Shown here piece by piece: positions 1 to 64,000 of a stretch of 64,000 bases of DNA; the first letter of the stretch is position 1, and each line of letters begins with the position of its first letter. This stretch comes from Vulgatibacter incomptus. GTDB lineage: Bacteria > Myxococcota > Myxococcia > Myxococcales > Vulgatibacteraceae. A program made the position numbers and the translations under genes. Where the stretch lies: the NCBI RefSeq assembly GCF_001263175.1, contig NZ_CP012332.1, positions 4,050,220 through 4,114,219 of the forward strand, read 5' to 3'. The notes under the pieces were generated by a model. The model made no database searches. It was not told the origin of the DNA and was given only the letters and a program-made list of their open reading frames with translations.

Positions 1-1880
1 TTCGGCGGCACAGGCCCGCAGGGCAGCAGCGAGAGTCCCGCGACCTCGGTGCTCTTCAGGGCGTCCTCCAGCCGCGCCTCGCCCACCAGCAGCGTCGAGA
101 GGCCGCGCTCGTTCGACACGCCCACCGCGCGGTGCAGGCGCGGGCGGCGCATGTCCGTGTCGATCAGCAGGACCTTTGCGCCGTTCTGCGCCATCGCCAC
201 CGAGAGGTTCAGCGCCACCGACGACTTGCCCTCCTGCGGGCTCGTCGACGTCACCATGATCCGGCGCTGCTCCCTGTCCGGCGACATGAAGAGCACGTTC
301 GTGCGCACCGAGCGGATCGCCTCCGCCTGCGCCGACTTCGGGTTGCGCGCCACGAACATGTCCCGCGCCGGGTCGTCCGTGCGGTCGTCGGCCTTCGCCC
401 CCGCAGGCGCCAGCGTCGGCAGCATCCCGAGGAAGGGCACCTGAAGCACCTGCTCGATCTCGTCCTCGCTCTTCAGCGTGTTGTCGAGCATCTCCGCGAG
501 GTACGCCGCGCCTACGCCGCCGAAGAGGCCCAGGAGCAGCGAGAGCGCCAGCACCAGCGCCGGCCTCGGCTTCACCGGCTTCAGCGGCGCCACCGCGGCG
601 TCCAGGAGGCGGACGTTGTTCGCCTTCATCATCACCGCGAGGTCCGCGTCCTTCAGGCGGGAGAGCACCAGGTTGTAGAGGCGCTCGTTGTTCGACTGGT
701 CGCGCTCCAGCTTGCGCTGATCGATCTCCCTCTTGTTCACCTCGAAGGCCTCGGCCTTCAGGCCCTCGATCAGCTGCTCCAGCGACGCCTGCGTGCCCAG
801 GAGCTCGCGGTGCTCCGAGCGCAGCGACGCCACCGTCGTGCCCATCTCGTCCACGATCCGGGCCTGCAGCTTCGAGAGCTTCTCCTGCGACGCCAGGCGG
901 GCAGGGTGCTTCTCCAGGTAGCGCTCCTCGATCGCCGTCGCCTCGCCCTCGAGCTTCGCGTACTCGTTCCGGAGGTTCGAGAGCATCTGGTTCGCCGCCA
1001 CCATCCGCAGCTTGCGCGCCCAGAGCGGATCCGAGGGGCTCTCCTTCTTCGCCCGATCCGCCTCCGCGATCGCCGACTCCAGCTCCGCCCGCCGCGACAT
1101 CACCTGCGTCAGCGACTCCGACAGGGTGTTCAGGCGCTTCGAGAGGATGCTCTGGCGGTCCTCCAGCGAGGTGGAGAGGATGTCGTTCTCCTTGCGGAAG
1201 TCGTAGAGCTTCAGCTCGGAGGCCTCCAGCTTCGACTTCAGGTCCGCCATCTGGTCCGCCAACCAGGCGGAAGCAGCGCGGGTGCCCTCCATCCGGCGGT
1301 CCAGATTGCTCTCGACGTAGGCCTCCACCACCGCGTTCGCGAGCTCCGCCGCGCGGGCGGGATCGCGGTCGTCCACAGTGATCTGCGTGAGCTGGGAGTT
1401 CTTCACCGGCTCGATCCGCAGGGCGTCCGAGAGCACTTCAACCGGGACGATTTTCTCCAGCGCCTGCGCGCGCTTGTCGGGATCCTCGATGTTCGCCACG
1501 CCGAGGAAGTCGAGGTCGCGGTCCAGACCCTTCTTGTCCACGACGCGCTGCAGCACCTCGCGCGAGGCGAGGACCTTGTACTGGGTCTCCAGGAAGTCCT
1601 TGTTCGACCAGTAGTCCGTGCCGGCGAAGTCCACCTGCTCGGTCTTGTCGCCCAGCAGGCGGGACGAGGACGACTCGATGATGATCGAGCTCTGCGCTCG
1701 GTAGACCTTCGGCGAAACGAGGAGGAAGCCGGCGCCGGCGAGGAGCGCCGCCAGCGTCACGCCCCCGATGAGCCAGGCGCGCTTGCGGAGGATCTTCAGG
1801 TGCTCGCGAAGATCGATCTCCAGCTCCGCCCCCGCCTCCTGGGCTGGGGCGGACCACTTCTGCTCGGCTCCTGGGTTCAT
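1..1880 (-). CDS. Wzc/ExoP-type polysaccharide tyrosine autokinase, 3' end missing
   Basis: This inner-membrane co-polymerase fused to a bacterial tyrosine kinase controls chain length and export of surface polysaccharide. About 626 codons are visible before the window edge. From the ATG at 1880 (preceded by GGAAGGAA), a Wzz domain begins with a membrane segment near residues 34-54, followed by a long coiled coil (about 180-400), a second membrane segment (about 445-465), and the start of the kinase with Walker A SPQEGKSS and Walker A' VLLIDTDMRRP. The C-terminal tyrosine cluster would lie outside the window. It is transcribed away from the biosynthesis genes that begin at 2679 but clearly belongs to the same locus. 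No Wza-type outer-membrane exporter is visible. The family call is firm. The polymer it serves is inferred from the neighbours. Confidence 0.93.
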   Translation of the reverse strand, partial: MNPGAEQKWSAPAQEAGAELEIDLREHLKILRKRAWLIGGVTLAALLAGAGFLLVSPKVYRAQSSIIIESSSSRLLGDKTEQVDFAGTDYWSNKDFLETQYKVLASREVLQRVVDKKGLDRDLDFLGVANIEDPDKRAQALEKIVPVEVLSDALRIEPVKNSQLTQITVDDRDPARAAELANAVVEAYVESNLDRRMEGTRAASAWLADQMADLKSKLEASELKLYDFRKENDILSTSLEDRQSILSKRLNTLSESLTQVMSRRAELESAIAEADRAKKESPSDPLWARKLRMVAANQMLSNLRNEYAKLEGEATAIEERYLEKHPARLASQEKLSKLQARIVDEMGTTVASLRSEHRELLGTQASLEQLIEGLKAEAFEVNKREIDQRKLERDQSNNERLYNLVLSRLKDADLAVMMKANNVRLLDAAVAPLKPVKPRPALVLALSLLLGLFGGVGAAYLAEMLDNTLKSEDEIEQVLQVPFLGMLPTLAPAGAKADDRTDDPARDMFVARNPKSAQAEAIRSVRTNVLFMSPDREQRRIMVTSTSPQEGKSSVALNLSVAMAQNGAKVLLIDTDMRRPRLHRAVGVSNERGLSTLLVGEARLEDALKSTEVAGLSLLPCGPVPP

Positions 1881-1959
1881 CGCGCGCTTCCTTCCCCGCC
1901 CCCGGGCGCGGGATAGTCCAAAATCGCGCTTTTACCTGGGAGGGGGTAGCGGCGCAACC

Positions 1960-2440
1960 GGTGGTGTCGTCGACGGCGGAAGGGCTACCGCCTTGTTCGG
2001 CCGGGCGGAACGCCCATGCCATCAGCCGTGGCGCGGGCCTGGCGCTCGTCGAGCACCACCGGCGTGTACTCAGGCACGAGCCGCTGGAGGTCAGCGGCAA
2101 GCCCGCGTCCGCCACCGAAAGTAGCCGCAGGATCGCGTCAGGCAGGCCGGTGAAGAAGATCGGCCGGACCTTGCCGATGAACATCTTCGGGTGCCGGGCC
2201 TCGGGGCCAGGATCTCGCGGCCATGTTTGCCCGGGTCGTCGTCCAGGAAGCCCACCGGCTGGACCCCGAGGACCGGACGCAGGGCAGTCTCCCGCGCCAC
2301 CACCAAACCCACCATCCCGGCGCCAATCCAGCATGGTGGATTGGCGTCGGCGGCCCAATGCACAGCGATCGATCTCTGCGGCAAGCAAAAGCCCTGCGGC
2401 CTCCGCACAGCGGCACGCATCCGACAGTGCTCAGGTTTAG
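1960..2440 (-). pseudogene. Remnant of CapD/EpsC-like nucleotide-sugar epimerase/dehydratase
   Basis: Read on the minus strand, the segment from about 2335 to 2225 encodes WIGAGMVGLVVARE followed by GVQPVGFLDDDPGKHGREIL, which is the N-terminal cofactor-binding fold of the CapD/FlaA1/EpsC family. In another frame, directly after a junction near 2205, comes ARHPKMFIGKV. A further frame gives LVPEYTPVVLDERQ, which resembles the extreme C terminus of the same family. The catalytic middle (several hundred residues) is missing and at least one frameshift is present. This is therefore a gene gutted by an internal deletion. The enzymes of this family make UDP-sugar precursors for exopolysaccharide. 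Identification rests on recognised motifs only. Confidence 0.6.
2321..2346. repeat. Perfect 10-bp inverted repeat
   Basis: CGCCAATCCA at 2321-2330 is mirrored by TGGATTGGCG at 2337-2346 across a 6-base loop. It sits inside the CapD-like remnant and interrupts the glycine-rich motif, so it may mark a small rearrangement rather than a functional site. Confidence 0.5.
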
Positions 2441-2678
2441 TTGCGCCATCCCTTGATTATGGGACAGTATTCAAGGGAATACCCTCCTTCTTGCTTTGAG
2501 AATTCGCTCCGAGTAGGGTCCGCCACCGAACAGTTGCCCACCGGGTTGGACGTACCGGTAGGAGACTGGGGGCTCGAAGTGGGGGGTCGCAAGTGAAAGC
2601 GCCCAACGGCAGCGGAGTCGGCGTCTCAGGCCACCGCAGGAACATCCCTGGAGGAGTCGACGAGGGCGGTGCCTCGCG

Positions 2679-3821
2679 ATGAGGACCGCTGCCGTCGCGT
2701 TTGGGTTGTCGCTTGGGATAGCCGCGGTCCTAACGCCTGTCATTCGCCAGTTGGCCCTGCGCTGGGGCTTCGTGGACCACGTCAGCTCGGCCCGGAAGAT
2801 CCACGCGCGGCCGATTCCGCGCCTTGGCGGTGTCGCCATCGTTGCCGCCTTTTTCACTCCGCTTCTGGGCTTGCTCGTCCTCGAGAGCTCGACCGGACGG
2901 ATGTTCCTTGCCGACCAGTCGCGAGCCTTGGGATTGTTCATTGGTGGGGCGGCAATCGCTGCGCTCGGGATCTACGACGACATTCGAGGCGCGAACGCTT
3001 GGGCAAAGCTTTGCATCCAGATCCCCATTGCGCTGTTGATGTTTCAGCTTGGCTTTCGGGTCGAGGTCATCGCCAATCCATTCGGTGAGCCGATTACGCT
3101 TGGGTGGCTGGCGTTGCCGATAACCATGATGTGGATCATCGGTCTCATCAATGCGGTCAATCTGATCGATGGCCTGGATGGCCTCGCGGGAGGCGTGGCG
3201 CTCTTCGCCATAGGCGTGACTTTCATCATCGCCGTGGCTCGGGGACAGCCCCTTATGGTGCTCTTCTCCGCCGCACTGGCAGGAGCCGTGCTGGGGTTCT
3301 TGTTCTACAACTTCAACCCCGCTACGGTTTTCATGGGCGACACGGGGAGCATGTTCCTGGGGTTCGTTCTGGCGACTACCTCCCTACAGGTTAACCAAAA
3401 GTCCTCCACCACGGTCGCACTGCTGATCCCTATCGTCGCGCTCGGCCTCCCAATCTTCGACACGTCGCTCGCCTTCTCACGCCGAATGTTGAGTGGCCGA
3501 TCGCCATTCAGTGCCGACAGAGGCCATGTTCATCACCGCCTACTGGATGCTGGACTCAGCCACAGGCAGGCGGCGCTCGTCCTCTACGGATGCTGTATGG
3601 TCCTTTCCGTAGCAGCATTGACGCTCACGGTGGCAAACAATGTGGTAACGGCCGCGCTCTTAGCCTCCCTTCTCGTTGGAGCCGTCTCGTTTGCGCGAAA
3701 GCTGGGTTACGGGTTCAAACTGGATATGGCTGGGGAGGCAGATAGCTTCGAGGCGAACGTCTTGATGGACGTTAGCGACGTCTCCGCAAAGAATGACGAG
3801 ATCACTCGCGCTACCGGCTAG
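2679..3821 (+). CDS. WecA/MraY-family undecaprenyl-phosphate sugar-1-phosphate transferase
   Basis: This polytopic membrane enzyme transfers a HexNAc-1-phosphate from a UDP-sugar to undecaprenyl phosphate and thus starts polysaccharide repeat-unit synthesis. The 380-residue protein has the family landmarks in order: DHVSSARKIHARP (33-45), the Asp pair D100-D101 in GIYDDIRG, NLIDGLDGLAGG (161-172), the catalytic MGDTGS (219-224) and HVHHRLL (283-289). These match WecA-like members rather than the PglC/WbaP type. About ten hydrophobic helices are evident. The ATG at 2679 is chosen because the hydrophobic N terminus follows at once. The Shine-Dalgarno sequence is weak. It is the first plus-strand gene of the locus, and the UDP-GlcNAc enzymes downstream fit UDP-GlcNAc as donor. 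Confidence 0.93.
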   Translation: MRTAAVAFGLSLGIAAVLTPVIRQLALRWGFVDHVSSARKIHARPIPRLGGVAIVAAFFTPLLGLLVLESSTGRMFLADQSRALGLFIGGAAIAALGIYDDIRGANAWAKLCIQIPIALLMFQLGFRVEVIANPFGEPITLGWLALPITMMWIIGLINAVNLIDGLDGLAGGVALFAIGVTFIIAVARGQPLMVLFSAALAGAVLGFLFYNFNPATVFMGDTGSMFLGFVLATTSLQVNQKSSTTVALLIPIVALGLPIFDTSLAFSRRMLSGRSPFSADRGHVHHRLLDAGLSHRQAALVLYGCCMVLSVAALTLTVANNVVTAALLASLLVGAVSFARKLGYGFKLDMAGEADSFEANVLMDVSDVSAKNDEITRATG

Positions 3822-3982
3822 CGACCCGCATGGGACGTTCGGTTGCCGTGCGGGTGGGGCGGAACCCGCTTGCCCTGCAGAGTCACAGAGAGCCTCGCAT
3901 CCAGAAATATCAAGAGAAACGTCCGCCTCTTTAATGGAGCCGCACGCTTTTAGCTTCGGGCCTTTCTCACTCTGTCGTGGAA

Positions 3983-4010
3983 TTGACGTTTGGTTAGGGA
4001 CGTGTAAAAA
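3983..4010 (+). promoter_or_regulatory. Putative sigma-70 promoter, near-leaderless
   Basis: TTGACG (3983-3988) and TAAAAA (4005-4010) are separated by 16 bases in an AT-rich patch. Transcription would begin around 4016-4018, only a few bases before the ATG at 4022, and no Shine-Dalgarno sequence is visible there. If real, the mRNA of the downstream operon would be almost leaderless. Confidence 0.4.
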
Positions 4011-4021
4011 CCCACCACGAA

Positions 4022-6217
4022 ATGCGCCAGCTTCTTCAGTCCCTAAATGACGGTTCACTTGAGGTCGTCGACGTTCCCGGGCCCAGGCCCAGGCGCGGTT
4101 GCGTCCACGTTGCGAACCTCGCCTCGGTCATCTCGCCAGGGACCGAGAAGCTGATCATGGACCTGGCGTCCAAATCCTTGATTGGTAAGGCGAAAGCTCG
4201 CCCGGACCTCGTGAAAAAGGTCCTGGCCAAGGTCCAGAAGGATGGCCTTTCGGCCGCATATCGGACCGTGACGGCGAAGCTCGGGGAGCCTGTACCGGTC
4301 GGATACGCCTGTTCAGGACGCGTGGTGGCCACCGGGGCCGGGGCCGAGGAGTTTCCAATTGGCAGCCTGGTCGCCTGCGCGGGGGCGGGCTACGCGAACC
4401 ACGCGGAAGAGGTGGTCGTCCCTCGGAACCTAGTCGTTCGGGTTCCCGAGGGCGTCGAGGCCGAGGAGGCCGCGTTCGCCACCCTCGGCGCGATCGCTTT
4501 GCAAGGCGTCCGCATCCACCGGCCGGAGCTCGGAGAGTCCGTTGCGGTGATCGGCCTGGGCTTGTTGGGCCTCCTCACCGTCCAGCTCCTCAATGCCGCC
4601 GGCTGCCGTGTGATTGGCACCGATCCCTCGCCAGCGCGCGTAGATCTCGCCAAGGAGCTCGGTGCGACCGAGGCCTGGGTCCTCAACCGCGAAGACCTCG
4701 TCGACCGTTTCATCGATGCAACCGACGGCTACGGTGTCGACGGTGTCGTCGTAACGGCGTCGACTGCCGACAACGCACCCATGGTTCTGGCCGGCGACAT
4801 CTGCCGGGATCGCGGTCGCGTCACCGTCGTGGGGGCGGTCAGAACGGAGTTCGACCGAAACCTCTATTACAACAAAGAGCTCGAAGTTCGCCTATCGCGC
4901 TCCTACGGACCCGGACGCTATGACCCCGCGTTCGAGGAACGCGGCGTTGAGTATCCGCGAGGCTACGTCCGCTTCACCGAGACCGAGAACCTGCGCAGCT
5001 TCCTGGAACTCGTCGCAGCGAAAAAGGTACGGCTCCAGCCTCTCATCACCCATCGGTACGATTTCGACGACTGCCTGAAGGCCTATGAGATGCTCAAGAG
5101 CGGCTCGGAGCCTTCGATGGGCATCATCCTCCGGTACAGGGGTGAGGTCTCCGCGCCCATCGAGCGCCTGGCCGCGAAGCCGCAGGCGAAGTCCATCGCT
5201 AAGGCGCGGCCTTCAGTCTCGTTCATCGGCGCCGGTGCCTTCGCCCGCGGCGTCCTCCTGCCCGCGTTCAACGGCAAGGTCGACCTCCGGGGCGTCACGA
5301 CGGGCAGAGGCTTCACCGCCGCCTCGGTCGCGAAGGCCTTTCGGTTTGGCACGATCTTCGAGACCTCCTCCGCGATCATCGCGGACCAGGAGACCGACCT
5401 GGTTGTCATTGCGACACGCCACGACACGCATGCGCGCTTGACTGCGGAGGCGCTGGTCGCCCGCAAGCACGTCTTCGTGGAGAAGCCGCTCGCTCTCGAC
5501 TTCGAGGGGCTCGCAGCGGTCGAGGCCGCTGCGGCACGCTCGCCTGGCGTCCTGCAGGTCGGCTTCAATCGGCGATTCGCTCCGATGGCGAAGCAGATGC
5601 GCGAGATGCGCGCCGCGAGCAGTTCGCCGGCGATGCTCTCCATCCGCGTGAATGCTGGCGCCCTTCCGCTTGGCCACTGGACCACGGACGACATCGAAGG
5701 TGGCGGCCGTATGGTTGGGGAGGGCTGCCACTTCGTCGATTTCGCTCGATACATCGTCGGTTCGCCTATCGAGTCGGTGCGGGCGACGGCGATGGGCTTC
5801 GGCCGCGAAGGCACTGCCACGGAGAACTTCCAGACGACGCTGTCGTTCGCCGATGGCTCGGTCGCCACCATTTTTTACACGGCGATCGGCGATGGAAGCT
5901 TCCCGAAGGAGCGGTTTGAGCTCTTCGTCGGCGGGAGCGTCTGCGTCATCGACGATTTCTCGAGCTTCGTGAAAATCGCTGCCGGAAAGAAGCAGAAGAG
6001 CCGCACCCTCGCGAAGGACAAGGGCCACGTTGCGCAGGTGGTCGCGCTGGTCGAGGCCATCAAGCAGGGTGGGGCTCCGCCGATTCCTGTCGAGGAGTTG
6101 TTCGAGGTGAGCCGTGCGACGCTAGCGATGCCGCTCGCGCTTCAGCTTGGAGAAACGGTCCGACTTGCGGACCTGGACGCAGGGGATAGCGCCCCGGCAC
6201 CCGCGATCGCGGGCTAG
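4022..6217 (+). CDS. Bi-domain oxidoreductase: zinc-type dehydrogenase fused to Gfo/Idh/MocA
   Basis: Residues 1 to about 375 form a medium-chain (alcohol dehydrogenase-like) dehydrogenase, including SVISPGTEKL near the N terminus and a nucleotide-binding GLGLLGLLTVQLL around 177. Residues from about 399 form a Gfo/Idh/MocA oxidoreductase with VSFIGAGAFARG and the catalytic-loop EKPLALDFEG near 487. Both halves appear complete, so this is a natural two-enzyme fusion of 731 residues. It probably oxidises and reduces a sugar or nucleotide-sugar intermediate with NAD(P). The substrate is unknown. The next gene, a heparinase-like protein, starts 14 bases downstream. This fusion plus heparinase pair recurs in exopolysaccharide clusters. 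The start is fixed by the conserved MRQLLQSLNDG opening. Confidence 0.9.
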   Translation: MRQLLQSLNDGSLEVVDVPGPRPRRGCVHVANLASVISPGTEKLIMDLASKSLIGKAKARPDLVKKVLAKVQKDGLSAAYRTVTAKLGEPVPVGYACSGRVVATGAGAEEFPIGSLVACAGAGYANHAEEVVVPRNLVVRVPEGVEAEEAAFATLGAIALQGVRIHRPELGESVAVIGLGLLGLLTVQLLNAAGCRVIGTDPSPARVDLAKELGATEAWVLNREDLVDRFIDATDGYGVDGVVVTASTADNAPMVLAGDICRDRGRVTVVGAVRTEFDRNLYYNKELEVRLSRSYGPGRYDPAFEERGVEYPRGYVRFTETENLRSFLELVAAKKVRLQPLITHRYDFDDCLKAYEMLKSGSEPSMGIILRYRGEVSAPIERLAAKPQAKSIAKARPSVSFIGAGAFARGVLLPAFNGKVDLRGVTTGRGFTAASVAKAFRFGTIFETSSAIIADQETDLVVIATRHDTHARLTAEALVARKHVFVEKPLALDFEGLAAVEAAAARSPGVLQVGFNRRFAPMAKQMREMRAASSSPAMLSIRVNAGALPLGHWTTDDIEGGGRMVGEGCHFVDFARYIVGSPIESVRATAMGFGREGTATENFQTTLSFADGSVATIFYTAIGDGSFPKERFELFVGGSVCVIDDFSSFVKIAAGKKQKSRTLAKDKGHVAQVVALVEAIKQGGAPPIPVEELFEVSRATLAMPLALQLGETVRLADLDAGDSAPAPAIAG

Positions 6218-6231
6218 TTGGGGAGAGTTTC

Positions 6232-7911
6232 ATGGTCGCGGCGGGGACATGGATCCGCACCATTGCGGGCCTTCACCCAAAGCAAATCGTCGGTCGGCCG
6301 TCCTACCGGTTGCGCCGGGCGATTGCTCCGCACGTCGCCACGCGGCTGCAGCCTTGGGCGTTTCGCATTCCCGATCTGCCGGGAGTCGCGCTCTCGCCCA
6401 CCGCATTCGGCGACGAGCAGCGGGAAGCCCTGCGTCGCGGCGAGCTCGCGCTGGTGGGCCTCGCAGGGGCATTGCCCGAGGACGCGCCCTACATCCCCGC
6501 CCACGACGATCCTCTTTACGTCTACGAGTTTCACCAGCTCGGATGGTTCGCGGGCGCACTTGCTACGCTCCCCGAGGCGGATCCGCTCCATGGCCGTTTG
6601 ATCGATTGGCTTGACCGCTACCTCGCCTGGGATCATCCCGGCGATTCGCCGTATTGGGACGCTTATCCGTTGGCGTCACGGCTGCTCACGCTGCTTCCGC
6701 TTGCCGCCAGGGGCTTCATCGGCGGAAAGGGAATCGAGCGTGCGCTCGGCGCTTCGGCAGTCGCGATTCTGGGGCTCCAGGAGACGCATCTGCAGGGCAA
6801 CCACCTGCTGCGCAGCCGCGCTGCCGCAGCGGTATCGAGCGTCTTTTTCGAGGGACCCGCTTCCGACAGCGTCGCTGCCTCTGCCTGGACGGCGCTGGTG
6901 CGCGAAGCGAATGCCCAGTTCTGCGCGGACGGCGTACACGAGGAGCGGACGCCGACGTACCACCTCCTCTGTATTAGCGATTTGCTCGTCTGCATCGAGC
7001 TCGCACGAAAAGCGCAAACACCCGCAATCCGTGCCGAGGTCGAAGCGCTGGTCCGCATCGCTGCGCGCGCCCTCGGCGCGCTGGACGTTCTGACCCATGT
7101 CGACGGACGGATCGCCGCTTTCGGCGACAGCGCGCCTGCGTCGTCCCTTCGCTCCGACGACCTGCGTGCATTCGCCGCTGCGGTCGGTATTCGTTCGACT
7201 GGCCTGCTCGACGTGAGCAAGTCCGGAGGCTGGGCGCGTCAGACTGCAGGGACGAGTGGCTATACGCTCCTTCAGTCGTCGGGGCTATCGCTCTTTCTCT
7301 CCCACGGGCCTTTTGGCGCCAAGCATCAACCTGGGCATGCGCATTGCGACCTCTTCGCCTTTGAACTCGACGTCGAGGGAACGCGCATGATCGTCGACCC
7401 GGGCGTGCACGCCTACCACGACACAGAATGGCGACTGCGTTCGCGGGCGTCGTCGGTTCACGCCACGCCGTCCGTCGAGGGCCGCGAGCAGGCGGAGATC
7501 TGGAGCCGCTTCCGGTGCGGCTGGAGGCCAACGGTAGAGCCGGCGCGGTGGGAGGCCAAGCCGAACGGCTGGCGCGTCGACCTACGCGCCGCGGCGTTCG
7601 GACCGAAGCCCATGCCGGTGGAGCGGACGATCGAATTTGCCGGCACCCAAATTCGGTTCGTCGATCGGCTCCCGGTCGAGTTCTCGGTTGCGCTGCCACT
7701 CGCGCCAGATGTCGAGGTTCGGGTCGATTCGCGAGGAGCCTCGCTCGTCCACCCGAAGGCCGCGAAGGGAATCCAGGTCACGCTCGAGAGCGGCACCTTA
7801 GACCTGGAGACCTGCTCGATCTCGCACGCCTTCGGCGCGCGAACGCCCTCGTGCCGCCTGCGCCTGCGCTCGGATGCAGCCGGTCGATTGGGCTGGAGCT
7901 TACAGGCATGA
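6232..7911 (+). CDS. Heparinase II/III-like family protein
   Basis: This 559-residue protein has an alpha/alpha-toroid N-terminal half and a beta-sandwich C-terminal half typical of the heparinase II/III and alginate-lyase superfamily. The conserved signature HAHCDLFAFELDVEG lies near residue 370, followed by VDPGVHAYHDTEWR. Family members cleave uronic-acid polysaccharides by beta-elimination. Inside biosynthetic clusters they may instead trim or modify the polymer. No signal peptide is visible at the N terminus (MVAAGTWIRTIAGLHPKQI), so a cytoplasmic or membrane-associated role is possible. GGGGAGAG precedes the ATG. Its stop overlaps the next start (ATGA at 7908-7911), indicating translational coupling. 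Confidence 0.88.
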   Translation: MVAAGTWIRTIAGLHPKQIVGRPSYRLRRAIAPHVATRLQPWAFRIPDLPGVALSPTAFGDEQREALRRGELALVGLAGALPEDAPYIPAHDDPLYVYEFHQLGWFAGALATLPEADPLHGRLIDWLDRYLAWDHPGDSPYWDAYPLASRLLTLLPLAARGFIGGKGIERALGASAVAILGLQETHLQGNHLLRSRAAAAVSSVFFEGPASDSVAASAWTALVREANAQFCADGVHEERTPTYHLLCISDLLVCIELARKAQTPAIRAEVEALVRIAARALGALDVLTHVDGRIAAFGDSAPASSLRSDDLRAFAAAVGIRSTGLLDVSKSGGWARQTAGTSGYTLLQSSGLSLFLSHGPFGAKHQPGHAHCDLFAFELDVEGTRMIVDPGVHAYHDTEWRLRSRASSVHATPSVEGREQAEIWSRFRCGWRPTVEPARWEAKPNGWRVDLRAAAFGPKPMPVERTIEFAGTQIRFVDRLPVEFSVALPLAPDVEVRVDSRGASLVHPKAAKGIQVTLESGTLDLETCSISHAFGARTPSCRLRLRSDAAGRLGWSLQA

Positions 7912-9182
7912 AGATCCTCTTCGTTTCGCAGTACTATCCGCCCGAATCGAACGCGCCGGCGAACCGCGTGTCCGAGATGGCGAAGGAGTGGGTACGCATA
8001 GGACATGAGGTCACTGTCCTCACCACCTTTCCGAACCATCCTGAGGGCAAGATCTACCCGGGCCACAAAAACGGCCGACCCCAGGTCGAGGAGCGGGATG
8101 GCGTCCGCGTGGTCCGCGTCCCTGTCTACATCGCGGCGAACAAGGGAATCCTCCGGCGCTCGCTCGCGTATCTGTCTTTCTCGATCAGCGCGGCGATCTT
8201 CGGGACCTACCGGATCGAGCGGCCCGACGTCGTAATTGCTACGAGCCCCCAGCTGCTGGTGGGCGTCGCCGGAGCCTGGCTCTCCGCGCGCTTCCGTAGG
8301 CCCTTTGTCCTCGAGATCCGGGACCTCTGGCCCGATTCCATCGTCGCCGTCGGGGCGCTGCGCGAGGGCCACCCGGCACTCCGTATGCTGCGGCGGATCG
8401 AGCACTGGCTCTATCGCCGCGCGGACGCGGTTGCCGTCGTCACAGAGACCTTCAAGGAAATCCTGCAGCAGCGGGGTGTCACACCGGAGCGGATTGCCTT
8501 CCTGCCGAACGGCGTGGACGATGAGCTTTTCCACCCCCGGGAGCTGCCGAATGATCCGACAGGCGAGAACGATCCGCACCCCGGAAAGTTCGTCGTCACC
8601 TTCGCCGGCACCATCGGAATGGCCCACGGGCTAAAGACGGTCCTCGAAGCTGCCGAACTGCTGAAGGACGATCCGGTGGTGCAGTTCCTTGTTGTCGGCG
8701 ATGGCGCTGAGCGGGCCCAGCTCGAAGCAAAAGTCGCAGAGATGAGGCTGACCAACGTGCAATTCAAGGGCCGGGTGCCACGTTCTGCCGTCGCTGGCAT
8801 CCTCCGGCGAACAGACGCGAGCCTAGTCATGCTTCGGCCTTCTCCGGTCTTCGAGACGGTCCTGCCGTCGAAAATGTTCGAAGCCATGGGGACGGCGACG
8901 CCGATCCTCCTCGGCGTTGACGGCGAGGCGCGACGCCTTCTGGAGCGGGCGGACGCGGGCATCCACTTTCCGCCAGGAGACGCTCGCGCGCTCGTCGTCG
9001 CGATCCAGCGGCTCCGGAACGACCGCGACGAAACGGCGCGCCTGGGCAAGAACGGTCTCGCGTACACGTTGGCGAACTATGAGCGAAGGCGAATCGCGGC
9101 CGGATATGAAGGGCTCCTTCGCGAGATTGCCAGCCCGACGGAGCAGCACACGCCGACCAATGTCGTCGTAGGGGGGGGATAA
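7908..9182 (+). CDS. WbuB/WcaI-like family 4 glycosyltransferase
   Basis: This is a cytoplasmic GT-B fold transferase of 424 residues that adds a sugar to the lipid-linked repeat unit. It opens with MKILFVSQYYPPESNAPANR, typical of the WbuB-type GT4 subgroup, and carries LEIRDLWPDSIVAVG near 130 and a nucleotide-sugar-binding region with VLPSKMFEAMGTATPILLG in the C-terminal half. The start is the ATG overlapping the previous stop (ATGA), chosen over upstream in-frame codons that lie inside the heparinase gene. The acceptor and donor cannot be told from sequence. WbuB relatives transfer N-acetylated amino sugars, which would suit the UDP-ManNAc and UDP-HexNAcA enzymes in this locus. Confidence 0.92.
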   Translation: MKILFVSQYYPPESNAPANRVSEMAKEWVRIGHEVTVLTTFPNHPEGKIYPGHKNGRPQVEERDGVRVVRVPVYIAANKGILRRSLAYLSFSISAAIFGTYRIERPDVVIATSPQLLVGVAGAWLSARFRRPFVLEIRDLWPDSIVAVGALREGHPALRMLRRIEHWLYRRADAVAVVTETFKEILQQRGVTPERIAFLPNGVDDELFHPRELPNDPTGENDPHPGKFVVTFAGTIGMAHGLKTVLEAAELLKDDPVVQFLVVGDGAERAQLEAKVAEMRLTNVQFKGRVPRSAVAGILRRTDASLVMLRPSPVFETVLPSKMFEAMGTATPILLGVDGEARRLLERADAGIHFPPGDARALVVAIQRLRNDRDETARLGKNGLAYTLANYERRRIAAGYEGLLREIASPTEQHTPTNVVVGGG

Positions 9183-9365
9183 ATGGCGGTTGCATTCCTC
9201 TGCCTCTCATTCGTGATTCTGCTCGCCTACAGCTTGACTCCGCTCGCTCACCTGCGATGCCGCATGGGTGGGACGACACCGCAGCGGACCTTCGATTCCC
9301 GTGGAAGGTGGATGCCAACAACGTTCGGATTTTCTTCGAAACTGAGCTTGGCTAAGTCAACATGA
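9183..9365 (+). CDS. Small coupled ORF with one hydrophobic segment, possible remnant
   Basis: Sixty codons fill the gap between two glycosyltransferase genes exactly: the ATG directly abuts the previous stop (TAAATG) and its own stop overlaps the next start (ATGA). The protein has a hydrophobic stretch at residues 3-22 and then a polar, unremarkable tail. It has no recognised family. It could be a small membrane protein, or the truncated head of a lost gene whose reading frame survives because it carries ribosomes to the next start. Confidence 0.35.
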   Translation: MAVAFLCLSFVILLAYSLTPLAHLRCRMGGTTPQRTFDSRGRWMPTTFGFSSKLSLAKST

Positions 9366-10531
9366 AACAGAAGATTCTTGTCGTTGCGAGAGTATACTTG
9401 CCTGGCGAGCGCGCCGGTGGGCCGGTTAGGTCAATCGCAAACATGGTCGCGAGCCTATATGGAAAGCTGCAGTTCCACATTCTTTGCGGCGATCGCGATA
9501 GGGGCGACAAGGGGAGTTACGACGGACTCCCGCTCAACGAGTGGGTCGAGTTAGGTAATGCCAGAGCTTGCTATCTCACTCCTGAAGGAAGGTTCATTCG
9601 CATCGCCGAGGTCCTGCACGAGGACTACGATGTAGTTTACCTGAATAGCTTTTTTGATCCCGAGTTCTCGATTCTTCCGCTCATCCTGCGAAAGTTCTTC
9701 GGGCGGCGGGCGAGCCGTTGGATCCTCGCTCCCCGAGGCGAGTTCTCGGAGGGCGCTCTTGGGATCAAAGCGGCAAAGAAGCGCGCCTTTATTCTTTTCT
9801 CGAAAATGGCAGGGCTGCACAAAGGCGTGATTTGGCATGCTTCGACACTGCACGAAGTAAGGGACATCGAGCGAATAATGGGTCGCGGTCTCGAAATCCG
9901 CGTTGCGACCAACCTGGCTGCTCCAGATGACGGCGAAATTGAACGTGGTTGTCTGGCAGCGAAGAGACCGGGCGAGTTGCGGATCGTCTCTATTTCACGG
10001 ATCACAAGGAAGAAGAACCTGCATTTCGCGATCAATTTGCTCCGCGACGTGGATGCGAGGGTCACTTTTGATATTTTTGGGCCAATTGCGGATGAGCAGT
10101 ATTGGGAACAGTGTGTCGTGGCAATTCGGGACTTGCCTCCAAATATTAATGTGACCTACCGCGGGGTTCTAGCGCATGAACAGGTCGGGGAAGTCTTCAG
10201 TTCGTACGACGTGTTTTTGTTCCCAACTCTGGGAGAGAATTTCGGGCACGCTTGCATTGAGGCGCTTCGCTCTGGGTGCGTGCTCCTCGTGAGCGATCAG
10301 ACGCCTTGGCTAGAACTTGAAGCAAATCGTGTTGGATGGGCGCTGTCTTTAGACAATTATGAAAAGTTCCAAGAGGCGCTACGGACCTTGGCGGCGTTCG
10401 GGAGCCATGAAATGCAGAGCATGCGGGATTCGTGTCGAGCGTACGCATCCGAAAAGTTGAGCGAGATTAATTCACTGCAGCCCTGGGAGGCATTGTTTTC
10501 CGGGAGCCATCGGGAGACTCTCGGTTCGTAG
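9362..10531 (+). CDS. Family 4 glycosyltransferase
   Basis: The protein has 389 residues, a GT-B fold and a donor half bearing the GT4 features SISRITRKKNLHFAINLL (around 210) and the ExxxxxE region FPTLGENFGHACIEALRSG (around 290), where the two glutamates contact the nucleotide sugar. The N-terminal acceptor half begins KILVVARVYLPGERAGGPV. It overlaps the preceding small ORF by four bases and so belongs to the operon starting at 4022. Its coding sequence is clearly richer in A and T than the genes before it, suggesting separate ancestry. The sugar specificity is unknown. No gene follows for over 570 bases. Confidence 0.88.
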   Translation: MKQKILVVARVYLPGERAGGPVRSIANMVASLYGKLQFHILCGDRDRGDKGSYDGLPLNEWVELGNARACYLTPEGRFIRIAEVLHEDYDVVYLNSFFDPEFSILPLILRKFFGRRASRWILAPRGEFSEGALGIKAAKKRAFILFSKMAGLHKGVIWHASTLHEVRDIERIMGRGLEIRVATNLAAPDDGEIERGCLAAKRPGELRIVSISRITRKKNLHFAINLLRDVDARVTFDIFGPIADEQYWEQCVVAIRDLPPNINVTYRGVLAHEQVGEVFSSYDVFLFPTLGENFGHACIEALRSGCVLLVSDQTPWLELEANRVGWALSLDNYEKFQEALRTLAAFGSHEMQSMRDSCRAYASEKLSEINSLQPWEALFSGSHRETLGS

Positions 10532-10587
10532 CCACTTGACCCGATCCCCGAAAGGAGGACAGGTTATTGGACCAGCGGGTCAAGTGG
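10532..10587. repeat. Perfect 12-bp inverted repeat after the GT4 stop
   Basis: CCACTTGACCCG at 10532-10543 is mirrored by CGGGTCAAGTGG at 10576-10587 with a 32-base loop that contains AAAGGAGG. The left arm begins directly after the stop codon. There is no T-tract, so a classic terminator is unlikely. It could be an end of a lost mobile element or a transcript-stabilising stem. Confidence 0.55.
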
Positions 10588-11107
10588 GAGAATGATTCTA
10601 AGAGCCTCGAAGTCCTCCACATCGAAGCTTGACCGGCGCGAAGAACTCCGCGGCGCGAGGTAACCGTACGGAGATGCAGCACGCCGCTCGGTGCCCGATT
10701 CGGTTTGACCGCCTCGGCGAGTTCAGGGGATCGACCCTTGATGGAGTCGTTGCTCGTGAGGAGCCGCCCATGCTGGCGGATCGTTCGGCTCAACGCGGGG
10801 ATGCGCTTCGCATCCTGGAAGATGAAGAGCTGCCTGCCACACCTCCATCGACACCGCGGGACACTGAGACGACCTGAAGACCACCACAAATCCCTCCAAC
10901 TTTGTGGTAGGATGCAGTAGATTTTTTCCCAAAATGGAGGCTCTCCTGCTAGGCGAGAGGATGGGGGTGGTCGGCTTTGGCTAGACCTAGGGAGATCCTG
11001 AGCGACTAAGCATATGCAACCGCCGGATTGCCCTCGCTCGAACAAAGGATGGGAAAAAGAATAGGCCCCAATCATGGCCTAAACTAGCCCCTCGAATTGG
11101 AGAATCC
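10588..11107. other. Gene-free interval with a weak hairpin and possible relic
   Basis: No intact gene is supported in these 520 bases. ACCACAAA (10883-10890) pairs with TTTGTGGT (10901-10908), with a T-run ten bases further on, a possible weak plus-strand terminator for the operon ending at 10531. On the minus strand around 10860-10740 one frame reads RQLFIFQDAKRIPALSRTIR followed by QHGRLLTSND. This faintly resembles YfiR-type (DUF4154) proteins and may be a decayed gene, but the evidence is thin. The promoter for the wecB gene at 11108 should also lie here. I cannot place it with confidence. Confidence 0.4.
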
Positions 11108-12256
11108 ATGAAGCGCAAAATTCTAGTCGTGATGGGCACTCGACCCGAGGCCATTAAACTTGCGCCTGTCGTACGGGAGCTTCGCGGGCAGACGGACCTT
11201 TGCGAGGTGCTCGTAGTGTCAACCGGGCAGCATCGCGAAATGTTGGCGCAGGTTTTGGCCATCTTCGGTCTCGAGCCAGACGTTAACCTCGAAGTGATGA
11301 CGCCTGGACAGGATTTGTTCGACATCACTTCTCGAACTCTGCTCGGTATGAGGACGGTCCTTCAGACTTACAAGCCCGACTGCGTCATTGTTCAAGGCGA
11401 CACGACTACAGCCCTCGGGGCGGCGATGGCGGCATTCTTCGAGAGGATCCCCGTCGCTCATGTCGAGGCAGGCTTGCGCACTGGCGATCGGTGTCTTCCG
11501 TTTCCGGAGGAGATGAATCGACGGCTCATCGATCAGATCGCCGAGTGGATGTTTACACCGACTCGACGGTCCAGAGATGCCTTGATCGCTGAAGGCGTGG
11601 AGGACAGCCGGGTGACGGTTACAGGCAACACCGTTATCGATGCGCTTCTTGCAACGAGGGCGCTGGCGCAAGCCCGTGCGGTGGAGATTCCCGGCCTACC
11701 TGCCGGGTGCTTAGATGGCCTTAGGCCCATCCTTGTAACCGCGCACCGACGCGAGAGCTTCGGAAGGACGATCGACGGAATCTGCCGCGCACTTGTGCGT
11801 GTAGTAGACCAGAACCCGGATGTTGCAGTCGTTTACCCAGTGCACCTCAATCCAAATATCGATGGACCGGTTCGCCGCATCCTTGGAGGTAGGGATCGAA
11901 TCCATCTCCTGCCGCCCCTCGGCTACCTTGAGTTCGTTTCCCTGATGGACCGGTCCCATCTGGTCCTCTCCGACTCCGGTGGCCTGCAGGAGGAAACACC
12001 CAGTCTCGGAAAGCCAATCCTCGTCCTTCGAGACGTCACCGAACGTCCTGAAGGGATCGAGGCAGGAGTGGCGATGCTTGTGGGAACGAATGAAGACGGC
12101 ATCGTCAACGGCGTTCAAGCCGTGCTCTCTGATCCCGCTTTGTTCGAAAAGATGGCCCGTGGAGCCAATCCCTACGGGGATGGAACGGCGTCGGAGCGAA
12201 TCGCAAAGATCCTCTTGTCCTCATCGCCAACCCGACACCAGACCAAAGCCGATTGA
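11108..12256 (+). CDS. wecB: UDP-N-acetylglucosamine 2-epimerase (non-hydrolysing), copy 1
   Basis: This enzyme interconverts UDP-GlcNAc and UDP-ManNAc in the cytoplasm, supplying ManNAc-type precursors. The 382-residue protein is full length for the family, with MGTRPEAIKLAPVVREL at the N terminus, the catalytic-site stretch HVEAGLRTGD, EEMNRRLID, VTGNTVIDAL, TAHRRESFG and the UDP-binding SDSGGLQEETPSLGKP. GGAG lies eight bases before the ATG. A second, divergent epimerase gene is present at 17741-18850, so the two are not recent duplicates. Together with the dehydrogenase at 16372 it could lead to UDP-ManNAcA or related uronic acids. A GT4 gene follows after 28 bases. Confidence 0.95.
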   Translation: MKRKILVVMGTRPEAIKLAPVVRELRGQTDLCEVLVVSTGQHREMLAQVLAIFGLEPDVNLEVMTPGQDLFDITSRTLLGMRTVLQTYKPDCVIVQGDTTTALGAAMAAFFERIPVAHVEAGLRTGDRCLPFPEEMNRRLIDQIAEWMFTPTRRSRDALIAEGVEDSRVTVTGNTVIDALLATRALAQARAVEIPGLPAGCLDGLRPILVTAHRRESFGRTIDGICRALVRVVDQNPDVAVVYPVHLNPNIDGPVRRILGGRDRIHLLPPLGYLEFVSLMDRSHLVLSDSGGLQEETPSLGKPILVLRDVTERPEGIEAGVAMLVGTNEDGIVNGVQAVLSDPALFEKMARGANPYGDGTASERIAKILLSSSPTRHQTKAD

Positions 12257-12284
12257 CCATGCGATTGCTGAAGGTTGATTACTG

Positions 12285-13406
12285 ATGCCGCTCACGTCTG
12301 TCCCCTGGGAAGAGTACGCCCGCCGGGTGGTAATCCAGGTATCAAACTACCTTGACTTTGAAGGCCGATACGGCGCAGGAGGGAGACAGCGACACGTACT
12401 GGACCTTGCGCGTGTTGTGAGCGAGAAGTGGAATCGAGAGGTAGTGATCGTTCAAAAGGCCACCAAACCTTTCGAGCGAACATGCCCAAATGGGCTGCCG
12501 GTCCTGGGATTGCGCGTTCCAACCTCGAGCAAGGGTGACGCGCTACTCGCCCTTCGCGCGAAGCGGCATCTTCGTCACGACGACGCCCTGATCTATGCAG
12601 GTGGGGAAGATGCTTGGCCCTTCTTCTCGAACAATTCCAAGGGAATCCAACACGGGATTTGGTGGGATGGCCCTCTTTCAGCAATGAAGCGACTAGTGCA
12701 ACGGCACCGTTCAATCGCGTTTGCACGCGCGGTTCGTTCGATCATGTGCGTTGACACCAACTTCATCAATTGGCTCCGCGGAAGTGTATCGGACGGGTTG
12801 GAGCTTAGCCTTAAGTGCAACTACATTCCCAACTACGCAGACACAGATCTGCTGACGCCTCGAAACGACACGCCGCCCTCTACTGACCCGCGATTGTTCT
12901 TCGCACGACGGTTCGAACGAAAGCGAGGAACCCATCTTTTCATTGAAGCATTGTCGAACCTAAGGCGAGACGGCTTTTCTTTCACTGCTTCTATCTGCAC
13001 AATTGGGGGCGCCGACACGATCCGACGGCTTCTCGTCCAGGAGTCACTCTCCGAGATTGTAGAAGTTTCGGAAGAGCGAATGGACTCAATCTTGGGCCGC
13101 TATCGGCACGCTGACATCGCAGTCATTCCCACACTTTGGTCGGAAGGGACGAGCTTGGCGGCCGTAGAGGCGATCTGTGCAGGTGTTCCGGTAGTGACCA
13201 CGCCAGTGGGCGGCTTGGGTAACTTGGTTGTCCCCGGATTTAACGGCGTAGTGACCGCCCCGACCGCGCATGGAATCGCTGAGGGAATTCGCCAAATCGC
13301 GCAGCCGAGCGCGTGGCTCGAGTACCACAAGAACTGCCTGTCGATGAGGCCATCTCTCTCACGTTCTCGTTGGGAGGAGCGGGCATTGGCTTGGGTGCGG
13401 TCGTGA
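12285..13406 (+). CDS. Family 4 glycosyltransferase
   Basis: The product is a 373-residue GT-B transferase. The C-terminal donor-binding half is clear: RLFFARRFERKRGTHLFIEA near 206, HADIAVIPTLWSEGTSLAAV near 271 with its conserved glutamates, and VPVVTTPVGGLGNLVV. The acceptor half is divergent, as is normal. The start at the ATG is the best in-frame choice, although a GTG fifteen codons downstream (RVVIQVSN) would give a more typical N terminus. Its TGA overlaps the GTG of the flippase gene by four bases, so the two are translationally coupled. A+T is higher than in core genes. Confidence 0.85.
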   Translation: MPLTSVPWEEYARRVVIQVSNYLDFEGRYGAGGRQRHVLDLARVVSEKWNREVVIVQKATKPFERTCPNGLPVLGLRVPTSSKGDALLALRAKRHLRHDDALIYAGGEDAWPFFSNNSKGIQHGIWWDGPLSAMKRLVQRHRSIAFARAVRSIMCVDTNFINWLRGSVSDGLELSLKCNYIPNYADTDLLTPRNDTPPSTDPRLFFARRFERKRGTHLFIEALSNLRRDGFSFTASICTIGGADTIRRLLVQESLSEIVEVSEERMDSILGRYRHADIAVIPTLWSEGTSLAAVEAICAGVPVVTTPVGGLGNLVVPGFNGVVTAPTAHGIAEGIRQIAQPSAWLEYHKNCLSMRPSLSRSRWEERALAWVRS

Positions 13407-14719
13407 CTGCCCCGGCAACGACCACAATTGCTCAGGCGAACGTGCGCCAAAGAATTGCGCAGGGAGCAAAGTGGACGCTCATCGGTTCGATCGGATCCCG
13501 GCTGCTTACGCTGTCGTCCGCTACGTTGGTCGCGCGATTGCTCACGACGGAAGACTACGGCGCACTTGGAATCATCCAGACAACAGTCGGCATGTTCGCT
13601 GTGCTTGCCGGTCTCAGCCTGGGTTCGACTGGAGCCAAACACGTCGCCGAATTTAGGCGACGGGACCCAGAACGAGCTCAAAGACTCGCGGGGCTCACAG
13701 TTCGAGTCGCACTAGTATCCTCGCTTGTCGTTGCGCTCATCCTCACGGTTGCTGCCGGACCCCTTTCAGCAGACATGCTCAGCGCTCCATATCTGCTGCT
13801 TCCTCTACGAATCTCGGCTGTCCTTGTCTTTTCAAGCGCGATGGCGGGCGCGCACTCAGGAATTCTGTCGGGCTACGAGGCTTTCGGAAAGACGTCGCGC
13901 AATACGATTTTATCGGCAGTTGTCTCCGCTTTCGCCTCGGCTGTCGGTGCAAAGTACTTTGGTCTTTCCGGCGCCATCGCCGGGCTCTCTTTTGGCTCAT
14001 GCATCCTCTGGTCATTGCAGTCGAGAGCGACCCGGCAGATTCTTGGCCCAAATCGCAGCCGGAAACTGCGGCTGGATGATATGACTCCCCTCTGGACGTT
14101 TAGCGTTCCAGCGCTCGTTGCTAGTGCACTTTACGCGCCCACAAACTGGATGGCTTCGAAGATCATCCTGGCGTCGTCGAACGGCTTTTCGGAGCTGGGA
14201 ATTTTCAATGCGGCCAATCAGTGGTTTATGGCTGTCGTTTTTGTTCCGTCGGTGCTCGGGCAAGTCTTGTTGCCAATTATGGCCGAAAGGAGAAGCGCAA
14301 TGGACGCAGCAGGTGGCGCTCTGCTTCGGAGGTTGACAAAGGTGTATGTCCTGGCGAGCGGCTTGGTCGTGCTGGCGATCGGCTCCGCGAGCCACTGGAT
14401 TATGGCGCTATATGGAGAGAGCTACTCAGAGCACTGGCCGACTCTGCTGGTCTCTGTCTCGGCGGCATGTCTCGTTGCGATTCATACCCCCTCGGCCCAA
14501 TTTCTCGCTGCAAATGGCCGAATGTGGCAGGCTGGCTGCATGAATCTTGGCTGGGCTATCGTGTTCGTGTCCTCAACCACGTTTCTTTCGTCCTTTGGCG
14601 CCTTGGGGCTGGCTACGGCGCGCCTGCTAGCCTACTTGTTTCACGCGACATGGACCATCTGGTACGCGCTTCGCCTCGCCTCTGAAAATCGAGAGTCCTG
14701 CCCCAGTCCGCCTTGCTGA
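13403..14719 (+). CDS. Wzx-type polysaccharide flippase (MOP superfamily)
   Basis: A 438-residue polytopic membrane protein with about 12 to 14 hydrophobic helices. The N terminus contains GAKWTLIGSIGSRLLTLSS and ATLVARLLTTEDYGALGI, the usual opening of oligosaccharide flippases. Such proteins move undecaprenyl-linked repeat units from the inner to the outer face of the cytoplasmic membrane. The GTG at 13403 overlaps the previous stop (GTGA) and gives a normal cytoplasmic head. Longer in-frame readings run back into the glycosyltransferase gene. With the Wzy-like gene downstream and Wzc at the window start, it defines this as a Wzx/Wzy-dependent pathway. Confidence 0.9.
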   Translation: MTAPATTTIAQANVRQRIAQGAKWTLIGSIGSRLLTLSSATLVARLLTTEDYGALGIIQTTVGMFAVLAGLSLGSTGAKHVAEFRRRDPERAQRLAGLTVRVALVSSLVVALILTVAAGPLSADMLSAPYLLLPLRISAVLVFSSAMAGAHSGILSGYEAFGKTSRNTILSAVVSAFASAVGAKYFGLSGAIAGLSFGSCILWSLQSRATRQILGPNRSRKLRLDDMTPLWTFSVPALVASALYAPTNWMASKIILASSNGFSELGIFNAANQWFMAVVFVPSVLGQVLLPIMAERRSAMDAAGGALLRRLTKVYVLASGLVVLAIGSASHWIMALYGESYSEHWPTLLVSVSAACLVAIHTPSAQFLAANGRMWQAGCMNLGWAIVFVSSTTFLSSFGALGLATARLLAYLFHATWTIWYALRLASENRESCPSPPC

Positions 14720-14836
14720 CCTCGAAGTACGTTTAATGTAGAGTTTCGGGGATGAGTTGAGTAATCGACTCTGCTCCACGAGTTTAGTTCCGCCGATGCG
14801 GGTCAATGCTACAGCCATCCCGGGCCCGGGGAATCC

Positions 14837-16150
14837 ATGCGTATCGGTCTATCCGACAGACGGTCAGTTCATAGTCTTGTTACGATCGTTCTCTTGTTTT
14901 TGCCGGGGTTGCTCCCCGGCGCGGCTAGAGAAGAGGCGAATTTGCTTATCGCCCGGTCTGGGTTCGACGTTAGTGTCTCGACCCTGCTCCTGGTTGTCAA
15001 TTTGTCGTACCAGGTCTGCCTGTTGATTAGACGGGGGAGGTGGCACGCTTCTCCACAGGCAGCCGTACTCGCCGTCTCGGCCCTGACGACCACTATAGGT
15101 ACGATAGTTGCGTTCGTTTGGGGTGGGCCGACAATGATTCGAGTGCCGCTTGTTTTTGTGCTCGGCCAACTTGTAGCACTGGCGGCGTGGTTGAATCTAC
15201 GGGACGAAGAGCGGGGTGGGTTTTTGGCCTCAGTCTGCCGCGCGGCTGTGATGTATTTTTGTGTCTCGATTGTCTATTGGGTGGCTGAACTGCAAGGCGT
15301 ATTTGCGCAGTCTGACGGCCTTGGATACTCGCGGATGGGAAGCGCGCTGTTCCGGGTAGTGTACATGGGGCTTTTTGTCCCTTCCTTCGGGATTTTGTAT
15401 CTGATCGCTGCGAGATCCTTGCAGACGAGGCCGCCAGCCGTATTCTACCCGTTTATTTTGGCGGTCACGCTTGCTACCGGCTCGCGATCCGGCGCATTGG
15501 TCATCGCGGTGGCAGCAATAGTCCTAACTTTCTCCGTCCCAAAGACGGCGGCACAGGGACTGTTCCGGGCAGTAGTTATCGGGGCGGTTTTTGCTTTTAC
15601 ACTGCCAGCATTGGACCTCGTGTCTGGTACTCGGTATGATACACTAAGTGGTCACGGGCGGTCCGAGTCATTCCAGGCAGCCGTCGACGCGTGGAGTAGC
15701 CTTTCGCTGTTTAAGGTTTTTTTCGGGGCGGGATGGGGTCAAATCTATCCGTACTGGACCTGGCTGGAAGCCGGGGCCCCGACCTGGGGTGGAAAGAACT
15801 TTTTCTACCTCGGCGGCTCGCAAAGCTTGGTTTCTCCCCATAATAGCATTTTGTGGTTCCTGGTTGAGGGCGGGGCACTTGTGGCTTCGGGTGTAGTTTT
15901 CCCAATTGCGGCGAGTGTAATCGGGTGCCTGCGCGCCGGAGTTCGCGATGGTAAAATTATTCTTTGCATTCTGGGGGTGGGTTCTCTTGTCTGGCTGGTT
16001 TTGATCTCTGACTTTCTTGTTTGGGATGAAGCCGGGGGCGCTGCTCAACCTTTCTTTTGGCTTCTTCTCTGCCTGTTTTGGCACACTGCGACTTCGCGTG
16101 ACCCAGCGGTGGCCGCGTCCCGCGGTTGCCCAGAGAGAACCGTCAGATAG
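14837..16150 (+). CDS. O-antigen ligase/polymerase (Wzy-like) membrane protein
   Basis: A 437-residue membrane protein with about eleven hydrophobic segments and a longer external loop between residues 270 and 330 (from GRSESFQAAVDAWSSL to SQSLVSPHNSILWFL). SVSPHNSIL-type motifs in that loop are characteristic of the Wzy/WaaL superfamily. It probably polymerises flipped repeat units at the periplasmic face. GGGGAATCC lies just before the ATG, a leader resembling that of wecB at 11108. The gene is among the most A+T-rich of the window, as is typical for strain-specific polymerases. Ligase activity cannot be excluded. Confidence 0.82.
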   Translation: MRIGLSDRRSVHSLVTIVLLFLPGLLPGAAREEANLLIARSGFDVSVSTLLLVVNLSYQVCLLIRRGRWHASPQAAVLAVSALTTTIGTIVAFVWGGPTMIRVPLVFVLGQLVALAAWLNLRDEERGGFLASVCRAAVMYFCVSIVYWVAELQGVFAQSDGLGYSRMGSALFRVVYMGLFVPSFGILYLIAARSLQTRPPAVFYPFILAVTLATGSRSGALVIAVAAIVLTFSVPKTAAQGLFRAVVIGAVFAFTLPALDLVSGTRYDTLSGHGRSESFQAAVDAWSSLSLFKVFFGAGWGQIYPYWTWLEAGAPTWGGKNFFYLGGSQSLVSPHNSILWFLVEGGALVASGVVFPIAASVIGCLRAGVRDGKIILCILGVGSLVWLVLISDFLVWDEAGGAAQPFFWLLLCLFWHTATSRDPAVAASRGCPERTVR

Positions 16151-16284
16151 GTCGCACCTTCCGAATGTGACAGGGTTCTTTCCCCCTGCACGCGGGAGGC
16201 GCTGCATGCCCCTGACATACCTATGGGAGTTCTAGCTCGCCTCTCGCGCAAACAATCGGGATTTTATGCTAGCAACCGAAGGCT

Positions 16285-16346
16285 CGCGTCGCCCTCCCTG
16301 GGCGGCGCCAGCCTCCCGCGAGGGGAGGCTTTGGGAGGGCGACGCG
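16285..16346. repeat. Nested double hairpin upstream of the UDP-sugar dehydrogenase
   Basis: Two perfect 14-base arms, CGCGTCGCCCTCCC (16285-16298) and GGGAGGGCGACGCG (16333-16346), enclose a second hairpin with 8-base arms (16310-16317 and 16323-16330). The structure lies 25 bases before the ATG at 16372, within the untranslated leader. It could be a terminator/attenuator, an RNA-stability element or a small REP-like repeat. No second copy was seen in the window. Confidence 0.7.
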
Positions 16347-16371
16347 ACGAGAAGCGCGCCGTCGAGAGTAG

Positions 16372-17652
16372 ATGAACGAAAAAATTGGCGTGGTGGGGCT
16401 TGGGTATGTGGGTCTTCCGGTCGCCCTGGCGTTCGCGAAGGAATTCCCCACGGTCGGCTTCGACATCAGCGAAAGGCGCGTTTCGGCGCTGCGCGAGGGC
16501 CGAGACCCGAACGGGGAGACCGCAGGCGAGGAGCTGCAGCACACCTCGATGCGCTTCACGACCGACGCGGCGGATCTTTCGGATTGCACCTTCTTCGTGG
16601 TCGCGGTGCCGACTCCCGTCGACTCTGGCAACCGCCCGGATTTGACGCCGGTGATTCGGGCATCTGAGACCCTCGGGAAGGTGCTTAAGGCCGGCGCGGT
16701 GGTGGTTTATGAGTCCACCGTCTTCCCTGGCTGCACCGAGGAGATCTGCGGCCCCGTACTGGCGAGGACCTCGGGACTTCGCCAGGGGGCGGACTTCAAG
16801 CTCGGCTACTCGCCCGAGCGCATCAACCCCGGCGACAAGAAAAATACCTTCGAGACGGTGACCAAGATCGTCTCGGGCGAGGACGGCGAGACCCTTGAGC
16901 GCGTCGCCGCCGCCTACGAGGCAATCGTGCCGGCGGGCGTATTCCGAGCGGCGAACCTCAAGGCGGCCGAGGCGGCGAAGGTCATCGAGAATGCCCAGCG
17001 CGACATCAACATCGCCTTCATGAACGAGGTCGCCCACATCTGCGACCGCATCGGCATCCGCACGGCTGACGTCATCGCGGGCATGAACACCAAGTGGAAC
17101 GCGCTGCGCTTCACGCCGGGCCTGGTGGGCGGCCATTGCATCGGCGTTGATCCCTACTACATCACCTCGAAGTCCGAGGAGCTCGGCTACTTTCCCGAGG
17201 TGATCCTCTCAGGCCGCCGCATCAACAACGGAATGGGCGCCTTCATCGCCCAGCGGCTGATGAAGATGCTGGCGAAGGGCGGCAAGCCGATCAGCGGCGC
17301 CAAGGTGGGCGTGCTGGGGCTTACGTTCAAGGAGAACGTCTCCGACCTGCGCAACAGCCGCGTGCCCGACATCATCTCCGAGCTGAAGGAATTCGGCGTC
17401 GAGGTCATCGTCCACGACGCCTTCGCCGACACGGCAGAGGCGCAGCACGAATACGGCATCGAGCTATCTCCGCTCGCCGCTCTGCGTGAGCTCGACGGCT
17501 TGGTAGTCGCGGTCTCGCACAAGCCCTACCTGGAGATGCCTCGCAGCGATCTGCTGGGGATGCTGAAGGGCGGCGGCGGCGCACTCATCGACGTGAAGTC
17601 GATCTTCGAGCCGAAGGAGCTACCGGCGTCGATCGCCTATTGGAGCCTCTGA
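16372..17652 (+). CDS. tviB: UDP-N-acetylhexosamine 6-dehydrogenase (TviB/WbpO type)
   Basis: The enzyme oxidises C6 of a UDP-HexNAc twice with NAD+ to the uronic acid in the cytoplasm. The 426-residue protein has GLGYVGLPVALAF (9-21) for NAD binding, VPTPVDSGNRPDL, YESTVFPGCTEE, KVIENAQRDINIAFMNE and the catalytic Cys256 in GGHCIGVDPYY. ENAQRD and PGCTEE placement favour the Vi-antigen TviB/WbpO branch over UDP-glucose dehydrogenase. Coding composition is G+C-rich, unlike the A+T-rich genes just before it. In Vi-like pathways the next step is a TviC 4-epimerase, whose decayed relative lies at 18890-19862. Substrate identity (GlcNAc, GalNAc or ManNAc form) remains inferred. Confidence 0.9.
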   Translation: MNEKIGVVGLGYVGLPVALAFAKEFPTVGFDISERRVSALREGRDPNGETAGEELQHTSMRFTTDAADLSDCTFFVVAVPTPVDSGNRPDLTPVIRASETLGKVLKAGAVVVYESTVFPGCTEEICGPVLARTSGLRQGADFKLGYSPERINPGDKKNTFETVTKIVSGEDGETLERVAAAYEAIVPAGVFRAANLKAAEAAKVIENAQRDINIAFMNEVAHICDRIGIRTADVIAGMNTKWNALRFTPGLVGGHCIGVDPYYITSKSEELGYFPEVILSGRRINNGMGAFIAQRLMKMLAKGGKPISGAKVGVLGLTFKENVSDLRNSRVPDIISELKEFGVEVIVHDAFADTAEAQHEYGIELSPLAALRELDGLVVAVSHKPYLEMPRSDLLGMLKGGGGALIDVKSIFEPKELPASIAYWSL

Positions 17653-17686
17653 AGCCGACATACCCCTGCGTGCTTCGCCCCCGATC

Positions 17687-17710
17687 TCCCCCGTGAACGG
17701 TCACGGGGGA
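17687..17710. terminator. Bidirectional hairpin terminator
   Basis: TCCCCCGTGA (17687-17696) pairs perfectly with TCACGGGGGA (17701-17710) across a 4-base loop, midway between the convergent dehydrogenase and second epimerase genes. No T-tract follows, as is common in high-G+C bacteria. Confidence 0.75.
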
Positions 17711-17740
17711 TTGCCCGCGGCGGCGGCACGGCTCACTGCG

Positions 17741-18850
17741 TCATGCGAGTCCGCGCTGGACGGCGAAGGCGCGGACGACTTCCGCGATTCGCTCGCTTGC
17801 TCTCCCATCCCAGAGGGCCGGTCGCCGCCCACCCTTGCCCCGTCCCGCGAGCGCTGATTCAGCTTCGTACATGATGGAGTTGGGATCGGTTCCGACCACC
17901 GTGTTTGTGCCCTCTGTCACAGTCACCGGGCGCTCGGTGTTTTCACGCAAGGTAAGGCAGGGTATCCCAAGCGCAGTCGTCTCCTCCTGAAGACCGCCCG
18001 AGTCAGTAAGGACGAGCTTCGCTTGCGAAGTCAGTCCGAGGAACTCCAGATAGCCGAGCGGTTCGCAGAGCTTCAGGTTCTTCATTGCCTGCACGCGTGA
18101 ATCGAAGCCGAAGGCCTCAACCTGCTTGCGAGTCCTTGGGTGGACGGGAAATACGACCGGAAGCTGCTGTTGAATCAGCTCGATCGCGCCCAACAATCCA
18201 GAGAGGACCATAGGATCGTCGACGTTGGATGCCCGGTGGAGCGTGAGCACGGCGTAGTTGCCCGGCGCCAGGTCCATCCGCTCCGGAATCCCCAGGCGTC
18301 GGGCGGTTTCGAGGTGAGAGAGCAACGAGTCGATCATCACGTTCCCGACCAGGTGGATGCGGTCGGGGGGAGTGCCCTCGGCGAGCAGGTTCTCATCCCC
18401 ATCACGAGAGGGCGTGAGGAGCAAGTCACTGATCCGATCGACGAGGATGCGGTTCACCTCCTCGGGCATCGAAAGGTCACGTGATCGAAGCCCCGCTTCG
18501 ACGTGCGCCACCGGGATGAGAAGCTTGGCCGAGACGAGCGCCGCGGCGAGGGTGGAGTTCACGTCACCTGCAACGACTACGAGGTCGGGCTTCTCCTCCA
18601 AGCACACCTTCTCGAAGCCAATCAGTACCTTGGCGGTCTGCTCGGCGTGCGAACCCGAGCCCACCCCCAGGAAGATGTCAGGGCGAGGGAGCCCCAGGTC
18701 GTCGAAGAAGACGTCGGACATCGAGGCGTCGTAATGCTGACCGGTGTGGACGAGCCGCTGCTGGGCGAAGCCCGCGGCCGCAATGGCCTTCATCACCGGG
18801 GCGATCTTCATGAAGTTGGGGCGGGCGCCCACCACGTGTACGATCTTCAT
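17741..18850 (-). CDS. wecB: UDP-N-acetylglucosamine 2-epimerase (non-hydrolysing), copy 2
   Basis: The 369-residue protein carries the family motifs GARPNFMKIAPVMKAI at the N terminus, HVEAGLRSRDLSMPEEVNR, VGNVMIDSL, TLHRASNVD and TDSGGLQEETTALGIPCLTL. It interconverts UDP-GlcNAc and UDP-ManNAc. It belongs to the subgroup with an ARPNFMK start and differs widely from copy 1 at 11108, so the two probably arrived separately. The ATG at 18850 is chosen because the conserved fold starts there. The upstream in-frame extension has no family similarity. It is convergent with the dehydrogenase gene and the two may serve the same sugar route. Confidence 0.93.
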   Translation of the reverse strand: MKIVHVVGARPNFMKIAPVMKAIAAAGFAQQRLVHTGQHYDASMSDVFFDDLGLPRPDIFLGVGSGSHAEQTAKVLIGFEKVCLEEKPDLVVVAGDVNSTLAAALVSAKLLIPVAHVEAGLRSRDLSMPEEVNRILVDRISDLLLTPSRDGDENLLAEGTPPDRIHLVGNVMIDSLLSHLETARRLGIPERMDLAPGNYAVLTLHRASNVDDPMVLSGLLGAIELIQQQLPVVFPVHPRTRKQVEAFGFDSRVQAMKNLKLCEPLGYLEFLGLTSQAKLVLTDSGGLQEETTALGIPCLTLRENTERPVTVTEGTNTVVGTDPNSIMYEAESALAGRGKGGRRPALWDGRASERIAEVVRAFAVQRGLA

Positions 18851-18889
18851 GTGCGGCACCGTAGGAAATTGAACGGAAGGCCGCAATCG

Positions 18890-19862
18890 TTTGAACGGAT
18901 GGTCGCTCGGCGTCCAAGGGCTTCGCCCGGTCGTGGTGGGCCTCGACAACTTCGTTAGAGGCCACCGGCGTAACTTGGAGGACCTGCAGACGCGGGTCGG
19001 ATCGGGCCGGTTCGGGCGGCGCGCTCTCGCTTCGTCGACCGGGTTATCGGCGACCTCGGGTACCTCCGCAGGGCCTGCGACGGCGCAGAGCTGGTTCTCC
19101 ACCACGGGCGCTCAGGTTAGTTCCGAGATTCTGGCGGACCCGACCGCGAACCACCTGACGAGCGTGGGTGGCTTCCTCCTCATGCTCACCGCGCCACGGG
19201 ACGCTGGAGTGGCCCGCTTCGTCTACGCCAGCTCGAGCTTGGTGTACGGGGACGAGCCCGACCTGCCTAGGGTCGAGGGATGGGAGAGTCGCATCCTCTC
19301 GTCCGACGCCCCCAACTAAGCGATGAACGAGCTCTAGGTGGGGATCTTCCAGGACGCTTCCGGCCTTGAGTCGATCGGGCTGCGGTACTTCAACGTCTTT
19401 TTGGCCCCCGCCAGGACCCGAACGGCCCCTACGCCGTGATCCCGCGTTAGATGCCGGCCCTGCTGCGGGGCCAGCCCTCCGAGCGCTATGGGGACGGCGA
19501 AACCAGTCGGGACTTCTGCTTTCGTGGGCAATGCGGTCCAGGCGAACCTCCTGGCAGCATGGCGCCGGACGCCGCCGCCCACTACCGCGCCTCACAACGT
19601 CGCCTGCTCGGACATCATCGCCCTGAACCAGGTCTTCTTGGCCCTTCGCGACGGCCTCGCTGGATTCCGCTCTAAGGCCGCCGGGGCGCAGCCAGTACGT
19701 AAGGATCTCCGCAAGGGCGACGTCCGCCAATCGCTGGCGGACATCGGCAGCGCCGCCACACTCATGGGCTACGAGCCGACGGTCATGGCCGGCACCGGCG
19801 TCAAGCCTACGGTCGAGTGGTACGCCCAAGCCGTGGAGAAGGGCTTCCTCGCTACCGCGTAG
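18890..19862 (+). pseudogene. Decayed TviC/WbpP-like UDP-sugar 4-epimerase
   Basis: Plus-strand fragments in shifting frames spell an NAD-dependent epimerase: VVGLDNFVRGHRRNLEDL (from about 18935), RRACDGAELVLHH-like sequence near 19070, DAGVARFVYASSSLVYGD (19200-19253), GPRQDPNGPYAVIPR (near 19410-19450, followed by a stop), GDGETSRDFCF (about 19490-19520) and finally GDVRQSLADIGSAATLMGYE with a normal C-terminal end at 19862. The N-terminal Rossmann motif GxxGxxG is absent, several frameshifts are needed, and in-frame stops occur. The family epimerises UDP-GlcNAcA or UDP-GlcNAc at C4 and normally follows the TviB-type dehydrogenase. Loss of this gene would change the sugar made by the locus. 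Confidence 0.85.
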
Positions 19863-19956
19863 ACGGGGTCTATTGGCACGGGATTGAACTGCCCATGACA
19901 GGTCAGCCCTCGTGATTGCCGTGGACCGAAACTAGGGCGCGAGGCGGAGCCTGGCG

Positions 19957-20448
19957 TCACAGCAGCTCGATTTTCGTCACCTTGATTCGGTAACCCTTCG
20001 CTCCGGTCTGGATGGTGGTCGTGGTCAAGTTTCCTGCCGCTTTCGAGAAGGTCTTAGTATCTCCCGCAGCGATGGATCCTGGCACGGAGAACGCCACTGT
20101 GGCGATCGTGTCGCCGCCGTCGTTGAGCCACTCGACGGTGCCGTGGACGTTCCGCACAGGGAACTCGGCCTTGTTAATCAGCGAGACCCTAGTCAGTTCC
20201 CGATACGAGTTGATGATACCCTTGTCGAAAAACTCGGCTTCGCTCGCCTCGATGAACTGGCTCGGACTTGCAAGAAGCGCGTTCCGCGCCTGCGCCTTCC
20301 GGGCCGCCTCGGCAGCTGCCGCAGCCGCCTGAGCTGCCAATTGCTGCTCGGCAGCCAGCCGAGCGGCTTCTGCCCGCTTCTCGGCTTCTGACGTACACCC
20401 GGCGACGGCGGTAGCTAGGAGAACGGCTAGCCCAAGCGACTTCCACAT
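19957..20448 (-). CDS. Putative lipoprotein of unknown function
   Basis: A 163-residue protein begins MWKSLGLAVLLATAVAGCTS, a signal peptide with a lipobox (VAGC), preceded on its strand by AAGGAG. An alanine- and glutamate-rich helix (about 22-50) follows, then a folded domain of about 110 residues (SQFIEASEAEFFDKGIIN to the C terminus) rich in beta strands, including HGTVEWLNDGG. This domain looks like small secreted beta-sandwich proteins that describe conserved tone or charge of neutral lipids, but I do not recognise the family. The start at 20448 is set by the signal peptide and ribosome-binding site. Confidence 0.75.
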   Translation of the reverse strand: MWKSLGLAVLLATAVAGCTSEAEKRAEAARLAAEQQLAAQAAAAAAEAARKAQARNALLASPSQFIEASEAEFFDKGIINSYRELTRVSLINKAEFPVRNVHGTVEWLNDGGDTIATVAFSVPGSIAAGDTKTFSKAAGNLTTTTIQTGAKGYRIKVTKIELL

Positions 20449-21046
20449 AGGAGGGGTTCTCCTTGCGAGCGGTACAAACCAGCCTGCGGTCGGAGATCGA
20501 ACCGAACCGCGGACGACACACATCCAGCTTGGAAAATTCATCGTGGCCGACGTTTTCAGGGAGGTCTGGCAATGAACATCCGGCCACCTCCCAGCCTGGA
20601 GAAAAGTACCATGCCCCTTCGTTTGGCGGCGAGAAGTATTTTTCGACTTGTTCTGATCTGGTAGAATTGTTTTTTGTGCCATATTTTGGCGTCCGAGGCT
20701 TCTGCGCTTCCTCGGCGACAAGCCCGACGGCTGATCGCCGCTGGCTTGTGAAGCGCTAGGTCGGCGTTACGTTCCCGACAACCGTCGATGCGCCGCTTGC
20801 ACTTTTTGAGAGACTGGACCTTCCTACTGGAGAAGCAGAGCCAGTAGACCAGGGCGCCTTCCTGTAGCTCGCTGACTCAGGGCCCTATGGCGTCGATTTC
20901 TTCGCCGAAAAGGCCCGTTCCCATTCGACACGTACGAGCACATCTCCGGCTCGGCGCATCCGACGGACTAGTCCATGTCAAGAGGAGCGACCGGATGGAC
21001 CTTCCTCGCATTGGCACACTCCGGGTGGCGGAGGTGTGCCCTCGGA
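20449..21046. other. Gene-free interval
   Basis: No supported gene in about 600 bases. It holds an AT-rich patch near 20630-20700 that probably contains the promoter region of the minus-strand lipoprotein gene, and a small inverted repeat, CTACTGG (20824-20830) and CCAGTAG (20841-20847). Frames on both strands are short and have no recognisable motifs. Confidence 0.5.
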
Positions 21047-21071
21047 GCCTCGCGCCGATTGGTCGCGAGGC
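21047..21071 (-). terminator. Hairpin downstream of the DUF4126 gene
   Basis: GCCTCGCG (21047-21054) pairs perfectly with CGCGAGGC (21064-21071) over a 9-base loop, 24 bases beyond the stop codon of the minus-strand gene at 21095. Confidence 0.5.
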
Positions 21072-21094
21072 CTCAGTCCGCCGACCAGCGGACA

Positions 21095-21598
21095 CTACGT
21101 GGTTGAGTTGGCGGCTGATCGGGCAAGGCGATCGCCTACGCCAAGCACGAGGGCGTCCTCCGCGAGTGCGGCGGCGATGCCGAGCGCTGCCGAGCGGGCG
21201 ATGGCGAGCTTCCGGAAGTAGAGTGAGGCGAATGCGCTCGCGACCGCTGCCGCTGCGCCGATGAGCGCCAAAGCGGGCTTCGACGTCCCCTGCCGGGCCG
21301 ACATGCTCCCTACGAGCGCGCCGGATGCCGCCCGCGCGGCGAGCGAAAACGGCTGGGTCCGCGGCGGGGCGAAAGGGAGCTTGTCGATCAAGAGCTCACC
21401 GGCCGCGAGCGCCGAGAGGAGCGGAGACAGTCGGCGGCTCTTTTCGAACGCACGATCGCCCAACGCACGTTTTGCGAGTACGCGAATGCTGGTCGCGCGT
21501 TTGGCGTGCCGCCCAACGACCACGGCAGGAGTGACGAGGCTCCGCACACCCGACAGCGCCCCCAGCGCCGCCACCTCCCACAGCCTGTCTCGTCTCAT
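21095..21598 (-). CDS. DUF4126-family membrane protein
   Basis: A 167-residue protein with about four hydrophobic helices. The opening WEVAALGALSGVRSLVTPAV and the internal ALAAGELLIDKLPFAPPRT, with RAASGALVGS after it, are the marks of DUF4126 proteins. Their biochemical role is not established. GGAGGG precedes the ATG at 21598. In-frame sequence upstream of that ATG belongs to a relic of another gene and is excluded. No operon partner is evident. Confidence 0.8.
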   Translation of the reverse strand: MRRDRLWEVAALGALSGVRSLVTPAVVVGRHAKRATSIRVLAKRALGDRAFEKSRRLSPLLSALAAGELLIDKLPFAPPRTQPFSLAARAASGALVGSMSARQGTSKPALALIGAAAAVASAFASLYFRKLAIARSAALGIAAALAEDALVLGVGDRLARSAANSTT

Positions 21599-21732
21599 CC
21601 CTACGCCCTCCGATTGCTCTCGACCTTCGAGCTTGGGCTGCGCAGCCTCACGTCGACCCACTCCGGTTCCGTGGGCATGGGCTGACTTAGTGAACGATGC
21701 CGCCAGGCGAGAGGCTGAAGAATACGGAGACC

Positions 21733-21898
21733 AGTAGTCTCGCCTCTGGAGCAGGCCGACCCCTCGCTCGGCGAGGAGGACGGGGTACATCGAATTGGTC
21801 CACATCGAGCCTAGAGTGGGAATGTCGGCCCCAAATGGGGAGGGGGGACCCTGCGTCAAGGTCGCGTCGTTGGCCCTGGAGGTGGCGGGCAAGCGGCA
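21733..21898. pseudogene. Degraded copy of the DUF1990-like/small membrane gene junction
   Basis: Two blocks match a segment 8.5 kb to the right. 21733-21846 aligns with about 30228-30340 (the 5' end of the minus-strand DUF1990-like gene and the leader of the adjacent plus-strand gene, including the identical run GGCCGACCCCTCGCTCGGCG). 21851-21898 aligns with about 30499-30544 inside the small membrane protein gene (GAGCTGGCGGGCAAGCGGC-like). About 160 bases between the blocks are missing here. Neither gene can be read through, so this is a dead partial duplicate. Alignment was done by eye. Confidence 0.75.
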
Positions 21899-21930
21899 AC
21901 CTGCCAGTGCAGGCCGCGCAGGCCCGACGG

Positions 21931-22012
21931 GTCAGGGGAGGCCGTCGACCGCCTGGTCCTTCGGATAGCTGATCGCGTACCGCAGCTCGATCGCGCGCTC
22001 CTCCCCGGGCCG
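21931..22012 (-). repeat. Left copy of a direct repeat: duplicated 3' tail of the MuiA-like gene
   Basis: This segment is about 88 percent identical by eye to 26619-26701, the last 27 codons of the MuiA-like gene. On the minus strand it still encodes EERAIELRYAISYPKDQAVD and a GLP ending with a stop. Nothing upstream on its strand continues the gene. The two copies are in direct orientation and bracket the kelch lipoprotein gene and its promoter. Confidence 0.8.
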
Positions 22013-22101
22013 ACAGGATGCCCGAGGGGGCGAGTCATCCGCTCGACCGCTGCGCCCGCATCCGGCGCGTTTCGCGTATCGTTCAGTATGTGACGGATAG
22101 T

Positions 22102-22129
22102 TTGACAGGCTCCTCGCTGCCGGTAGATT
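22102..22129 (+). promoter_or_regulatory. Putative sigma-70 promoter of the kelch lipoprotein gene
   Basis: TTGACA (22102-22107) and TAGATT (22124-22129) are spaced by 16 bases, placing the transcript start near 22136, about 33 bases before the chosen ATG. The perfect -35 box stands out in this G+C-rich sequence. Confidence 0.55.
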
Positions 22130-22168
22130 TCCGGTTCCGCCCAATTGCATCTCGAGAGGTCTTCTTCC

Positions 22169-25100
22169 ATGACGATCGATCGCCGCGCCATGCCCGTAGT
22201 GCTCCTCGCGCTGCTCACCTTCGGTTGCGGCGAGCGGAAGGAGCCCCAGGGCCGTCCTGAATTCGAGGAGATCCTTCTCGAGGGCGGAGTCCACAAGGGG
22301 CCCTTCGTCCTCGGCTCATCGATCTCGGTCTCCCCGATCAACGCGGGAGGCGCTCCGACTGGCCAGGTCTACAATTCGCAGACCCGGAACGACCTCGGCG
22401 AGTTCTCCGTGCGCATCGCGTTCCAGGGGTACGTCTCGGTGGAGGGGACGGGCTACTACTACAACGAGGCCACCGGCGAGCTGTCCCGGTCGTTGCTGAC
22501 GATGCGCGCGTTCTATGAGGTCGGGCACGCGCCGAGCCAGGCGGCGTACCTGAACCTCCTCACGCACCTCAGCTACGACCGGGTTCGGGCGCTTGTCGCG
22601 GGTGGTACCGCGATCAATGGCGCGATCGCCCAAGCCGAAGGGGAGCTTCGGCGCGCACTCGCGATCGGACCGAGCGACTTCGAGCCCGCCATCCCGGGCG
22701 CTGCGATGAACCTCCTCGGAGGCGAGAGCGACGAGAACGCCTACCTGCTCGCCGTGAGCGCGGTGCTCGCGCAGGCGGCGGTGGACCTCGCGGGCCCTCA
22801 GGGGCCGGTCGACGCGAGCCTGCAGGAGCTCCTCAACTCGCTCTCGCGCGACCTCGAAGACGATGGCGAATTCACGGCCGAGCACGCGCAGCTGATCCGC
22901 GAAGCGGCGGCGAGGGTCGATCCCGAACTGGTGCGGGCGAAGCTCCAAGAGAGGCTGCGTGCGTCTGGCTCGAGCGCGGTCGCGCCCGACTTCGCGCGCA
23001 TGCTGGCCGAGACCGCTCCGCGGGTCGACCCGAACCGGTTCACGATCGTGCGCCATCCCGTCGGCGTCGACGACGGCGTGGTCGCGGAGCCGGGCGCGGT
23101 GCTCGACGACGACGCCGCACACTACCCGGGCCGGGTCGTGGCGCGCGTAGAGATCTGGGATTCGCCCGCGGAGGGTCGTCTGCTCGTCGCCGTCGTTCCC
23201 GACGAGGCGGGCTCCTTCGCCGAAGTCGCGCTCCCGGGGGCCGATGGCACCTCGGAGCGACTCCTGGCACCGCGCCGGCTCTGGATCTCTGCGGCGGACC
23301 GATCGGGCCGCGAGAGCAAGCGCTTCGAGATTGGGAGTGGGGAGGATGAGAACGGCCCCGTCGGCACGCCGGCGAATCTCGTCATCACCCGGGCGGACCT
23401 CACTCGCCCGGACTCGATCCATGGCGAGCCAGGCGCCTTCGTCGGCGAGAGCGCGATCCTCGCGGTCCGCGTCTACGAGCGCGCGACGGGCGGTGAGCCG
23501 CTGGGAACCGCGGTTGCCACGCCTGACGGCGGATTCGCGCCGCTGGCGGTCGGTACGTCCGCCTCCTCCTACCCGCGGCTCTGGGCCGAGGCGGTCGACA
23601 AGACCGGAAACGTCGGTAAGCGAGTCGAGGCGGCGGTAGGGAAGGCCGCGGTCCCGACACTCGACGGCGGGAAGGTCGAGATCGTCCGCCGCGGGCTTGG
23701 CGAGACCGATTCGATCCGCGGGATGGCTGGCGCGTTCTCGAGCGTCTGCGCACTGCGCGGCGTGGAGATCCACGACCGCGCGTCGGGCGGAGCGCTCCAG
23801 GCGTCCGGAGCTCTGCGGCCCGACGGCGGCTTCGACGAGCTGCCGATCGGAACGCCGGACGCCTCTTTTGCGCAGCTCTGGGTGGCGGGCGAGGACAAGT
23901 GTGGTCAGCGGAGCGCCTCGACCGAAGCGCTCGTCGGGCGCGTGTCTCTGCCTCCTTCGGTCGAAGCTTCCCTCGTCACCTACCACGGACGCGCAGACGG
24001 CGTTGCCGACGGCGTTTCGGCGGCGCCCGGGGCGATCGGAGGAACGAATCCCGTGCGCTCCGTGGAGATCCGGGATGCCCGTTGCGTCGCCTCGATTGTG
24101 CCGACCTTGCGTCCGAGGCCGGACGGGGGCTTCGACGAGCTCCCGATCGGGACCGCGCGGGCGGACACTCCGCGTGTCTGCCTCGTGGCGACGAACAAGG
24201 CCGGCCTCGCGTCGAGCGGGATCCTGAGCCGGCACGTGGAGGAGGGGCTGCAGCTCGGCTCCACGGGGCTCGTGGATCGGCGAGGAGGCGCGCTCTACTC
24301 GTTCGCCTCCGACATCGATCCACGCCTTGCCACGCCGGGGCTCGGGCTGTCGCTTACCGGCCGGACGCCGGCTGCAGCGCTCGCTGCGGCCTCGTCGATC
24401 GACGACGTGCGAGCGAGGATCGCGGCAGGGCCCGAGACCCGTACGCGCGCCAGCCGGTGGGAGGTCAACGAGGCCAGCCGCGATCGCTGGGGCCACGCGG
24501 TTGCGTACGACGCCGCGCGCGGGCGCACGGTCGTCTTCGGAGGACGGAACCTGGAAAGCGTCAACCTTGGTTCGACCCTCGAGTTCGACGGCACCTCCTG
24601 GCGAGAGATCGAGACGGCGGACCAGCCGGCGCCCCGCCTTTGGGCGGCGATGGCCTACGACGAAGCGCGCCAGCGGGTTGTGCTCTTCGGCGGGTATGCA
24701 GCGTCCGATTTCAATGACACCTGGGAATACGATGGCACCAACTGGTACCGGATCCCGGTCGCTGGCCCCGGGTTCGGCGCGTACGGCGCCATGGCGTACG
24801 ATCCCGTTCGCGGCGTGATCGTCGCGTTTTCGGGGATCTTTGGGCGGTCGTGGCAGTACGACGGGATCGCGTGGACCCAGATGACCGTGGCATCCGAGCC
24901 ACCCGCGCGGGACAGGCCGTTGATGGCGTTCGATCGGGGCCGCGGGCGGATGGTCTTGTTCGGAGGCAAGTCGGGGATCCAGTCCCGCGACGACACCTGG
25001 GAGCTCGATGACTCCGGCTGGTCTCTGGTGCCCACGCAGACTACACCCGGAGCCCTCGACGGTCCGACCATGGTCTACGACTCGTTGCGTGGGGAAATGC

Positions 25101-26521
25101 TCCTGTTCGGAGGCGGTAGCGACTCCCAACAGAGCTTCACCTGGAGCTACGACGGGAGCGATTGGACTCCGATCGCATTCTCCGGGCCGCGGAATCGGCA
25201 ACACCACGGCATGTCGTTCCACGCCGCCACCGGGGAGACGATCATCTTTGGCGGGGTGTCCCCGGGCTGGGACACATGGAGCTTCGACGGCGCCACGTGG
25301 ACCGACCGAAGGGTTCGGCCGGCGCAGATGCGCGAGTCGGCGCTCGGGTACGATCCCGGCACGCGCTCGACCGTTCTGTACGCCAAAGAAACGTGGGTCT
25401 TCTCCGACGGGAGCTGGCGCGAGGTCACGCCGGCGAACGGCGGTCCACGGCTAGACGAGGCGACGATCGTCTACGACTCGTGGAGCAAGCGGCTGGTCCT
25501 CGTCGGGTATTCCGCCGAGAACTCGGGCTGGGCGCTGCAGACCTGGGCCTTCGAGAACGAGACCTGGGTCCGGATCCCGACGACCAACACACCCAGCTTC
25601 GGTCGTTCGTACGCTGGGACGACGCAGGCGGTCTTCGATGACCTTCGAGGCCGGCTGGTTCTCTACGGCGGATGGAGGTCGCCCAGCCTCGTAGGCGAGA
25701 CTTACGAGCTCTTCGACGGTCGGTGGACGAGGAAGGCACAGAATCGCTATCCCCCTCCGCGTGGTCGGCACGCCATGGCGTTCGACCCGGTCCGCGGCCT
25801 GACCTTCGTGTTCGGAGGCGATACGACTGCGACCAACCCTGTGAATCTCTCGAACGACCTATGGTCTTTCGATGGAGAAGGGTGGGGGCTCGATCCGATC
25901 CCGGCGGGGCCTCCCGCCCGGATGACGCATGCGATGACGTTCGATCCCTCCCGCGGGCGGATCCTGATGGGCGGGGGCTCCGGGGCAACCGGTGGCTTCT
26001 CCGATACGTGGGAGCTCGGAACGTCCTGGACGCCGATCGCAGCAAGCAACGCCAAGCCCTTCGAGTCGACGCCGTTCGTCTACGACGGCGCTGTAGGTGG
26101 GGTGGTGCAGCACACGCGTGAGACGCGGGTCTTGCAGCGCTCGACGCCGCACCCACGGTACGCGGCGCAGCTCGCGGGCTTCCAGCTCGACCCCCGCGCA
26201 GCTCCCACGTCGGTCGAGATCACCTGGGTCGGTTCGGGCTCCGGGGAGGTAGACGGCGCTCCCGTGAACCAGCTCGATCTCTACCTCTGGAACGCCGTCG
26301 AGCGGACCTGGACGACGCTCGCCACCGGAGACGCGGCCGAGTCGGATCCCGCGGTGCGTAGCACGCTGATCCTGGTGCCGGACGATATCGCGGACCATGT
26401 CGCGGAAGGTCGAATCTGGATCCTGGCCGTGGCGCCAGCCGCATACCCGGGAGGCTCGGTCGCCGAGAGCGTGATCGCCACGGACTACGTCGGGATGAGC
26501 GCGGCCTACTTGCTCGACTGA
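22169..26521 (+). CDS. Giant kelch-repeat lipoprotein
   Basis: A 1450-residue secreted lipoprotein. The signal peptide ends in LTFGC (lipobox). Residues about 30-290 form a largely helical domain with no family I recognise. Residues about 295-740 contain four related modules of about 95 residues, each with a PDGGF-type turn and a phrase like LWVAGEDKCG. Residues about 760-1290 hold ten or more kelch units of about 50 residues with the pattern MAYD..RGR.VLFGG....DTWEYDG..W, which should form one or two beta propellers. A 150-residue beta-rich domain ends the protein. The likely role is binding at the cell surface. No catalytic residues of galactose oxidase were found. The ATG at 22169 gives the proper signal peptide, with GAGAGG upstream. 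An ATG eight codons earlier is possible. Confidence 0.85.
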   Translation: MTIDRRAMPVVLLALLTFGCGERKEPQGRPEFEEILLEGGVHKGPFVLGSSISVSPINAGGAPTGQVYNSQTRNDLGEFSVRIAFQGYVSVEGTGYYYNEATGELSRSLLTMRAFYEVGHAPSQAAYLNLLTHLSYDRVRALVAGGTAINGAIAQAEGELRRALAIGPSDFEPAIPGAAMNLLGGESDENAYLLAVSAVLAQAAVDLAGPQGPVDASLQELLNSLSRDLEDDGEFTAEHAQLIREAAARVDPELVRAKLQERLRASGSSAVAPDFARMLAETAPRVDPNRFTIVRHPVGVDDGVVAEPGAVLDDDAAHYPGRVVARVEIWDSPAEGRLLVAVVPDEAGSFAEVALPGADGTSERLLAPRRLWISAADRSGRESKRFEIGSGEDENGPVGTPANLVITRADLTRPDSIHGEPGAFVGESAILAVRVYERATGGEPLGTAVATPDGGFAPLAVGTSASSYPRLWAEAVDKTGNVGKRVEAAVGKAAVPTLDGGKVEIVRRGLGETDSIRGMAGAFSSVCALRGVEIHDRASGGALQASGALRPDGGFDELPIGTPDASFAQLWVAGEDKCGQRSASTEALVGRVSLPPSVEASLVTYHGRADGVADGVSAAPGAIGGTNPVRSVEIRDARCVASIVPTLRPRPDGGFDELPIGTARADTPRVCLVATNKAGLASSGILSRHVEEGLQLGSTGLVDRRGGALYSFASDIDPRLATPGLGLSLTGRTPAAALAAASSIDDVRARIAAGPETRTRASRWEVNEASRDRWGHAVAYDAARGRTVVFGGRNLESVNLGSTLEFDGTSWREIETADQPAPRLWAAMAYDEARQRVVLFGGYAASDFNDTWEYDGTNWYRIPVAGPGFGAYGAMAYDPVRGVIVAFSGIFGRSWQYDGIAWTQMTVASEPPARDRPLMAFDRGRGRMVLFGGKSGIQSRDDTWELDDSGWSLVPTQTTPGALDGPTMVYDSLRGEMLLFGGGSDSQQSFTWSYDGSDWTPIAFSGPRNRQHHGMSFHAATGETIIFGGVSPGWDTWSFDGATWTDRRVRPAQMRESALGYDPGTRSTVLYAKETWVFSDGSWREVTPANGGPRLDEATIVYDSWSKRLVLVGYSAENSGWALQTWAFENETWVRIPTTNTPSFGRSYAGTTQAVFDDLRGRLVLYGGWRSPSLVGETYELFDGRWTRKAQNRYPPPRGRHAMAFDPVRGLTFVFGGDTTATNPVNLSNDLWSFDGEGWGLDPIPAGPPARMTHAMTFDPSRGRILMGGGSGATGGFSDTWELGTSWTPIAASNAKPFESTPFVYDGAVGGVVQHTRETRVLQRSTPHPRYAAQLAGFQLDPRAAPTSVEITWVGSGSGEVDGAPVNQLDLYLWNAVERTWTTLATGDAAESDPAVRSTLILVPDDIADHVAEGRIWILAVAPAAYPGGSVAESVIATDYVGMSAAYLLD

Positions 26522-26561
26522 ACATCAAGGCGGGGCGGATGGATGCGCGCGTCATCCGCGA

Positions 26562-26591
26562 GCCCGGCGGCGGTTCCGAATGCCGCCGGGC
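26562..26591. terminator. Bidirectional hairpin terminator
   Basis: GCCCGGCGGC (26562-26571) pairs perfectly with GCCGCCGGGC (26582-26591) across ten bases, between the convergent kelch lipoprotein and MuiA-like genes. Confidence 0.75.
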
Positions 26592-26618
26592 GCTCTAGAG
26601 CAGACCGAGCGAGCATGG

Positions 26619-26701
26619 CTCAGGGAAGTCCGTCGATCGCCTGGCCCTTCGGATAGCTGACCGCATACCGCAGCTCGATCGCGCGCTCTTCGCCGGGGCC
26701 G
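26619..26701 (-). repeat. Right copy of the direct repeat (MuiA-like 3' tail)
   Basis: This is the intact partner of 21931-22012 and forms the genuine end of the MuiA-like gene. About ten mismatches separate the two copies by eye, so the duplication is not recent. Confidence 0.8.
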
Positions 26702-28248
26702 AGCTTCAGCGTCCACGACTTCACGCCCGGCTTCGACTCGTCCGCTCGGCCCTCGGGGGCGGTCGTGCCGCTGAGGATCGTTACGGCGATGTCCTCGTCC
26801 TGGCTCACGGGCACGAGGTCGCGCAGCAGGAGCTCCACCATCGCGTCGTGGTGGTTCTTCACCGTCGTGCGGATGCGGTAGTGGATCGTCTCCGTCTTGG
26901 AGAACAGGCCGGACTCGTCGCGGCTGCGATCGAGCACCTTGCGGTCGAGGCGGATGCGGGGATCGGGGCCGAAGGCGAGCTTCAGCTCCCCGCCCGGCGG
27001 CACGTCGGCGAGCGACGAGCGGCCCGCGTACGCGCCGCCCACGAAGAGCTCCACGGGCCCCGCGAAGAGGGGCACGCCCGTCCCGTTCGTCGCCTCCGCG
27101 ACGAGGTAGGCGCGCTCGTCCAGCCGGGGAGACGCCACGCGCGCCAGCTTTGAATCCAGGGAGAAGACGCCCAGCGGGCTCTTTCGCTCTTCGCCGGTGC
27201 TCGGCACGGACGCTTTGGCGGTGGCGGTCACGGTCGTGGCCACGACGCCGACGTCGAACCGCGCGGGCGCTTCGACGTCGTAGGACTCGGCGTAGTCCTC
27301 CTTCGCGGCCCCCGACATCGATGGAGCCGGCGCCATTCGCGACCGGAACTTCTCGCGAACGGGCTGAGCCTTGCGCAGATACAAGGGCTCGAGCTCGCCG
27401 ACGAAGATGCGCTGCTCGGGGCGCGCGGTGGACACCGCCAGCGTCACGCCTCGCCAGTCTTCGCCGGTGCGCTGCTCCACCACCGCCTGCAGGTCCAGCT
27501 CCACCTTGCCGGTGGCGGGATCGAGGCGCGCGTCCCACGCCGGCCTCCACGACGCGCCCAGGACGCGGTAGCCCAGCTCGAGCGTGAGCACGCCCTCCTT
27601 CGCGACGACGAGATCGATGACCACGCGCTTCCCCGCCAGCGCGCCCGTGTCGCGCAGCCGGGAGACGTCGGCGCGTGCCGCGTCGAGCTTGGGCGCGAGT
27701 TCGCGGCGATCCGCCTCGGCGCGGCGCAGCCGCTTCTGGATCGCGGTGTACTCCTTGCCCAGATACTCCACCATCGCCGCCCAATCCTTGGGGTTTCGGC
27801 CCCGGGCGCCGAGGTTCTCGCTCTGCTCCTTGGCATAGGTCGACCGCAGCGCGTCGAGGAAGTCCCGCTCCTTGCCGGCGGTCGTCGCCTGGTCCAGGAG
27901 CTCGCGATCGCGGTCTTCCAGCTCCCGCAGCGCTTCCTCGGCGGCCCGGAGGGGCGCGGACGAGCTCTCGGTCAGCGGCTGGGCCTCCACCGAGATGCCG
28001 AGGATCCGCGCCTTCGCCGATCCCGACGCCTGGACGCGCACCGAGTCGTCCAGCAGGCTCGGCGTCAGCCCTTCGACGAGGAGCCGCACCTCGCCGGCGG
28101 CCAGGTTCGTCCGGGCGCGCCGCGTGACCAGGGCCGACCCCGGATAGACGGTCACCTCGTCCAGGGTGCTGGACACCTTCGTGTCAGCGGCGGCGAACGA
28201 GGGGAGGAGGAACAGGAGCAGCAGCGCAGCGGGGGTTCGTGGGCTCAT
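26620..28248 (-). CDS. MuiA-like protein with DUF4140/DUF4139 domains
   Basis: A 542-residue exported protein with an N-terminal signal peptide (LLLLFLLPSFAAA). An N-terminal DUF4140-type domain (DEVTVYPGSALVTRRART, about 29-46) is followed by a coiled coil (about 95-205) and a C-terminal DUF4139 domain from about 220 (GYRVLGASWRPAWDARLDP near 226-244) to the end. The family takes its name from mucoidy inhibitor A and is linked to envelope or polysaccharide phenotypes, with no known enzymatic activity. The last 27 codons are duplicated on the far side of the kelch gene. It is divergent from the lipoprotein gene at 28464. Confidence 0.88.
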   Translation of the reverse strand: MSPRTPAALLLLFLLPSFAAADTKVSSTLDEVTVYPGSALVTRRARTNLAAGEVRLLVEGLTPSLLDDSVRVQASGSAKARILGISVEAQPLTESSSAPLRAAEEALRELEDRDRELLDQATTAGKERDFLDALRSTYAKEQSENLGARGRNPKDWAAMVEYLGKEYTAIQKRLRRAEADRRELAPKLDAARADVSRLRDTGALAGKRVVIDLVVAKEGVLTLELGYRVLGASWRPAWDARLDPATGKVELDLQAVVEQRTGEDWRGVTLAVSTARPEQRIFVGELEPLYLRKAQPVREKFRSRMAPAPSMSGAAKEDYAESYDVEAPARFDVGVVATTVTATAKASVPSTGEERKSPLGVFSLDSKLARVASPRLDERAYLVAEATNGTGVPLFAGPVELFVGGAYAGRSSLADVPPGGELKLAFGPDPRIRLDRKVLDRSRDESGLFSKTETIHYRIRTTVKNHHDAMVELLLRDLVPVSQDEDIAVTILSGTTAPEGRADESKPGVKSWTLKLGPGEERAIELRYAVSYPKGQAIDGLP

Positions 28249-28463
28249 GGAGCCGTAGACGATCCCACCCTGGGGAAAGATTCAACTCCCTCTTCTCCGA
28301 TTCGCAAAGCGAGTGGGATTCGCGGGCATGGACGCCGAGGCCGACCGAGGCGGTCGGGGATCTCATGGAAATCTTGTCGCCACCCTCCTTTCGTGTAAGA
28401 GCCGTTGGAACGGCGGCGCGTCTGCCGGTTACCGGGCGGCGCCTCGCCCGGGGGGTACACGGC

Positions 28464-29495
28464 ATGATCCGTTTGTCTTGGGTGGTGTTGCTGGCTGGCG
28501 GGATTCTGGCGTGCGGAGGATCCTCCGGATCTCCTCCGACGGAAAAGAAGCCCGACCTGATCCGGGAGCTCCCCCCGTCCTCGGTGAAGTGCGGGTCCGG
28601 CGCAGGCACGCTCTCGGGGCGTCTCGTAGCTCCTAACGGCGAAACGCCGATCGTCGGCGCGGTCGCGACGATCTCCTCCGCCGATTGCGTCGCCGCGACG
28701 GACGGAACCGGCAGGTTCGAGTTCGACGGGGTGCCCCTCGAGCTCGCGACGCTCGAGCTTCGCAAGGGCATCTTTTCCGTGTCGACGGATGCGACTCCGG
28801 GTGAGCCGCTCAATCTGATGATCGCGCCGGACTCGGTGCGCCTCGCGTACGTTCCCGGATCATACGACAGTGTGGAAGACGTCCTCCGGGGGCTGGGTTT
28901 CGAGCCGGATGAGATCCCGCCCTGGACGCTCGGCGAGGCCACACTCGCCGGCTACGACGGCCTGTTCTTGAACTGCGGTGCGGGAGAGTTCGACGAGGAC
29001 GCTGTCGCGAAGGTCCGTACCTTCGTCTCGAAGGGCGGCGCCTTGTATGCGTCCGACTGGGCGTACTCCACGATCGCGGAAGCCTTCCCTGGCCGGGTCC
29101 GCTTCGTCGAACCATTTGCGGAGGCCGGCCAGCCGGAGGAGGTCGTCGCCGCCGTCCACGACGACACCTTCCGGAGGGTGCTGGGACGCTCTACGGCGAC
29201 GATCCGCTTCGACCTGGAGTTTTGGGCGGTGATCGATTCGGCGCCCGCGGGAACCGATGTCCTGCTGAGCGGACCGGTGACCCAACTGATCTATCCCGAC
29301 ATCGATTGGGACAGCATCGACTGGGGGAACGTGGACTCGGACCAGTTCGATCCGAAGCCCGTGCGGAGCGTCCGACCCCTGTCGATCCAGTTCCAGGAGG
29401 GGAAGGGGCGGGTGACTTACACGTCGTTCCACAACGAGGCGCAGAACACGGAGGATGCCGACCTCCTCCTCGAGCAGCTGATCTTCAGCCTCTGA
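28464..29495 (+). CDS. Lipoprotein with carboxypeptidase-regulatory-like and GATase-like domains
   Basis: A 343-residue lipoprotein with signal peptide and lipobox LACG. Residues about 45-110 look like a carboxypeptidase regulatory-like beta sandwich (GTLSGRLVAPNGETPIVGAV and GRFEFDGVPLELATLEL). The rest, from about 118, resembles a class I glutamine-amidotransferase or ThuA-like Rossmann domain: YDGLFLNCGAGEF, VRTFVSKGGALYASDWAYS, and a final VTYTSFHNEAQN. No catalytic Cys-His-Glu triad is apparent, so a binding role is more likely. The ATG at 28464 is preceded by GGGGGG and starts the signal peptide. Confidence 0.78.
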   Translation: MIRLSWVVLLAGGILACGGSSGSPPTEKKPDLIRELPPSSVKCGSGAGTLSGRLVAPNGETPIVGAVATISSADCVAATDGTGRFEFDGVPLELATLELRKGIFSVSTDATPGEPLNLMIAPDSVRLAYVPGSYDSVEDVLRGLGFEPDEIPPWTLGEATLAGYDGLFLNCGAGEFDEDAVAKVRTFVSKGGALYASDWAYSTIAEAFPGRVRFVEPFAEAGQPEEVVAAVHDDTFRRVLGRSTATIRFDLEFWAVIDSAPAGTDVLLSGPVTQLIYPDIDWDSIDWGNVDSDQFDPKPVRSVRPLSIQFQEGKGRVTYTSFHNEAQNTEDADLLLEQLIFSL

Positions 29496-29544
29496 TCCGT
29501 TCCCTCACATCGGAGGGCGTGTGCAGGCGCGCCATCGTCAGCGC

Positions 29545-29693
29545 GTCCACGAAGGCGCCGTCGCGGTGGAGTGGACAAGGTTTCAGCCGTGGTGCGGCGT
29601 CCTGTCGCCGGTGAGAGAGAAATTGAGGGGCAGGGCGTCCGCATAGTGAAGCCTCTCGGCGAGCTCCGCCTCGGTCCAACCCCGACGGAAGCG
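29545..29693 (-). pseudogene. Possible relic of a DUF1990-like N terminus
   Basis: On the minus strand one frame reads GWTEAELAERLHYADALPLN, then FSLTGDRTPHHG, a stop codon, and NLVHSTATAP. The wording resembles the N-terminal part of some DUF1990 proteins, where a tryptophan would stand in place of the stop (TGA for TGG). It lies directly downstream of a second DUF1990-like gene on the same strand. It has no start codon context and no continuation. Confidence 0.35.
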
Positions 29694-29706
29694 CTACTCG
29701 GCCACT

Positions 29707-30300
29707 TCAGCCCCCTCTGGCCTCGAAGGTCGGCGCGCAGCTCGCGTATTCGGGTGGCTCGTCCTCGAGGAAGCCGGTCTCGGCGTGGATGAAGCCGACG
29801 ACCCCGTTTCCGAACGCCACGGCGACGCGGTTGACGAAATCGGTCCAGGTGCTCGTCTGCATCACCTCGCCCCAGGCGAGGAATCCGGCGCGGTAGCCGC
29901 TGCTGCTCGAGCGGGCATGGCTGCGGATGTGGAAGAGAACGTCGCCTCGGCGATTCCGGTAGCTGCCGAAAGTGATGCGGCCGGCCTCGGGATGGCCCTC
30001 CTCTGTGCCGAGAGTGAGGCTCCGGGCGTTGGCGTGAAGGACGCGGACGCGGAAGCGGCCGTCGCCGGCGAGCTTCACCTCGAGGTCGTCGCCCGGCTCT
30101 AGGGCTGCGTCCCTGCCATCGCTGCGCGTGAAGACGACGAGCTCCGACGGTGCGAAGGATGCGAAGTGGCGCTTCACGTCCTCCATGAGCCGCGCGGGCG
30201 AAACACGGCAGCGGCGGATCACGGCCCAATAGTCCCGCCTCAGGAGCGGGCCGACCCCTCGCTCGGCGAGGAGCAGGGCGTGCCTCGAGCGCTTCCGCAT
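29707..30300 (-). CDS. DUF1990-like protein
   Basis: A 197-residue protein containing ALLLAERGVGPLLRRDYWAV near the N terminus, GDDLEVKLAGDGRFRVRVLH in the middle, and TEEGHPEAGRITFGSY with VLFHIRSHARSS after it. GHPEAG followed by an F-I-S-A-S strand is characteristic of the DUF1990 group, a START-like or SRPBCC-related fold of unknown function. No signal peptide is visible. The ATG at 30300 is used. No good ribosome-binding site lies before it, so the exact start is unsure. The first codons are duplicated in the relic at 21733. Divergent from the small gene at 30343. Confidence 0.6.
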   Translation of the reverse strand: MRKRSRHALLLAERGVGPLLRRDYWAVIRRCRVSPARLMEDVKRHFASFAPSELVVFTRSDGRDAALEPGDDLEVKLAGDGRFRVRVLHANARSLTLGTEEGHPEAGRITFGSYRNRRGDVLFHIRSHARSSSSGYRAGFLAWGEVMQTSTWTDFVNRVAVAFGNGVVGFIHAETGFLEDEPPEYASCAPTFEARGG

Positions 30301-30342
30301 CGAGCGAAGGGTGGGAACGTTGGCACCAGATGGGGAGGTGCG

Positions 30343-30633
30343 ATGGATGATCGGGTGAACCCCGCCAGCGAGGCGTCGGAGCTCGTCTATCGGGCTGCGC
30401 CCGTGTTCCGGGCGGAGCACGGCGAGACCCGGCTCACGCGGCTGGTGGAGCAGCAGTCGGCGAAGGTCTCCTCGGTCGTGTTCCTCTTTGCATCGATCGG
30501 CACGATGGTCGCCTCGCTGGCGCTGGAGCTGGCGGGCAAGCGGCGGGTGAGCCGGTTCATCGGAATGTGGCCGGGCCCGATCCTGGCGATGGGCGTCTAC
30601 AACAAGCTGGTGAAGACGTTCGGCGCAAGGTGA
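30343..30633 (+). CDS. Small membrane protein of unknown function
   Basis: A 96-residue protein preceded by a strong GGGGAGG site seven bases before the ATG. Residues about 42-62 (VVFLFASIGTMVASLALELA) and 72-88 (FIGMWPGPILAMGVYNKLV) are hydrophobic, suggesting two membrane segments. I do not recognise the family. A degraded copy of part of it lies at 21851-21898. The riboswitch and exchanger gene follow downstream on the same strand but appear to be a separate unit. Confidence 0.65.
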   Translation: MDDRVNPASEASELVYRAAPVFRAEHGETRLTRLVEQQSAKVSSVVFLFASIGTMVASLALELAGKRRVSRFIGMWPGPILAMGVYNKLVKTFGAR

Positions 30634-30694
30634 AGCCAGAACTCGAGCGTCGCACTCCAAGGCGGCCTTGACGCCCGCGGAGCCTATCGGTACT

Positions 30695-30825
30695 GATTTG
30701 CGGCGTAAGGGGAGTAGTTCCGCCATCCGGATGATGGCGAGGGGCGATCGACACGCTGGCCCGACGGGCCCGGTCCCCCACCTCGGCGACGAGGCGAACG
30801 AGACCTTCGACCAGGATTTCATGCC
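30695..30825 (+). promoter_or_regulatory. yybP-ykoY (Mn2+-sensing) riboswitch candidate
   Basis: The 5' core GGGGAGTAG (30709-30717) and the 3' core GAGACCTTCGACC (30800-30812) match the two conserved loops of the yybP-ykoY family, separated by about 80 bases that form GC-rich paired elements (for example GGCCCGACGGGCC). It ends about 60 bases before the GTG of a cation exchanger gene, the kind of gene this riboswitch class controls. In the family Mn2+ binding usually raises expression of cation efflux proteins. Secondary structure was judged by eye. Confidence 0.75.
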
Positions 30826-30884
30826 TGGCCGAAGTCTCGTGTCCGTCGATCCGGCGCCCGACCTCGGTCAGATCGAGGTGCCGA

Positions 30885-32087
30885 GTGTCCAAGAGCTGCT
30901 GGAAGATTTCGCTGGTCGGCCTGTTCGCCGCTCCGAGCGTCGTCGTTCGCCTGACTGGCGTTCCGTTGAACCCGTTGGTGACGATCCTCGTGTACGGCGC
31001 GGGAGTGGTCGCGGCGTCGTTCCTGCTCGCGTGGGCCGCCGAGATCGCGCAGGTCGACATCTCGGCGAGCTTCGCGACGGCGATCCTGGCGCTCGTCGCG
31101 GTCCTTCCCGAGTACACGGTGGATCTGTACTTCGCCTACGCCTCCGGGACGCGCCCCGAGTACGCAGCCTACGCCGCGGCGAACATGACGGGGAGCAACC
31201 GCCTTCTCATTGGCATCGGATGGCCATTGGTCGCCCTGGTGTTCGCGTGGGCGCTCAGGCGGCGGAAGGAGCCTCATCGGCCCGTCACGCTCCAGCCGCG
31301 GCGGCGCGTCGAGCTCGCCTTCCTGGCTCTGGCGAGCGTCTACGGCTTGATCATCCCTTTGAAGCGGACGGTGAGCCTCGTAGACGCCGCCGTGCTCCTG
31401 GCGATCTTCGCTTGGTACATGTGGCGCACGTCGAAGCAGGAGCGAGAGGAGCCCGAGCTCCACGGCCTGCCGTCGATCGTCGCGCAGAAGCCGGCGCCGA
31501 TCCGTCGGGGAATCGTGGCGGCCTTCTTCCTCGTGGCGGCGGGGGTGATCGTGGTGGCCGCCAAGCCCTTCGCGGACGGTCTGATCGAGGCCGGCCGTAC
31601 CTTCGGCATCGACGAGTTCCTGCTGGTGCAGTGGCTCGCACCGCTCTCGTCCGAGGCCCCTGAGCTCCTGGTCGCCGCCATCCTCGCGTTCCGAGGCGAG
31701 GACGAGACGGCGCTGGGCACGCTGCTCTCGTCGAAGGTGAACCAGTGGACGCTGCTGGTCGGTAGCATTCCGGTGGCCCATCTGCTGGGAGGAGGAGGGA
31801 CCTTCCTTCCGCTCGATGCGCGGCAGGTCGAGGAAGTGTGGCTCACCGCGGCGCAGGCCATCTTCGCGACGGCGTTGCTCCTCTGCCTCCGCCTCCGAGC
31901 GCGCGATGCGCTCCTGCTCTTCGGGACCTTCGCGCTGCAGTTCGCCTTCCCGCATCCCTCTGCTCGGCTCATCTTCGCGGGCCTCTACGGAGCGATGGCG
32001 CTCGCGCTCATCGTCGTGCGGCGGCGGGAATTGATGCCGACGCTTCGGATGCTGAGCGTCGACGGCGCGTTGACCACAAATCGGTGA
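30885..32087 (+). CDS. CaCA-family cation exchanger (sodium/calcium exchanger-like)
   Basis: A 400-residue membrane protein with about ten helices and two alpha-repeat motifs in inverted halves: FATAILALVAVLPEYTVD near residue 67 and WLAPLSSEAPELLVAAILAF near 252. The acidic residues in LPEYT and SSEAPEL are the cation-binding positions of Ca2+/cation antiporters. It probably exports Ca2+ or Mn2+ in exchange for protons or sodium. The GTG at 30885 follows GAGG at a normal distance. The Mn2+ riboswitch candidate upstream supports manganese as a physiological cargo. Confidence 0.85.
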   Translation: MSKSCWKISLVGLFAAPSVVVRLTGVPLNPLVTILVYGAGVVAASFLLAWAAEIAQVDISASFATAILALVAVLPEYTVDLYFAYASGTRPEYAAYAAANMTGSNRLLIGIGWPLVALVFAWALRRRKEPHRPVTLQPRRRVELAFLALASVYGLIIPLKRTVSLVDAAVLLAIFAWYMWRTSKQEREEPELHGLPSIVAQKPAPIRRGIVAAFFLVAAGVIVVAAKPFADGLIEAGRTFGIDEFLLVQWLAPLSSEAPELLVAAILAFRGEDETALGTLLSSKVNQWTLLVGSIPVAHLLGGGGTFLPLDARQVEEVWLTAAQAIFATALLLCLRLRARDALLLFGTFALQFAFPHPSARLIFAGLYGAMALALIVVRRRELMPTLRMLSVDGALTTNR

Positions 32088-32117
32088 GCTCGCGGCCGTG
32101 CCGGGTAGCATGTCTGG

Positions 32118-33002
32118 ATGCCCTCCGACTCCACCATGTCCCGACGCGCAGCTATGGCTGCCGAGGCCGTCGCTCGGCGATTCGGCTTGGCGGTGAGGGA
32201 GCCGGTCGTCGTCGGCGGCTACAGCAACACGATCGTCCGCTTGGCGCCCCTGCCGGTGGTTGCGCGGATCGCGACGGGGACGAGCCTCGTTCGCAATGGT
32301 CCCGCTTGGCTCGAGCGAGAGGTCGACGTCGCTCGCCACCTCGCGGCTGCCGACGCACCTGCGGTCCGACCGAGCGCGCTCGTGGAGGCAGGGCCCCACT
32401 CGCATGAGGGCCTGACCATGACCTTCTGGGAGCTCGTCGAGATCCGACCGGATCCGATCGATCCTCGGCTCGCCGCTCGAACGCTCCGTCAATGCCACGA
32501 GGTGCTCGATGGCTACCGCGGCGCGTTGCCGACATGGGCTGCGATCGACGAGGCGAGCCGCTTGCTCGATCACCCGCTGGTCGTATCTGCCTTGGGCGCC
32601 GAGGAGCGGGAGGTCTTGCAGAGCGCTGCGGAGCGAGTAGGCACCGTGATGCGCTCGGGAGGCGTGACGCTCCGGCCGCTCCACGGTGACGCCCATGGCC
32701 AGAACCTCTGGAACACGAGCGTCGGGCCGATCTGGGGCGACTGGGAAGACGCCTTCGCGGGCCCGGCGGAGTGGGACCTCGCGTGCCTGGTTTCCGCGTC
32801 GGCGGTGCTGGGGGACGGGAGCGAGGCGGCCGAGGTCCTGCGGTGCTACGGCGGCAGCGTGGACGAGGCGATGCTCGACCACATGATCGAGGCCCGTACG
32901 CTTCAAGCCATCGTGTGGGCCGCGCTCCTGCTGCCGGACGCCGAGCGGAACCCGAAGCTGCTCGCGAGGCTGGAATGGCTCCGGACGAGACTTCGCCCGT
33001 GA
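32118..33002 (+). CDS. Aminoglycoside phosphotransferase (APH)-family kinase
   Basis: A 294-residue protein kinase-like phosphotransferase. It has the catalytic loop LHGDAHGQNLW (about 194-204, with Asp and Asn) and the metal-binding GDWEDAFAGPAEWDLA (about 212-227), both canonical for the APH/choline-kinase group. An N-terminal lobe begins GYSNTIVRLAP. The substrate is unknown. Many environmental members act on small metabolites rather than antibiotics. A second ATG nine codons in is an alternative start. It begins 30 bases after the exchanger stop and may be cotranscribed. Confidence 0.85.
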   Translation: MPSDSTMSRRAAMAAEAVARRFGLAVREPVVVGGYSNTIVRLAPLPVVARIATGTSLVRNGPAWLEREVDVARHLAAADAPAVRPSALVEAGPHSHEGLTMTFWELVEIRPDPIDPRLAARTLRQCHEVLDGYRGALPTWAAIDEASRLLDHPLVVSALGAEEREVLQSAAERVGTVMRSGGVTLRPLHGDAHGQNLWNTSVGPIWGDWEDAFAGPAEWDLACLVSASAVLGDGSEAAEVLRCYGGSVDEAMLDHMIEARTLQAIVWAALLLPDAERNPKLLARLEWLRTRLRP

Positions 33003-33148
33003 GCTGACGGCAGCGCGCTTCGGCGAAAAAATGACCTGAAGCCTGCCTCGGCCTCGTCGACTCGAAGCGTGGCCTTGGACCTCGGCTGTCGGACCCCTGC
33101 GGTATGCCTGGATGGGTGGCGCGGGTAGGACCGCGCGGGGGGAAGCAG

Positions 33149-34105
33149 ATGCTCTCGCTCGAGCACGAGGCACTCGTGGAGCTCTTTCGCAGCTCACCCA
33201 AGCTGGCCGCCGAGGCGATCCGAGCGGCCTTCGATCTTCCGCTCCCGGAGGGCGAAGGCCAAACGCTGGAGTCGACGCTCAATCAAATCGTGCCGACCGA
33301 GCTCCGTGCCGATCTCGTCGTCGCCTTCGGGGACGCGCGGGTGATCGTCGAGGTGCAGCTCGCGCGAGACGAGGATAAGCGCTGGATCTGGCCCTGTTAC
33401 GTGACGACTTTGCGGGCGCGCGAAAGATGTAGGTCCCTATTGCTGGTGGTGACGAATTCCGCTGAGGTTGCGAGATGGGCGCGTAGGCCCATCTCCTTGG
33501 ACACCCCTGGATCGAGCTATGTCCCCCTCGTTCTCGGACCCGGCTCGTGTCCAAGGATCACGGACCTGGAGATGGCGCGGAGGTTGCCGGCGCTCACTGT
33601 CTTGTCGGCGATGGTCCACGCGCGGGACGAGCCGGATCTGGAGGTGGCCATCGCGGCGTTGGCGGGCGCCATGGCGCTCGATTCGGATCGGGCTACAATC
33701 TATGGCGATCTGGTGCTGCGCTCGATGGGGGAGCTGGCCCAGCAGGTTCTGGAGGCGTTCATGTCCATTCGGTCGGGAGGCTACGAATACCAGAGCGAAT
33801 TTGCGCGGAAGTACTGGTCGAAGGGCCTCGAAGAGGGTCTCGAGAAGGGTCGCGAAGAGGGGCTCGAGAAGGGTCGTGAAGAGGGCCTCGAGATGGGGCA
33901 GGAGGAAGGGCGCAGGGCGATCGCGGGAGCCGTCGTCAAGGTGCTCACGGGGCGCGGACTCCCTCTCTCAGAGTCCCAGCGTTCTACGATCCTCGACGCG
34001 ACCGACTTGGCAACGCTCGATCGGTGGCTGTCGCTCGCGCTCTCCGTCGGGTCTGCAGAAGACCTGCTGGCCAACCGCACAGGTCCGACGGGCCCGGCCG
34101 AGTAG
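33149..34105 (+). CDS. Rpn/PD-(D/E)XK nuclease-like protein with GLEKGREE repeats
   Basis: A 318-residue protein. Residues about 50-75 (ELRADLVVAFGDARVIVEVQ) fit the D...E-x-Q core of the PD-(D/E)XK endonuclease fold found in Rpn and transposase-derived proteins. Residues about 226-256 contain near-perfect eight-residue repeats (GLEKGREE) encoded by a 24-base DNA repeat, then a helical tail. Myxococcota carry many such paralogues. Their role, possibly recombination-promoting or anti-phage, is not settled. The ATG at 33149 follows GGGGGGAAG and is preferred to an ATG 15 codons upstream. Confidence 0.75.
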   Translation: MLSLEHEALVELFRSSPKLAAEAIRAAFDLPLPEGEGQTLESTLNQIVPTELRADLVVAFGDARVIVEVQLARDEDKRWIWPCYVTTLRARERCRSLLLVVTNSAEVARWARRPISLDTPGSSYVPLVLGPGSCPRITDLEMARRLPALTVLSAMVHARDEPDLEVAIAALAGAMALDSDRATIYGDLVLRSMGELAQQVLEAFMSIRSGGYEYQSEFARKYWSKGLEEGLEKGREEGLEKGREEGLEMGQEEGRRAIAGAVVKVLTGRGLPLSESQRSTILDATDLATLDRWLSLALSVGSAEDLLANRTGPTGPAE

Positions 34106-34178
34106 CTGGGCGCTCGCCTGGCCGCTCGATCGTGATCGACGTGGACGGCCACCGGGGATTGTCGACTATTGTGCAGTC

Positions 34179-35324
34179 GTGTCGAATCCCCGCCCCACCT
34201 GCCTTCGCTGCCGCCGGCCGGAGTCCTTCTGCTGGTGCAGGAAGATCGAGCCGGTCGCTACCCGCACGCGGCTGGTCTTCTTGCAGCACCAGCGCGAAAG
34301 CCGCGTCCGCATCGGCACGGCCCGCATCGCGCATCTTGCGCTCTTGAACTCCGAGTTCCACGTGGGGACGTCGTTCCCGATGGAGCCGGCGCCCCGGACG
34401 GCGGTGCTCTTCCCGGGTGAGGACGCGCTGCCGCCGGAGACGCTTCGCGAGGGCGAGCCGTGGACGTTGATCGTGGTGGACGGGACATGGTCGCAGGCGC
34501 GCAAGCTGGTGCAGCGCGATCCCGTGCTGAGCGCACTGCCTCGGGTGGGCTTCCGGCCGCAGAGCCCGGGCAACTACCGCATCCGCGCGGAGCCGTCGGA
34601 GGACTGCCTCGCCACGGTGGAGGCGGTCGCCCAGGTCCTCGCGCACGTGGAGGGATCGCCCGAGCGCTTCGACTCGATGATCGCCGCGTTCACGCACATG
34701 GTGGACCTCCAGGTCGCGGCGGCGAACGACGAGAGGGCGATCCCGCGGCGCAAGGTCCGCGCCGGGCCGAGGGCCGCCGACGCGGAGCTGGAGCGGCTGC
34801 GCGCGGAATGGGGCGGTCTCGTGCTTCTCCACGCGGAGGCGAACCCGCATTCACGAGGTGAGGACGTCCCCGGCAAGCTCGAGCTCCTGCACCTGGTCGC
34901 GCTCCGGCCGGCCACCGGACAGCGCTTCGAGGCGGTGGTCGCGCCTCGGCGTCCGCTGGCTCCCGACACCCCTCGGCGCGTGGGCCTCGAGGCTTCGGAT
35001 CTCCTGGGCGGTGACGAGGTCTCCCTCGCGCTCGGCGCGCTCCGCGACTTCCTGCGGGCCGACGACGTGATCTGCACCTGGGGCGGCTACCCGCTCGACC
35101 TCCTGGACGCGGAGGGCTTCGGAGCCGGCGCGTCGCTCGATCTGCGTGCCCTGCTCGCGAGGCGCCTCGGCCGGAGGCCCGGACCTCCCGAGAGCGTCCT
35201 TGGCGAGGCGCCGCATGGGCCGCCGCCGGGGCGTGGGCGTGCGGGGAGGACGGTGGCCACGCTCGAGGCCCTCGTTCGTTCCCTGCTCGCGGTCGGTAAC
35301 GGCGGCGCTCAGCGAGCGCGCTGA
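34179..35324 (+). CDS. DTW-domain tRNA-uridine aminocarboxypropyltransferase with C-terminal extension
   Basis: Residues 1 to about 215 form a DTW domain: the Cys cluster CLRCRRPESFCWC near the N terminus and the name-giving DGTWSQARKL near 105. Such enzymes (TapT/TuaA-like) install acp3U in tRNA from S-adenosylmethionine. The 381-residue protein is about 165 residues longer than usual. The extra part (LVLLHAEANP, VVAPRRPLAPDTPRRVGLEA, DDVICTWGGYPLDLLDAEGF, SLDLRALLARRLG) follows the layout of a DEDDh exonuclease fold but lacks the usual D-x-E start, so it may be inactive. The GTG at 34179 is taken as start. The 3' end overlaps the convergent MFS gene by 16 bases. Confidence 0.82.
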   Translation: MSNPRPTCLRCRRPESFCWCRKIEPVATRTRLVFLQHQRESRVRIGTARIAHLALLNSEFHVGTSFPMEPAPRTAVLFPGEDALPPETLREGEPWTLIVVDGTWSQARKLVQRDPVLSALPRVGFRPQSPGNYRIRAEPSEDCLATVEAVAQVLAHVEGSPERFDSMIAAFTHMVDLQVAAANDERAIPRRKVRAGPRAADAELERLRAEWGGLVLLHAEANPHSRGEDVPGKLELLHLVALRPATGQRFEAVVAPRRPLAPDTPRRVGLEASDLLGGDEVSLALGALRDFLRADDVICTWGGYPLDLLDAEGFGAGASLDLRALLARRLGRRPGPPESVLGEAPHGPPPGRGRAGRTVATLEALVRSLLAVGNGGAQRAR

Positions 35325-36703
35325 TCGACGTCCGTCCCGGTCGTGCCCGGAGGGCGACCGTGGAAGAACTGCCGGAGAACGACGCCCGGGCGCAGACCTC
35401 GGTACCTGACGAGGTAATGGACGCCGAGGATCGCGGCGCCGAGGGCCGACGCGGCTCCAGTGGCCAGGGACCAGCGCGGCCCGAAGGTGTCGGCCACCCA
35501 GCCGACGATCGGCGCGCCGAGCGGGGTGCCGCCCATGAGGATCGCGAGGTAGATCGCAACCACCCGCCCTCGCATCTGCGGGTCGGCGCCGAGCTGCACG
35601 GCGCTGTTGGCGGTGGTGGTGAAGGTCTGGGCGGACACGCCCACCGCGACGAGGGCGAGGCCGAAGAGGACGGAGTTGGGCATCACGGCGGCGAGGGCCA
35701 GGCCGAAGCCCAGGATCGCCGCCCCCGTGAGCAGGAGAGCGAGCCGAGGCTTCTCGCGCCCGGCGGCCAGGAGCGCCCCTGCGACGGAGCCGACGGCCAT
35801 GGTCGACGTGAGGAGCCCATACTCGCCGGAGCCTTCGCGAAAGACCGAGACCGCCATGGCCGAGATGAAGATCGGGAAGTTGAGCGCGAAGGTCCCGATG
35901 AGAAAGAGCATCGCCAGGATCACCTGGAGGTCCGGCCGGCCCCGAAGGTAGCGCAGGCCGTCGACGAAGCTCCCGCCGCTCGAGGTCGATCGGTCCTTCC
36001 GGCGGAGCTCGCCGGTCCGGATGAGGCTCAGCGAGCCGAGCACGGCGACGAACGACACGGCGTTGAGGAGGAAGACCCAGCCGGATCCCACGGCGGCGAT
36101 GAGGATTCCGGCGCTCGCCGGCCCGATCATCCGCGCGGCGTTGAACGAGGTGGAGTTGAGCGCCACCGCGTTGGAGACGTCGGCCTCTTCGACCAGCTCC
36201 GAGACGAAGGTGTGGCGGGCCGGCGCGTCGAAGGCCGTTACGCACCCCAGCAAGAAGGCGAATACATAGACATGCCAGAGCTGAACGACGCCGGTGAGGG
36301 TCAGGACGCCGAGGCCGAGGGCGAGGGCGCCCAGGGCCGCCTGGGTGGCGAAGAGGAGCTTGCGCAGGTCGAAGCGGTCGGCCGCGGCCCCGGTCAGCGG
36401 CAGGAGGAGGAGCGGTGGCCCGAACTGGAGGGCCATGACCACGCCTACCGCGGTGGCGTTGTTGTTCGTGAGATGGGTGAGGACGATCCAGTCCTGGGCG
36501 GTGCGCTGCATCCACGTCCCCACGTTGGAGACGAGGGCGCCAGCGGCCCACATCCGGTAGTTGTATCCCTTCAGGGAACGGAAGGTGCCCGCCATCCGTC
36601 GGCGCAAGGGGCGTCCTTCCAGGTCGTCGCTCAAGTGATCGTCCGCAGGCTCTTTCGGAGGGGGCTTCCTACACCTCCACAGGGTCGGAATGCACGGGGG
36701 CAT
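35309..36703 (-). CDS. MFS transporter (EntS-like exporter group)
   Basis: A 464-residue major facilitator with 12 predicted helices. The stretch FRSLKGYNYRMWAAGALVSN and VGTWMQRTAQDWIVLTHL is typical of the EntS/DUF894 exporters, with GAAADRFDLRKLL between helices 2 and 3. Such proteins expel small molecules or siderophores. The cargo here is unknown. The ATG at 36703 lies behind AAAGGG and gives a 36-residue polar head. The ATG at 36595 is an alternative start. Its 3' end overlaps that of the DTW gene. Confidence 0.88.
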   Translation of the reverse strand: MPPCIPTLWRCRKPPPKEPADDHLSDDLEGRPLRRRMAGTFRSLKGYNYRMWAAGALVSNVGTWMQRTAQDWIVLTHLTNNNATAVGVVMALQFGPPLLLLPLTGAAADRFDLRKLLFATQAALGALALGLGVLTLTGVVQLWHVYVFAFLLGCVTAFDAPARHTFVSELVEEADVSNAVALNSTSFNAARMIGPASAGILIAAVGSGWVFLLNAVSFVAVLGSLSLIRTGELRRKDRSTSSGGSFVDGLRYLRGRPDLQVILAMLFLIGTFALNFPIFISAMAVSVFREGSGEYGLLTSTMAVGSVAGALLAAGREKPRLALLLTGAAILGFGLALAAVMPNSVLFGLALVAVGVSAQTFTTTANSAVQLGADPQMRGRVVAIYLAILMGGTPLGAPIVGWVADTFGPRWSLATGAASALGAAILGVHYLVRYRGLRPGVVLRQFFHGRPPGTTGTDVDQRAR

Positions 36704-36876
36704 CCCTTTATTCAGGCGATGAGACGTACGGGCGCTCGCCTCGGCCGTCGGCCTCGATGCGCCGTCATCGCGATAGCGCTCGGCGTGATAACGGCGATCC
36801 GCGTGTGCGGCGGGTCTGGACAGCGACCCGCGACCTGCTCCAGATTGCGGTTCCTCACCCTCCCCAGAGGTATCGA

Positions 36877-37518
36877 ATGCTCAAGAAGATCTTGATTGCC
36901 GCGGCGATCGTCGTCGTCGGCCTCGTCGCAGTCATCGCCACCCGTCCTTCGACCTTCGCCATCGAGCGGTCGACCACCATCGACGCGCCGTCCGGCGTGA
37001 TCTACGGCTACCTCGAGGACTTCCACCGCTGGCCCGAGTGGTCGCCGTGGGACAAGCTCGATCCCTCGCAGAAGAGGAACTACGAAGGAGAGAAGGCGGG
37101 GAAGGGCGCGATCTACTCGTGGAGCGGCAACGACCAGGTCGGTGAAGGCCGGATGACGATCACCGAGGCGAGCCCGAAGGAGCGCGTCGCGCTCGTGCTG
37201 GAGTTCCTGAAGCCCTGGAAGGCGACGAACGACGTGACCTTCGTCCTGGCTGAGTCGAAGGAGGGGACGAAGCTCACCTGGCGCATGGAGGGGACGAACG
37301 ACTTCATGGGCAAGGCGTTCTCGCTCGTGATGGACATGGACTCCATGGTCGGGAAGGACTTCGAGAACGGGCTCGCGTCGCTGAAGACCCTCGGCGAGGC
37401 GGAGGCCAAGAAGCTCGTCGAGGAGCAGGCGGCGCGCGAGGCGGCCGAGAAGGAAGCTGCCGAGAAGGCGGCTGCCGAGGCGGTGCAGGACGCCGGCTCG
37501 AAGGAAGCGGCCCGCTAA
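36877..37518 (+). CDS. SRPBCC-family (polyketide cyclase-like) membrane-anchored protein
   Basis: A 213-residue protein with an N-terminal hydrophobic anchor (IAAAIVVVGLVAVIA) and a START/SRPBCC domain from about 29 to 175: ERSTTIDAPSGVIYGYLEDF and WPEWSPWDKLDP are the usual N-terminal motif of the polyketide-cyclase-2 group. The tail (about 178-213) is an Ala/Glu/Lys-rich helix. The domain binds hydrophobic ligands, unidentified here. AGAGG precedes the ATG at 36877. Confidence 0.85.
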   Translation: MLKKILIAAAIVVVGLVAVIATRPSTFAIERSTTIDAPSGVIYGYLEDFHRWPEWSPWDKLDPSQKRNYEGEKAGKGAIYSWSGNDQVGEGRMTITEASPKERVALVLEFLKPWKATNDVTFVLAESKEGTKLTWRMEGTNDFMGKAFSLVMDMDSMVGKDFENGLASLKTLGEAEAKKLVEEQAAREAAEKEAAEKAAAEAVQDAGSKEAAR

Positions 37519-37538
37519 GTCTGCCGAACGGAACCCTT

Positions 37539-37569
37539 CGGCGCCCCTCCCGCCACGGAGAGGGCGCCG
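37539..37569. terminator. Hairpin terminator between convergent genes
   Basis: CGGCGCCCCTC (37539-37549) pairs with GAGGGCGCCG (37560-37569), one bulged C, loop about ten bases, between the SRPBCC gene and the kinase operon end at 37579. Confidence 0.65.
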
Positions 37570-37578
37570 AGAGGTCGC

Positions 37579-39096
37579 TCACGGGCCGTTTCGATCGTCC
37601 TTCACGGCCCTGGGCAGGCGCACCTCGAAGACGGTGCCCCGATCGTCGCTCGACGTGACCTCGATGGTTCCGCCGTGTGCGAGGACGAATTGCTTGGTGA
37701 TGTAGAGGCCGAGCCCGACGCCCTTGTTGCCGGCCGTGCGTCTCTCGGTGCCGCGGAAGGGCTCGAAAAGCTGCCCTCGTAGCTCCTCGGGGATGGCGGG
37801 CCCGCCGTTCTCGACGCGAACCCGGACGGTCTCCGTCGATTGGCCGTCGATCCGGACGACCACGGGCAGCTCGTCGGCTCCGTGCTCGCAGGCGTTTCCC
37901 ACGAGGTTCGAGAGGATCTGGAACAAGCGGTCCGGATCCCAGACGCCGGACGGATCGCCGACGGACTCGACCTGCAGCTGCCTCTCTCGCGTTGGCGCGC
38001 CCTGAACCACCTGCCGCACGAGGGAGAGCAGGTCGGTCGGCGCAGGGGCGAGGACGATCGACCGGTTCCCTCGGATGCGCGCCATCTCCAGGATCTGTTC
38101 GATCATGCGCGCCATCCGCTCGCCGCCGCGCAGGACCCGCTCGAGAGACTTGCGGATCGTCTCGTCGGTCGCGCACGAGAGCGCGACCTGCGCGCCGACC
38201 ATCATCGACGAGAGCGGGTTCCGCAGATCGTGTCCGAGGATCGCGACCAGCACCTCGCGCATCTTCTCGTGCCGCATGCGCTCGTCGATGTCGGAGATGG
38301 ATCCGATCCACTCGAAGAGCTCCCGATGCTCGTCGAAGACGGGAGCGGCGCGGGCGTGGATCCACGTGAACTCGCCGTCCGCTCGGCGCAGCCGGCACTC
38401 GCTCTGGAACGGCGAACGCTCCGCGAGGGCATTCTGCCAGCCGTGTTTCACGCGCTCCCGATCCTCGGGGTGGACCGCTTCGAGCCAGCGTCCCTGCCGC
38501 CAGTCCTCGTGGCTCTGCCCGGTGGCTTCGTGCCACGCCGCGAAACCGTCGATGAACAGCCCCTCGCCGGAGAGTCGCCAGACCGCCTGGCTGGTCGCCT
38601 GGATGAGCGCTCGGAACCGGTTCTCGCTGGCCTCCAGTTCACGGCGCTGGCGCTCCAGGGTGACGAAGACGTCGACCTTGCCCCGGAGCACGTGCACGTC
38701 GAGAGGCTTGAAGAGGAAGTCGACGGCGCCCGCGTCGTATCCCCGGAAGACCCGCTGCCGATCCAGCGACGCCGCCGTGACGAAGATGATCGGGACGTGG
38801 CGGGTCCGCTCGACGCCGCGCATGATCGTCGCGAGCTGGAACCCGTCCATCTCGGGCATCTGCACGTCGACGATGGCGAGCGCGACCCGGTGCTCGAGGA
38901 GGCGCTCGAGCGCCTCCGGGCCCGACCCCGCGGTGACGATGTCGAGGTCGTCGCGGCGGAGCATCTGCTCGAGCGCGAACAGGTTCTCGGGGAGATCGTC
39001 GACGAGCAGGAGCACCGGCTTGCGGAGTCCCCGAGCCTCTCGTGCGCTGCCGTCATGCCTCGTCCGAGGCCTCGATTCGACTTCGCTCAAGTTCAC
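37579..39096 (-). CDS. Receiver-PAS-histidine kinase
   Basis: A 505-residue cytoplasmic kinase with its receiver domain at the N terminus: LLLVDDLPEN near 27 and the phospho-acceptor Asp in IVDVQMPEMDG near 74. A PAS domain (about 160-280) precedes HisKA with the phospho-His in ILGHDLRNPLSS near 285, and HATPase (SNLVGNACEHG near 395, GVGLGLYITKQF near 460). It can accept phosphate from the hybrid kinase encoded first in the operon. The GTG start overlaps the CheR stop (GTGA) and is preceded by GGAGGAGGG. Last gene of a three-gene operon. Confidence 0.88.
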   Translation of the reverse strand: MNLSEVESRPRTRHDGSAREARGLRKPVLLLVDDLPENLFALEQMLRRDDLDIVTAGSGPEALERLLEHRVALAIVDVQMPEMDGFQLATIMRGVERTRHVPIIFVTAASLDRQRVFRGYDAGAVDFLFKPLDVHVLRGKVDVFVTLERQRRELEASENRFRALIQATSQAVWRLSGEGLFIDGFAAWHEATGQSHEDWRQGRWLEAVHPEDRERVKHGWQNALAERSPFQSECRLRRADGEFTWIHARAAPVFDEHRELFEWIGSISDIDERMRHEKMREVLVAILGHDLRNPLSSMMVGAQVALSCATDETIRKSLERVLRGGERMARMIEQILEMARIRGNRSIVLAPAPTDLLSLVRQVVQGAPTRERQLQVESVGDPSGVWDPDRLFQILSNLVGNACEHGADELPVVVRIDGQSTETVRVRVENGGPAIPEELRGQLFEPFRGTERRTAGNKGVGLGLYITKQFVLAHGGTIEVTSSDDRGTVFEVRLPRAVKDDRNGP

Positions 39097-39941
39097 GACG
39101 ACGCCCTCCTCCGATAGATCCGCTGCCCGCCCGCCACCGGCTCGAACTCGTTCGCGCGTGCGCACAGGCGCAGGGATTCGTGGGACCCGAGGCCGAGGAA
39201 GCCTCTCGGGCACAGCGAATCGGCGAAGAGGTCGATGGCGCGGTCCTGCAAGGTGCGCTCGAAATAGATGAGGACGTTCCGGCACGAGACGAGCTGGACC
39301 TCTGCGAACGCCGAATCGGTGGCGAGGCTGTGATCCGAGAAGAGGATCCGCTTGCGGATCGCCGTCGACATCGCGGCCCTGCCGTAGGCCGTCGAGTAAT
39401 AGTCGGAGAGGGACGCCCGCCCCCCGGACGCGAAGTAGTTCCGGGAGAAGGTGCGGATCCGATCGACGTCGTACACGCCGTTCCTTGCCACCTCGAGGCT
39501 CCGGGCGTCGATGTCCGTCGCGTAGATCTGGGTGCGATCGAGGAGTCCTTCCTCGTGCAGGAGGATCGCGACCGTGTAGGCCTCCTCGCCCGCACCGCAT
39601 CCGGCTACCCACACTCGCAGTGAAGGATAGGTGGACAGATGCGGGAGGACCTGCTCGCGGAGCGCCCGCCAGTGCTCGGGATCGCGGAAGAGGTCGCTGA
39701 CCTGGATGGTGAGGCAGGGGAGGAGGCGCGCGAAGGCCACGGGATCGCGGACCACGCGATCGAGCAGCTCGCCGACCGTCGGCGTGCCGAGGGCCGCGAG
39801 GGCCTGGGCGATCCGCCGCCGCAGCGACGACCGCGCGTAGGAGCGGAAGTCGTAGTGGTAGAGGCGGAAGATCTCCTCGAGCAGGCGATCCAGCTCGAGA
39901 TCTCCTGACGCGTCCTCCAGGCCTTTCAACGGGGCATCCAC
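39093..39941 (-). CDS. cheR: CheR-type protein-glutamate methyltransferase
   Basis: A 282-residue S-adenosylmethionine-dependent methyltransferase. The N-terminal helical domain is followed by the SAM-binding RVWVAGCGAGEEAYTVAILL near 108, IYATDIDARSLEVARNG near 138 and VSCRNVLIYFERTLQDRAID near 220, all standard for CheR. These enzymes methylate chemoreceptors. No receptor, CheB, CheA or CheW is encoded nearby. The GTG at 39941 overlaps the upstream kinase gene by 16 bases, with a TTG at 39929 as an alternative. Coupled to the following kinase by GTGA. Confidence 0.85.
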   Translation of the reverse strand: MDAPLKGLEDASGDLELDRLLEEIFRLYHYDFRSYARSSLRRRIAQALAALGTPTVGELLDRVVRDPVAFARLLPCLTIQVSDLFRDPEHWRALREQVLPHLSTYPSLRVWVAGCGAGEEAYTVAILLHEEGLLDRTQIYATDIDARSLEVARNGVYDVDRIRTFSRNYFASGGRASLSDYYSTAYGRAAMSTAIRKRILFSDHSLATDSAFAEVQLVSCRNVLIYFERTLQDRAIDLFADSLCPRGFLGLGSHESLRLCARANEFEPVAGGQRIYRRRASS

Positions 39942-42900
39942 ACGCGCACCATGGAGAGCAGCTTGTCGATGTCGACGGGCTTGGCGATGTAGTCGTTTGC
40001 GCCGGCGTCGATGCATTGCTGCCGATCGTCGGGCATGGCCTTCGCCGTGAGGGCGATGATGGGCAGCGCGTCGAAGCGGGGATCCTTGCGGATCTCGGCC
40101 GTCGCGGAGAGGCCGTCCATCTCCGGCATCATCACGTCCATCAGCACCAGGTCGTAGATGGGTCCGGCCTGGATCCTCCCGAGGGCCTCCTTGCCGTTCC
40201 GGGCGATCTCGATCCGGGCGCCCTTCGGCTCGAGGGCGCTGGTAAGCGCGAAGACGTTCCGGACGTCGTCCTCGACGATGAGGACGCGGCGGCCCTCGAA
40301 CGCGGCCTCGCGGCTGCGGACCGCCTGGAGCATCCGGCGTTTCTCGGGGGAGAGATCGGACTCGACCTGGTGGAGGAAGAGGGTCGCTTCCTCGAGCAGG
40401 CGCTCCGGCGAGCGGGCGCCCTTGATGATGATCGACCGGGCGTGCTGCCGCAGCCGCTGCTCCTCGTCTGCGGTGAGCGCCCGCGCCGTGTAGACGATCA
40501 CCGGCGGGTGGGCCGTGTGCTCGGCGTCCATCCGCGCCAGGAGATCGAAGCCGCTCGTCCGCGGGAGCATCAGGTCGAGGACCATGCAGTCGAAGGTGGT
40601 GGTCCGGAGATGCTCGAAGGCCTCGTCCGCTGTGGCGACCGCGACGATCTCGACGCCGTCGGCCCGGAGCAGGTGCTCGATCGCGCCGCGCTGAATGTCG
40701 TCGTCTTCGACCACGAGCAGCTTGCGGACGTCGTGGGAGAGGTGGCGCTCGAGCTTCTCGAAGGCCTCGGCCAGCGCCTCGCGCCTCACCGGCTTGAGCG
40801 CGTAGCCGATGGCGCCCAGCTCGCGCGCGACCTTCTGGTAGTCGTGGACGGAGACGACGTGGATCGGGATGTGGCGGGTCTCGGAGCTCCGCTTGAGCAG
40901 CTCGAGGACCGTGAGGCCCGAGTGATCCGGAAGGCCCATATCGAGGATGATCGCGGCGGGCCGGAAGTCGCGCGCGAGCTGGAGCCCTTCCTGGGCGTCT
41001 CCCGCGATCACGCATTGGAAGCCCAGCTCGTGGGCGAGGTCCCGGAGGATGGCGGCGAAGGCGGCGTCGTCCTCGATCGCCAGCACGACGCGAGCCCGAT
41101 CGGTGAGGGCGTTTCGATCGTCGTCGACCGCGACGGCCTTCGCGTCGCTCCTCGGGATCGCCGGAGGGGGCGGCGCAGCCGCTTTGCGGGATCCTTCGGG
41201 CGGTGCTCCGAGCCTCCGGGGAAGCAGCAGCGTGAAGCGGCTCCCCTCGCCTGGGGCGCTCTCGAGCCGGATCTCGCCGCCGAGCAGCGACGCGAGCTCG
41301 CGCGAGATCGACAAGCCCAGGCCCGTTCCGCCGTACTTGCGGTTCGTGGTCCCGTCGGCCTGCCGGAACGCCTCGAAGATCGCCTCGTGGTGCTGGGAGG
41401 GGATGCCGATCCCCGTGTCCTCCACCGCGATGGCGACGCGTCCCGTGGCGGTCCCGTCGATGCGAAGGGTGATCGAGCCGGCCTCGGTGAACTTGATCGC
41501 GTTGGAGAGCAGGTTCGTCAGGATTTGCTGCAGTCGCAAGGGGTCGGTATCGATGGCGCGGGGACACTCCGGCTCGATGCGCACCGAGAGTGTCAGGCCC
41601 TTCTCACGCGCCAGGGGCTCGAAGCGCTGGCGGACCGAGTCGGCGATCCGCTGCACGGAGACGCTCTCGATCGCGACGTCGACCGTCCCCGACTCGATCT
41701 TCGCGAGGTCGAGGATGTCGTTGATCAGGGCGAGGAGGTCGTTCCCCGCCGCGTAGATGTTCGAGGCGTAGCGGACCTGATCCTGCGTCAGGTTTCCCGC
41801 GGCGTTGTCGGCGAGGAGCTTGGCGAGGATGAGCGCGCTGTTGAGGGGCGTGCGCAGCTCGTGGGACATGTTCGCGAGGAACTCGGACTTGTAGCGGCTG
41901 GTGCGGCCGAGCTCGGCGGCCTTCTGCTGGAGGAGCTGCTGGGTGGCGACGAGCGTCTCCTTCTGTGCGCGGAGCGACCGGGTCTGTTCCTCGAGCTGCG
42001 TGTTCGCCTCCTCGAGCTCCGACTGCTGGGCCTCGAGGTGCGCCTGCGACTCCATGAGCGCCCGGCTCTGTCCCTCCAGCTCCTCGTTCGCCGCGCGCAG
42101 CTCCTCCTGCTGCCGCTGCATCTCCTCTGACTGGCGCGTGGTCTCCTCGAGGAGCTCGGCCTGAAGCGCCGCGTGCTTCGCCAGGCGGATCGACACGCCG
42201 ATGGGCTGCGCGGCGGCCTCGAGGAGCGCGATCGTCGCGGGAGAGGGCGGCGTGAAGAAGCCCAGCTCGACGACGCCGTTGACCCTGTCGTCCGCGGTCG
42301 TGGGGACGACCACGAGCGTTGCGGGCTTGGCCGCGCCGGTTCCCGAGCGGACCTCGATCCAGCCGTCCGGAACGTCGCGCACGACGAGGGTGCGCGCCTC
42401 CGCCGCGGCCTGGCCGATCAGGGTCTCGCCCATCGCGACCGCGTCCGGCCCGAGGGCGCTCGGCGTGCCACCTGCGGCTCTTCCGGCGACCTTTCCGGCA
42501 ACCTTTCCGGCAAACCCTGCGCAGCGGACGAAGCCGCTGCCGTCGTCGCTCGCCCAGAAGCTGCCGACCTGCGCGTCGACGTACCGGCCGAGGAGCGAGA
42601 GGGCTTTCTGGCCCAGCTCATCCACTCGGAGCTCGCCGCGCATGGTCACGGCGAGCTCGCTGCCACCCTGTTTGATCCAGGCCTGCTCCACCATGTGGAG
42701 CTTGTTGCCGACGAACTGCCGCCCGAACACGCCCACGATGCCGAGCGCGGTGATCGTCAGCCCGCGGTTGAGCGGGTTGAGGAAGGCGACGAGGAGGTCA
42801 GGAGACGGGGACTCGAGGACGTAGCCCAGGGCGACGAGGGCACCGGAGCCGAGCCCCACGGCGAGCGGGACCCAGGGGCGCCAGCCGCGCACGCTTAGGA

Positions 42901-43030
42901 TCAGCGGCGCGGCGTAGAGGATCCAGATCGCGGTGCCGACCGGACACATCAAGTCGAGCACGAATGTGCCCGCCATGAGCGCCGCGACGAGGAGGTTAAG
43001 GTTCGTCGACGAGAATACGCGCCTCGGCAT
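39926..43030 (-). CDS. Membrane GAF hybrid histidine kinase with three receivers
   Basis: A 1034-residue sensor. Residues about 10-105 hold several membrane helices, about 135-280 a GAF domain, about 295-370 a coiled coil rich in Q and E, then HisKA with SHELRTPLNSALI near 388 and HATPase (NLLSNAIKFTEAG near 508, GTGLGLSISRELA near 567). Three receiver domains follow, with acceptor Asps in ILDMGLPD (about 695), VLDLMLPRTSGFD (about 818) and LMDVMMPEMDG (about 963). The GAF domain contains an odd KVAGKVAGRAAGG insert near 173. It starts the operon with CheR and the PAS kinase and is probably a phosphorelay hub. Confidence 0.9.
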   Translation of the reverse strand: MPRRVFSSTNLNLLVAALMAGTFVLDLMCPVGTAIWILYAAPLILSVRGWRPWVPLAVGLGSGALVALGYVLESPSPDLLVAFLNPLNRGLTITALGIVGVFGRQFVGNKLHMVEQAWIKQGGSELAVTMRGELRVDELGQKALSLLGRYVDAQVGSFWASDDGSGFVRCAGFAGKVAGKVAGRAAGGTPSALGPDAVAMGETLIGQAAAEARTLVVRDVPDGWIEVRSGTGAAKPATLVVVPTTADDRVNGVVELGFFTPPSPATIALLEAAAQPIGVSIRLAKHAALQAELLEETTRQSEEMQRQQEELRAANEELEGQSRALMESQAHLEAQQSELEEANTQLEEQTRSLRAQKETLVATQQLLQQKAAELGRTSRYKSEFLANMSHELRTPLNSALILAKLLADNAAGNLTQDQVRYASNIYAAGNDLLALINDILDLAKIESGTVDVAIESVSVQRIADSVRQRFEPLAREKGLTLSVRIEPECPRAIDTDPLRLQQILTNLLSNAIKFTEAGSITLRIDGTATGRVAIAVEDTGIGIPSQHHEAIFEAFRQADGTTNRKYGGTGLGLSISRELASLLGGEIRLESAPGEGSRFTLLLPRRLGAPPEGSRKAAAPPPPAIPRSDAKAVAVDDDRNALTDRARVVLAIEDDAAFAAILRDLAHELGFQCVIAGDAQEGLQLARDFRPAAIILDMGLPDHSGLTVLELLKRSSETRHIPIHVVSVHDYQKVARELGAIGYALKPVRREALAEAFEKLERHLSHDVRKLLVVEDDDIQRGAIEHLLRADGVEIVAVATADEAFEHLRTTTFDCMVLDLMLPRTSGFDLLARMDAEHTAHPPVIVYTARALTADEEQRLRQHARSIIIKGARSPERLLEEATLFLHQVESDLSPEKRRMLQAVRSREAAFEGRRVLIVEDDVRNVFALTSALEPKGARIEIARNGKEALGRIQAGPIYDLVLMDVMMPEMDGLSATAEIRKDPRFDALPIIALTAKAMPDDRQQCIDAGANDYIAKPVDIDKLLSMVRVWMPR

Positions 43031-43176
43031 CGAGAGCCTCCCGGCGGTCGGCCGGAGGGCACGACCCCAGAGCTCCGCGTGGTTGCGGGGAGCGAAACTC
43101 TAGGGCCGGAGGCGGGAGGGTCGCAATCGGCGCCGTTCGAATTTGGCGCGGGATCGAACGGGCGCGGAGCGGGAGG

Positions 43177-43752
43177 TCAGTCCCAGAACGCCTGGGTCTT
43201 GACGCCGCGGAGCTGGATCACGGGCCGCAGGCGGAGCCCGTCCGCATCGTCCTTGAGCGAGGCGCGCACGTCGAATTCCACGCGCAGCTCGCGGGTCTTG
43301 CCCTCCTCGAGCACGATGGGCTTTCCGGAGATCTTGAGGCCGGAAGTGGTGCCGGAGGGCACGTTCAGCGGGATGCGCGTGTAGGGCGAGCCCACCGGCG
43401 TGGCGTAGCCGGGCGCCCGCTTGTCGAGGATCAGCCGGACCTGCGTGAGCTTGCCCGGCGGGACCCAGTCATCGGCGAGCCGGATCTGCTCGCCGTTCAG
43501 GAGCTTGCGCAGGTCGAGGGCGAGGGGCAGGTCCCGGTAGTTGAGGAGCTCGTACCAGCCCTCTCCCGAGACGTGCACGCTCACGGAGATGACGTTCACG
43601 ACGATCGCATCGAACTCCGAGGGCTTACGCGAGGCTAGCGCCTTCTGGTCGTGGACCTCGCCAGCGACGATGCGGACCCTCGCCATGTCGTCGCCACAGG
43701 CGGCGAGGAGGGGGAGGACCAGGGCGAGGAGGGGCAACGGGCGGAAACGCAT
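43177..43752 (-). CDS. DUF4382-family lipoprotein
   Basis: A 191-residue lipoprotein: the signal peptide LPLLALVLPLLAAC ends in a lipobox. The remaining domain is DUF4382-like, with VVNVISVSVHVSGEGWYELL near 52, LPLALDLRKLLNGEQIRLAD near 76, LTQVRLILD and a C-terminal LRVEFDVRASL. The fold is a beta sandwich found in surface proteins of unknown function. It sits alone, 147 bases downstream-side of the large kinase and on the same strand, and may be expressed independently. Confidence 0.85.
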   Translation of the reverse strand: MRFRPLPLLALVLPLLAACGDDMARVRIVAGEVHDQKALASRKPSEFDAIVVNVISVSVHVSGEGWYELLNYRDLPLALDLRKLLNGEQIRLADDWVPPGKLTQVRLILDKRAPGYATPVGSPYTRIPLNVPSGTTSGLKISGKPIVLEEGKTRELRVEFDVRASLKDDADGLRLRPVIQLRGVKTQAFWD

Positions 43753-43855
43753 GGTGGATCCTTACGGCACGGGTCCGAAGAGCTCTTCGGACCACCGCAT
43801 AGATCGAAATTCTATAACCGATCGTTGCGGAAAGCGCAAAGCGACCCGGAGCGCT

Positions 43856-44488
43856 TCACCTCACCCCGGCGTCGACTTCGCGCTTCGCTTCGGCCGACCA
43901 GGCGCGCAGCTCGGGCAGCTCGAGGATCGCGTCCATGTAGCGGCGCGCGTCGCCGGGAACCTCGATCCCGTAGGTGACGAAGCGCGTGACCACCGGCGCG
44001 TAGAACGCGTCTGCGATCGAGAAGCGGCCGAAGAGGAAGGGGCCCTCGTCGGCGAAGCGCGACCTGCCGGACCAGATCGCGAACACGCGGGCGATCTCGG
44101 CCTGCACATCCGGACCCAGGGGGCCGGGGTCCTTTCGGGAGGAGATGTCCATCCCGAGCTGCCGGCGGAGATTGGGGAAGCCGCTGTGCATCTCCGCGCA
44201 GACCGCGCGGGCCTCGGCGCGTCGCGCGCGATCCTCCGGCCAGAGCGAGGGCGCGAGCTCGGCGAGGTATTCACAGATCGCGAGAGAGTCCCACACCACC
44301 ACGTCGCCGTGCACCAGGGAGGGCACCTTGCCGGTGGGGGAGACCTTCTTCACCCGCTCCCACTCCGCCGAGCCGAAGTGGACGACCTCGTCGCGGTAGG
44401 GGAGGCCGGACTTCGCGAGGGCGAGCCACGGCCGGAGCGACCAGGAGGACGAGTTCTTGTTGCCGACGAGCAGGACGAGTTCGTTCAT
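43856..44488 (-). CDS. Glutathione S-transferase family protein
   Basis: A 210-residue cytoplasmic protein with an N-terminal thioredoxin-like domain (VGNKNSSSWSLRPWLALAKS at 8-27, SPTGKVPSLVHGD near 50 with the cis-proline loop and WDSLAICEYLAE after it) and a helical C-terminal domain (FGRFSIADAFYAPVVTRFVT near 155). The SSS-W-S motif takes the place of the catalytic Ser/Tyr region and is typical of the bacterial subgroup that starts with LVxGNKNxSSWS. The substrate is unknown, probably detoxification. Confidence 0.9.
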   Translation of the reverse strand: MNELVLLVGNKNSSSWSLRPWLALAKSGLPYRDEVVHFGSAEWERVKKVSPTGKVPSLVHGDVVVWDSLAICEYLAELAPSLWPEDRARRAEARAVCAEMHSGFPNLRRQLGMDISSRKDPGPLGPDVQAEIARVFAIWSGRSRFADEGPFLFGRFSIADAFYAPVVTRFVTYGIEVPGDARRYMDAILELPELRAWSAEAKREVDAGVR

Positions 44489-44722
44489 GGCGGGCTTTTC
44501 CGGGGGCGAGGGGGCGTCGAGTAGGATGCCCGCCTCCTGCTGCCGGTTCCAGCGAGTCGTGACGCCCTGCCCGCGGGCCCGAGGCGAAGAACGAACCTCC
44601 CTGCACGTGTCCGCGCTCTTATTCGTTCGTCGCCGTCGGGCCCGGGGCCTCCGCCCTTCCCCCGCCGAAAAAGAGCCTACGGGGGACCCGTGACTGGAGC
44701 GTGACCGTGGAAGGGTCGGTCG

Positions 44723-46285
44723 TCAGCGACCGAAGGGCGGGCGGGAGAGGACCTCGAGCTTCTCGGAGAGCGCGGCGCGGGCGGACTGCTCGTCTTCGAG
44801 GGCCCCGTCGTGGAACAGGCTCTTCACGAGCTCGAGCAGCAGCGCGGGACTGCCACCGGCAGCGCGCACGAGGTCGGCGCCGAGCGCCTCGGAGACGCCG
44901 AGATCGAGGTCGCGGACGATCTGGGCGAGGGCGAAGTCCGGCAGGGGCTCGAGCTCGACCGACACCGCAATCCCCTCCCGAACCATCTTGTCCGCCACGT
45001 CGCGCGGCGTCTCGTCGAGCTCGCTCGGCCGGAAGACGACGACGAGCCGGAACTTTCGACCCGCACCGATCGCCGCCGGATTCGACGTTACGAAGGGTCC
45101 GATGGTCGCGCTGGCGGGATCGCAATGATGGAGATCGTCCACGACCATGTTGAAGTAGGGGAGGTCGATCCGCCGCAGGAGCTCGAGCTGCGCCTGGAGG
45201 AAGCGGAGCATGTCGGCCTCCTCGAGGGGCGGCAGCGCCTCCTCTCCGGCTTCGAGGAGCTCGGGGAGCATCCGCGACAGCTCCCGTCTCAACCACCTCG
45301 GGAGCTCGATCTCCGGAAATGCGGCGAGGATCTGGCGAACGGCGCGGGCCTGGGAGGCGAAGGGGAGGCCTGCGTCGCCCGGGCGGCTCGCCAGCACGAT
45401 CGGCGTGACCCCCTGGGCGGCGGCGAAATCCCTGGCGAGCCGGCTCTTGCCCACGCCGGCAGGGCCGGTGACGAAGACGACCTTCTCCTCGTCCCAGGCG
45501 GCCTGCATGCGGGCCCAATGCTTCTCGCGGCCGACGAGCCTCGGGGGCCGCCGCAACGACGGCGGGATCTCGCGGGCGGTCCCTGCCGAGCCGGGGAGCG
45601 TGCCGCGCTCGACCAGGCGGGCGAGGGCGAGGGTCTCCGGATCCGGCTCCACGCCGAGCTCATCGAGGAGGGTGCGCCTCGCGCGCTCGAAGGCCCGGAG
45701 GGCCGCGGCGCGATCGCCGGCGAGGTAGTGCAGGCGGATCAGCCGTCGGTGGGCGCGCTCCGAGTAGGGATCGCGCGCGATGAGCCGCTCGGCGAGGGGC
45801 ACCGCCTGGAGCGGCCGCTCGTCCTTCTCCAGCCGGTCGGCCTCGCGCTCGAGGCTCGCCAGGACCAGCCGCCCGAGGTCGGTGGAGGCCCCCTCGATCC
45901 ACGAGGCGAGCTCGTCGCAGTCGGAGAAATCCTGGCCCGTGAGGATCGTGCTCCGCAGCGACTCGTTCGGGAGCGCTCCGCCGAGGAGGGTGCGGCGGAG
46001 GTCGCGGAGGTCCACGTCGACGCCGTCGGCGAGCTGGAGCGGATCTCCCGCGTCGACGAGGTCGACGTTCGTCAGCTTGCGGAGGCGAGAGAGGGCCTGC
46101 CGCAGGTTCGCCCTGGCGCGCGCTTCGTCCGAGTCGGGCCAGAGGAGCCCCGCGATCCGCGAGCGGGAGGTCGGGCCGTCGACGGCCAGGACCGCGAGGA
46201 GGGCCGCCGTCTTTCGCTCGAGCTCCACCATTCGGCCGGACTCGCTCCGGGCCGTCCCGCGGTTCAGAAGGTGGACGGACCACAT
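44723..46285 (-). CDS. BTAD-domain transcriptional regulator with AAA ATPase domain
   Basis: A 520-residue SARP/AfsR-like regulator. The N-terminal winged-helix region (about 20-95: LLAVLAVDGPTSRSRIAGLL, ARANLRQALSRLRKL) binds DNA, the BTAD domain (about 100-235: ERLIARDPYSERAHRRLIRL) mediates dimerisation, and the ATPase has Walker A TGPAGVGKSRLA near 268. Relatives usually continue with several hundred residues of TPR repeats. This one stops shortly after the ATPase, so it is a short form or a truncated gene. The target genes are unknown. It is not next to a biosynthetic cluster. Confidence 0.82.
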   Translation of the reverse strand: MWSVHLLNRGTARSESGRMVELERKTAALLAVLAVDGPTSRSRIAGLLWPDSDEARARANLRQALSRLRKLTNVDLVDAGDPLQLADGVDVDLRDLRRTLLGGALPNESLRSTILTGQDFSDCDELASWIEGASTDLGRLVLASLEREADRLEKDERPLQAVPLAERLIARDPYSERAHRRLIRLHYLAGDRAAALRAFERARRTLLDELGVEPDPETLALARLVERGTLPGSAGTAREIPPSLRRPPRLVGREKHWARMQAAWDEEKVVFVTGPAGVGKSRLARDFAAAQGVTPIVLASRPGDAGLPFASQARAVRQILAAFPEIELPRWLRRELSRMLPELLEAGEEALPPLEEADMLRFLQAQLELLRRIDLPYFNMVVDDLHHCDPASATIGPFVTSNPAAIGAGRKFRLVVVFRPSELDETPRDVADKMVREGIAVSVELEPLPDFALAQIVRDLDLGVSEALGADLVRAAGGSPALLLELVKSLFHDGALEDEQSARAALSEKLEVLSRPPFGR

Positions 46286-46386
46286 GGTCGAGCTCTCGTG
46301 GGGGTTCGAGTTGCCGATACCGGAGACCTACCCAGCGTGCGCGGTGAAGTCCATTGGATACAGGGAGTGCCGCTTCTTTGGACGGA

Positions 46387-47145
46387 TTAGTGCAAGAGGT
46401 CGAAGCCGAGCTTGATCACCAGCGCCGTCACCACCATCAGCACGGCGCGGCGCACGAGCACGTCGCCTCCGCGCGCCGCGAGCCTGGCGCCGAGGAAGCC
46501 GCCCGCGAGCTGGGCGGCGGCCATGGGGGCGGCGACCGCGGGCAGCACCGCGCCGCGCTGGGCGAAGAGGAGCAGCGCCGCGAGGTTGGACGCGAAGTTG
46601 ACGACCTTTGCGTTGGCGGACGCCCTGGCGACGGGCATCCCCAGGAGCCACACGAAGCCGACGATCAGGAAGGTGCCGACACCAGGGCCGAAGAAGCCGT
46701 CGTAGGCGCCCAGGCCGAGGGCGAGGGCGGCGGTGAGCCACGCGGCCTTCTTGGGCGAAGGGGCGATACCCGAAGCCACCGCCGGCTTGAAGGCCAGGAA
46801 GAGCGCGACGGCGACGAGCAGCACCAGCACGACCGGGCGGAGCAGGGAGGGATCCAGGAGCATCACCAGCGCCGCTCCGGCGAGTGAGCCGACGAGGCCC
46901 AGCGGAAAGCCGATCCGCGCGAGGCGCCCATCGATCATGCGGGCGCGGGCGTAGCCGGCCAGCGCGGCGCCCGAGCCGAAGACCGACTGCCCCTTGTTGG
47001 TGCCGAGGGCGAGGTGGGGCGGGAGGCCGACGGCGAGGAGCGCCGGGAGGGTGAGCAGGCCGCCGCCTCCGGCAATGGCGTCGACGACGCCGGCGATGAA
47101 GGCGACGCTGGTGAGGAGCGCGAGCTCGGGAAGGGCGATGTCCAC
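46387..47145 (-). CDS. TSUP-family (TauE/SafE) sulfite exporter-like permease
   Basis: A 252-residue membrane protein with about eight helices in two related halves. FIAGVVDAIAGGGGLLTLPA near residue 17 and GAYDGFFGPGVGTFLIVGFV near 145 are the paired signature motifs of the TSUP family. Such permeases move sulfite, sulfoacetate or other small anions. The cargo is not determined. The GTG at 47145 gives a start just before the first helix. Longer readings upstream lack a start with similarity. Confidence 0.88.
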   Translation of the reverse strand: MDIALPELALLTSVAFIAGVVDAIAGGGGLLTLPALLAVGLPPHLALGTNKGQSVFGSGAALAGYARARMIDGRLARIGFPLGLVGSLAGAALVMLLDPSLLRPVVLVLLVAVALFLAFKPAVASGIAPSPKKAAWLTAALALGLGAYDGFFGPGVGTFLIVGFVWLLGMPVARASANAKVVNFASNLAALLLFAQRGAVLPAVAAPMAAAQLAGGFLGARLAARGGDVLVRRAVLMVVTALVIKLGFDLLH

Positions 47146-47371
47146 TGGCGCACTATGCACGACGTCGGGCCGCGCGAGGAACGAGCGTGCGGGCGCCAGG
47201 CCCTTCTTCTCCTGGGAAAGGTGGATCGACGGATGACGTGCTGGGGCCTCTGCTCGGTGCCCGGCGCGAAGCAGTCTTCGTCTTCGAGAAGCCGAGTTTG
47301 CTACCTGTTCGGCTTCCATGAATTTGTGTATGTACGATTGAAGAACACTTCAGGTCTTGGGGAGGCGGGAC

Positions 47372-49183
47372 TTGTTTTCTACCCATCGATGGACGGCGCC
47401 TGCCGTCATGTTTCTGGTTCTCGCTGGGGGCGGCTGCTCCACGGCGCCGGACGGTTCCTCGGGCGACTCGGCGATCTCCGCGGGAGCCGGACTCGAGATG
47501 CAGGAGAGCGAGCTACGGATCGCGATGCCGTATCGACTCCCTCAGGGCTGCCTGGACGGATCCCTCCCGCAGTGGAGCGCTGGCGATTGGGTGTGTGGCG
47601 AGCTTCCGAAGGACACCCTCGCAGGGCTTTCATGTGCCAGCGGTCAGGTCGCGAAGTGGAGCGGCAGCGGTTGGAGCTGCGCGGACGACTGGGACAACGG
47701 TCCCGCGGCGGGCGTCGGCATCAGCGTCAGCGGGACCACGGTGAGCGTCTCGGCGGAGTTTCGCCTTCCGGAGCGGTGCGACAACGGATCCATTCCGCGT
47801 TGGGATGGAACCGAATGGAAATGTGCGATCGAGAGGGACACCCTGGCGTCGCTCTCATGTGTTCCAGGGGCCGTGCCGAGGTGGGATGGCATCGGGTGGA
47901 CCTGCGGAGTCGACGACGACACGCTGGCGTTCCTCTCGTGCGGCGAGGGGCAGGTACCACGGTGGGTCGGGTCGAGATGGGTCTGTTCCGCGGATTCCTC
48001 GGTTTCGTATGGCGCTGGCCTCAGCCAGACCGGGGACACGGTGGCGATCGCGCAGAGTTATCGGCTGCCACAGACGTGCGCGAATGATCAGGTCGCCACC
48101 TGGAGCGGGACGTCATGGGAATGCGCCGCGCGGGGAACCCTCACCGCGGTTAATCCCGGACCCGGCCTGGTTGGCCAGGCCTCCGACGGGACGGCGACCG
48201 TCGGTCTCGATCTCGCCTTCACGGACGATCGCTACCAGGCGCGGTACCAGCGGACGCGCGTCGTGTCGCCGGTCGGAGCCGATCCGCTCGCGAACGGGAC
48301 CGCGCTGTTGAGCGTCGTCGATGCGATTCGAAACAGTACCAGTGTCATCGAGCCCTGGCTCATCCGAGTCGAGCCGGGAACGTACGACGTGGGGACCTTG
48401 AGGGTCGAGTTGCCCCCGGACGTGGTGCTCGAGGGGGCCGGTCCGAGTCATACCATCATCCGTGGGAGCGGAAGTCGCGTGATCGCCGCTTTGTGGCCAG
48501 GTCGGACCGAAATTCGTTCGCTCCGGGTCGAGCTCTCGTCGACGAACTCCCTCGGCGAGGTGACGGCAATCTCGGCAGACGAGCAAGATCTTCGCCTCGT
48601 TCGCGTCGACATCTCCGCATCCGGAGTCGGCCAGGTGTGGGGGGTGAAGTCCAGGCGCATCAGGTATCGCGGACCGGCCCCCGACTTGGCGCTCGAGAGC
48701 TGCCGGATCGAAGTGCAAGGAATCGCACATGGAGTGTCGGGCGGCGTAGTGAGCATCAAGGGGAGCGAGATTCTGGTGGGTGGTGTGGGTCCATCGTTGG
48801 GAGTTCGCGCGTTCGACGATCTGGAGATCGAAGGGACCAAGATCTCCGCGTCTGCGGGGCCCAACACGAATGCCGTGGCGATGGCATTCGAGGTGTCGGA
48901 AGCGGTGGCGCGGATCCGCTCTACGGAGCTGATCGCCAAGGGAAGCGTCGACGCGGTGGGAGCCTCGTTACGCTGTGGCAGGTTGCTACTGACGCTTTCG
49001 TCCGTGACGTTCGACGGGGCGCGAATCGAATCCACCGGTGCCGCCATCGAATCCCAGGATTGCCCCGTTCGTGTTGGCGCATCGATGGTGCAGGGATCCG
49101 TTCTCCTGGAGTCCCGTGGATCCATCACCTGTGCATTCGCTTACGACTCGAGCTATCAGCCCTTGGATGCCGGCTGCCTCTGA
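47372..49183 (+). CDS. Lipoprotein with Cys-Trp modules and beta-helix-like domain
   Basis: A 603-residue lipoprotein. The TTG at 47372 sits six bases after GGGGAGG and gives a signal peptide ending in LAGGGC. Residues about 45-260 contain six modules of about 26 residues with the pattern C-x2-G-x-V/I-x2-W-x4-W-x-C, such as CASGQVAKWSGSGWSC and CVPGAVPRWDGIGWTC, often led by DTLAxLS or YRLPxx. Each has two cysteines able to form a disulfide. Residues from about 310 look like a right-handed beta-helix (PGTYDVGTLRVELPPDVVLE, VVLEGAGPSHTIIRGSG). I know no named family for the module. The protein is likely displayed on the cell surface and may bind glycans or tether fibres. Confidence 0.8.
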   Translation: MFSTHRWTAPAVMFLVLAGGGCSTAPDGSSGDSAISAGAGLEMQESELRIAMPYRLPQGCLDGSLPQWSAGDWVCGELPKDTLAGLSCASGQVAKWSGSGWSCADDWDNGPAAGVGISVSGTTVSVSAEFRLPERCDNGSIPRWDGTEWKCAIERDTLASLSCVPGAVPRWDGIGWTCGVDDDTLAFLSCGEGQVPRWVGSRWVCSADSSVSYGAGLSQTGDTVAIAQSYRLPQTCANDQVATWSGTSWECAARGTLTAVNPGPGLVGQASDGTATVGLDLAFTDDRYQARYQRTRVVSPVGADPLANGTALLSVVDAIRNSTSVIEPWLIRVEPGTYDVGTLRVELPPDVVLEGAGPSHTIIRGSGSRVIAALWPGRTEIRSLRVELSSTNSLGEVTAISADEQDLRLVRVDISASGVGQVWGVKSRRIRYRGPAPDLALESCRIEVQGIAHGVSGGVVSIKGSEILVGGVGPSLGVRAFDDLEIEGTKISASAGPNTNAVAMAFEVSEAVARIRSTELIAKGSVDAVGASLRCGRLLLTLSSVTFDGARIESTGAAIESQDCPVRVGASMVQGSVLLESRGSITCAFAYDSSYQPLDAGCL

Positions 49184-49191
49184 ACAGGACC

Positions 49192-49212
49192 GACCCGGTC
49201 GAGCGCCGGGTC
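49192..49212. terminator. Short hairpin between convergent genes
   Basis: GACCCGG (49192-49198) pairs with CCGGGTC (49206-49212) over seven bases, straddling the end of the GNAT gene and lying just after the stop of the module lipoprotein. Confidence 0.45.
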
Positions 49213-49639
49213 AATCGAGCCGCTTTCGATAGTAGTGCTGGGTCTTCGTGCGCGCGAAGCCCATCCGCTCGTAGAACGGGTGAGATTCGGCACGGAGCAC
49301 GTTCGAGCGGACGGTGACGGCGCCGACGGCCAGCGCTCGGGCCCAGGCCTCGGCGGCGGACACCAGCGCGGCACCCACCCCCCGACGCCGCGCGGTCGTT
49401 CCCACGACCAGGCCGAGGATCTCGACGCGCTGGCTCGAGTCGAGGGTGAGCCGCTCTTCCGCTTCGATCCAGCCGAGGATCGCGCCATCGTCCTCCGCCA
49501 CGAGGATCCGGCGATCGCGGTGGGGAAGGAGCACCTCCAGCCTGGCGCGCATCTCGGCGGCCGGGGAGGAGTAGCCGAGCTCGCCCGCGAGGCTGGCGAG
49601 GGATGCCGCATCTTCGATTCGTGCGTCACGAACGTGCAT
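49211..49639 (-). CDS. GNAT-family N-acetyltransferase
   Basis: A 142-residue acetyl-CoA-dependent acetyltransferase. The core motif A is VEILGLVVGTTARRRGVGAA (about 71-90), with the pyrophosphate-binding R/Q-x-x-G-x-G/A represented by RRRGVG. Motif B is SNVLRAESHPFYERMGFART (about 115-134). The substrate, an amine or protein N terminus, is unknown. It is transcribed opposite to the sbcD gene that starts 150 bases away. Confidence 0.9.
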   Translation of the reverse strand: MHVRDARIEDAASLASLAGELGYSSPAAEMRARLEVLLPHRDRRILVAEDDGAILGWIEAEERLTLDSSQRVEILGLVVGTTARRRGVGAALVSAAEAWARALAVGAVTVRSNVLRAESHPFYERMGFARTKTQHYYRKRLD

Positions 49640-49788
49640 CGCGGTGCCTTCCTCGGGCTCGGGTCGAGCGTTTGGAGGCGGGGATCACGGCCCATGCCAG
49701 CACGCCGGCGCGGAGGGCGCAAGAGGTCGTGGCGGCCGCGAGCGCTCGAGATGCGCCGATGTCGGACCCATGGTCTATGGTGCCGACC

Positions 49789-51045
49789 ATGCGGATCCTC
49801 CACACATCGGACTGGCACCTCGGGCACACGCTCCACGACGTGTCGCGGGAGCGGGAGCACGAGCTCTTTCTCGAGTGGCTCCTCGAGGCGATCGGCGCGC
49901 ACGGGGCGGATGCCCTCCTGATCGCCGGCGACGTCTTCGACACCGCGAACCCGCCGGCGGCGGCGCAGGCGATGTTCTACCGCTTCGTGGCGAAGGCGCG
50001 GCGGCGCTACGAGCGGCTGGAGATCGTGGCGATCGGCGGAAACCACGACTCGGCGGATCGGCTCGACGCGCCGTCGCCGCTGCTGGACGGCTTCGACGTG
50101 CGGGTGGTCGGGGGCCTGGCGCGGCGCGCGGATCGTTCCCTTGACCTCGACCGGCTGATCCTCCCGCTGCGCGATCGGGAGGGTGAGGTGCGCGCCTGGG
50201 TCGCGGCCGTGCCCTTCCTGCGGCCGGCGGATCTCCCCGCCGTGCCCGGAGCGGACGATCAGCTGGTGGAGGGCGTGCGCGCGACCTACCGCGAGGTGCT
50301 GGACGCCGTGCGGGAGCGGCGCCGGCCGGGGCAGGCGATCGTGGCGATGGGGCACCTCTACATGACCGGCACCCGGCTCTCGGAGTTGAGCGAGCGGCGG
50401 ATCCTGGGCGGGAACCAGCACGCGCTCCCGGCGGAGATTTTCCCGGACGATGTGGCCTATGCGGCGCTCGGCCACCTCCACCTCGCGCAGCAGGTGGGGC
50501 GGCCGTCGGTGCGCTACAGCGGATCGCCGATCCCCCTGTCGATGTCGGAGCTCGACTATCCGCACCAGGTCTGCCTGGTGGATCTCGAGGGCGAGGGTAT
50601 GCGCTCGGTGGAGCCGCTGCGGGTGCCGCGCTTCGTCGAGCTCCTTCGCGTGCCGCGGTCCGGGGCGCTGGAAAGAGAAGCCCTGTTGGAGGCGCTCAGG
50701 GCGCTGCCGAACGGGACGCTGCCGGAGGCAGACGGGGCCGACGCCGCGTTGCGGCCCTTCCTCGAGGTCCGGGTACGGCAGACGCGGCCGGATCCCTCGC
50801 TTCGCCGCGACGTGGAGCAGGCCCTGGAGGGCAAGGCCGCGCGCCTCGTCAAGCTGGGCATCGAGCTCGGCGGCGACGGCAAGTCCCTCGCCGATCGGGT
50901 GGAGCTGCAGATGCTGGACGAGCTCCTGCCGGAGAAGGTCTTCGAGGACCGCTGGAAGAAGGAGCACCCCGGAGAGCCGCCGCCGGACTTGATGGCGGCG
51001 TTCCTGGAGCTGGTAGGTGACGTGCAGCAGGGGAGGGCGTCGTGA
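49789..51045 (+). CDS. sbcD: SbcD: Mre11-type nuclease subunit
   Basis: The protein is the nuclease half of the SbcCD complex that cleaves hairpins and protein-blocked DNA ends. The 418-residue protein has all metallophosphoesterase motifs: DWHLGH (8-13), IAGDVFDTANPP near 48, GGNHDSADR near 84, MGHLYMTG near 188 and LGHLHLAQQ near 227. The ATG at 49789 gives the conserved MRILHTSDWH opening. Its TGA overlaps the sbcC GTG by four bases. This coupling is the usual arrangement and keeps subunit ratios balanced. Confidence 0.96.
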   Translation: MRILHTSDWHLGHTLHDVSREREHELFLEWLLEAIGAHGADALLIAGDVFDTANPPAAAQAMFYRFVAKARRRYERLEIVAIGGNHDSADRLDAPSPLLDGFDVRVVGGLARRADRSLDLDRLILPLRDREGEVRAWVAAVPFLRPADLPAVPGADDQLVEGVRATYREVLDAVRERRRPGQAIVAMGHLYMTGTRLSELSERRILGGNQHALPAEIFPDDVAYAALGHLHLAQQVGRPSVRYSGSPIPLSMSELDYPHQVCLVDLEGEGMRSVEPLRVPRFVELLRVPRSGALEREALLEALRALPNGTLPEADGADAALRPFLEVRVRQTRPDPSLRRDVEQALEGKAARLVKLGIELGGDGKSLADRVELQMLDELLPEKVFEDRWKKEHPGEPPPDLMAAFLELVGDVQQGRAS

Positions 51046-54000
51046 AGATCCTCGCGGTTCGGGGCGAGAACCTCGCCAGCCTCCACGGCCCGTTCGAGCT
51101 CGACTTCGAGGCGGAGCCCCTCGAGCGAGCGGGCCTCTTCGCGATCACGGGCCCAACGGGCGCGGGCAAGAGCACCTTGCTCGACGCGATCTGCCTGGCG
51201 CTCTACGGGACCACGCCGCGGATCGAGTCGGTGGCCGGGCGCGGCTACGACGTGGGTCGGGAGGGCGAGGAGAGCCGGCTGGGCAGCACGGATCCCGCGA
51301 CGATCCTGCGCAAGGGCACGGCCTCCGGCGGGGCCGAGGTCGTGTTCCGTGGCCGTGATGGGATTCGTTACCGCGCGTGTTGGAAGCTGCAGAGGGCCCG
51401 CGGCCGGATCGACGGGAAGATCCAGAAGCCCACCGTCCAGCTCTGGAACGACGAGACCTCGACGGCGATCGGGCGGACGGCCACGGAGGTCTACCGCGCG
51501 ATCGAGGCGGCGATCGGCCTGTCGTACGAGCAGTTCTGCCGCTCGGTGTTGCTCGCGCAGGGCGAGTTCGCGCGCTTCCTCCAGGCCGGCGAGAAGGACC
51601 GGGCCGAGCTCCTCGAGCGGGTGACGGGAACGGAGATCTACCGGCACCTCTCGATCGCCGCCCACGAGCGCCACGCGGAGGCGAAGCGGGCCCTCGCCGA
51701 GCTGCAGCGGGAGCTGGACGGGGAGCGGATCCTCTCGAACGAGGAGCGGCTTGCTCTCGAGGCGTCGAGGGGCGAAGCGGAGAAGGCGCTCGTCGAGGCG
51801 CGGGCCTCGCTGCAGGAGGCGGTGGACGCCCATGCCTGGCACGAGGCCTTGGAGCGCTTCGAGTCGGGTGAGCGGGAGGCCGATGCAGCGATCGCTCTCG
51901 CCGAGGCGGCGTGGACGGAGAGCGCCCCGATGCGCGAGGCCCTCGTCGCGGCGGAGCAGGCGTTGCCGCTCCGGCCGCTCTTCGAGGCCGCCGACGACGC
52001 GGTGCGGGACGAGGTTCGAGCGGCGGAAGGCGTTGAGGCTGCGGTTCGGGCCCACGCGGAGGCCGTCGTTGCCAGCGAGGGCGCGGCTCGGGGGCTCGCG
52101 GGAGCGAGGGACCGACAGGAGCAGGTGGCGGCGTCGCAGGAAGCGGCCCGGCCCGAGCTCGAGGAGGCGCGGCGCCTAGACGCAGAGCTGGGAGCTGCGA
52201 AGGCGGGGGCAGCGGAAGCGCTCGAAAAGCGCCGCGAGGCCGCCTCCCGTGTGGAAGCTCAGCGGGAGGGTCTCGCCTCGATCCGCGGCTCCATGGCTCG
52301 GGCAGAGGCGGCGCGGTCGGCGGCGATCGCGTGGTTGGATGAGCACGGCCGGCTCTCGGCGCTCGCCGGGCAGTGGGAGCGCTGGCGTACGGAGCTCGAG
52401 CGTGCCGCAGGCGTGCAGGGGCGTGAGCGCACAGCGACCGCGCGGCTCTCGGTCCTCGAGAGGGAGAAGACGTCGCTGGAGGGAATGGTCGCTGCGGCGG
52501 GCGCCGCGGTGGTCGAGGTCGATGCACGCTTTTCTGAGGCGTGTGAAGTCGAGGCCTCCGCGGTGCGGGCCTCTGAATCGCTTCCGAGGGCGTCGCTGCG
52601 GGCGCAGCGGGGAGCTCTCGAGAGGACGGAGCGCCACGCACGCTCTCTGGAGGGCGTCGTCGAGGAGTCGGTTCGGCTGCAGGTCGAGCTGGGCTCGCTC
52701 CGTTCACAGGCGGCTTCTATTGCGACGGAGCGTGATCGGTGGAGCGGGGAAGCGCTGAAGCTCTCGGCGCAGCGCGAGCTCCTCGGCTCTCAGCTCGAAG
52801 CGGCAGCGCTCGAGGCGCAGGCCGCGCGCGACGCGCTGGAGCTCGGCGATCGGCGTGCGCTCCTCCGGGACGGCGAGGCGTGTCCGCTCTGCGGCTCGCC
52901 GGATCATCCCTGGGGGGCTGAGGGCGCGGCGATCGCGGGGAGGCTTGCCGAGCGCGAGGCGCGACTCTCATCGCTGCGGATCGATCATGCCCGGGTGGAC
53001 CGCGCCCACGCCGAAGCGGCGACGCGAGCCGAGGCGGCGGCGGGACAGGTGTCGGCCCACGAGAGGGCCGCGGACGAGAAGCTCGGGCGGGCGGCGGCGC
53101 TCGGCGACGCGTTCCGCGAAGAGCGGTCGGGACTGGAGCGTGAGAACGCGGCCGGCCCGGACGATGGCGCTGACGGGGCCGACGTGGCGGATTCGTCAGC
53201 ACGGAGGCGCGCGGAGTGGATGGCGATCCCGGTGCGGCTGGACCTCTTGGTTCCAGAGGATGCGCGGGCGGCCAGGGACGCCGTGACGGCGTTGCTCGAG
53301 GCGCTGGGCGAGGAGAGGAGGGCGCTCGATCGGCGCGAGTCGGAGGCGGAGCGCCTGGAGGGGCAGGCGTCGCTCGCTCGGGCGAGGGTGGCCTCGCTGC
53401 GGCAGGAGAAGGAGTCTCGGGAGGCGACGCTTCGCGCGGGTGAGCAGAAGCTCCAGCGCTTCGCTGTCGAGGCACAGGAGCTACGGCTCCGTTCGGAGGG
53501 TGCGCGCGACGAGGTCGCCGGGATCTTGCGACCGCTTGCTCCGATCCTGGACGCAGCTCGGGCCTCGTGGCGCGAAGACTTCGAGCGGAATCCGCGCGAG
53601 CTCGTCGACGGCCTTGGGCGGGAGGCGGCCCAGTGGAGCGCCCACGACGCCGACCGGGCCCGCGCGGTGGAGAGCCTGGCGCTCTTGCATCCCCGTGAGG
53701 CGGCGGCGGTCTCCCTGCTCGGCGAACGCGAGTCCGCGGACGACGCGGCGGTCCGGGCCCAGGAGAATGCTGCTGCCTCTGCCGACGAGCTCTCGCGCCG
53801 GCGCGGCCTCGTGCTGGGCGGCGAGCCGGTATCCGTCCGGGAGGCCGCGCTGCGGGAGGCCGGGGCCGCCGCTTCGAAGGCGCTCGAGGCGGCTCGGGGC
53901 GTGGAGGCCCTCGCGTCGAGCTCGCTCGCGCGCGCGTCCGCGCTCGTGGAGGCGAGCGAGGAGAAGCGGGTGCAGGCGGGGGCGGCTCGGGCGCAGAAGG

Positions 54001-54869
54001 AGGCGGCGCGCGAGACGGCCCTCGCGGACGCCGGGTTGACGTTCGAGGAGGCGCGGGCGCGGCTCAACCGCTATCCGGCGGAGCTCGAGGGCTGGCGGCG
54101 GCGGGCAGCGGACCTCGAGCGCGGCCGGGATCGGGCCCGCACCCTGGCCGACGAGCGCGTCCGCGCCCGTGTGGCCCACGAGGCGTCGGGGCGACCGCCT
54201 CTGGATGCAGAGGCCGCCAAATTGGCGAAGGAGGAGCGCGCGGCGAGCTGCTCGAGCCGGGAGACGGCCTTCCACGACGTTCGCGGCAGGCTCGGCGCCG
54301 ACGACGAGGCGCGAAAGAGAGGGGCCGCGATGCTGCCCCGGCTCGAGGCCGCCGGGGCGGAGGCGAAGAGGTGGTCCGACCTCCACGAGCTCATCGGCTC
54401 CGCCAGCGGCGACAAGTTCCAACTCTTCGCGCAGAGCCTCTCCCTCCAGGTGCTCCTCGCCCACGCGAACGTGCACCTCGAGGAGCTGGTCCCGCGCTAC
54501 CGCCTCGAGAGGGTTCCCGGCCACGACCTGCAGCTCCAGGTGGTCGACCGGGACATGGGCGATGAGGTCCGCGCTGCGAGCACGCTCTCCGGCGGCGAGA
54601 CCTTCCTGGTCTCTCTCGCCCTCGCTCTCGGCCTGTCGGGCCTCTCCTCGCGCGCGCGGGTGGAGTCGCTCTTCATCGACGAGGGGTTCGGCACCCTCGA
54701 TCCCCAAGCGCTCGACACCGCTCTCGCCGCGCTGGACGCCCTGCAGGCGACGGGGCGGAAGGTGGGCGTGATCTCGCACGTACAGGGCATGGCGGAACGG
54801 ATCGGCGTCCAGGTGCAAGTCCAGCCGGAGGGGAGCGGCCGGAGCAAGGTCAGCGTGGCCGTGCGCTGA
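51042..54869 (+). CDS. sbcC: SbcC: Rad50-type ATPase subunit
   Basis: A 1275-residue SMC-like ATPase that pairs with SbcD. The Walker A motif is GPTGAGKST (37-45), followed by a long coiled coil on both sides of a zinc-hook (Cys614 and Cys617 in CPLCGSPDHPW). The C-terminal ATPase half has the ABC signature LSGGETFLVSLALALGLS (from 1182) and Walker B LFIDEGFGTLDPQ (about 1207-1219). Length is on the large side for SbcC. The coiled coil is unusually rich in Ala, Glu and Arg. GTG start coupled to sbcD. Confidence 0.96.
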   Translation: MKILAVRGENLASLHGPFELDFEAEPLERAGLFAITGPTGAGKSTLLDAICLALYGTTPRIESVAGRGYDVGREGEESRLGSTDPATILRKGTASGGAEVVFRGRDGIRYRACWKLQRARGRIDGKIQKPTVQLWNDETSTAIGRTATEVYRAIEAAIGLSYEQFCRSVLLAQGEFARFLQAGEKDRAELLERVTGTEIYRHLSIAAHERHAEAKRALAELQRELDGERILSNEERLALEASRGEAEKALVEARASLQEAVDAHAWHEALERFESGEREADAAIALAEAAWTESAPMREALVAAEQALPLRPLFEAADDAVRDEVRAAEGVEAAVRAHAEAVVASEGAARGLAGARDRQEQVAASQEAARPELEEARRLDAELGAAKAGAAEALEKRREAASRVEAQREGLASIRGSMARAEAARSAAIAWLDEHGRLSALAGQWERWRTELERAAGVQGRERTATARLSVLEREKTSLEGMVAAAGAAVVEVDARFSEACEVEASAVRASESLPRASLRAQRGALERTERHARSLEGVVEESVRLQVELGSLRSQAASIATERDRWSGEALKLSAQRELLGSQLEAAALEAQAARDALELGDRRALLRDGEACPLCGSPDHPWGAEGAAIAGRLAEREARLSSLRIDHARVDRAHAEAATRAEAAAGQVSAHERAADEKLGRAAALGDAFREERSGLERENAAGPDDGADGADVADSSARRRAEWMAIPVRLDLLVPEDARAARDAVTALLEALGEERRALDRRESEAERLEGQASLARARVASLRQEKESREATLRAGEQKLQRFAVEAQELRLRSEGARDEVAGILRPLAPILDAARASWREDFERNPRELVDGLGREAAQWSAHDADRARAVESLALLHPREAAAVSLLGERESADDAAVRAQENAAASADELSRRRGLVLGGEPVSVREAALREAGAAASKALEAARGVEALASSSLARASALVEASEEKRVQAGAARAQKEAARETALADAGLTFEEARARLNRYPAELEGWRRRAADLERGRDRARTLADERVRARVAHEASGRPPLDAEAAKLAKEERAASCSSRETAFHDVRGRLGADDEARKRGAAMLPRLEAAGAEAKRWSDLHELIGSASGDKFQLFAQSLSLQVLLAHANVHLEELVPRYRLERVPGHDLQLQVVDRDMGDEVRAASTLSGGETFLVSLALALGLSGLSSRARVESLFIDEGFGTLDPQALDTALAALDALQATGRKVGVISHVQGMAERIGVQVQVQPEGSGRSKVSVAVR

Positions 54870-55016
54870 CCCCCGATGGGGGCCATGTTCCGGCCGAGGG
54901 CGCGGTGAAGTGGGCGAGGTGTCGGGCTCGCGCGCCTCGCGCCCCTCGCGGGCAGTCGAGCGGTGCTTCGAAGGGCGACACGCGAGCCGGAGGCGAGCAA
55001 ACTAAGAGGAGCGCTT

Positions 55017-55072
55017 CTCGCGCGTAGCGCGAGATGAAGGAATCGCTCCCGCTCCGCGGGGGCGACTCCTTC
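55017..55072. repeat. Two consecutive hairpins between sbcC and the aldo/keto reductase gene
   Basis: CTCGCGC (55017-55023) pairs with GCGCGAG (55027-55033). Directly after, GAAGGAATCGC (55036-55046) pairs with GCGACTCCTTC (55062-55072) with one mismatch and an inner CCCGC/GCGGG stem. It could terminate sbcDC transcription or be a REP-like element. Confidence 0.55.
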
Positions 55073-55122
55073 ACACGCTCTGTGTCGTCGCGCGATAGAA
55101 GGGCGCCGACAGGAGGCTTGGA

Positions 55123-56106
55123 ATGGAGAGGCGGAAGCTGCCGGGCACGGACCGTGAGGTCTCGGCGATCGGCTTGGGGACGTGGGTGGCCGGCGGAGCG
55201 ATGTGGGGCGGCTCCGACGCGCGTTTGATCGGGAAGACGATCGAGAAGGCCCTCGAGCTCGGCATCGACCTCATCGACACCGCACCCGTCTACGGCTTCG
55301 GCCGCTCCGAGGAGATCGTCGGCGCGTGGCTCGACGAGGCGAAGGTCCGGGACCGCGTCTTCCTCGCGACCAAGTGCGGTCTGGCCTGGGACGAGGCGGG
55401 CCGGATCCGGCGCGATTCGTCGCCGGCTCGGATCCGCAGCGACGTCGAGGCCTCGCTCTCGCGCCTGCGCACCGAGCGCCTCGACCTGGTGCAGATCCAC
55501 TGGCCGGATCCGGCGACGCCCATCGCGGCCTCGATCGAGGCGCTCGAGACGCTGCGCGAGGAGGGGAAGCTCCTCTGGTACGGCGTCTCCAATTACTCCG
55601 CCGCGCAGCTCGCCGAAGCGACGGCGGCGGGGCGGCCGGTCGTGAACCAGGTGCCGTACAACCTTTTCGAGCGGGAGATCGAGGAGGACGTCCTCCCGAC
55701 GTGCCGGGAGCTCGACGTCGGGGTCTTCGCCTACGGCGCGATCTGCCGCGGGCTGCTCTCGGGGAAGTTCCGCCCGGAGACGACCTTCCCCGAGGGCGAC
55801 ATACGGAGCAGCGACCCGAAGTTCCAGCCGCCGCGCTTCGCCCGCTACCTCGCGGCCGTCGATCGACTTCGGCCGATGGCGTACGCGCGGAACAAGAGCC
55901 TCACCCATCTGGCGGTGCGGTGGCTCCTCGATCAGCCAGGCGTGACGGCGGCCCTCTGGGGCGCCCGCAGCCCGAGCCAGATCGAGCAGGCCGCCGGCGC
56001 GACGGGCTGGCGGCTTGCTCCGGGCGAGCTCGAGGGCATCGACCGGATCGTCCGCGAGGAAGTCCAGGCGCCGATCGGCCCGGAGTTCATGGCCCCACCC
56101 GTCTAG
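55123..56106 (+). CDS. Aldo/keto reductase
   Basis: A 327-residue NADPH-dependent TIM-barrel oxidoreductase. The catalytic tetrad is visible: Asp in IDLIDTAPVYGFGRSEE (about 49-65), Tyr60, Lys in ATKCGL near 86, and His in DLVQIHWPDP near 126. The C-terminal cofactor site includes GARSPSQIEQ. It belongs to the AKR subgroup related to YajO/auxin-induced protein homologues. The substrate is unknown. AGGAGG precedes the ATG. Confidence 0.93.
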   Translation: MERRKLPGTDREVSAIGLGTWVAGGAMWGGSDARLIGKTIEKALELGIDLIDTAPVYGFGRSEEIVGAWLDEAKVRDRVFLATKCGLAWDEAGRIRRDSSPARIRSDVEASLSRLRTERLDLVQIHWPDPATPIAASIEALETLREEGKLLWYGVSNYSAAQLAEATAAGRPVVNQVPYNLFEREIEEDVLPTCRELDVGVFAYGAICRGLLSGKFRPETTFPEGDIRSSDPKFQPPRFARYLAAVDRLRPMAYARNKSLTHLAVRWLLDQPGVTAALWGARSPSQIEQAAGATGWRLAPGELEGIDRIVREEVQAPIGPEFMAPPV

Positions 56107-56133
56107 CTCGGGCGGCGGCTCTCCTGGAGCGGC

Positions 56134-56160
56134 GCCGGGTGGCGAGGAAGGCCACCCGGC
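56134..56160. terminator. Hairpin terminator between convergent genes
   Basis: GCCGGGTGGC (56134-56143) pairs perfectly with GCCACCCGGC (56151-56160) over a seven-base loop, between the aldo/keto reductase and VOC genes. Confidence 0.8.
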
Positions 56161-56191
56161 AATCAGCGTCGGGGCGCGAGCCGCGACGTGG

Positions 56192-56965
56192 CTACCGCGG
56201 TTTGACCTCGACGATGGCGAAGGCGGCGCCCTGCGGATCCATGCAGCCCGCGATCCGATCGCCGCCCGGGACCTCCATCGGTCCGTTCAGCACCTTGCCG
56301 CCCTTCTGCTCGATCTTCTTCACTGTGCCGTCGATGTCCTTCACGTTGATGTAGTGGAGCCAGTGCGGGTGCGCCTTCATCACCGAGGCCGCGTTCGACA
56401 TGCCACCCATCGACTTCTCGGTGTCGGTGCCGAACATGAAGTACTCGCCGAACTCGGATCCCATGTCCATCGAGCGGGTGGGCTTCCAGCCGAAGAGATC
56501 GGAGTAGAACTTCCACGCGGCCTTCCAGTCGGTGGTGTTGAGCTCCGCCCAGCTGAAGTTCCCGGCGGCCTGGGACTGACCCATCTCGCCCGTCTCCTTG
56601 GAGGCGAAGACCGCGAACACCGCGCCCTGGGGATCGGCGAGGACGGCGAAGCGCCCGACGTCGGGGATGTCGGTGCCCGGGACGAGCACCTGGGCGTCGA
56701 GACCCTGCGCCTTCTTCACGGTGGCGTCGACGTCGCGGGTCGAAGCGAAGCCGAGCCAGTGCGGCAGCGCGCCGGCCTTCTTGGCCTCGTCCGGGAGCTC
56801 TCCGATCCCGCCGACGGGATTCTCCCCTGCCAGCCACATCTCGTACTTGCCGTCGGACCACTGGCGGGTCTTCCAGCCGATGACGTCGGTGTAGAACGAG
56901 CGGGCCTGCTCGAGGTTGGTGGTCATCAGATCGTACCAAACGAAGCGTGCACTCTCTGCGCTCAT
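56192..56965 (-). CDS. Two-domain VOC (glyoxalase/dioxygenase superfamily) protein
   Basis: A 257-residue protein with two tandem VOC beta-alpha-beta-beta-beta domains. The first half contains FVWYDLMTTNLEQARSFYTD near the N terminus, the second FSWAELNTTDWKAAWKFYSD near 141. Both have the D/N-x-x-x-A-x-x-F-Y signature. Members of this subgroup (CFP-30B-like) are common in soil bacteria and their substrates are mostly unknown. Metal-ligand positions are incomplete in this protein (GAALPHWLGF, AHPHWLHYIN), so it may be a binding protein. Confidence 0.88.
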   Translation of the reverse strand: MSAESARFVWYDLMTTNLEQARSFYTDVIGWKTRQWSDGKYEMWLAGENPVGGIGELPDEAKKAGALPHWLGFASTRDVDATVKKAQGLDAQVLVPGTDIPDVGRFAVLADPQGAVFAVFASKETGEMGQSQAAGNFSWAELNTTDWKAAWKFYSDLFGWKPTRSMDMGSEFGEYFMFGTDTEKSMGGMSNAASVMKAHPHWLHYINVKDIDGTVKKIEQKGGKVLNGPMEVPGGDRIAGCMDPQGAAFAIVEVKPR

Positions 56966-57080
56966 TCTGTCCTCCAGCTGTGAAGGGCGCGAAGTCTAGC
57001 AAGGCGCGGGTAGAGATGGGCCCGCGCCGGGGTCGAACCAACGCGATGATTGTCCGACGGGCGACCGTCTCGTGGCGCCG

Positions 57081-57818
57081 TCAGGGGGGAGGCGACGGCG
57101 CCGTCGAAGACCACTGCGTCTCGAGCTGCCCGCCCACCCTCGTGCCCTGCCAGCGACGGATGAGCGCGACGTGCTCATCCTCCTCCTCGAGCGCCGTGCG
57201 GAACCGGGAGGCGAGCACGTCCAGGCCGCATCGCTCCGCGAGCTCGGAGAGGATCTGCCACCCCGCGTTGTCGGCCAGCTCGGCGATGAGGATCGCGCCG
57301 AGGCCCTCGGTGAACGTGGTGCGCGGATCGGCGAGGACGTGACGGATGCCGGCGGAGGCGACGCCGGCCAGGTCGGCACCAGGGGTCACGACCGTGGGGT
57401 CGGCGCCCAGCTCGTCGAAGGCGGAGATGAGGAGGCCGTAGTGCGCCAGCTCCTGGTCGTGGATGTTCTCGAGGTCCTCGCGGGTGAACTCCTCCTCGTG
57501 GACGGAGGCGGCGTCGAACTTGCTCAGGAGCGCCTCGTAGAGGCGGACTCCCGCTCGTTCGAAGGACAGGCGCTCGCCCAGCAGATCCATGAGGATGACC
57601 GGGTTCTTCCCTTCCATCCCCCGCAGGGCCATCCCCGACATGGTCCCGACCGGCTCGGCCTTCCCACAGAGCTCCCTCCGCACCTCGGCAGCGCCCTTGC
57701 CCACGAACGATCGCTTGGGCATCGACGCCGCCGCCCCCTCGGCCGTCTGCCTCGCGAGCGTCGGCGACCTCGCGATCCCCGTCCGGTTCCCTCCGAGATC
57801 CGTCGGCTTGTGGCTCAC
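57081..57818 (-). CDS. Ferritin-like protein, small partner
   Basis: A 245-residue protein. After a polar head of about 70 residues, four helices carry a ferritin-like pattern of metal-type residues: LLGERLSFERAGVRLYEALL (about 81-100), IHDQELAHYGLLISAFDEL near 121, ILIAELADNAGWQILSELAE near 184 and ALEEEDEHVALIRRW near 216, the last with an E-x-x-H pair. It starts at a GTG that overlaps the stop of the larger ferritin-like gene (GTGA), so the two are coupled. A di-iron or heme role is possible. The function is unknown. Confidence 0.72.
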   Translation of the reverse strand: MSHKPTDLGGNRTGIARSPTLARQTAEGAAASMPKRSFVGKGAAEVRRELCGKAEPVGTMSGMALRGMEGKNPVILMDLLGERLSFERAGVRLYEALLSKFDAASVHEEEFTREDLENIHDQELAHYGLLISAFDELGADPTVVTPGADLAGVASAGIRHVLADPRTTFTEGLGAILIAELADNAGWQILSELAERCGLDVLASRFRTALEEEDEHVALIRRWQGTRVGGQLETQWSSTAPSPPP

Positions 57819-59002
57819 TGCAGCCTCCCTTCGCGGTGCTCCTGCCGGACCCGGTCCGCGAGCTCGGTGCCTGGCGACCAGCGATAGCCCTCGGCGATGA
57901 GGTCGGAGGGCGAACCGTCCGCGTTCAGCGTCTTCCGGTACTCGAGCGTGGCCTGGCTCTCCCGCCCGCGGCCGAAGCTCGTGCCGATCGCGCGGAAGTC
58001 GACCTCGGAGGCGAGCACCTTCCGGACGAACTCGCGCTGGCTCTCGTAGCGGATCGGCTCGGGGAGGGCGGTCGGCAGCAGCTCCTTCGGATCCCGGCGC
58101 TCGACCTTCTTCATCAGCTCCATCACGAAGTGCAGATGGCCCAGCTCGTAGTCGAGGAAGCGCTCCCAGATCGTCTTGATCCGGGAGTTCCGCTCCCCCT
58201 GCACGCAGCTCCAGTAGTTGTAGACCTCACACGCCTCGTGCATGAGCCACTTCTCGAGCCAGGTCTCGTTCGGATCGATGATCGACTCGTATTGCGTGAC
58301 GTGCTGCTCCTCGATGGACGCGATCTCCGCATAGAGCATGCGGCCGATGGGATCGGGGTAGCTCGGCCCGACGGTCATGTAGAAGTCGTGGGTCTGGTGC
58401 TCCGCGGCCACGATCGTGCCGGCGTTCAGCTTGGTGAGCGGCTCGGCCGTCTTCCGGTCGTAGGCGGTGCGGAGCTCGTCCTCCGGGGCGCGGTGCTCGA
58501 CGGAGGTGGGGCGGCCGGCGCGGATGTCCGTGTAGCCCTGGAGGAGGTCGTTGGCGTCGCGCCCCTCCACCCGATCCATCAGCGCGGCGTAGCGGTAGAG
58601 GTGGTCGAAGTCCTCGAGCATCCCGAACCGATAGACCTGCGCGAGGTAGGGATCGGGCTCGCTCTGCGCGACGCTCGACGTCACCTCGATGGCCACCTGC
58701 TCGAAGCCGATCGTGGTCTCGAGGGGCGACTGGTCCGGCGGGTTGAGCCAGTTCACCATCGTCTGCTGGTGCTGCTCGATCCGGCGCAGCTTCGCGAGCG
58801 GGAGCTGCAGGTCCTTGTTCATCCGGGCGCAGCCGTGGGAGAAGCGGAGCGCCTCCGACTCGATGCCGTTCATCAGGATCGTGCGGACCCGCGTGTACGC
58901 GTCGTCGTTCAGCTTGCTGAACGGCGGCCCCGACATCTCCCGCCAGGTGAACTTCTGCCGCTCGAGCGGCACGCCCTTCTCTTCCAGGATGTCCAGACCC
59001 AT
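57815..59002 (-). CDS. Ferritin-like helical protein, large partner
   Basis: A 395-residue all-helical protein without a named family. Candidate metal ligands recur in E-x-x-H patterns in separate helices: GIESEALRFSHG near 45, GMLEDFDHLYRYA near 126, VAAEHQTHDFYM near 198, IASIEEQHVTQYESII near 226, HEACEVYNYW near 251 and YELGHLHFVMELM near 279. This suggests two linked four-helix bundles. GGGAGG lies ten bases before the ATG at 59002, which is preferred to an ATG seven codons upstream. It precedes the small partner in an overlapping pair. Both lie downstream of a sensor-kinase operon. Confidence 0.72.
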   Translation of the reverse strand: MGLDILEEKGVPLERQKFTWREMSGPPFSKLNDDAYTRVRTILMNGIESEALRFSHGCARMNKDLQLPLAKLRRIEQHQQTMVNWLNPPDQSPLETTIGFEQVAIEVTSSVAQSEPDPYLAQVYRFGMLEDFDHLYRYAALMDRVEGRDANDLLQGYTDIRAGRPTSVEHRAPEDELRTAYDRKTAEPLTKLNAGTIVAAEHQTHDFYMTVGPSYPDPIGRMLYAEIASIEEQHVTQYESIIDPNETWLEKWLMHEACEVYNYWSCVQGERNSRIKTIWERFLDYELGHLHFVMELMKKVERRDPKELLPTALPEPIRYESQREFVRKVLASEVDFRAIGTSFGRGRESQATLEYRKTLNADGSPSDLIAEGYRWSPGTELADRVRQEHREGRLQ

Positions 59003-59110
59003 CGCGCGACCTCCCTCGCGCACAACCTGACTCCTCTTTCTCCGGATTCAACCGGCGGTCACTATGTGCTCTCCGGCTCGGCGGGCAGCCGTGCGGGCGG
59101 ACGATCGTCT

Positions 59111-61000
59111 TCACGGCGAGAACTGTATGGGAATTCTCACGGTGAATCGGGTGCCGGAGCCGCCAGGCGCTTCGTCGCAGCGGATCGTCCCGCCGTGGAG
59201 CCCGACGATCTCCCTGCACAGGTAGAGGCCGATCCCGGCGCCACGGCCGCCCCGCTCCCGATTCGGGAGGTGGTGCTCCACCCGGAAGAACTTCTCGAAG
59301 ACGCGCTCGCTGTACTCGGCCGGGATGCCCGGGCCGGTGTCGGCGATCCCGATTCGGATCGCGCCGTCCTCTTCGGCGGCCTCGATCGCCACCCGGCCGC
59401 CCCACGGCGTGTACTTCAAGGCGTTGGACAGGACGTTGTCGAGGACGAGGCGCAGGCGGGCCCCGTCACCCACCACGAGGGGGAGCCGGTCCGGGATCGC
59501 GGTCTCGAGCCGGACTCCCGAGTCGGCGGCCAGGGTCGCGGCGCGCGCGATCGCGTCGCGGACGAGGGCCGCGGGCTCGATCGGCTCCCGATCGAGCCGG
59601 AGCTGGCCCGCTTCGATCCGCGTGAGGTCGAGGTACTCGTCGATGGTGGAGGCGAGCTGCGCCGCGCCGAGGACGGAGGTGGAGACGAGCTCCCGCTGCC
59701 GATCCGAGAGCGCCGCCGCCCCCTCCTCGAGCATGAGCAGGGTCATGCGCAGGGTGGTCAGCGGCGTGCGGAGCTCGTGGGAGGCCACGGCCACGAGCTC
59801 CGCGCGCATCTCGTCCACCCGCGCCAGCTCGGTGACGTCGGAGAGGACGAGGATCGCGCCGCCCGCGCCCTCGAAGAGCTCGGGGACGTGGAGCATCCTC
59901 GGCAGGAATCGCTGCGCTTCGCCACTCGAGGCGAGTGGGATCGCGCTCCCGAGATCCACCGGTGGCGTGCTCCCCTGCACCTCGTCGATCGCCCTCTCGA
60001 CCTCCCGCTTCGCCGAGTCGGGGATCGGCAGCTCGTCGAGGCGGCCGGCCTCGCCGAGGAGGGCCTGTGCGGCGGGGTTCCTCGCCACCACGCGCTTCTG
60101 CGAGTCGACGAGGAGCACGGCGTCGGGGAGGGCGCCCAGGGTGGCCTCCAGGGTGCGCTTGGCCCGCAGCACCTCGCCGAGGTTGGTGGCCCGGAAGGAG
60201 GCGAGCTCCTCCGCCATCCGATTGAAGGTCTCGGCGAGGTCTCCGAGCTCGTCGCCCGGCTGTACGGGGAGGCGCTCGCCGAAGTTGCCCCGTCGGATCT
60301 CGTCCGCCCCGTGGCTGAGCGCCCGCAACGGCCGGATGACGATCCGGGCGAGGTGGAGGGCGATCAGGGCGGAGATCCCGAACGCCGCCAGGGCGATGGC
60401 GAAGACGATCCGCGTGGCGCGCCGGGCCTCCTCTCCGGCGACGGCCGCGACCCTCCCCATCGCCTCGAAGTGCAGGGCGCGGAGACGTCCCGTCTCGATC
60501 ACCGCCTTTCGGAGGAGCGGGTTCGCTCGCTCGCGGTAGAGCGCGAGCGGATCGTCGCCGGCGGAGGCGATCCCATCGCCGGCCCTGCGGTAGGCGGCGA
60601 TCGACCGCGAGAGGGAATCGGCGAGGGCCGTCTCGGCCTCGCTCGTGGCGACCGAGCGAAGGGCATGGAGCGCCTCGTCCACCTCGGCCCTCTGCGCCTC
60701 GAGCGGCACCCGCGTCCCGCGGGTGTCGAGGGCGAGGAGCAGGGCGTCGTCTTCCCGCTCGAGGCCGCCGGCGAGGCGGGCGATGGTGGAGGTCGTCTCG
60801 TCGCTCGCACGAAGCGTGTCGTCGATGGTGACCGTGAGGCGAGAGAGGGCCATCACGGTGAAGACCCCGGTCGCCACCGTGGTGCAGACCAGGAGCCCCG
60901 CGGCGAGGAGGAAGCGCGAGCCGAGGCGCAGGCGTCGCGCTTTTCCATCCGCCTGCTGACCGATTGCGCCGGGGAGCGATTCCGGGGGTGCCATCGTCAC
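59111..61000 (-). CDS. HAMP-PAS sensor histidine kinase
   Basis: A 629-residue membrane kinase (KinB-like layout). The first membrane helix is about 28-50, a periplasmic four-helix sensor spans about 52-195, and a second membrane helix is followed by HAMP (about 218-270, ending GDELGDLAETFNRMAEEL), a PAS domain (about 290-400, ATLGALPDAVLLVDSQKRV), HisKA with SHELRTPLTTLRM near 405 and HATPase (NVLSNALKYTPWGG near 525, GAGIGLYLCREIVGLHGG near 590). Its GTG overlaps the stop of the sigma-54 response regulator gene, so the pair is clearly cognate. The signal is unknown. The RND permease in the same operon suggests envelope or metal stress. Confidence 0.92.
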   Translation of the reverse strand: MTMAPPESLPGAIGQQADGKARRLRLGSRFLLAAGLLVCTTVATGVFTVMALSRLTVTIDDTLRASDETTSTIARLAGGLEREDDALLLALDTRGTRVPLEAQRAEVDEALHALRSVATSEAETALADSLSRSIAAYRRAGDGIASAGDDPLALYRERANPLLRKAVIETGRLRALHFEAMGRVAAVAGEEARRATRIVFAIALAAFGISALIALHLARIVIRPLRALSHGADEIRRGNFGERLPVQPGDELGDLAETFNRMAEELASFRATNLGEVLRAKRTLEATLGALPDAVLLVDSQKRVVARNPAAQALLGEAGRLDELPIPDSAKREVERAIDEVQGSTPPVDLGSAIPLASSGEAQRFLPRMLHVPELFEGAGGAILVLSDVTELARVDEMRAELVAVASHELRTPLTTLRMTLLMLEEGAAALSDRQRELVSTSVLGAAQLASTIDEYLDLTRIEAGQLRLDREPIEPAALVRDAIARAATLAADSGVRLETAIPDRLPLVVGDGARLRLVLDNVLSNALKYTPWGGRVAIEAAEEDGAIRIGIADTGPGIPAEYSERVFEKFFRVEHHLPNRERGGRGAGIGLYLCREIVGLHGGTIRCDEAPGGSGTRFTVRIPIQFSP

Positions 61001-62352
61001 ACCAGGCCGTAGCGCTTGCGCTTCCGCTGCAGCGTCGTGGCGTCGATGCCCAGGATCCGCGCCGCGGCCTCGAGGGTCGGGGCCTGCGGGATCACCCGCG
61101 CGATGTGCTCCCGCTCGATCGCCTCCAGGGAGACGAGGGAGCCGACCGCGGCCTCCGGCGCACCCTTCGCGTGGGTGAGCCCGAGGTCCGCGGGGCCCAG
61201 CTCCTGGGACGGCGAGAGGATCGCCGCTCGCTCGATGGCGTTGCGGAGCTCACGCAGGTTTCCGGGCCACCCGTGGGAGGCGATGGCGTCCTCTGCAGCC
61301 GGAGTGAGCCGCAGACCCGGCCGGCCCATCCGGCTCGAGAAGAAGCGGAGGTAGTGGCCCGCAAGCGGCAGGAGGTCCTCGGGGCGCTCCCGCAGCGCCG
61401 GCAGGTGCAGGCTGAGCACGTTCAGTCGGTAGAAGAGATCCTCCCGGAAGCGGCCGGCGCGCACCTCCTCCTCGAGGGGGCGATTGGTGGCGGCGATCAG
61501 GCGCACGTCGGCGCGCCTCTCGGCGGCCTCGCCCAGGCGCTCGTAGGTGCGGTCGTTCAGGAAGCGGAGGAGGCGGGCCTGGGCGTCCAGGGAGAGGTCG
61601 CCGACCTCGTCGAGGAAGAGCGTGCCTCCTTCCGCTTCCTGCACCTTGCCAACGGCGTCGGCGACGGCGCCGGTGAAGGCACCCTTGCGGTGGCCGAAGA
61701 GCGTGCTGCTCATCAGCTCGGTGGAGAGCGCCGGGCAGTTCACGCCGACGAAGGCTCCTGCGTGACGTGCGCTCCGGTCGCGGATCCACCGCGCCATCAC
61801 GTTCTTGCCGGTACCGCTCTCGCCGCGGAGCAGGACCACGGCGTCGCTCGCGGCGGCGCGGCCCGCGGTCTGGAGGAAGGCGCGGAACGCGGGGTTTTCC
61901 GTGTCGAAGAAGCTCTCGGCGTCCAGCTCTCCCAGGCGTTCCTCGAGCTCTCCGACCCGCGCCTCGAGCCTCCGCGCCTGCAGCACGCGCTCGGCGGCGA
62001 GGCGCACCTGATCGGGCGTGAACGGCTTGGGGATGTAGTCGACGGCGCCGGCCTTGATCGCCTGGACGGCGCTCTCGAAGGTGGCGAAGGCCGTGATCAG
62101 GATCACCGCCGTGTGCGGCTGCCGGCGCAGGATCTGCGGCAGGAGCTCGAGCCCCGACTCGGCGCCGAGCCAGAGGTCGAGGAAGACCAGGTCGTAGGCG
62201 CTCCGCTCCAGGGCCTCCAACGCGGCGGCGCCGGCGCCCACGCCGAGGATCCGGCCGCCCGCCGCCTCGAGGCAGAGGCGCAGCGACTGCCTCACTCCAG
62301 CGTCGTCGTCGACGATGAGGGCGGACCAGCTCTTGTCGTTGGCGATCTCCAC
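60997..62352 (-). CDS. NtrC-family sigma-54-dependent response regulator
   Basis: A 451-residue activator. The receiver domain has the acceptor Asp in LVFLDLWLGAESG (about 56), followed by an AAA+ domain with Walker A GESGTGKN (about 173), the sigma-54-contact loop GAFTGA (about 226) and Walker B GGTLFLDEVGDL, then an Fis-type helix-turn-helix at the C terminus (LEAAARILGIDATTLQRKRK). The GTG start lies behind GGGAGG. It should activate a sigma-54 promoter. None with a clear TGGC-N-TTGC was found in the short intergenic spaces nearby. Paired with the kinase gene downstream. Confidence 0.94.
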   Translation of the reverse strand: MEIANDKSWSALIVDDDAGVRQSLRLCLEAAGGRILGVGAGAAALEALERSAYDLVFLDLWLGAESGLELLPQILRRQPHTAVILITAFATFESAVQAIKAGAVDYIPKPFTPDQVRLAAERVLQARRLEARVGELEERLGELDAESFFDTENPAFRAFLQTAGRAAASDAVVLLRGESGTGKNVMARWIRDRSARHAGAFVGVNCPALSTELMSSTLFGHRKGAFTGAVADAVGKVQEAEGGTLFLDEVGDLSLDAQARLLRFLNDRTYERLGEAAERRADVRLIAATNRPLEEEVRAGRFREDLFYRLNVLSLHLPALRERPEDLLPLAGHYLRFFSSRMGRPGLRLTPAAEDAIASHGWPGNLRELRNAIERAAILSPSQELGPADLGLTHAKGAPEAAVGSLVSLEAIEREHIARVIPQAPTLEAAARILGIDATTLQRKRKRYGLV

Positions 62353-62384
62353 CTGCGCCTCCCTGGAACGGGCGTTCGAACACC

Positions 62385-64000
62385 CTAGTCGAATGCTTCC
62401 TGCCCCGCGGCGATCGTGCGCTCGGATCCTCGCCCGGCTGGCGCCAGTATCCGGTAGACCACCGGGACCACGAAGAGCGTGAGCAGCGTCGCGCTCGAGA
62501 GGCCCCAGATGATCACGGTGGCGAGGGGACGCTGCACGTCCGAGCCGAGGCCGGTCGCGAGCGACGCCGGCAGGAGGCCGAGCACCGCGACCGCGGACGT
62601 CATCAGGATCGGGCGGAGGCGGGACATCCGTCCATGGACGATCGCCTCGTCGAGCGAATGCCCCTCGAGCCGCCAGGCGTCGATCCCGCGGACCATGAGC
62701 AGGCCGTCCATGATGGAGACGGCGAACACCGTGGCGAGGCCGACGCCGGTCGAGACGTTGAGGTTCATGCCGCGCAGGTAGAGCGCGATCATCCCCCCGG
62801 CAAACGCAAAGGGGATCGGGACCAGCAGGATCAGCGTGGTCTTCAGCGAGCGGAACGCGGCGAGGAGCACCAGCGCGATCACGCCGATGGTGGCGGGGAT
62901 CAGCAGGAGGAAGTGCCGCTGTGCCCGCGCCAGGTTCTCGAACATGCCGAGCCAGGCGACCCGGTAGCCGGCGGGCAGCTCGACCTCCTTCTCGAAGCGC
63001 CGCTTCGCCTCGGCGACGAAGCTGCCCTGGTCGCGGCCGACGATGTCGGTGCGCACGGTGAGCCGGCGCTGTCCGTTCTCCCGCGCGACGATGGTCTGGC
63101 CGTCGACCACCTCGATCGTTGCCACCTGGGCCAGGGGGACCGTCCCGCCACTCTCGGTGTGGACCGGGAGCTGGCCGATCGCCTCGGGGGACACCAGCGC
63201 GCTGCGGTCGAAGCGGGCGGTGATATCGAAGCGTCGATCGCCCTCGTAGAGCACGCCCAGCGGCTCGCCGCCGATGGCGACGTCGATCATCCGGGTGAGC
63301 TCCGCGACCTTCACGCCGTAGCGCGAGGCCCTGGCCCGGTCGGCCGAGATCACCACCTGGGGCTGCGGCCCCTCCTGCTCGATGGCCACGTCGCTGGCGC
63401 CCGGGACGCTGGCGAGGACCGTGGTCGCTCGCTGCGCGAGCGAGAGGAGGGTGGCGGGATCGGCCCCGCTGATCTCGAGAGCGAGGTGCGCCGACGTGCC
63501 GTTGGTGTCCTCGGTCACGCTGTCGATGATCGGCTGGGTGAAGTTGAACTTCGTGGTTGGGAACTCGGTCCGGAACTTCTCGCCGATGGCCGCCACCAGC
63601 TCGTGCTTGGTGGAGAAGCGCTCCCAAGCGGCGCGCGGCTTCGGCCCGATGAGGATCTCGAGGCGGCTCGGCGGAAAGGGATCGGTGCCGCTGTCGTTGC
63701 GGCCCACCTGCACCGCCACGTAATCCACCTCGGGGAGCTCCCGGGCGAGGTCGCGCAGGCGCTTGCCGTAGGCGGCGCTCTGCTCCACGGAGGTGCCCTC
63801 CGGGAAGTTCGCCCGGACCCAGATCACGCCCTCGTCCATGTAGGGCAGGAACTCGGTGCCGAGGCGGGGCAGCACCACCGCCATGCTCGCGGCGAAGGCG
63901 ACCACGGTGAGGCCGGCGACCTTTCCGCGGTGACGGAGGAGCGCTTCCACCCAGGCGGCGTAGCGCGGCCGGAACCAGCGCAGGAGCGGGTTCTCCCACT
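62385..64000 (-). CDS. Heavy-metal-type RND efflux permease (CusA/CzcA), 5' end missing
   Basis: The C-terminal 538 residues of an inner-membrane RND pump run off the right edge of the window. Visible features are the periplasmic segment PRLGTEFLPYMDEGVIWVRA, the docking region, and several C-terminal helices including TGVGLATVFAVSIMDGLLMV and PILMTSAVAVLGLLPASLAT, which fit the HME branch (CusA/CzcA). Such pumps expel Cu, Ag, Zn, Co or Cd with a membrane-fusion partner and an outer-membrane channel, which would lie beyond the window. The regulator gene starts 32 bases after its stop, so it heads a pump-regulator-kinase operon. Confidence 0.9.
   Translation of the reverse strand, partial: WENPLLRWFRPRYAAWVEALLRHRGKVAGLTVVAFAASMAVVLPRLGTEFLPYMDEGVIWVRANFPEGTSVEQSAAYGKRLRDLARELPEVDYVAVQVGRNDSGTDPFPPSRLEILIGPKPRAAWERFSTKHELVAAIGEKFRTEFPTTKFNFTQPIIDSVTEDTNGTSAHLALEISGADPATLLSLAQRATTVLASVPGASDVAIEQEGPQPQVVISADRARASRYGVKVAELTRMIDVAIGGEPLGVLYEGDRRFDITARFDRSALVSPEAIGQLPVHTESGGTVPLAQVATIEVVDGQTIVARENGQRRLTVRTDIVGRDQGSFVAEAKRRFEKEVELPAGYRVAWLGMFENLARAQRHFLLLIPATIGVIALVLLAAFRSLKTTLILLVPIPFAFAGGMIALYLRGMNLNVSTGVGLATVFAVSIMDGLLMVRGIDAWRLEGHSLDEAIVHGRMSRLRPILMTSAVAVLGLLPASLATGLGSDVQRPLATVIIWGLSSATLLTLFVVPVVYRILAPAGRGSERTIAAGQEAFD

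Follow-up and report, generated by a model that had tools for sequence, protein, structure and literature searches.

Chimeric surface fibres that resemble phage fibres and carry exchangeable tips, termed mosaic adhesive trimers (MATs), have been described in Bdellovibrio (PMC10769870). Their N-terminal family is NF053851, and an S74 tip domain marks one of their two subfamilies; neither disulf- nor cysteine appears in the main text of that description (PMC10769870). The window analysed here, a stretch of 64,000 nucleotides from Vulgatibacter incomptus, encodes a surface protein that we compare with these fibres. We favour, with moderate confidence, its reading as a membrane-anchored, probably trimeric outer-surface fibre that carries a binding head on a stalk of rigid hairpin beads. 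Among 33 proteins carrying the hairpin module, a set that includes the window protein and three paralogues from its own genome, NF053851 (Bdello_MAT_N, NCBIfam) co-occurs with the module in 8, Peptidase_S74 (Pfam) in 7 and Collagen (Pfam) in 2; the latter two are also found in 9 and 6 of 67 others, respectively. The window protein itself matches neither NF053851 nor S74 nor collagen, and is probably lipid-anchored. On our best reading, it belongs to a kind already known, the phage-fibre-like display proteins, of which the unnamed hairpin stalk is a variant.

The window protein and its modules

The gene is an open reading frame at 47357-49183 (+) with a TTG start, encoding 608 residues. An earlier note on this DNA had recognised the frame and begun it at 47372, which is the second in-frame TTG. 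The product is probably a lipoprotein and has the following layout:

47357..47437, + strand: signal peptide and probable lipobox LAGGG-C, seen by eye; lipid Cys is residue 27 (47435-47437)
47474..47548, + strand: shaft segment GAGL...YRLPQG preceding module 1; its junction Y/F-R/Q-L-P-x2-C recurs in other phyla
47549..47596, + strand: module 1, CLDGSLPQWSAGDWVC; found by pattern, lowest profile score (3.5 bits), outside the predicted fragment
47633..47680, + strand: module 2, CASGQVAKWSGSGWSC; found by pattern, 44.3 bits, outside the predicted fragment
47705..47776, + strand: shaft segment preceding module 3, ending FRLPER; predicted strands at fragment residues 8-14 and 17-23
47777..47824, + strand: module 3, CDNGSIPRWDGTEWKC; found by pattern, 23.7 bits, predicted hairpin
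47858..47905, + strand: module 4, CVPGAVPRWDGIGWTC; found by pattern, 30.5 bits, predicted hairpin
47939..47986, + strand: module 5, CGEGQVPRWVGSRWVC; found by pattern, 44.3 bits, predicted hairpin
48008..48076, + strand: shaft segment YGAGLSQTGDTVAIAQSYRLPQT; low model confidence
48077..48124, + strand: module 6, CANDQVATWSGTSWEC; found by pattern, 39.0 bits, predicted hairpin
48212..49180, + strand: head, probable right-handed beta-helix with C-terminal C-x3-YD-x4-PL-x3-C; from the family profile against PDB and family alignments

A canonical lipobox has Leu at -3, where the window protein has Gly. The lipid anchor at Cys27 would hold the N-terminus, and the stalk beyond it would alternate phage-fibre-like GxGL segments with short beta-hairpins. 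Six copies of C-x7-W-x4-W-x-C begin at residues 65, 93, 141, 168, 195 and 241, forming an array over residues 65-256; the relaxed C-x7-W-x(4-6)-W-x-C fits all six, and none of 2,000 shuffled versions of the sequence contains more than one fit. The earlier note was thus right about the number of modules, and its literal pattern, C-x2-G-x-V-x2-W-x4-W-x-C, fits only three of them. Neither the literal nor the relaxed pattern occurs elsewhere in the window in six frames. W-x-G is present in five modules and W-D-G in two. With window and own-genome rows left out, a profile of 76 modules from elsewhere recovers the window protein (E 1.6e-48): five modules score 23.7-44.3 bits and module 1 scores 3.5, against 7.0 bits for the best of 200 shuffles and 10.7 bits for the best other ORF of the window. 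The Y/F-R/Q-L-P-x2-C junction precedes modules 1, 3 and 6 and was found in 21 ORFs outside the own genome, and the GxGL...Y-R/Q-LPQ-x-C build of the shaft segment before module 6 also occurs in Chloroflexi loci L012 and L040.

For modules 3-6, an AlphaFold model of 151 stalk residues (112-262; single chain, 29 homologous rows; mean pLDDT 74.2, pTM 0.32) predicts a beta-hairpin in each module, its first strand running up to one Trp and its second starting from the other, on either side of the four-residue turn; modules 1 and 2 are not part of this fragment. Of the small disulfide-pinned hairpin that the earlier note suggested looking for, the hairpin is predicted in these four modules, and the disulfide, which would run from the lead-in of the first strand across to the second, is suggested by the pairing of Cys across copies. 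A Trp pair across a tight turn is also the hallmark of tryptophan zippers; these are designed peptides, and we claim no homology. Foldseek found no PDB match at E 0.001 and a single, unnamed viral match at 2.1e-4; VIA-align gave only Z 2.1-2.3. A single-sequence model of stalk and head was too poor (mean pLDDT 37.6) and was set aside.

A paired clamp and a probable viral counterpart

No family in Pfam or NCBIfam covers any of 83 scanned modules, the best matches among these fragments being isolated and weak, which bears out the earlier view that the module lacks a name. Its supposed novelty did not hold up, as the module is neither rare nor new to sequence databases and is spread over many phyla. 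The strict pattern C-x2-G-Q-[VIM]-x2-W-x-G-x2-W-x-C occurs in at least 114 stretches of genome contigs, and the 80 matches listed include Myxococcota, Chloroflexota, Acidobacteria, Saccharibacteria and other Patescibacteria, Elusimicrobia, several Proteobacteria, Actinomycetes and archaeal MAGs, where single assignments may be wrong because most matches are MAGs. Among 195 Myxococcota genomes, 8 carry the strict pattern, the own genome included, with 0 in every row of a reversed control. The commonest period of tandem modules is 27 residues; one Myxococcales MAG protein (L073:3-3599) carries 17 modules by the strict and 23 by the relaxed pattern, many of them with this spacing. PHROGs touch the module weakly: 24 of 83 copies match phrog_9627, at 8.9e-5 at best, and 12 of 83 match the tail-fibre family phrog_9729; the window stalk has no PHROG match at 0.05. 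A profile search of PDB sequences with the modules returned no match, a tblastn search of phages and plasmids with a tandem-module stretch of L008 found none, and the titles and abstract openings searched by the module's letters and related themes hold no description of it.

The two Cys behave as a pair. When Cys columns were masked in the profile and all ORFs of loci L008-L126 were scored, 270 distinct copies had both Cys, 4 neither and 0 a single one (23 unaligned at one end), totals that favour Cys because these loci were fetched by the Cys pattern; with strict instances excluded, the counts were 44, 4 and 0. Three of the four Cys-less copies have P...P at the clamp and one has A...P or similar. 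A Cys-less pattern is abundant in viral contigs, with at least 120 stretches versus 5 contigs for the strict Cys pattern, and none of 195 Myxococcota genomes has it. The consensus of this unnamed hairpin, P-x2-G-Q-V-L-x-W-N-G-x2-W-V-P, has Pro at the two Cys positions; its core, G-x4-W-[ND]-G-x2-W, spaces G, Trp, G and Trp as the module does, at positions that the search patterns had fixed beforehand. In 54 non-redundant viral fragments, position 1, which the pattern leaves free, is Pro in 37, and position 16 is Pro in all 54, as the search pattern required; no fragment contains any Cys. Pro at both clamp positions is absent from the window protein, where Cys fills both in six of six modules.

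The Cys-masked module profile matches 121 of 123 viral Cys-less ORFs, and profile-profile comparison of the two forms gives a probability of 97.5, a score that is partly circular because both sets were picked by patterns fixing most core positions. The viral-form profile has one non-significant PDB match (E 0.3). We regard the viral Cys-less ORFs as putative tail fibres, a label taken from the PHROGs that module proteins match. Judged by hydrophobicity with a simple rule, signal-like N-termini are present in 78 of 97 cellular Cys ORFs and 3 of 4 viral-contig Cys ORFs, and nearly absent from viral Cys-less ORFs (3 of 109), a comparison confounded because the Cys-less set is drawn from viral contigs and the Cys set for the most part from cellular genomes. 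The Cys/Cys hairpin looks like an exported counterpart of the Pro/Pro hairpin common in viral sequences, in which a disulfide would stiffen the bead outside the cell.

More broadly, and tentatively, phage-type fibres and exported bacterial or archaeal fibres may share one hairpin with a paired clamp switch, Pro/Pro if folded in the reducing cytoplasm and Cys/Cys if exported, with the myxobacterial clamped stalk and collagen serving as interchangeable carriers of the same adhesive head. A module that many phyla carry without a name would acquire a fold, a clamp and a likely kinship with viral fibre sequences. Many surface proteins now listed as hypothetical, including some from Patescibacteria and archaeal MAGs, would become easier to annotate.

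The head, its stalks and rival readings

The beta-helix-like tail suggested in the earlier note is supported at the family level, and the architecture of stalk plus beta-helix fits a six-module stalk with a pectin-lyase-like head. Against PDB sequences, the head family profile matches 1gq8 best (2.9e-4), followed by 1xg2 (8.3e-4), and all five listed matches are a pectinesterase, C5 epimerase, polygalacturonase or pectin lyase, making the head a probable member of a pectin-lyase-like beta-helix family; searched by itself, the window sequence yields no such match. The profile finds heads in 25 of 195 genomes and in none of the module loci L008-L126. Of 27 distinct head ORFs, 22 have a collagen-like stalk (21 from the ORF re-scan plus L162), 4 have W/C modules, all in the own genome, and 1, with a reading frame apparently broken upstream, has neither. 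This tally derives from 30 fetched loci, leaving out L168, L172, L173, L175 and L179, which had no ORF passing 1e-5 on re-scan, and discounting L151, which duplicates the L149 ORF. The collagen-stalked proteins of same-order relatives share the head family and mostly its C-terminal Cys motif, with a Gly-X-Y stalk where the window protein has hairpin modules. In the only same-family genome searched (L174), the head gene lacks a stalk and has an apparent frame break upstream. Head and collagen proteins of L156, L166, L168 and L171 carry a further Cys module ending VCNG, ICKG or ACNG, which we take to be DUF7151-like; DUF7151 matches 1 of 67 module proteins.

The window stalk probably trimerises, since a collagen-like stalk takes its place in relatives of the same head, and this exchange would make trimerisation directly testable. 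A monomeric string of beads, in which disulfide hairpins act as a flexible spacer, would suit the low model confidence between modules 5 and 6 and the EGF strings among the best, non-significant Foldseek PDB matches (E 0.064 and worse); we consider it rather unlikely, given the collagen-like stalk under the same head in 22 of 27 ORFs and the fusion of the module with S74 and collagen in other proteins. It is also improbable that the stalk does the binding through small carbohydrate-binding units, resembling the aromatic hairpins of CBM5/12 or choline repeats, even though each module has two conserved Trp and the spacing G-x4-aromatic-x-G-x2-aromatic recalls CBM5/12, since the Trp flank the turn in the model and may be structural. 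CBM_5_12 does match somewhere along 2 of 67 full-length module proteins, at 1.4e-4 at best, and 1 of 83 module fragments (E 0.03). CBM5/12 kinship was rejected at an hhalign probability of 0.1 (modules against at most 15 CBM repeats of relatives); PF02839 (CBM5/12) has no match in the own genome, and the choline-binding repeat, presumably PF01473, is not among the 13 Pfam families listed for the 83 modules at E up to 1.

For the head, likeness to pectinesterase and other pectin-lyase-fold enzymes could point to an active polysaccharide lyase or esterase on a stalk. We hold this to be quite improbable, as the E-values speak for the fold only and no acidic or basic residue is invariant or nearly so across 26 heads. 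Under the favoured reading of a fibre with a binding head, the head would most likely act by binding, and not by cutting, a polysaccharide or partner surface, and we infer an adhesive or glycan-binding role, as the earlier note proposed.

Genomic setting

The window protein as a whole has no match in Pfam or NCBIfam at E up to 10, a single PHROG match (E 0.98) and two PDB chains (E 0.47 and 1); tblastn found none in phages and plasmids, and whole-protein scans of viral and genome contigs confirmed no relative. Third-position GC is 0.77 in the gene, versus 0.84-0.92 in four neighbouring ORFs. Opposite-strand ORFs flank it on both sides, and their translations suggest a TauE-type permease and a GNAT acetyltransferase; further ORFs downstream, at window positions 49771-54869, resemble SbcD and SbcC in their translations. 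The host genome, a single contig of 4,350,553 bases, holds the window gene and three paralogues. Two of these lie in tandem (L148:4801-6207 and 6443-8251), adjoined by an ORF resembling an outer-membrane efflux protein.
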